IMG/VR virus record: IMGVR_UViG_3300022221_000030
Coordinates: 1 to 20,495 of that record
DNA length: 20,495 bases
Direction: 5' to 3' (one strand)
Source: a virus
The position numbers were made by a program, and so were the translations under genes. Positions 1-20,495 of this stretch are shown piece after piece. Position 1 is the stretch's first letter, and each line of letters starts with the position of its first letter. Under the pieces are notes generated by a model. That model searched no databases. It worked only from the letters and a program-made list of their open reading frames with translations, and had not been told where the DNA came from.

Positions 1-19
1 GCATCCTTGCCCGTTTCAT
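1..19 (-). CDS. Possible start of the next morphogenesis gene (partial)
   Basis: Just after the stop of the 64-residue gene (tail end at 24) an ATG appears at 19-17, with a second in-frame ATG at 4-2. The visible peptide is only MKRARM, so nothing can be said about its product. In Mu the gene after gpG is the I protease/Z scaffold, so a head-maturation protease would be the expected neighbour, but that is inference from gene order. There is no clear Shine-Dalgarno sequence. Confidence 0.25.
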
Positions 20-23
20 TTTT

Positions 24-218
24 TTATGCTTCTTGCAACATAGCTTCCAGTTCATTAGTGTCGTTTTCCAATTGCTTGGAAATTAACTGGAGCAAATCCG
101 CGGTGGATTTGGGTGGCTCATCGCACCCCCTTATCATTTCCGAAACCGCTGCTAGGCTTAACCCCGTTCGTCTCAACCTCCCCATAACTTTGCAAGCTTC
201 CAATGTTGTTGTTGTCAT
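24..218 (-). CDS. Small hypothetical protein downstream of gpG
   Basis: A 64-residue protein of unknown function, mostly helical and polar, with an acidic C-terminal half (ISKQLENDTNELEAML) that could form a short coiled coil. The start is well supported: AAGGAG lies eight bases before the ATG. It follows gpG after a 130-bp gap (219-348). In the otherwise tightly packed late region that gap is long enough for a separate promoter, and Mu has a late promoter at the equivalent place, upstream of gene I. The gap contains a 10-bp palindrome ATAAGCTTAT at 294-303, but I see no convincing -35/-10 pair. The opposite-strand frame over 7-234 is a shadow. Confidence 0.72.
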   Translation of the reverse strand: MTTTTLEACKVMGRLRRTGLSLAAVSEMIRGCDEPPKSTADLLQLISKQLENDTNELEAMLQEA

Positions 219-348
219 TGTCCAAACTCCTTGATTGTTATTGGTACTTTTACGACTTCTGTAATGGCCGCGCCCAAGTCAAGCTTAGAATGAATAAGCT
301 TATAGGCAAATAAAAACTATTTTACTTGGGTATAGAACATTTATAGGG

Positions 349-927
349 CTATCGTAAATAACGATTTAATCGATTAAGAATCCATTGTCGATCAACCTCA
401 CCCAAACCCAAGAATGGCCGGGCTGGAATGTTTGATCCAGGGTGGTTGACCACGGCCACAGGGTGACTTGCACCGGCCCAAAATAGCGCTTTTTTCTTTT
501 TTGCTCTGATCAGGTGCGGGCGGGTTTTACCCCCATGTTGGTGTATGTTGGCATAAACCACATTGGTGCCTTGTTCCAAGCTGGTTTCACTAGCCCGGTA
601 AATAATCGAACCACGCAAGCGGTGTGAAACAGTTAAAATCTTAAGCCGGTCTAATTTGCGGATGGCTTGCGCCCTAAGTCCGCCGCGCTTGTTCAATGCT
701 TTGTTGCCGCCAATACGTTGAAACAAACTAGCATCGGCAAGTTGTGCCCACGGGTTGCCGTCCGGGTCACGCTGCAATGTGAAGCGTTCATCCACTTGTA
801 GTTGTAAATATTCCCCGATATCCACAAACACTTCACGCATGTTGGTGCCATGCTTTTCCAGTTGCTTTAAATAGTCGCGGATTTTTTTTTCATCGCGGTG
901 GCGGGTGCTAAGTTCGAGTGTAGGCAT
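349..927 (-). CDS. Phage virion morphogenesis protein, Mu gpG family
   Basis: A 192-residue protein of the phage virion morphogenesis family (Mu gpG, related to P2 gpS tail completion). The pattern seen is typical: an N-terminal helical region (about 12-50), a basic middle segment around QRIGGNKALNKRGGLRAQAIRK (split here as QRIGGNKALNKRG and GLRAQAIRK), a beta-rich segment with VVYANIHQHGG (about 123-133), and the near C-terminal NIPARPFLGLGEVD. IPARPFLG is the hallmark of this family. Its likely role is in the late steps of head completion or head-tail joining. It sits directly after the gpF block, as in Mu, and begins two bases from the end of the preceding 79-residue gene. Length is normal for the family. 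Confidence 0.9.
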   Translation of the reverse strand: MPTLELSTRHRDEKKIRDYLKQLEKHGTNMREVFVDIGEYLQLQVDERFTLQRDPDGNPWAQLADASLFQRIGGNKALNKRGGLRAQAIRKLDRLKILTVSHRLRGSIIYRASETSLEQGTNVVYANIHQHGGKTRPHLIRAKKKKALFWAGASHPVAVVNHPGSNIPARPFLGLGEVDRQWILNRLNRYLR

Positions 928-929
928 GA

Positions 930-1169
930 TTAACCAAACAACCCGTTCCTAAAATCAATTTCAAAATCGGCGGGCCATGTTGAGCCAGCCCCACACATAT
1001 AACGTTTTTCATTACCGGTGGATTTTCGTTTAACAGACACGCTAGCTTGATACGCTTGCACGCTGTGACCCTCCATACTGTCTTGATAATCTAACAATTC
1101 AAAATCCAATATATCAATCCCCAGTTGGTTTAATGTTTCGATGAAGTCACTTTGCACACTTGGTTCCAT
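930..1169 (-). CDS. Small hypothetical protein between gpF and gpG
   Basis: A 79-residue protein of unknown function. The frame is open further upstream to 1286, but that extension is rich in Arg, Trp and Cys and overlaps the 52-residue gene, so it looks like a shadow. I chose the ATG at 1169 because it follows a G-rich Shine-Dalgarno (GGGGG, about six bases upstream) in a short gap after the previous stop. The protein starts with an acidic helix-like stretch (SDFIETLNQLGIDILDFELL) and ends in a mixed segment with CGAGSTWPADFEIDF. No known motif was recognised. Its position suggests a role in head completion, which is inference only. Confidence 0.7.
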   Translation of the reverse strand: MEPSVQSDFIETLNQLGIDILDFELLDYQDSMEGHSVQAYQASVSVKRKSTGNEKRYMCGAGSTWPADFEIDFRNGLFG

Positions 1170-1182
1170 TGCCAACCCCCTG

Positions 1183-1341
1183 CTATTCTTTTGCCGCCTC
1201 GAACCCTTCCCACACCATTGCCCATTGCACTTCCTCAGAGCTAGGCGCCTGCGCTTCCAAGGATTCCAATTGTTGTTCGGCATCATCCGCCAAGGGTAGA
1301 TTGCCCAACAACGCTAAGGCTTGCTCTAGTTGTTCGCTCAT
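1183..1341 (-). CDS. Very small acidic protein, translationally coupled to gpF
   Basis: A 52-residue reading frame (MSEQLEQALALLGNLPLADD... ending GFEAAKE). It is strongly acidic and predicted helical, with no recognised motif. Its ATG overlaps the TAA stop of the gpF gene as TAATG, the same junction style used elsewhere in this genome, and it ends 13 bases before the next start at 1169. The codon choice and amphipathic Leu/Glu pattern look like a real protein, and without it the 171 bases between gpF and the 79-residue gene would be empty. Function unknown. Confidence 0.6.
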   Translation of the reverse strand: MSEQLEQALALLGNLPLADDAEQQLESLEAQAPSSEEVQWAMVWEGFEAAKE

Positions 1342-2801
1342 TACATCCCCCGTGATTTCGTCGTGGACTTGGTGGCCTTGCCCACCAAATCATCAAAATA
1401 TTTGACCATATCGGGCCGCCATTGCTCCATGGCTTTACGATGCAACAACCATGGCACAAAATGCTCCGCGTGCCATTCCAAGTGATTGGTGCCACCATAG
1501 GTGGTGATTGAATCCGTTATCGGCGGCTTTACTCCCTCACTATAGTAATGCAGTTGGTGGCCTAATTCATGCGCCCATGTGAACACTTTGCCCCGGTCAC
1601 TTTCTTTATCCCCAAAAGTAAAATTGCGTTGCCCCTGTTTGTGTTGTTTGAAATCGTTTTCGATATCATCCAACACATCAGCCACCGCTACATTTTTAAA
1701 ATTGCTATTGGACTGCACCTTCACCATGACCAAGTCACGGTTCACACGGGTAAAACCTAAGGTTCTGCCAGGGTGGCGGGTGGTGAAGCTCGCTAGTGTA
1801 GCCAGATGATCGGATTCACCGATGAATTGCGCCACTTGTTCAGTGATGCGGTAAGCGGCTTTTGTCTTAAAATTCATTTCAGTGGCTTTGATAAATAATG
1901 CTTTAACAGGATGTGCTTTTAAAAACGGTTTCAACTTATTCACGCTGGTTTGATCGGGTAAGGCTTCCAAGACTTTTTCCAGGCCGTGACGGTCAACGCC
2001 CTTGGCGGTAGAAAACACCGGGTTTTCATCTTCGGGCCATAGTGAATTAGGCGGCTTGGATGCGGGCTGCTTTAATCGCTTTTTAAGTGCCTTTTTCTTT
2101 TGGCTTAAATGTTCATTTAATTGGCTTAGGCGTGTCTTTCCGGGTGAATAGGCAAAGCCTGGATCAATGCCATTGGGGATGTCGTGCACTTCCCCCGTGC
2201 GTGGGTCAATCCATTCATAGGTGCCATCATCAGGGCCGTGGTCGGATATGGTAAACCCGCGGGCTTTGGCTTCGTCTTCACTGATTGCGAATTTCTTGCA
2301 GGTACAACCCCACCCATTCATGGGCGTGTGGGTGTTCCACCACGAATCATCGTGAGGCAGCACGGTGCCATCCCATGCCAAGTGATGGGGCCGCGGGTTT
2401 TCACTGTCACCATGCTTATATAAGGCAAAGGGCCGCGACTTCCTCAAGACGGGGTCTGCAAACTGGGCTTCACGTCCAGCGTTGTACGCTTGGCGGATGT
2501 TGGTTTGGTAGATTATGCGGGTGCGCCAATCGCGCCCACCGTTGTAACCCCACCCATGGCGTTCCACGATATTGTCAAAATCATCACGGAATTCGGCCAA
2601 GGTGGTGCCTTCACTTAGGGCTTTATCAATGGCCTCGGCAAAGTCGCCCAAGATATCGGCGTGCATTGCGCCCGCAACCATGAATCCGGCGTCATGTTGT
2701 TCTTGCCATAAATCATTCCATGCATCGGTGGGGATGGGTACTTTTTGACGAAAAAAGCGGATCGCTTGATCAAACGGCAATTGGGTGGTTGTGATGGCCA
2801 T
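1341..2801 (-). CDS. Head morphogenesis protein gpF fused to a metallopeptidase-like domain
   Basis: A 486-residue minor head protein of the Mu gpF / SPP1 gp7 family. Residues about 1-210 carry the family features: GWGYNGGRDWRTRIIYQTN (83-101), NIRQAYNAGRE (101-111), HHLAWDGTVLPHDDSWW (139-155) and the Cys pair in NGWGCTCKKF (162-171). A charged linker (about 220-260, SQKKKALKKRLKQ) follows. The C-terminal part (about 265-470) contains HELGHQLH at 411-418 (HExxH zinc motif: H411, E412, H415), and about 30 residues later EWHAEHFVPWLL, where E446 (or E442) could be a third metal ligand. This looks like a gluzincin-type zinc peptidase. gpF helps organise DNA packaging and ejection at the portal vertex. 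The fused domain might cleave a head protein or act on the host wall or on an injected target; its substrate is unknown. It lies downstream of the portal gene after a 125-bp gap. Confidence 0.92.
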   Translation of the reverse strand: MAITTTQLPFDQAIRFFRQKVPIPTDAWNDLWQEQHDAGFMVAGAMHADILGDFAEAIDKALSEGTTLAEFRDDFDNIVERHGWGYNGGRDWRTRIIYQTNIRQAYNAGREAQFADPVLRKSRPFALYKHGDSENPRPHHLAWDGTVLPHDDSWWNTHTPMNGWGCTCKKFAISEDEAKARGFTISDHGPDDGTYEWIDPRTGEVHDIPNGIDPGFAYSPGKTRLSQLNEHLSQKKKALKKRLKQPASKPPNSLWPEDENPVFSTAKGVDRHGLEKVLEALPDQTSVNKLKPFLKAHPVKALFIKATEMNFKTKAAYRITEQVAQFIGESDHLATLASFTTRHPGRTLGFTRVNRDLVMVKVQSNSNFKNVAVADVLDDIENDFKQHKQGQRNFTFGDKESDRGKVFTWAHELGHQLHYYSEGVKPPITDSITTYGGTNHLEWHAEHFVPWLLHRKAMEQWRPDMVKYFDDLVGKATKSTTKSRGM

Positions 2802-2821
2802 GATGCAGTGCTAAACCCCTT

Positions 2822-2881
2822 TTAATTTTTCCCTGAATCTTTTAAATCGTTTTCACCCAAGCCAACGCACCACCTATGCAC
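2822..2881 (-). CDS. Tentative 19-residue reading frame between portal and gpF
   Basis: This short frame starts with GTG at 2881 and reads MHRWCVGLGENDLKDSGKN. It is preceded by an excellent Shine-Dalgarno, GGAGG at 2893-2889, seven bases upstream, which belongs to no other gene. It ends 20 bases before the gpF start. It could be a real micropeptide, a leader that couples translation into gpF, or chance. The strong ribosome site is the only good argument for it. Confidence 0.25.
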   Translation of the reverse strand: MHRWCVGLGENDLKDSGKN

Positions 2882-2926
2882 TTACACGCCTCCAATCGGC
2901 TTAGATTCGGTTTATGTGTCTTGCGG

Positions 2927-4489
2927 CTATTTGCCCTGGTTCACGTCATAACGCCCGGCCAAATCGGCGGTGGCCATTGCATGTTGAATAGCCCCGGTGA
3001 GTGGCTCCAAGTCGCTGCTATCTAATAAGTCAGATAAGGCACTGCGCACAAACTCCAATCCTTGGCCCTCGGCATGGGCGGTGTTGATGATGTTGCGCAC
3101 TTGGTCAATGACATCATTAATGGCGCTGCCGGTCACTTGGCTAAGACTGGCCACTAGGTCATTGACGCCATCATCATCCACGTGGTTGGGTTCATGTTTT
3201 AATGCTGCGGTTTTGGTGGCGGCCACGGGTGCAGTGGCTTGGGGCCGTTGCAACACGGCTTCCCCGTCATCGGGCACGGGAATACCCGCTTGTTCATTTA
3301 CCCAATTCACGGGTATACGCACACCACTGTCAACCAACTTGGGCACCGATTCAGACAAGACTTTCAAGTCAGCAAATTCCTGAGTGTCGAACATAAAACG
3401 CGGGCATCGTCGCATGTCCGTTATACCAGCATTTAACGCCACCACAGGATAGACCAAAAAGCGGGTGACACTTTGAGCAATTTGTTTGGCGTCACCGTCG
3501 CGCAAATCCTTGCGGACTTCGTTGTGCACATCGCCCAAAGCAAAGGCACCGCTACCACTATCGGTTTGGGAAGTGAGCGTGGCCCCTAGAATTGTTTTGC
3601 TTTGGCTGCGCTCACACCAATCAATCATAATTCCAAAAGGTTCACCATTGCCTTTGGCGGCTTCCTTAAATTCCACGCTCATGCCTTCGGGCATGATGCC
3701 CGCGGCATTGTGCCCCATGGATGTAACAGCGTTTAAAAGCGTGTACTTTTCAGCGTCACTGGCACCACTAGGATAGGTGCCTAAGCGCACGGGAATACCA
3801 AAGATTTCGAGAAATTCGGCCAAGTCACGCACGGAATAATTTTTGAAGATGAACGGCCACGCCAAGACGCGCACCAATCCTGCGCGGGTAACATAACCCG
3901 GCTTGGCGCGGTGCACGTGTTGAATCCAGCCAAAGGGCCGCAACACTTCACCCAATCCGGTTTGATCGCGCAAGCGGATTTCATTTTGGTTGTCTTGGCT
4001 GGTTTGAAACCAGGATGGCGGGCGATGATTCAAGGCCGCGGGCATCCACATTTTTTGATTCAATTCCCATTCTATTTCGATGTTGGAAAAACCGTGGCCT
4101 ATCGCGTCCGTCATGTCCAACAAGGTGTCTTCTAGGTCAATGGATTGCAACACCTCTTTGACCATTTCAGTGGATTTTTCTTCTTGGGCCGTGGCATTGT
4201 GCGGTGGCACAATGTCCCAATCCAAATTCAAAATGGCGTTGCGGCGTTTTTGCATTTCTGCAAACACATGGCCGTCCTTTTCTTCGATATCCAAAAACAA
4301 ATCACTTTGGGCTTTCAAGTCGCCTTGCTCGGCCTGGGCCAAAATCATGGCCAACTTATTGGGTGTTAAACCGCGGCTTGGGTGGTCTGCAAATTCGCGG
4401 TGCAGGTGCCCCACTTTTGCCGTTTGTGGGTCTTGTTTTATTTCATCTAGCTGGATCGGATTGCCGTGCACATCCACAATGGCTACCAT
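2927..4489 (-). CDS. Portal protein, DUF935 family (Mu gp29-like)
   Basis: A 520-residue portal protein of the DUF935 family, which includes Mu gp29. Recognisable parts are the N-terminal segment ending HLHREFADHPSRGLTPNKL, then FAEMQKRRNAILNLDWDIVPP (75-95), GFSNIEIEWEL (133-143), SVRDLAEFLEIFGIPVRLG (219-237) and the C-terminal helical region. Portals form a dodecamer at one head vertex and are the channel for DNA entry and exit; the terminase docks on it. The gene overlaps the end of the large terminase by seven bases and precedes gpF, the standard Mu order. Length is as expected and no break is seen. Confidence 0.95.
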   Translation of the reverse strand: MVAIVDVHGNPIQLDEIKQDPQTAKVGHLHREFADHPSRGLTPNKLAMILAQAEQGDLKAQSDLFLDIEEKDGHVFAEMQKRRNAILNLDWDIVPPHNATAQEEKSTEMVKEVLQSIDLEDTLLDMTDAIGHGFSNIEIEWELNQKMWMPAALNHRPPSWFQTSQDNQNEIRLRDQTGLGEVLRPFGWIQHVHRAKPGYVTRAGLVRVLAWPFIFKNYSVRDLAEFLEIFGIPVRLGTYPSGASDAEKYTLLNAVTSMGHNAAGIMPEGMSVEFKEAAKGNGEPFGIMIDWCERSQSKTILGATLTSQTDSGSGAFALGDVHNEVRKDLRDGDAKQIAQSVTRFLVYPVVALNAGITDMRRCPRFMFDTQEFADLKVLSESVPKLVDSGVRIPVNWVNEQAGIPVPDDGEAVLQRPQATAPVAATKTAALKHEPNHVDDDGVNDLVASLSQVTGSAINDVIDQVRNIINTAHAEGQGLEFVRSALSDLLDSSDLEPLTGAIQHAMATADLAGRYDVNQGK

Positions 4490-6006
4490 GCGCCACCCCC
4501 TTCAAAAGTAAAATCGTCGCCCATGTCGTCCATGGTTTCGGTGTAGGTTGTATCGGTCGCCGCTTGGTATTCAATGGCGGCTGGATTGAGTGTTTTCACA
4601 GCGAACAAAGCCAAGGCCAACGCTATCGCGGTGTCACCATGGCGGTCTTTGCCATCGGCGCCGCGCACTTTTGCTGTGTCTGGCACTTTGGCCACGCCCT
4701 TGTCCATTTTTACGCAACGCATATCTGCCATCACATCAGCATCCTTAGGCGCATTGATACTTTGATCCTCAAACGCGGCTTTGAATCGTGGCATGTTATT
4801 GCGATACCATTCCTGGCTTAGCATGACTTGAGCAATGCGGGTGGCACCAAATTTTTGCATGGTGACTTCTGCTAAATATTGGCCATTGCCACGGGCATCC
4901 ATGGCACCCGCGACAAAGCGCGGCAAGCGTTCAATGATATAAAACACAATTTGTTTTTGTTGCTCAAACGGTACGTTGCGCAACTCGACAACAAAGGGCG
5001 TGTGCAAATTCAGATTTTGCAATTCAGCCAACGGCCACAAGGCGGTCAAGTCACCATTGCGGGCAAAGTCTTCACCAAAGTAGTGGCGTTGGTTGGGATT
5101 GAGTTTTACCAATAAGGGCTTGATATATTCATCCAACCAATCATTGATTTCAGCCACCCGGATGCGTTCGGGTTGCTGCTCAAAGCCCGCGGGCAAACTT
5201 AAACGCACCACAGGAATATCCGTTTGCATCACGGATTCAATCATCAAGCGTGGCAAATAGGTGCCCGCGCCGGATGTGGGTATCACGTCCAATTCTTCGG
5301 CGGCATCGTCACCATAAAAATCATACATGGTTTTTGTCCAGTCATCTTGACCGGCTTGCGTCCACTCAATGCCACGCACCAAACATATTCTTTTATACAA
5401 ACCTTGTTTAAGCGCTTCTTTAAATGTAATGGTGTGCACGCTATAGGGCTTTTTACCTGCCAAGGCGTCTTGAATTAGATCATTAAATAAGTTGGTGTCA
5501 CCGTTGTGGGTGGAAATAATGCGCACCTTACCACCCCACATCAACAAAGCCATGGCGGCTTTGATCAGACCGGCCAAGTCTTCGTGGAACGCGGCTTCAT
5601 CAATACAGACCACACCTTGCTTGCCGCGCAAGTTGGAAGGGCGTGAACTTAATGCCGTGACACGAAAGCCGGAAGAAAATTTGATAACAAAGGTTAATAT
5701 GTCTTTGTCTTCATCTTTGATAACTTCTTCTTCTATTTCACCCATGAACGCATTCATGCCTTTGGCCCACCCGGCCACATCGCGGATAAATTCTTGGGCC
5801 ATGTCTTTGTTGTAACCGATATACCAATAATCCATCCCGCCCGCGGCTTTTGATCGGGCTGCAATTTCGGTGGCGTCTTCGGCTTCACCCCAACTCAAAC
5901 CCACGCGCCGGGATTTTTCGCACAACTTCACATCTGCTTTGTCGCCAATCCATTTTTGCTGGTAGCGCAAGAGCACGGCATCAACTTTTTGCACGGCTTG
6001 GTTCAT
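4483..6006 (-). CDS. Terminase large subunit (Mu gp28-like)
   Basis: A 507-residue packaging ATPase/nuclease. The ATPase half shows a Walker A-like segment EKSRRVGLSWG (30-40), a Walker B VVCIDEAAF (132-140, with D136 and E137) and a coupling motif IISTHNG (163-169). The nuclease half has the expected acidic residues of an RNase H-like fold: D312 in YFGEDFARNGD, D369 in GAMDARGNG and D457 in RHGDTAIALALA. It cuts phage-host DNA and drives it into the prohead by headful packaging. In Mu relatives packaging starts near the left end and takes some host DNA. The gene lies between the small terminase region and the portal, two bases downstream of a small membrane protein gene. Confidence 0.95.
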   Translation of the reverse strand: MNQAVQKVDAVLLRYQQKWIGDKADVKLCEKSRRVGLSWGEAEDATEIAARSKAAGGMDYWYIGYNKDMAQEFIRDVAGWAKGMNAFMGEIEEEVIKDEDKDILTFVIKFSSGFRVTALSSRPSNLRGKQGVVCIDEAAFHEDLAGLIKAAMALLMWGGKVRIISTHNGDTNLFNDLIQDALAGKKPYSVHTITFKEALKQGLYKRICLVRGIEWTQAGQDDWTKTMYDFYGDDAAEELDVIPTSGAGTYLPRLMIESVMQTDIPVVRLSLPAGFEQQPERIRVAEINDWLDEYIKPLLVKLNPNQRHYFGEDFARNGDLTALWPLAELQNLNLHTPFVVELRNVPFEQQKQIVFYIIERLPRFVAGAMDARGNGQYLAEVTMQKFGATRIAQVMLSQEWYRNNMPRFKAAFEDQSINAPKDADVMADMRCVKMDKGVAKVPDTAKVRGADGKDRHGDTAIALALALFAVKTLNPAAIEYQAATDTTYTETMDDMGDDFTFEGGGAW

Positions 6007-6007
6007 T

Positions 6008-6214
6008 TCATTGCATTCCCTTCATGAAGGCATTGACCACACGCGGCCATGCAATCACACATTCAAAAACAAAAAAAGGGCTACCGCTCCACACCTTGCC
6101 GTGAATTTCAAAATTAAAATAGCGAATGAAAAAAAATAAAACCCACCCAATCATAAAATATGTGATTAAACAAAATAAAAACAGATTAAAAAACAGATCC
6201 AAATTAGCCATCAT
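6008..6214 (-). CDS. Small membrane protein between the terminase subunits
   Basis: A 68-residue protein beginning MMANLDLFF. The frame opens at 6244, but the ATG at 6214 overlaps the stop of the small terminase (ATGATG with internal TGA), which fits the coupling seen throughout this genome, and GGGGA lies upstream. Residues about 5-33 (NLDLFFNLFLFCLITYFMIG followed by WVLFFFIRYF) are strongly hydrophobic and predict one or two membrane segments, followed by a short soluble tail. No family was recognised. In Mu the terminase genes are adjacent, so this is an insertion. A lysis role such as holin is possible because no other lysis gene is visible, but nothing in the sequence proves it. Confidence 0.6.
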   Translation of the reverse strand: MMANLDLFFNLFLFCLITYFMIGWVLFFFIRYFNFEIHGKVWSGSPFFVFECVIAWPRVVNAFMKGMQ

Positions 6215-6753
6215 GCCGATATCCCCAATATATTGTTGCGCCATTCTTGGGCGGCCTCGTCACTCAAGCCTTGGCGTTTAGCCTGGATGGTGATTTGCTC
6301 AGCCACTTGTTCAGCCTTGGCTTTGATTTCATCGCGGATTTTGATTTCACGATCAACACTGATTTTGTCGGCACTGCTTAAATCTTTGATGGCTTTGGCT
6401 AGGAACATGATGTGGCCAGGGTTCACGCTGGCATCATCATCGCCCATGGTGCTAATGGTTTGAAAGGCCACGGTGCGCAACATTTCGGAAATCAAGCGGC
6501 CCACATCACCGTGCGGGTTATCTTCCAAACGATCAACCCACACTTTGGCCACTTCTTGGGCTTGGGCAAAGCGTTCCATTTTTTCTTTGGCGCTTTTAAC
6601 GTAGCGTCCCACGGCACTGCGTGACGCATCACCACCCATGGCTTGCAAAGCTTGCACGATGTCATCAATGGTGTGTTTGCCTTCGCGGATAAGTTTGTCC
6701 ACTTCTGCTTGGATTTTGTTGGGTAGTTGTTTAATGCTGGATTGTCTTGCCAT
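6211..6753 (-). CDS. DUF3486 protein, probable terminase small subunit (Mu gp27-like)
   Basis: A 180-residue protein of the DUF3486 family. The N-terminus is characteristic: an MARQSSIKQLP start, then KIQAEVDKLIREGKHTIDDI and a helix-turn-helix-like segment with GGDASRSAVGRYVKSAKEKME (split here as GGDASRSAVGRYVK and SAKEKME), about 40-60. The remainder is helical, with a charged stretch IKIRDEIKAKAEQVAEQ. Mu gp27 lies just before the large terminase and is regarded as the DNA-recognition small subunit. Here a small membrane protein gene is placed between the two. The start ATG at 6753 follows AAGGTG at a usable distance, two bases after the preceding gene ends. Confidence 0.9.
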   Translation of the reverse strand: MARQSSIKQLPNKIQAEVDKLIREGKHTIDDIVQALQAMGGDASRSAVGRYVKSAKEKMERFAQAQEVAKVWVDRLEDNPHGDVGRLISEMLRTVAFQTISTMGDDDASVNPGHIMFLAKAIKDLSSADKISVDREIKIRDEIKAKAEQVAEQITIQAKRQGLSDEAAQEWRNNILGISA

Positions 6754-6755
6754 GG

Positions 6756-7094
6756 TTACACCTTCGCGGTGATGGTTCGCAGTTGAAAAGGTTTGTATTC
6801 CACGCCGTCGGTGTTGTCCACGTCGAACACGATTAAATAGGCGTTATATTTTTTTTCACCGGCGGCAATCAATGAATTGTGCGCACCCAATCGCAATTCA
6901 ATTTTGCTTTGGCCTAGCGTTGTCCAATCAAACACCGCGGGCGTTGTGTCACTGTCTATGGTGATGGCGGTGGTTTGGTTTTCCAACACCAACACCACGC
7001 GGGTCACGGGTGACAGGTCGCCCACCAAATCGGCGCCGCTGTATAGCTGGCGCACAATGGGGTTGTCCCTGCCAAAATAAACCAATTCATCCAT
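6756..7094 (-). CDS. Small beta-rich protein of the appendage-like cassette
   Basis: A 112-residue protein starting MDELVYFGRDNPIVRQLYSG. The frame extends to 7172, but the first 26 residues of that longer version overlap the preceding gene and look non-coding, while the ATG at 7094 overlaps the preceding TGA (ATGGATGA). The residue pattern is alternating hydrophobic and polar (TRVVLVLENQTTAITI, SKIELRLGA, KYNAYLIVFDVDN), as in a compact beta sandwich. Similar small domains accompany tail-fibre or spike genes in phages, to my recollection. No catalytic motif. It belongs to the inserted block with the beta-helix protein; a structural or assembly role is inferred. Confidence 0.7.
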   Translation of the reverse strand: MDELVYFGRDNPIVRQLYSGADLVGDLSPVTRVVLVLENQTTAITIDSDTTPAVFDWTTLGQSKIELRLGAHNSLIAAGEKKYNAYLIVFDVDNTDGVEYKPFQLRTITAKV

Positions 7095-7317
7095 TAGGCT
7101 GGCCCCAGTTTTTGTACACTGAACGCAAAGCCAACACTGGTGAGATTGCAAACCAAAAAACAAAACATGCAATCATGAACACGATTTCCAACCATTCAGT
7201 GACGGCGCGGTAAAATTCTTTTGCAATGACGCGCCATTCAATTTCTTTGATGGGTTCAACAAAGTGGTGGCGGTAGTATTTCAAAAACAGCTTTAATGCC
7301 TTTTTAAATGCACTCAT
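7087..7317 (-). CDS. Small membrane protein of the appendage-like cassette
   Basis: A 76-residue protein starting MSAFKKALKLFLKYYRHHF. An upstream in-frame start at 7404 lies inside the preceding gene and was rejected. The N-terminal half is basic and amphipathic. Residues about 45-65 (WLEIVFMIACFVFWFAISPV) form one strong membrane segment, followed by a short basic tail. One transmembrane helix with a basic cytoplasmic N-terminus would fit a pinholin or spanin-like protein, or simply a membrane anchor. No family was recognised. It starts five bases after the 133-residue gene and overlaps the 112-residue gene. Confidence 0.62.
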   Translation of the reverse strand: MSAFKKALKLFLKYYRHHFVEPIKEIEWRVIAKEFYRAVTEWLEIVFMIACFVFWFAISPVLALRSVYKNWGQPNG

Positions 7318-7321
7318 TGGC

Positions 7322-7723
7322 TTACACCGGATCAGGCATAAATACAGTAAAACTGGGAATGTTGACGGTGTTGCCGGTAGTGATGACTTGATCCGTGGTT
7401 TCATCGGTGATGACTGTCACTTCACTAGTGGCCGTATTTAATAGACACACATGCAAATCATCACTCCCCAAAGAATTATCCAACGCCGGTGCAGACTTGG
7501 CGGCCACCACACATTCACGGCCACCGCCGGTGCGGTCTTGCACGGTGAAATCCACAGCGGCCATGACAACTTCCGCAACTTTATATCCGGGGGGTGCATC
7601 GGTGTCCAAATTATTAGCTTCGTTAAAACTAGTGGGCGGTTGTTTGCACAACACCATTTTGTTGCAATTGGTGTCTATATGGTTTAAGCCATTATCAAAA
7701 ACATTGTTGTGCCATGCTTTCAT
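7322..7723 (-). CDS. Hypothetical virion-type protein next to the beta-helix gene
   Basis: A 133-residue protein beginning MKAWHNNVFDNGLNHI. It has a beta-rich middle (YKVAEVVMAAVDFTVQDRTGG, shown in part) and a C-terminus with TSEVTVITDETTDQVITTGN and IPSFTVFMPDP. The composition (many Thr, Val, Asp, few Lys) is that of phage structural proteins. I recognise no named domain. A good Shine-Dalgarno (GAGGA) lies seven bases before the ATG, and the gene follows the beta-helix gene by ten bases. A role as a small capsid decoration or spike-associated protein is plausible but unproven. Confidence 0.7.
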   Translation of the reverse strand: MKAWHNNVFDNGLNHIDTNCNKMVLCKQPPTSFNEANNLDTDAPPGYKVAEVVMAAVDFTVQDRTGGGRECVVAAKSAPALDNSLGSDDLHVCLLNTATSEVTVITDETTDQVITTGNTVNIPSFTVFMPDPV

Positions 7724-7733
7724 GTTTGGTTCC

Positions 7734-9320
7734 TCATACTTTAAGTGAATAAAAAAATTGGGTGCTTGATTCGGTTTTCATGTGCACGGTGACTGAACGC
7801 GTGATGGGTTGGTCAATCAAACCCAAGCCAACACCGGTGACCAGTGCGAAACTATCCACGGCCACATTGCTGGCGATATCGGCAACACTTAGTTGATGAA
7901 CTTGCGCGATGCTGGGTTGCTCGATGGCCACAGGGCTGCCCGTGTTGGCAACGCTAAGTTGCTGCACTTGTGTGATGGCTGGACTATCCACACCCACGGT
8001 GCTAGCGATATTGGCCACAGCCAAGGTGTGTTCTGCGGTTTGAGTGACGGCCAAAACATCCACGCCGCCATTGCTAGCGATATCGGCAACACTCAATTGT
8101 TGCACTTGCGTGATGGTCGGGCTTTCATTCCCCACAGTGCTGGCGATATCGGCAACACTTAGTTGTTGCACTTGTGTGATGGTTAGGCTTTCATTGCCCA
8201 CGGTGCTAGCGATATCGGCAACACTTAGTTGTTGCACTTGCGTGATGGCTAGGCTTTCATTGCCCACGTTGCTGCCAACATTTGCAACGGTGAGATTGTG
8301 AACACCACCGGCGGCCACGTATTCATCCGCGCCCACATCCCACGCGCTCGTGGGCCGGGTGTCGTCTTCAATATCGACGCTAAATGAATAGACCGAATCG
8401 GCGGACAAGTCGGTGCCCGCACCGATGGCCGCGGTGTCGGTGCTGTCCAATCTGAAATCATCGGCGGCTTTGTTTGCAAAGGTTAGTGCGGTGCTGGTGA
8501 TCGCCGATACACCGGGCGCGGTGGCATCACTTGACAAGTTGGTGGCGCTGTTAACAGTGTCAAAGCCTGTGTCGTAGTAATCTGCAACGCAATCTTGCAC
8601 AATGTTATTTTTTGCCAAGGCGGATGTGCCGATGGTTGATCGCGCCCATATTCCGCGTTGACAATTCACAACGGTGTTGTTGTAAATCGCATAAATATTA
8701 CCAAGCGCATCACTTTGCCGCACATAAATGCCGCGCCCCGTAAATGTGAATGTGCCGTGCTGATAGTCATATATGATATTGTTCGCAATGATCACGTTGC
8801 CATCGGGAAGTGAACCGGAAGACGTGTATTCACTCACGCCATAAAGCCGGTCGGCGTTGGCTGCATACGCGGACACATCCAAGCGCATGATGTTGTCAGT
8901 GATGATATGGCCGCCGGTGTTGGTAATTTCCACGCCCGCTTGATCATTGGCGCCCGTGGTACCAGACATCAATTGCATGTTTTTCACAGTGACAAAACTA
9001 TCAAGCAAACTAATACAACGCCCGTTTACTTTCATGTGGGCCTTGGTTTCATCCCACACCGCACCGGTGTTGTCACCTTCAATGGTGACGCGATTGGTGG
9101 CGCTTAACGTCCAACCACTGAACGTGGCGGCGGTGGTATCGGCGGTGCTGTTTCCTGCGCCGTTTAATTTTAATGTGTCATTGGGTGTAACCAAGTTGCG
9201 TTGCTCGTTGAGTTCCGCACTTGCTAAACTCGCATACGCGGCATTAGCGCCCGTCAACGCTGCTGTGGTGCCATCACCACCCACACTGTTTGGGTTCCAA
9301 TAGGCATTGAAATCCGTCAC
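7734..9320 (-). CDS. Right-handed beta-helix protein with 22-residue tandem repeats, probable virion appendage
   Basis: A 528-residue protein starting with GTG at 9320, overlapping the previous stop as TAGTG. Residues about 60-335 have the short repeating strands of a right-handed parallel beta helix: WTLSATNRVTIEGDNTG, SFVTVKNMQLMSG, HIITDNIMRLDVS, NVIIANNIIYDY, IYAIYNNTVVNCQRGIW. They end with DDTRPTSAWDVGADEY (319-334), a closing motif common in such proteins. Residues 343 to about 493 form seven tandem units of about 22 residues based on LSVADIASTVGNESLTITQV. The C-terminus is short and beta-rich. Likely a spike, fibre or other surface appendage, perhaps binding or digesting host polysaccharide; no catalytic residues can be assigned by eye. 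Alternatively it is a head decoration. It is the largest gene of the five-gene insertion between the VpaChn25_0724-type gene and the small terminase. Confidence 0.85.
   Translation of the reverse strand: MTDFNAYWNPNSVGGDGTTAALTGANAAYASLASAELNEQRNLVTPNDTLKLNGAGNSTADTTAATFSGWTLSATNRVTIEGDNTGAVWDETKAHMKVNGRCISLLDSFVTVKNMQLMSGTTGANDQAGVEITNTGGHIITDNIMRLDVSAYAANADRLYGVSEYTSSGSLPDGNVIIANNIIYDYQHGTFTFTGRGIYVRQSDALGNIYAIYNNTVVNCQRGIWARSTIGTSALAKNNIVQDCVADYYDTGFDTVNSATNLSSDATAPGVSAITSTALTFANKAADDFRLDSTDTAAIGAGTDLSADSVYSFSVDIEDDTRPTSAWDVGADEYVAAGGVHNLTVANVGSNVGNESLAITQVQQLSVADIASTVGNESLTITQVQQLSVADIASTVGNESPTITQVQQLSVADIASNGGVDVLAVTQTAEHTLAVANIASTVGVDSPAITQVQQLSVANTGSPVAIEQPSIAQVHQLSVADIASNVAVDSFALVTGVGLGLIDQPITRSVTVHMKTESSTQFFYSLKV
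7839..8294 (-). repeat. Tandem 66-bp coding repeats (22-residue protein units)
   Basis: About seven tandem units of 66 bp (one expanded by two codons) lie inside the beta-helix gene. On the plus strand the core gcgatatcggcaacact recurs at about 8086, 8151 and 8211, and related sequence recurs through the block. Units 2-4 are nearly identical at the DNA level, which points to recent duplication by slippage or recombination. Outer units have diverged in the variable positions (GNES, GVDV, GVDS, AIEQ, AVDS). Translation stays in frame throughout. Confidence 0.9.
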
Positions 9321-9754
9321 TAGGACAAATCCCCCACGGCTAGATTGCGGGCCGCGGTTTTAAATCGTGCACGGGTAAATAAATCGAGCACATTAATAGT
9401 GGCATAGCGATTGGTTTGCAATTCTGTGAGCACGGTACTATCCAAGGTTAAACCAATGACAGATCGGCGCGTTTCAATTGAATCAATTGCAGAAAGTTCC
9501 GGGCGGCAAATAACGCGTTTTAACTTTTCAATACTCAAAGCGGGTACGTTGATGTTTTTCACAAACAAGTAAGCGGTGCGGTTCATGTTTAAAGCCATGA
9601 CGGGTATATAGTCCCCGTTGCCATCGGTGGTGGCCAAGGCGGGCTTGATGCCGCGCACATCGACAATATCCCCCACTTTCCAATTGCGTGCATTGATCGC
9701 GTCATCCGCAGTGATGGGCGGTTCAACTATGCAGACTTCCACCAACACGTCCAT
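9320..9754 (-). CDS. Hypothetical protein heading the appendage-like cassette
   Basis: A 144-residue protein of unknown function. The N-terminal part reads MDVLVEVCIVEPPITADD and continues with NWKVGDIVDVRG, a beta-rich pattern seen in several phage structural or assembly proteins. The middle has MNRTAYLFVKNINVP, and the end is helical (FTRARFKTAARNLAVGDLS). It starts one base after the stop of the preceding gene with no clear Shine-Dalgarno, so translation is probably coupled, and its stop overlaps the GTG of the beta-helix gene. The tight coupling suggests the two products work together, for example as an assembly partner. That is inference. Confidence 0.7.
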   Translation of the reverse strand: MDVLVEVCIVEPPITADDAINARNWKVGDIVDVRGIKPALATTDGNGDYIPVMALNMNRTAYLFVKNINVPALSIEKLKRVICRPELSAIDSIETRRSVIGLTLDSTVLTELQTNRYATINVLDLFTRARFKTAARNLAVGDLS

Positions 9755-9755
9755 G

Positions 9756-10046
9756 TTATGGCCGTGGACGTTTCACACCCGGCACCACCATGCGACCTTG
9801 GGCCACATCAATACCGGGAAGTGTAGCGGTGGCCACGTAGACACCACCGGGGTTATCAATCATGATCAAATCTTGGTCTTTTAACCAAGTCAGATCAGTG
9901 CGCAGACGATCAGCACCCACACCATGGCCAAATTGTTCCAACGCAGTGCGCATTAAAAATTCATTGATGGTGTATTGGTTGGCTTGTTCGAGAAGTTTTA
10001 AAATAACCAAGCGTCGGTCTTCGGTTTGATGCTGTTCAAAACTCAC
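9756..10046 (-). CDS. VpaChn25_0724-family phage protein (winged-helix-like, Mu gp26-type)
   Basis: A 96-residue protein starting with GTG at 10046 (upstream GGGGG; the start overlaps the preceding stop as TAAGTG). I recognise the family by the N-terminal RRLVILKLLEQ, the middle FGHGVGADRLRTDLTWLKDQDL and the C-terminal GIDVAQGRMVVPGVKRPRP. It is often annotated as an ArsR-type regulator because it looks like a small winged helix, but in Mu relatives it always sits between the DUF2730 gene and the terminase genes. Its actual role is not established. Here it marks the left border of the conserved block, before the five inserted genes. Confidence 0.82.
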   Translation of the reverse strand: MSFEQHQTEDRRLVILKLLEQANQYTINEFLMRTALEQFGHGVGADRLRTDLTWLKDQDLIMIDNPGGVYVATATLPGIDVAQGRMVVPGVKRPRP

Positions 10047-10460
10047 TTAGTTGCCCCCTTTGTTTTGCTGCATTAAATATTCGGTAATTAATTTCAAACT
10101 GCTTTGCACAGGTTCTATGGTCCCCTTGAGTTCGTGCAAGGCGCGTTCAGTGCCACGCATGGATTGATTGACATGCTCAATGCGCTCATAGATTTGTTTC
10201 AGGTCGTCATGGTCAGGCATGACATTAACTTTGGTTTTTAGTCCTTCCATAGACTTTGCCAAGGCATGGCATTGGTTTTCAATTCGGTGGTCTTCGGCAC
10301 TTAACTTATCCATGCGCTTGTCCATTTCTTTTTCAAGCTCGACAAGCTGTGATTGAGTTGCGCGGTGTCGGTTGTTTGCGAATATATAAACGTTCAATAA
10401 AACCAAATACACAAACGTGATTAGGTTCAACCAAAACGTTGCACTGAATCCGGTGGCCAT
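10047..10460 (-). CDS. DUF2730 protein (Mu gp25-like), membrane-anchored coiled coil
   Basis: A 137-residue protein with one membrane segment near the N-terminus (about 10-27, WLNLITFVYLVLLNVYIF) followed by a long charged helical region (about 33-125, heptad-like, QLVELEKEMDKRMDKL and onward) predicted to be a coiled coil. This layout and the gene position identify the DUF2730 family, Mu gp25. In Mu it follows the lysis genes. Here it is the first gene after the putative Mor-driven promoter, and no lysis gene lies upstream. Function unknown; a membrane-linked role late in infection is likely. AGGGAA lies about nine bases before the ATG. Confidence 0.85.
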   Translation of the reverse strand: MATGFSATFWLNLITFVYLVLLNVYIFANNRHRATQSQLVELEKEMDKRMDKLSAEDHRIENQCHALAKSMEGLKTKVNVMPDHDDLKQIYERIEHVNQSMRGTERALHELKGTIEPVQSSLKLITEYLMQQNKGGN

Positions 10461-10513
10461 GTGTTTGCTATTCCCTGTCGTAGTTGCACGCGACGTGGTG
10501 CAGACTTTAAGGG

Positions 10514-10558
10514 ACTGTAAAACGTTTTTAAGCGGGGTTTAATGCTGAACTAGTTCAG
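10514..10558 (-). promoter_or_regulatory. Putative Mor-dependent promoter upstream of the DUF2730 gene
   Basis: In the 141-bp gap below the mor gene there is a perfect 14-bp palindrome CTGAACTAGTTCAG (10545-10558). Downstream on the minus strand, TACAGT at 10519-10514 could be a -10 box, with no matching -35. If transcription starts near 10507, the palindrome is centred at about -44. Mor-family activators of Mu bind a dyad centred near -43 of promoters that lack a -35 box. The match of spacing, dyad and position next to mor supports the call. The identity of the -10 is a guess. Confidence 0.5.
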
Positions 10559-10601
10559 TGATGGGTTGTTGATAGGTTTGATGATTATGCTAATAGGGTT
10601 T

Positions 10602-11000
10602 TTAAAACAATGCAACTTGTTTGGATTCGTCACCGTCTTCATGCGCTTGGTGTTCAATGATGGCCCACACCCAACGTTCCGTGATGCCATGACGGATGGC
10701 AAGTTCACGCGGCTTGATGCCGTTGGCGTAATCGCGTTGTATTTGATGGTTGCGGGCTTTTGCAATCGCCAATTTGCAATTGGGCACGGACAAATAGGTG
10801 CCACCATAAATTGCACACAACACCCGTGCGGCATCTTCACCGATGACACGCAAAAGCTCGTTGGCGTTTTCAAATCGCACCGGCACCCACAATGACATGA
10901 TGCCACCAAAGCGTTGCACCAATTTGATAGTGGCGGGTAAGCCAATTTCATCGGCTAGCGTTTTTATAGTTTCGGGTAAATCATCGGCGTTGATATTCAT
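10602..11000 (-). CDS. mor: Mor transcription activator family protein
   Basis: A 132-residue activator of the Mor/C family. The N-terminal part (LPETIKTLADEIGLPATIKLVQRFGG, shown in part) is the dimerisation region. The middle contains the family-typical YGGTYLSVPNCK (65-76), and the C-terminus has the helix-turn-helix GIKPRELAIRHGITERWVWAII (split here as IKPRELAIRHG and ITERWVWAII). In Mu, Mor is made early and turns on the middle promoter for C, which then turns on the late genes. Here no C gene follows, so this protein may act directly on the packaging and head operon through the palindrome just downstream. The start overlaps the previous stop as ATGA. Confidence 0.92.
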   Translation of the reverse strand: MNINADDLPETIKTLADEIGLPATIKLVQRFGGIMSLWVPVRFENANELLRVIGEDAARVLCAIYGGTYLSVPNCKLAIAKARNHQIQRDYANGIKPRELAIRHGITERWVWAIIEHQAHEDGDESKQVALF

Positions 11001-11506
11001 GTGAGTTTTTTCCGCATGTCACCCAAGCGTTGCCCTATTTGCACGGGCGCGGTAGGTTTGTTGGCGTCACCAGCTATGTGCACTTTCACCCGCTGCTTGG
11101 CTTGGGTTTCTTTTTTGCGTTCGCTTTGGCCTTCGGTTTTGTTCGCCAAACCGGCAACCACTTCCAATAAATATGCATGTGATTTTAGTGGGCGGGTGAT
11201 ACCGTCACGGCTCACCACTTGTTCAAGTGCGGCCACCCACATATCTTGGGTTACAACCCAATCACGCCCACCACGTTTGATTCTCCCCTTTGTAATGACG
11301 TCATTAAGTTCTTTTAAAACACTAGCCGCTTTGTGCCACGACAATGCATTTTTTTGTGGCCGGAATAACGCAAGATAACGGATAACTAAACCACTTAACG
11401 GCTTGGGCAAATTCAATGCGGCGGCAACGGCTTCGCGGGCGGCTTCATCTTGCAAACACGCTTCAAGCGATTGTCGTGCACCACAACATGGGCACGTGAT
11501 CAGCAT
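10997..11506 (-). CDS. Conserved Mu-like phage protein with N-terminal zinc-finger-like Cys cluster
   Basis: A 169-residue protein whose N-terminus has TCPCCGARQSLEAC, a partial zinc-ribbon-like cluster. It continues with an Ala/Leu-rich stretch, LVIRYLALFRPQKNALSW (about 42-59) and a basic C-terminal half (SERKKETQAKQRVKVHI). I recall similar proteins in transposable phages immediately before mor, with the same ITCPCC and LFRP...L.W pattern. A nucleic-acid-binding role is likely but not established. The start overlaps the previous gene's end by seven bases and the stop overlaps mor, so it is tightly coupled to both. Confidence 0.8.
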   Translation of the reverse strand: MLITCPCCGARQSLEACLQDEAAREAVAAALNLPKPLSGLVIRYLALFRPQKNALSWHKAASVLKELNDVITKGRIKRGGRDWVVTQDMWVAALEQVVSRDGITRPLKSHAYLLEVVAGLANKTEGQSERKKETQAKQRVKVHIAGDANKPTAPVQIGQRLGDMRKKLT

Positions 11507-12384
11507 GGGGCGTGTTCCACCGGCGCTTGGGTGTGGTGGGTTTCGGTTTCGGGTTCGTCCACGTCGAACCAGTCGGTGAATTCGTTGGTGTGTTGGCCTT
11601 TTATGGGTTCAGTCCTTGGCATTAAAATCACGCGCCATTGGTCGGTATCAAACACAATGGGTTCACGTTTGTTTTCTTTTTCTTGGTCATTATCTAATGG
11701 CATCTTAAAAACTCGCACCACGTTGGCCTCTAAATAATGAAAAGCAAACGCAAGTTGCACGCGATTCAACCATTCACCCAAAATTTTTCCTTGGTCGAAC
11801 CGGCTACGGCCACATGGACCACCGCATACATAGTCTGGATCGTCGGCGAGGATACACTCAACTTTGCATTGGGTGATTTGGTTTTTTCCCGCCCATTTTT
11901 TCAACCTGTCAAACTCAACCACACCCACGGTGTCGGTTTCATAGGTTAGCATTGACTCTACGCCTTCCTTTTTAACCGGACTAGTGAACGCGGTGGCGTA
12001 GGGTTGGAACATTTCATCCGAAACATTTTTCAAAGCAACCATGAACCAACCATTGGTCACAAACGTGAATTTTTGGCTTTTGATGTGTGCGGTGTATGGT
12101 TGCATGACTTCGGGCCGATGTTCCCAATAGTTAGGTAACAAGTTCAACCATGTGGTGTTTATTTTTGTTCTTGGCATTGTATATTCCTCCATTTGTTGTT
12201 TGGTAAAAATTGCCGCGGCTTGCGCTCGATTTGTTGCACCTAGTTGTTCGTAAACAATATGCAAAGTTTGCCGGATAGTGTCCGGTGATCGGTGCAAGCT
12301 TTTGGCGATTTCGGGATTGGTTAATCCATCACACACTAGTTGCATGATTTGTTTGCGTCGGGCTGTCAGTATTAGCGGCCCCAT
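11500..12384 (-). CDS. LuxR-type HTH domain in frame with an unknown, possibly sliding-clamp-like domain
   Basis: A 294-residue frame. Residues 5-65 are a clear GerE/LuxR helix-turn-helix: LTARRKQIMQLVCDGLTNPE, then IAKSLHRSPDTIRQTLHIVY and LGATNRAQAAAI. Residue 70 is a second Met (MPRTKINTTW) with a perfect Shine-Dalgarno in front of it, so a 225-residue product is also likely. The second part is not a family I know. TFVTNGWFMVAL (about 100-111) and the near C-terminal FDTDQWRVILMPR recall the TDG and VMPMR segments of bacterial sliding clamps, a weak resemblance. Three Cys in YVCGGPCG, with an earlier CKVEC, may bind metal. The start overlaps the gemA stop by 13 bases. The protein could be a bifunctional regulator or two separate products. 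Confidence 0.8.
   Translation of the reverse strand: MGPLILTARRKQIMQLVCDGLTNPEIAKSLHRSPDTIRQTLHIVYEQLGATNRAQAAAIFTKQQMEEYTMPRTKINTTWLNLLPNYWEHRPEVMQPYTAHIKSQKFTFVTNGWFMVALKNVSDEMFQPYATAFTSPVKKEGVESMLTYETDTVGVVEFDRLKKWAGKNQITQCKVECILADDPDYVCGGPCGRSRFDQGKILGEWLNRVQLAFAFHYLEANVVRVFKMPLDNDQEKENKREPIVFDTDQWRVILMPRTEPIKGQHTNEFTDWFDVDEPETETHHTQAPVEHAPC
12185..12190 (-). promoter_or_regulatory. Internal Shine-Dalgarno for a second start inside the LuxR-HTH frame
   Basis: GGAGGA at 12190-12185 is followed after seven bases by ATG at 12177-12175, in the same frame as the upstream HTH domain and with no stop between them. In the longer protein these bases encode Met-Glu-Glu-Tyr-Thr-Met. This is one of the best ribosome sites in the window, so the 225-residue C-terminal product (11500-12177) is probably made independently. 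Confidence 0.65.
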
Positions 12385-12833
12385 TCTTCAACGTCCATTC
12401 CCGATTTCTTTGCCCTCTCTGTTAATGCAGTGATTACGGCACTAAATTGTGTAGCGGCTTTAAGCCATGCCACGCGTTCAATTTTAAACATTTGTTTGGC
12501 GATGGCGTCGGCATAGCTCCACGGCAAGCGTTGTACGGTCAACAACGCTTCAATTTTTTGCAACATAGGTTCAGTGTTAATGTTGTTCGGGCGGCCTGGA
12601 AAGGTGCCCACTTTTTTTTGCGCCTTGAATCCGCACGACTTCAAGTGATCCATCACGCGTTGCAGTTCGGGCAAATTCATTTTGGTGGTGCTGGTTTTGC
12701 CGGTAATATCTTTTAATAGGTTTCGATAGCTACTTAGGTGCGCGGCATCACCGTCATCATCAGCAATGCCCAATTGCTTGGCAGCAATGTGAATTTTTTG
12801 AACTAGGCGTTTACTGTTGGTTTCAATCGGCAT
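12372..12833 (-). CDS. gemA: GemA-family regulatory protein (DUF1018)
   Basis: A 153-residue protein of the GemA family (Mu gp16, DUF1018). Signature parts are KRLVQKIHIAAKQLGIADDD (8-27), YRNLLKDITGKTSTTKMN (33-50), LPELQRVMDHLKSCGF (51-66) and the C-terminal LPWSYADAIAKQMFKIERVAW (split here as LPWSYADAIAK and QMFKIERVAW). In Mu the protein affects host gene expression and DNA supercoiling. The frame is open to 12872, but the ATG at 12833 fits the family N-terminus and overlaps the preceding stop by 11 bases, so I chose it. It is followed by the LuxR-HTH gene with a 13-base overlap. Confidence 0.9.
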   Translation of the reverse strand: MPIETNSKRLVQKIHIAAKQLGIADDDGDAAHLSSYRNLLKDITGKTSTTKMNLPELQRVMDHLKSCGFKAQKKVGTFPGRPNNINTEPMLQKIEALLTVQRLPWSYADAIAKQMFKIERVAWLKAATQFSAVITALTERAKKSGMDVEEWGR

Positions 12834-13032
12834 ATTGTTCACCACAAAAAGGACAATATGACGCAAACACATTAGGCACGGCGCCGCGCTTTTTCTTATC
12901 TAACTTAGAGACCTTAACCACTATCCGTTGGCTCAATAAATCCAGTGAACCCATGCTTACCCTGCAAGGCACCTCTAACACCAAATTACTAGGCTTTAGA
13001 TTTTCGTTCACTTTTTCAATACACTTGCACAT
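12823..13032 (-). CDS. Small zinc-ribbon-like protein
   Basis: A 69-residue protein starting MCKCIEKVNENLK. The ATG at 13032 has AAAAGGAG eight bases upstream; the GTG at 13041 overlaps that ribosome site and was rejected. Cysteines at the two ends (C2 and C4; C60 and C63 in YCPFCGEQY) could form a single split zinc site. The middle is beta-rich and basic (IVVKVSKLDKKKRG). Such small end-to-end zinc proteins occur in early regions of many phages. The partner and function are unknown. Confidence 0.72.
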   Translation of the reverse strand: MCKCIEKVNENLKPSNLVLEVPCRVSMGSLDLLSQRIVVKVSKLDKKKRGAVPNVFASYCPFCGEQYAD

Positions 13033-13065
13033 TGTTAACACTCCTTTTGGTTTTTTTGCTAGAAT

Positions 13066-13326
13066 TCATTCCGATTGGTAGCGACCATAGGACGGTACGC
13101 CGTCCAATTCCTTATCCGCCTGCACAAGCGCGGCACGTTCCAGTTGCTTGAATTCGCTTAGGGACTGTTTCGCCATTGCCATGTCTTCACCACAACGTTC
13201 ACACGTGGCAATGGCGGCTTCCAGGTGGCCGCGGATGATATCGGCTTGCTCCAATAAGTTGTCCAAAAATTCATTTTTTAACGGCGCTAAATGACGGCGT
13301 AAAACCATGCATTGCTGCTTGCTCAT
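13066..13326 (-). CDS. Small helical hypothetical protein
   Basis: An 86-residue protein, almost all helical, with LDNLLEQADIIRGHLEAAI (21-39), a CERCG pair (41-45, probably too few cysteines for a full zinc site) and a polar C-terminus ending GRYQSE. The ATG overlaps the stop of the 135-residue gene (ATGA). I do not recognise the family. Its place among early genes suggests an accessory or host-takeover role. It is followed by a 33-bp gap holding the ribosome site of the next gene. Confidence 0.65.
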   Translation of the reverse strand: MSKQQCMVLRRHLAPLKNEFLDNLLEQADIIRGHLEAAIATCERCGEDMAMAKQSLSEFKQLERAALVQADKELDGVPSYGRYQSE

Positions 13327-13730
13327 GATTTTTTCTCGACTAGTTCAATCTTGTTGTTATGTTTAATCAAGTGTGATTTAAGGCGCTTAAAACTTTTCCA
13401 ATGAGACAGATAGTAAGTTGATGATTTTTCCCATTGTTCCGCCTGTTTGGCATACTCTCTTTTTCCATAGGCTTTTTTCACTCGTTGACGTGTAGCCAGT
13501 GGAAAAACTTTTCGTGTAACAGGACGGAAAAAACGGCGGCGTTCTTCACAATCTTCTAGAATCCATTTGCCTTTAAAAACTCCATTGACATAGAAACCAA
13601 TATGATTTTCCATTTGACTAGTGCGCTGTAGGCACAACTCAAGTTTATAACCATCACAATTCAAACAAACGATGTTGTAGAAACTCTTTAGTTTTTCTTC
13701 AACGTCTTGCCATTGTTCTTGGGTGATCAT
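13323..13730 (-). CDS. Conserved phage hypothetical protein
   Basis: A 135-residue basic protein. Features are GYKLELCLQR (28-37), IGFYVNGVFKGKWILED (44-60) and EERRRFFRPVTRKVFP (62-77), followed by a Lys/Tyr-rich helical tail (KKAYGKREYAKQAEQ). The YVNG.FKG.W and RRFFRP pattern is one I have seen in hypothetical proteins of many Gram-negative phages, where no function is assigned. AAAGGA lies upstream of the ATG, and the preceding 32-residue frame, if real, overlaps it as ATGA. The opposite strand carries no competing frame. Confidence 0.75.
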   Translation of the reverse strand: MITQEQWQDVEEKLKSFYNIVCLNCDGYKLELCLQRTSQMENHIGFYVNGVFKGKWILEDCEERRRFFRPVTRKVFPLATRQRVKKAYGKREYAKQAEQWEKSSTYYLSHWKSFKRLKSHLIKHNNKIELVEKKS

Positions 13731-13825
13731 GTTTCATTCCTTTCACTAAAACTAGCACGTATCGTGCGCCACTCGGCGGGTTCCCAAGCGGAGTAACAAG
13801 TGCCCGCTGGTTCCGTTAACCACAC
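13727..13825 (-). CDS. Tentative 32-residue reading frame
   Basis: A frame starting with GTG at 13825 and ending in a TGA that overlaps the ATG of the next gene (ATGA). It reads MWLTEPAGTCYSAWEPAEWR with an ERNET end. AAGGA lies four to five bases before the GTG, slightly close. It fills the only notable gap between the DUF3164 gene and the 135-residue gene. The coupling and sensible composition argue for it; the size and GTG start argue against. Confidence 0.35.
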   Translation of the reverse strand: MWLTEPAGTCYSAWEPAEWRTIRASFSERNET

Positions 13826-13848
13826 GGTTTCCTTGTGGATGGCTTCGA

Positions 13849-14466
13849 CTATGGCAATGAAGCTAAATCGAGCGAAAGCGGTTTGTATTGACCTTCTTGT
13901 CCATCACGTTCATATAGGCGCAAATATGTTTTTGTCACGCTCACCATAATTGAATCACTAATGGCATCCATTGCTTTCAACCAAGTGGGGTCTTGAATAT
14001 CTAAACGGCGCAATCCTAAAATGCGAACCGTTGAAACATTGCCTTGCTTGTCAACTTGAAAAGCGTCATTGACTAGCGCCACTATTTCGGGACGTGCACC
14101 GGCTGACCATTTTTGAATACATTGATCTATTAAACTTTTAGCAACTTGCAACCGTTCATCAAAGTCAATGTGATCTTGCAATGCGCGTTGAACTTTGTAG
14201 TGCCCATCGAAACTACACAACGAAACATTCCCCTTTTTACCACCAAAGGCTTTGTCATAATCTTGCGCGGACAACTCAACAAAATCTTGAACGGCTTTCA
14301 ATGTATTGGCTTTGAATGCTGCCATTTGAATTTGCAATGATTTAGCTTGTTCAACAATTTGCCGCACGGTTTCATCACGCAACAAGTCAATGGCGGCAAT
14401 GGTGTCCACTGGAACCCATCGCCCTTTTGCATCTTGGCGCATGTTAGTGGTGGCTGGCTGATTCAT
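13849..14466 (-). CDS. DUF3164 protein of transposable phages
   Basis: A 205-residue protein of the DUF3164 family, found early in Mu-like phages and some other prophages. Recognisable parts are DAKGRWVPVDTIAAIDLLRD (13-32), the helical segment to about 60, and GGKKGNVSLCSFDGHYKVQR (75-94, a conserved beta hairpin region). Then come DERLQVAKSLIDQCI and the C-terminal DAISDSIMVSVTKTYLRLYER followed by PLSLDLASLP (each shown in part). The molecular function is not known; its place in the early operon beside Gam or replication genes suggests DNA metabolism. No Gam gene is seen next to it here. The start follows AAGGGG and overlaps the preceding gene by 23 bases. Confidence 0.88.
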   Translation of the reverse strand: MNQPATTNMRQDAKGRWVPVDTIAAIDLLRDETVRQIVEQAKSLQIQMAAFKANTLKAVQDFVELSAQDYDKAFGGKKGNVSLCSFDGHYKVQRALQDHIDFDERLQVAKSLIDQCIQKWSAGARPEIVALVNDAFQVDKQGNVSTVRILGLRRLDIQDPTWLKAMDAISDSIMVSVTKTYLRLYERDGQEGQYKPLSLDLASLP

Positions 14467-14659
14467 GCTTCACCCCTTCTTGATATGCTTTTTTTGAAAA
14501 ATCAACATGCACCAAACATTCATCCCCCAAATTTTCTTCCGGGTCGATATCCTCACCCCTCGCCCATAACATCGACGAAAACAAAAAACCCAACGCAAAA
14601 CCGGCAACCACACAAAAGTAGAATCCGCCAAGCATTGCCCAATCAGTCGTGATTTCCAT
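14444..14659 (-). CDS. Small single-pass membrane protein
   Basis: A 71-residue protein starting MEITTDWAMLGGFYF. The frame reaches an ATG at 14674, but the ATG at 14659 has GGAGGA seven bases upstream and overlaps the previous stop as TAATG, so it is the better start. Residues about 8-30 (AMLGGFYFCVVAGFALGFLF) form one transmembrane helix. The rest is an acidic cytoplasmic or periplasmic tail (EDIDPEENLGDECLVHVDF). No family was recognised. In early position it may act on the host envelope or exclude other phages, which is speculation. Confidence 0.65.
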   Translation of the reverse strand: MEITTDWAMLGGFYFCVVAGFALGFLFSSMLWARGEDIDPEENLGDECLVHVDFSKKAYQEGVKHESASHH

Positions 14660-14934
14660 TAGTTCATCCTCCATTGCACTTGCACATTGCCAAACAAAAC
14701 AAAGTTAAAATTTTCACGATTGCGGCGGGATTGGTTCACGTTTTGAAACTTGGTTCCTTGTGGGTTGTAATCAATTACCATAACGGGTTTGCTTTCAATC
14801 CGCACACATACCACGGTGTGTCCCATTGCATTCAATTCAACAACCGCGTTGGCCACGTTGTGGGCGGCGGCAAGTATGTTTTGGTTTTGTTGGCTGAATT
14901 CATAATCAACTTCAACGTGTGATTCATCTACCAT
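14659..14934 (-). CDS. Small hypothetical early protein
   Basis: A 91-residue protein. The N-terminal half is helical (SQQNQNILAAAHNVANAVVE), the second half is beta-rich (HTVVCVRIESKPVMVIDYN), and the end is FNFVLFGNVQVQWRMN. It looks like a small alpha/beta fold, but I know no family for it. It begins immediately after the stop of the 106-residue HTH gene, with a ribosome site (GAAAG) inside that gene's end. Function unknown. Confidence 0.68.
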   Translation of the reverse strand: MVDESHVEVDYEFSQQNQNILAAAHNVANAVVELNAMGHTVVCVRIESKPVMVIDYNPQGTKFQNVNQSRRNRENFNFVLFGNVQVQWRMN

Positions 14935-15255
14935 TTACTTTCCTTTCTTCCGTTTGTTGTGTTCGCATGTTTTGCACGCACGAAACAACCGCGCACGCAA
15001 ACTATTGGTGGGTTTAAACGGTTTGGTTTGATGCTCCATGCAGCGTTGCAACGGTATGTCACCAATCACCGGACATTCAACCGTTCGACCCATGAGTGCC
15101 CCGCGCACTTTGCGTTCAACATTGTCAAGGTTGCCCGCATAAGTGCCCTTTAAAACTTGATTTACAACCGCGGGCGAATAGCCGATTATTCGGCCCACCT
15201 CTGATTGGCTTGTGCGATCGCACTCCTCTTTTAAAACTGAAATCCAGTCATCCAT
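14935..15255 (-). CDS. Small HTH protein with C-terminal Cys cluster (Mu-like family)
   Basis: A 106-residue protein with an N-terminal helix-turn-helix: WISVLKEECDRTSQSEVGRI, then IGYSPAVVNQVLKGTYAG (4-41). After the conserved VERKVRGALMGRTVECPVIG (47-66, shown in part), the C-terminal half carries C61, C72, H75 and RACKTCEHNKRKK, which could bind zinc. I know this pattern (ALMG.TV.CPV.G.IP...C.EHQ) from the early region of many transposable phages. It probably binds DNA and regulates early transcription or replication; its target is unknown. AGGGG precedes the ATG, which overlaps the previous gene by eight bases. Confidence 0.85.
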   Translation of the reverse strand: MDDWISVLKEECDRTSQSEVGRIIGYSPAVVNQVLKGTYAGNLDNVERKVRGALMGRTVECPVIGDIPLQRCMEHQTKPFKPTNSLRARLFRACKTCEHNKRKKGK

Positions 15256-15931
15256 TGTTTACCCCTGTTCTTATAAGTTCGCCTGTTGCGGCGTTGTATA
15301 ATTGGTCTTGCCGCAATATGGGCGTGATGCCATCCTTGGCATTGATTAATTGATAGTGTGGGCAATTTGCTAACATGATTTTGCGCACATATCCGGTCTG
15401 TGTGAGTGCGTCTAAATACTTGCGTGCACACGCTTGGTTTTGCACTTGCGTCATCAGGTAACGTTCTGACAGACTACGACCAAACCGCCGCATGGCAGAA
15501 TAAATAGTCAATTGATCGTAGTCACACGCGTTGCACTTCCAAGCAAAAAGCCGGTATTTGTTGACGCCAATATCCGTGGGTTCTGCGTCCACTTGATTGG
15601 ATGCGGGCAATGTTGTTTTTATTTTTGGTTTTAAATTATTATTATTTTGTTTGCGTTGTTCGTGTTGTGCAATCAGTTGCTTGATGTTCTCACACTTGGG
15701 CGCAATAGGCCCAAGGTCGCGGGCAATACGGTAAACGTCATATACACCCGGCTGACCATTGGCCCGTTTTTGAAACTTCACAATTACATTTGACCGCAAC
15801 AAAATGCGCACATAATAGTTGACTAGATCAATGTGCACATTTGATGCAATGGCTAATTGCGGTTTGCTGAACTTGCGCAAGATGCGCATGGACTGCCAAA
15901 CCTTTTGTTTTGCTTCGTCCGCGTCCGTCAT
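15248..15931 (-). CDS. Mu-like early protein with two winged-helix-like segments
   Basis: A 227-residue protein located directly after ATPase B. Residues about 8-75 look like a winged helix (KVWQSMRILRKFSKPQLAIA, then VHIDLVNYYVRILLRSNVIV), ending in YRIARDLGPIAP, a motif I associate with this family in transposable phages. A low-complexity linker (QQ/K/N-rich, about 90-115) follows. The C-terminal half repeats a similar layout (SERYLMTQVQNQACARKYLD, then ALTQTGYVRKI). Probably a DNA-binding protein of the early operon; no experimental role is known to me. There is no clear Shine-Dalgarno, and it starts six bases after the B stop, so translation is likely coupled. Confidence 0.8.
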   Translation of the reverse strand: MTDADEAKQKVWQSMRILRKFSKPQLAIASNVHIDLVNYYVRILLRSNVIVKFQKRANGQPGVYDVYRIARDLGPIAPKCENIKQLIAQHEQRKQNNNNLKPKIKTTLPASNQVDAEPTDIGVNKYRLFAWKCNACDYDQLTIYSAMRRFGRSLSERYLMTQVQNQACARKYLDALTQTGYVRKIMLANCPHYQLINAKDGITPILRQDQLYNAATGELIRTGVNNG

Positions 15932-15937
15932 TTTGAT

Positions 15938-16654
15938 TTACACTACAGATGCACGAGCAAGGAAAAATTCACGTTCCCCCCATGTGAGCGCGTCAACCCC
16001 TCCCCATTCATTTGCCTTGGCTAATTGTTCAATACGCGCCAGCCCTACCACCATCAAACCGATGGAACCACTAGCGGCATCGTAAAGACGCGCTAGCAAA
16101 TCATCAGCAACGCTAATTTCACACATCGTGTCGGCAACAATGCGGGCGTCTTCTTGGTCTGCGGGTTTAAACTCTACCCACTGGGTGACACGTCGAGCCA
16201 ATAACAAACGGCGCTTGATTTTCTTTTCAATGCCATTCATACCGATGACCATCACCGGTACTTGGGTGATGTCGTGTATATCGCGCAAGGTTTCAATCAT
16301 CTTGACGTTTGAACCATCCAACAAATAGTCACCTTCATCAACAAACAATGGACGCCCGGTGATGGCAAGATGTTCACAAATTGAATCAACATAAGTATTT
16401 AAACGCCCGGACGGTTCCACGCCTAGTTCCGTTAAGATGGTGGATAACATCGCGGTGGGTGTCCATGTCGCACCCGCCCGCACAAATACACCGTTATACT
16501 GATTCACTAACCAAGTGATAGCGGTGGTTTTACCGTAGCCCGGCTTTCCATAAATCAGCCCCATGCCGGGTAAGTTGACGTTACGTTCTTGCAAAGCTTC
16601 AAACGCGGCTTGCGCAACTAGTACATTTTTAACAATGGCCATTTTGTGATGCAT
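15938..16654 (-). CDS. B: Transposition target-selection ATPase, MuB family
   Basis: A 238-residue AAA+ ATPase of the Mu B / AAA_22 type. Walker A is GKPGYGKTT (36-44) and Walker B is PLFVDEGDYL (102-111). A sensor-like VPVMVIGMNGIEKKIKR (about 133-149) and arginines in LLLARRVTQW follow, with a helical C-terminal lid to 238. MuB coats target DNA, delivers it to the transpososome and activates MuA. Compared with Mu B (312 residues) the protein is shorter because the AAA domain starts almost at the N-terminus, so the separate N-terminal DNA-binding domain is missing. GGAGGA lies nine bases before the ATG. The gene follows transposase A after 26 bp, the canonical order. Confidence 0.93.
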   Translation of the reverse strand: MHHKMAIVKNVLVAQAAFEALQERNVNLPGMGLIYGKPGYGKTTAITWLVNQYNGVFVRAGATWTPTAMLSTILTELGVEPSGRLNTYVDSICEHLAITGRPLFVDEGDYLLDGSNVKMIETLRDIHDITQVPVMVIGMNGIEKKIKRRLLLARRVTQWVEFKPADQEDARIVADTMCEISVADDLLARLYDAASGSIGLMVVGLARIEQLAKANEWGGVDALTWGEREFFLARASVV

Positions 16655-16680
16655 GGTTGTGTTTCCTCCAATGTGTTTTT

Positions 16681-18855
16681 TTAAGACTCGCCGTAACGGG
16701 CCTTTATTAAATCAACCAAATTTTTCCAACTCCCTGGGTGTTCTTTTTGAAATCGTTCTAAGTAGCCGCTTTCCTCCGTCGTTAAAATTCGTTCACGTTG
16801 TTGCATCGCAATCCACATGGCACGTTCAAACGGCGTGTTAAACACTGGTTGTTGAACGGCGGCGGCTTGCTGTTGTGCAATGATTTTTTCCCGGCGCTTT
16901 GCAAATTCATCATCACCAATAACGTCAGGTTTTAGCGTTGCGGGTTCGTTGGCTTGTGCGGCTTTCGCCGATGCATTTAAACCGTTTGAAGTATAAGATT
17001 CAGATGATTTGGGAAACATTGACACGTTGCCATTTTGACTTTGCGCTTGCTCGATTATTTCCGCGGCAATGTTTTTGATGTTTAAATTCTTAGCCTTGGT
17101 TTTTAGTTCGCGCTTGGCTTGCTGGATGCGTTCACGCTGGCGACGTTTCGCCGCTTCTGCCACATCCTTGCGTGATATGCCGGTGAGTTCGGGCGCTTCT
17201 GCGACACACACAAAATCGAGATTATCACCACCAAACACATATACACGGCCCATGTCATGTGGATCAAAACGCACGTGAACTTTGTGGCCGGTGTAGGCTT
17301 CAAGTTCAACGGCAATGTAGTGGTAGTGATCAAGACGGATGCCTTTTTTGCCCACCACTCTGAACCCATTATCATTGGGCGCAGTGGCCAACAAGATGTC
17401 CAAGGCGCGTTCATTGGTGATGCGTTGAATAGGGTGGCGCCAGTTCACAACCATTTGCAATGGAGTGCTGCTAATGCCTCTATGGATGCGATGCATATAT
17501 ATGTCATCAATCCAATCGTCACAAAATTGTTGCAATTGCTCAGACGACATTTTCACGTCAATAATTGCATCCTTTTTGAATAGTCGATCAGAAAAAGCTT
17601 TGCGTGCTTCAATGCCTTTGCGTTGCGCTACGTCATGGCCGATGTAGCCCGGTAACAATTCAAAAATACTATGGCTGAAAGCTCTAAAAAAACGTTCAAT
17701 GTGCGGTTTGTGCCACGGTTGAAACGGCGGACATAGCTCTTGATTGATACCTAAATCCATTAATACACGGGTGATGTGTTGGCTTTTGTAGTCCGCGCCA
17801 TTGTCCGTTTTTGCAGTTTGAGGCACACCCCAATCTAACAAGGCTGAACGCAATAAGGTGGCGACACTCACGGCTTTAGATGTTTTTGACACTAGCAACT
17901 TGGGGCGGCGCGTATAAACATCAATCACGCCCAAAATATTGTGGCGGCCATCGGTTAGCATTAAATCGGCGGGCGTGCTGTCGAGTTCCCAAACTTGATT
18001 CAATGCGGTGATGTCTTCACTAAGTGAACCATAGGCCACCATGAATTGGTTTTTCCATTTGTCCGGGTTCGATATGGCAGTGAATAATTGCGCGTGCTGT
18101 TTTTTATAATTATTTATCCAGCGTTCAACCGTGCGCTGGCTTGGCAAATTGATGTCGGGGCGGTTTGAATAGCGCGTTTCTATTGCAGGTATCACACTTG
18201 CGGCTTTGGCATGTGGGAATTCTGTTAACATTCCGCGGATAAAGTCGGCGATATCAGGTTGCTTATCGATCAAGTTTTGCGTGTTGCGTTTCGCATACTC
18301 TCCACAGAGTTTCCCCGCGCCTTGGGTTTCAATGGTTCTTTTCCATCGCCATAAAGTGACATAGCTAACAACTTTGATTTGCTCATACACCCACGCGTCA
18401 ACCAAACCGGCTTCACGGTGGTTGTATCGGTTCACAAAATCGTGGGTGGCTTGTGTCGCCTTTCTTTTGACTGAACGCTGAAACTGAGCTAAGGCCAAAA
18501 TAACTTGCAAGCGTGCGTTTTGCCGGTTTTCTTTGCCTGTGTTCTTAATAGCCTGAGCAAGTGAATGCTGCTTTTTGTCACTTTCAACGGTTGCGCTTAT
18601 TGTGTGTGATAACGCCTTTTCACGGCCAGCATCACGGCCATGTTCAACATGCTGGCCATGGCTCGGATTCAAACATGCCTGGGTTTCTTCGGGTAAGCTT
18701 GTGATATGGTATTTTATTTTTTTGCCACCCGGCCCACCTTTGGCTTTCACTTCACGTGATAACCATTTTTCACGTTGCGCTTTTTTGCGTATGTCACGTG
18801 CATTGGCGGGAACACCGGGCAAGCCTTCAAGTTCCTTGGCGCTATACCAAGCCAT
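16681..18855 (-). CDS. A: Transposase, MuA family (DDE)
   Basis: A 724-residue transposase. I chose the ATG at 18855 (MAWYSAKELEGLPGVP) over 18876 because GGGGGTGAT precedes it and the AKELEGLPG N-terminus is that of the Mu DNA-binding domain (about 1-60). Next come the end-binding helical domains (about 110-250, with SYVTLWRWKR and RTVERWINNYKK). The catalytic core has D292 in WELDSTPADLML, D351 in AKTDNGADYKS and E387 in KPHIERFFRAF; the last two are 35 residues apart, a classic DD35E core. The Mu-C beta barrel follows (about 485-550), and then a basic, coiled C-terminal domain (about 560-724) that in Mu contacts MuB and ClpX. It binds the phage ends and performs strand transfer. The gene overlaps the preceding gene by 14 bases. 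Confidence 0.97.
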   Translation of the reverse strand: MAWYSAKELEGLPGVPANARDIRKKAQREKWLSREVKAKGGPGGKKIKYHITSLPEETQACLNPSHGQHVEHGRDAGREKALSHTISATVESDKKQHSLAQAIKNTGKENRQNARLQVILALAQFQRSVKRKATQATHDFVNRYNHREAGLVDAWVYEQIKVVSYVTLWRWKRTIETQGAGKLCGEYAKRNTQNLIDKQPDIADFIRGMLTEFPHAKAASVIPAIETRYSNRPDINLPSQRTVERWINNYKKQHAQLFTAISNPDKWKNQFMVAYGSLSEDITALNQVWELDSTPADLMLTDGRHNILGVIDVYTRRPKLLVSKTSKAVSVATLLRSALLDWGVPQTAKTDNGADYKSQHITRVLMDLGINQELCPPFQPWHKPHIERFFRAFSHSIFELLPGYIGHDVAQRKGIEARKAFSDRLFKKDAIIDVKMSSEQLQQFCDDWIDDIYMHRIHRGISSTPLQMVVNWRHPIQRITNERALDILLATAPNDNGFRVVGKKGIRLDHYHYIAVELEAYTGHKVHVRFDPHDMGRVYVFGGDNLDFVCVAEAPELTGISRKDVAEAAKRRQRERIQQAKRELKTKAKNLNIKNIAAEIIEQAQSQNGNVSMFPKSSESYTSNGLNASAKAAQANEPATLKPDVIGDDEFAKRREKIIAQQQAAAVQQPVFNTPFERAMWIAMQQRERILTTEESGYLERFQKEHPGSWKNLVDLIKARYGES

Positions 18856-19246
18856 GATCACCCCCAACCATTGCAAGGATGACTCTTTTTTGGTTTTGCA
18901 AAAGATTTAAAAGACTATTTATTCGACCTAACTCATCATTTAAGGCGGTGATATCAGACAACACCGGCACGCCACGGGCCTGGGCGTGTAACTCAGTCAA
19001 TGCCATTGAACCCGTCACCAACTCAAACGGTGCGGCCCAACAAAATGGAAATTTATAGTTCAGGCGTGTAATTGCGGTATATGCGTTAATAGTGTCTTTT
19101 GTAACAGCCTGCCCCACTAGGCCGCCTAGGCGTTCGGCAACTTCTTCCCGATTTAGTCCTGAATCTGTGATCATCATGGAAAGTGTGGCGCGGGTTTTTT
19201 CATCCATCACGCCAAGCAAATCCAGACTATTTTCTTTTTCGGCCAT
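18842..19246 (-). CDS. Small early Mu-like protein, probable DNA-binding regulator
   Basis: A 134-residue protein starting MAEKENSLDLLGVMDEKTRA. The open frame reaches 19414, but the extra 56 residues overlap the ner gene and look like a shadow, while AAGGA lies seven bases before the ATG at 19246. The middle, SGLNREEVAERLGGLVGQAV followed by TKDTINAYTA (about 29-58), resembles a helix-turn-helix, and I know this NREEVAERLG...T...YTA pattern from transposable phages just before the transposase gene. The C-terminal part is helical (LNDELGRINSLLNLLQNQKR) and may dimerise. Function is not established; a role in controlling early genes or transposition is likely. Confidence 0.8.
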   Translation of the reverse strand: MAEKENSLDLLGVMDEKTRATLSMMITDSGLNREEVAERLGGLVGQAVTKDTINAYTAITRLNYKFPFCWAAPFELVTGSMALTELHAQARGVPVLSDITALNDELGRINSLLNLLQNQKRVILAMVGGDHGLV

Positions 19247-19505
19247 TGGCTTTTCCTTGTCTTTTTTTCTTCCGGGCCTGATACCTAGATGGCCAAATTT
19301 TCTTGGGTGATACGCCGATGGCGTCGGCCACAATACGTTCCATTTTTGGCCAAGCCCGATACAACACCCCATGGGCGGCGTTGGTCGCATAACCGTGCGC
19401 CTTGGATAAACCAATAAAGGTTTGATTGCGTTTTTTAAGTGCCGCCGCGATATCCGCCGGGTGCCAATCTTGTTTCAATTCATCAATCCTAACTAGATAA
19501 ATCAT
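19227..19505 (-). CDS. ner: Ner-family early regulator
   Basis: A 92-residue protein of the Ner/Nlp family. The core is unmistakable: DWHPADIAAALKKRNQTFIG (13-32), LSKAHGYATNAAHG, WPKMERIVADAIGVSPKKIW (52-71) and PSRYQARKKKR. The C-terminus is very basic. In Mu, Ner turns down the early promoter and the repressor promoter during lytic growth. It is the first gene of the leftward early transcript. The ATG at 19505 has no good Shine-Dalgarno; an in-frame TTG at 19478, preceded by AGGA eight bases away, is an alternative start that would still keep the whole domain. It overlaps the 134-residue gene by 20 bases. Confidence 0.92.
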   Translation of the reverse strand: MIYLVRIDELKQDWHPADIAAALKKRNQTFIGLSKAHGYATNAAHGVLYRAWPKMERIVADAIGVSPKKIWPSRYQARKKKRQGKANGRKRK

Positions 19506-19529
19506 ATTGATATATAAATATTTAGACTG

Positions 19530-19558
19530 AATATATATATACAGACTAGGTCTGTCAA
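19530..19558 (-). promoter_or_regulatory. Leftward early promoter
   Basis: On the minus strand a perfect -35 TTGACA (19558-19553) and a -10 TATATT (19535-19530, five of six bases) are separated by 17 bp. Transcription would start near 19523, giving ner a leader of only about 18 bases. A perfect palindrome lies in the spacer and partly overlaps the -35, so repressor binding would block the promoter. Confidence 0.8.
19541..19555. promoter_or_regulatory. Palindromic operator, probably bound by the repressor and/or Ner
   Basis: ACAGACTAGGTCTGT is a perfect inverted repeat (6-bp arms, 3-bp centre) between the divergent ner and repressor genes, inside the early promoter. A half-site AGACT recurs at 19524-19528. 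By analogy with Mu the repressor and Ner would compete here. On the plus strand TTGATA (19507-19512) with TATATA (19532-19537) could form a weak rightward promoter starting inside the operator. Confidence 0.7.
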
Positions 19559-19586
19559 TCTTTTGTATAGATATATGTAGTTTTTT

Positions 19587-19640
19587 ATGAAAGTTTTTTT
19601 GGTGTTTTCCATGGGTATCAGTAAAATCAACCCCTTATGA
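19587..19640 (+). CDS. Tentative 17-residue leader frame ahead of the repressor
   Basis: A short frame (MKVFLVFSMGISKINPL), with a second in-frame ATG at 19611, ends in a TGA that overlaps the repressor ATG as ATGA. Neither start nor the repressor itself has a Shine-Dalgarno. If translated, it would couple to repressor synthesis. It may be chance in an A/T-rich leader. Confidence 0.2.
   Translation: MKVFLVFSMGISKINPL
19625..19637 (+). promoter_or_regulatory. Candidate IHF binding site
   Basis: AATCAACCCCTTA matches the IHF consensus WATCAANNNNTTR at every defined position. It lies about 80 bp from the operator palindrome and ends at the repressor start codon. In Mu an IHF site in the operator region bends DNA, stimulates early transcription and supports the transposition enhancer. 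Function here is inferred from that analogy. Confidence 0.5.
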
Positions 19641-20098
19641 AATCCTATAAAGATGGAAATTTTAGGCACCGACTGGAAAAGGCCATAGGCGATGAAAAGC
19701 CCTTTGTATTTGCAAAGCGGCTCGGCATTGATCCGTCTAGTTTTTCCAACATGTGGAATCAGGGTTCACCGCCTGGCGCTAAAACATGCGCAAAACTAGC
19801 TTTGGATGGCATCGGGTTGAATTGGCTTTTAACAGGCACCGGGCCTGAAAGAATCCACCCTGAAACTGGAGTGGCGGAAAGAGGCCGCGCTTACCCTGAA
19901 AACCAGGAAGACAGGGAAAAGTCATTGCGTGACAGCATGAAAACTTCTACGCAATATTTAACCGCAACACTTGCGGAACTGGGATTCAATCCCGGCGTTG
20001 AATGGACGGCATTAGTGCAAGAACTTTTAGTCACGGGGAACTTAACCCAAGCAGGTGCCACCCGGATATTGGAAACATTGAAAAATCACCATGACTGA
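19637..20098 (+). CDS. CI-like phage repressor without a peptidase domain
   Basis: A 153-residue protein transcribed opposite to the early operon. Residues about 8-72 form a CI-type helix-turn-helix: FRHRLEKAIGDEKPFVFAKR, then LGIDPSSFSNMWNQGSPPG and the family-typical GLNWLLTGTGPE (60-71). A polar linker and a helical C-terminus (STQYLTATLAEL and VEWTALVQELL) follow, perhaps for oligomerisation. The S24 LexA-like autocleavage domain of lambda-type repressors is absent, so RecA-dependent self-cleavage is not expected. Mu-type control by protein turnover is an alternative. It should keep the early promoter silent in the lysogen. There is no Shine-Dalgarno. Its end overlaps the next gene by eight bases. 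Confidence 0.88.
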   Translation: MKSYKDGNFRHRLEKAIGDEKPFVFAKRLGIDPSSFSNMWNQGSPPGAKTCAKLALDGIGLNWLLTGTGPERIHPETGVAERGRAYPENQEDREKSLRDSMKTSTQYLTATLAELGFNPGVEWTALVQELLVTGNLTQAGATRILETLKNHHD

Positions 20099-20273
20099 AA
20101 TAGTAATATTAGCGGTTTACTTCATACCCTCATTGGTTGCTCTTTTTAGAAACCACCACAATTGGGTGGCTATCATTGTTTTGAATGTGCTTTTGGGATG
20201 GTCAATAATTGGGTGGGTCGCGGCCTTAGTCATGTCTTTAACTGCCGTTCAAAGGAATTTTAAAACTTCCTAA
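20091..20273 (+). CDS. Superinfection immunity family membrane protein
   Basis: A 60-residue protein made of two membrane helices (about 4-20, IVILAVYFIPSLVALF, and 27-51, VAIIVLNVLLGWSIIGWVAA) separated by a short RNHHN loop. The pattern YF.PS..A..R.H.N...I...N.LLGW...GW..AL is that of the superinfection immunity family (Imm of T4 and many prophages), which blocks DNA entry of related phages at the inner membrane. Length is normal. It overlaps the repressor gene (ATGACTGA), so both would be expressed in the lysogen, giving two layers of immunity: at the operator and at DNA entry. It is the last gene before the phage end. Confidence 0.82.
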   Translation: MTEIVILAVYFIPSLVALFRNHHNWVAIIVLNVLLGWSIIGWVAALVMSLTAVQRNFKTS

Positions 20274-20297
20274 GCCGCTTTTTTAGTCGTTTTTTTA

Positions 20298-20317
20298 TTT
20301 CATTTAACCTGTCGGTT
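20298..20317 (-). other. Putative transposase binding site L3
   Basis: Read toward the phage interior, the site has AACCGACAG then five bases then ATGAAA. It shares a 21-bp identical stretch (20294-20314) with L2, 44 bp away. Three sites of this form at one phage end match the L1-L3 arrangement of Mu. Confidence 0.7.
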
Positions 20318-20341
20318 TTGATCATTTTTTATTCTTGTTTA

Positions 20342-20361
20342 TTTCATTTAACCTGTCGTTT
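20342..20361 (-). other. Putative transposase binding site L2
   Basis: The site reads AAACGACAG, five bases, ATGAAA. It is the second copy of the 21-bp direct repeat (20338-20358). It lies 125 bp from L1 and 44 bp from L3, close to the uneven spacing of the Mu left end (one far, two near). Confidence 0.7.
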
Positions 20362-20466
20362 TAATGCCCTAACTTTTTGCAAAATTTTTTTTGCTTACCT
20401 CCTTAAGTCTTTGTTTTATTTGTTTCTATCCCGATATATCCCTCATTAGTTCGCAATATCCCGGCT

Positions 20467-20486
20467 TTTCATCCCCACTGTCGGTT
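20467..20486 (-). other. Putative transposase binding site L1
   Basis: The site reads AACCGACAG, five bases, ATGAAA, with the same internal spacing as L2 and L3, although the five middle bases differ (TGGGG here, GTTAA in the others). It starts four bases from the presumed phage terminus. Confidence 0.7.
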
Positions 20487-20488
20487 CA

Positions 20489-20490
20489 CA
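20489..20490. other. Presumed left terminus of the phage (TG/CA end)
   Basis: Read on the minus strand, the phage would begin TGTGAACCGACAG, with the terminal TG typical of Mu-type ends, immediately next to site L1. The five bases left over to the window edge (AAAAT) would be host target sequence, and Mu-type phages duplicate 5 bp. The terminus could also be two bases inward (20487-20488), since a second CA is there. Confidence 0.55.
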
Positions 20491-20495
20491 AAAAT

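Follow-up and report, generated by a model that had tools for sequence, protein, structure and literature searches.

A frame with a GerE-type HTH and a candidate internal start between GemA and phrog_2161 in the early operon of a Mu-like phage

The window analysed here, that is the whole stretch of DNA under study, comprises 20,495 bases of an IMG/VR virus record. Its early genes lie on the minus strand. These encode a Ner-type repressor, a transposase, a transposition ATPase, GemA, a phrog_2161 gene and Mor, and are followed by terminase and portal. With GemA, Mor, a transposase plus transposition ATPase and a Mu-type terminase, the window belongs to a Mu-like transposable phage, and these early genes, together with the Ner-type repressor, bear out the Mu-like early operon proposed in the initial annotation. 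Between GemA and the phrog_2161 gene lies a frame of 294 codons, which has the following parts and neighbours:

12372 to 12872, minus strand: GemA (Mu gp16) homologue, upstream of the frame (Pfam GemA, E 2.9e-23)
11500 to 12384, minus strand: whole frame, a GerE-type HTH plus an orphan C-terminal part (294 codons plus stop)
12178 to 12384, minus strand: HTH segment, residues 1-69 (GerE match 5-58)
12185 to 12190, minus strand: Shine-Dalgarno-like GGAGGA, 7 bases ahead of the internal ATG
12175 to 12177, minus strand: internal in-frame ATG (start at 12177), codon 70 (Met70) of the long frame
11500 to 12177, minus strand: second part, a 225-aa orphan with an acidic tail and no family match, in the coding frame by codon usage
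10997 to 11506, minus strand: phrog_2161 gene, downstream of the frame (E 1e-41)
10602 to 11000, minus strand: Mor-type activator, downstream (Pfam Mor, E 2.7e-11; phrog_836, E 1.2e-31)

The first 13 bases of the frame, where the HTH begins, are shared with the end of GemA, and its last 7, with the stop, are shared with the phrog_2161 gene; both overlaps fit operon coupling. A scan for a promoter between GemA and the frame gave a single weak match in 3.4 kb, which is below the shuffle count. Two further proteins of the minus strand are worth recording. A head-morphogenesis-type protein (window 1341-2801) aligns with three of its four best relatives over just 223-237 residues at 54-57% and with the fourth over 500 residues at 34%; it contains an HELGH motif, perhaps part of a variable metallopeptidase-like domain. 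A 528-aa protein ahead of the terminase region (window 7734-9320) has no PHROG match and carries tandem LSVADIAS-type repeats close to its C-terminus.

We found the 294-codon frame (12384 to 11500) to be open from its ATG to its stop, with zero internal stops and a second in-frame ATG at 12177, as expected from the earlier description of a single uninterrupted frame with two plausible starts. Codon usage favours this one frame throughout, at +0.27 bits per codon in the HTH and +0.31 in the second part, and is negative in all other frames. The LuxR-type HTH that had been placed at residues 5-65 is a true GerE-type HTH, with a Pfam GerE (PF00196) match spanning residues 5-58 (E 1.5e-10; 41 bits versus a curated cut-off of 23.5). 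The junction residues 59-69 have no homology support from any relative, and a five-T run occupies codons 59-60, just past the last homology-supported residue (58). In most proteins a GerE-type HTH is C-terminal and follows a sensor domain. The layout of a LuxR-family quorum-sensing receptor or a NarL-type response regulator is absent here: the HTH is N-terminal and has no autoinducer-binding or receiver domain, and no further Pfam domain and no NCBIfam match were detected in the frame outside the HTH region.

The best phage relative of the HTH is a stand-alone LuxR-type protein of 128 aa from Nostoc phage N1 (35% identity over 77 residues). It is also the only similar HTH among 38,145 ORFs from 160 Mu-like loci and phage records, where two other ORFs reach just E 0.3 and 0.85. 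The 160 loci were fetched by terminase (best 80 of 502 and best 80 of 594) and include many that are short or have no early region, as well as likely duplicates of one phage with identical values (L051/L129, L059/L143 and L062/L146). None of their ORFs has a comparable LuxR HTH, which supports the claimed rarity of this domain in Mu-like early operons.

The same collection, phage records included, places the frame in its genomic context. GemA was found in 50 loci and phrog_2161 in 52, and 32 loci have both: in 13 of them GemA is closely followed by phrog_2161, in 18 phrog_2161 lies upstream of GemA, and in the remaining one (L042) the two genes are 3.2 kb apart. GemA and phrog_2161 abut or overlap in 12 of the 13 loci with the same close order, so that the 294-codon frame occupies a usually empty slot. 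The exception, L021, has an unrelated 82-aa ORF between the two genes, a sign that insertions occur at this site. The 294-codon frame thus looks like an accessory insertion. The ORF in L021 (5468-5716), from a gammaproteobacterial prophage, is cysteine-rich and has no Pfam match.

The internal start reads GGAGGA-AUAUACA-AUG, is in frame and yields 225 aa, in agreement with the GGAGGA, the seven-base spacing and the 225-residue protein named in the initial annotation. Duplex energies, meaning the pairing with the anti-Shine-Dalgarno sequence of the 16S tail, were calculated for the starts of the 30 listed ORFs and for the 144 internal in-frame ATGs of these ORFs. At -9.3 kcal/mol, the ATG at 12177 shares first place among the 144, and the first ATG of the frame (12384) is weaker, at -4.9 kcal/mol. 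The tied ATG at 14659, codon 6 of a listed ORF (14444-14674, minus strand), is probably the true start of its gene, with a GGAGGA, a 7-base spacer and a TAATG overlap with the previous gene. The fourth-best internal ATG, at 13032, forms codon 4 of its ORF, and an internal ATG at 1169 is also strong (-8.9 kcal/mol). The bare GGAG-N5-9-ATG pattern shows no enrichment across the window (5 occurrences versus 7.9 expected in shuffles), and the strength of the internal site therefore lies in where it ranks among the in-frame ATGs and not in the number of pattern hits. RNA folding placed the GGAGGA partly inside a weak hairpin, which is not significant (z -1.05). Given its energy rank and the codon-usage frame shared by both halves, the ATG at 12177 looks like a real start site.

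The 225-residue second part (residues 70-294) matches no Pfam, NCBIfam or PHROGs family; its best PHROGs hit is phrog_16434 at E 0.11, and one fragment matches Pfam below the threshold (E 0.059). A PDB sequence search gave nothing credible. No relatives were found in phages and plasmids, where two records at E 9 in a phage search are not credible, nor in two scans of IMG/VR virus contigs and a scan of GTDB-species contigs, which require an exact 8-residue peptide, so that distant relatives would escape them. Likewise, relatives were absent from 9 genomes with related prophages and from 369 genomes of one class (two draws of nearly the same set), in searches that lacked a positive control for it. 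Outside the window, none of the 38,145 ORFs of the Mu-like loci and phage records codes for this protein.

On visual inspection, this orphan shows a weak likeness to the small proteins of phages that resemble sliding clamps (phrog_3007/phrog_947 type, some 170-230 aa). Its length is similar to theirs, and its TNGW, DDPDY and MPRT correspond to the TDGH, DGRFPDW and MPMR of the clamps. A test for the three motifs, in order and at family spacing, gave 13.4 bits with motifs that were chosen post hoc, a score reached by 4 of 956 real ORFs as well as by 4 of 1500 shuffles; one of these four real ORFs, in L171, is itself a clamp-like protein. A multiple alignment places the three motifs in register, the clamps being part of that alignment. 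The DNA_pol3_beta Pfam families did not match the second part even at E 10, the PHROGs search returned no clamp family, and hhalign against small phage clamps gave no match. With a profile of these clamps, hmmsearch ranked the second part 123rd of 941 reported sequences, and in a two-block alignment 66 of 500 controls equalled it.

Structure prediction from the clamp-containing alignment, in which the clamp sequences steered the AlphaFold model, reached a mean pLDDT of 48.8, with values of 86-87 at residues 31-50 and 85-87 at residues 171-190 and low values across most of the rest, so that confidence is limited to two hairpins. In VIA-align, the matches listed for this steered model were nearly all clamps (best Z 3.7, rmsd 4.6, 89 aligned). 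Foldseek gave nothing at E <= 0.001, and a model made without the clamp alignment (pLDDT 35.1) had no clamp among the 50 matches listed. The profile, fold and unbiased-model tests gave no support, and a clamp identity was not assigned. It is very doubtful that we are dealing with a small protein of the sliding-clamp type that has diverged strongly, and that the phage makes both a free clamp and a clamp fused to a sequence-specific HTH. If it were so, the fusion would provide a way to load or park the replication clamp at chosen DNA sites during replicative transposition, or might alternatively recruit or block clamp-binding proteins there, and a clamp linked to a protein that binds DNA at specific sites would be unusual as far as our searches show.

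We also rejected the idea that clamp genes are, as a rule, accompanied by an HTH gene: among 33 genes upstream of small clamps, the matches at E 0.01 are to HTH_ParB (2), HTH_23 (1), GntR (1) and CII (1), and none is to GerE. Some annotations in the clamp families themselves call for comment. The phrog_3007 label (RusA-like Holliday junction resolvase), present in several phage records, looks wrong: L240:578-1192 of Vibrio phage 1.115.A, which has related genes in Salmonella and Klebsiella phages, matches phrog_3007 and also phrog_947 (DNA polymerase processivity factor, E 1.5e-10), shows the clamp motifs and reaches E 1.8e-4, below the cut-off, against Pfam DNA_pol3_beta_2. In a phrog_37414-type family (L171:3509-4144, L381:1465-2163 from Microcystis phage MACPNOA1, L356 and L357), clamp-like ends flank a DnaJ-type CxxCxGxG zinc region, with T[ND]G near the start and an MPMR-like end in some members. 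The MACPNOA1 member is annotated as heat shock protein binding, and L171:3509-4144 is located within a Mu-like early region.

Our reading of the locus, to which we give about even chances, is that an accessory gene was inserted between GemA and the phrog_2161 gene and that its one frame uses two starts to give a free and an HTH-bearing form. Judged by its sequence, the frame likely gives two products. The strong GGAGGA at the internal start would yield the free 225-residue protein, probably as the main product, and the outer start, with its weaker site overlapping the GemA end, would yield less of the 294-residue GerE-HTH form, probably through translational coupling. The long form could then be a DNA-bound version of the same protein that brings it to DNA sites. 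The free form could act as a partner or competitor of the long one, which it could titrate or complete. We infer from this that the frame could be a regulatory device. If both products are made, the choice of start site alone would set the ratio of DNA-tethered to free form, and the repertoire of Mu-like early operons would gain a GerE-type HTH. The two-start reading draws on the frame and its start signals, on a real HTH, on the single codon-usage frame in both halves, on the same GGAGGA-N7-ATG geometry at 14659, the apparent true start of another gene, and on proven in-frame two-product precedents described for a phage and a plasmid system (PMC9430671, PMC6854812). Counted against it are that no homologue shows selection keeping the arrangement and that the two products are predictions from sequence, as well as the un-enriched GGAG pattern, the insignificant hairpin and an N-terminal HTH that lacks its usual sensor domain.

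The same observations can be accommodated in other ways. An ordinary HTH gene and the equally ordinary 225-aa gene next to it may recently have lost their separating stop, which would make the long form a roleless by-product. We consider this unlikely, although the strong ribosome site would belong to the second gene, the HTH match stops at residue 58, small stand-alone LuxR-type proteins exist in phages (that of Nostoc phage N1) and an HTH gene of Arthrobacter phage Isolde, with a different HTH, overlaps the start of the next gene; the junction is open, however, and both halves have the codon usage of the phage. That two genes were fused by an error of sequencing or assembly at the five-T run is very improbable, since this run is short and the neighbour genes are intact, with overlaps like those of other Mu-like phages, yet the run directly follows residue 58, no relative backs the 11 junction codons, and the window is an IMG/VR virus record that was possibly assembled from a metagenome. 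It is because of these unsupported codons and the T run that a lost stop or a sequencing error stays a candidate, and either would make the finding an ordinary one.

A different view would be that only the 294-residue protein matters and that the internal GGAGGA arose by chance from Met-Glu-Glu coding. Good sites at other internal ATGs of the window, such as that at 1169, and a GGAG-N5-9-ATG frequency no higher than in shuffles are in line with this view, but chance would also have to account for a well-spaced site that is joint first of 144 by energy, beats the frame's own start and falls exactly on the domain boundary, which makes this explanation rather improbable.

In-frame nested gene pairs such as I/Z of Mu and C/Nu3 of lambda are known from phages. 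The resemblance to Mu I/Z suggested by the initial annotation holds for the arrangement, and the likeness stops there. In both pairs, as in the two-start reading of our frame, one frame and one stop are shared and the inner start has its own ribosome site; their two products are proven, with a scaffold as the short form. Two-polypeptide endolysins are likewise proven in-frame nested pairs with a shared stop and a separate inner ribosome site, where the short form is an endolysin subunit and the two products occur in one case at a ratio of 1:5 (PMC9430671). In our frame, unlike in all of these, the short form would lack a DNA-binding HTH, and the two products are predicted from sequence. RepR/RepR' of plasmid pIGRK also combines a DNA-binding protein with an N-terminally truncated form made from an internal start, an antagonistic pair of two proven products that both bind DNA and act oppositely by experiment (PMC6854812), whereas the short form of our frame would lose its sole recognised DNA-binding domain.

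The GerE-type HTH itself is common to our frame and to GerE/LuxR-type proteins including that of Nostoc phage N1, from which our protein differs in the N-terminal position of the HTH and in the orphan part that it carries. LuxR-type regulators with full sensor domains are also used by phages (PMC10432266), and our protein differs from them in having no sensor domain. Mu-like phages of P. aeruginosa have accessory genes in the left arm, which are phage-specific and inserted between core genes as our frame is, but are mainly 34-100 codons long, compared with 294 codons including an HTH here (PMC4378225). Among the open-licence papers listed in searches for a phage HTH pair of this kind and for phage clamps, none describes the present combination, to judge by title and the start of the abstract. 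In-frame nested phage genes are already known; their combination with a GerE-type HTH is, by this survey, new.
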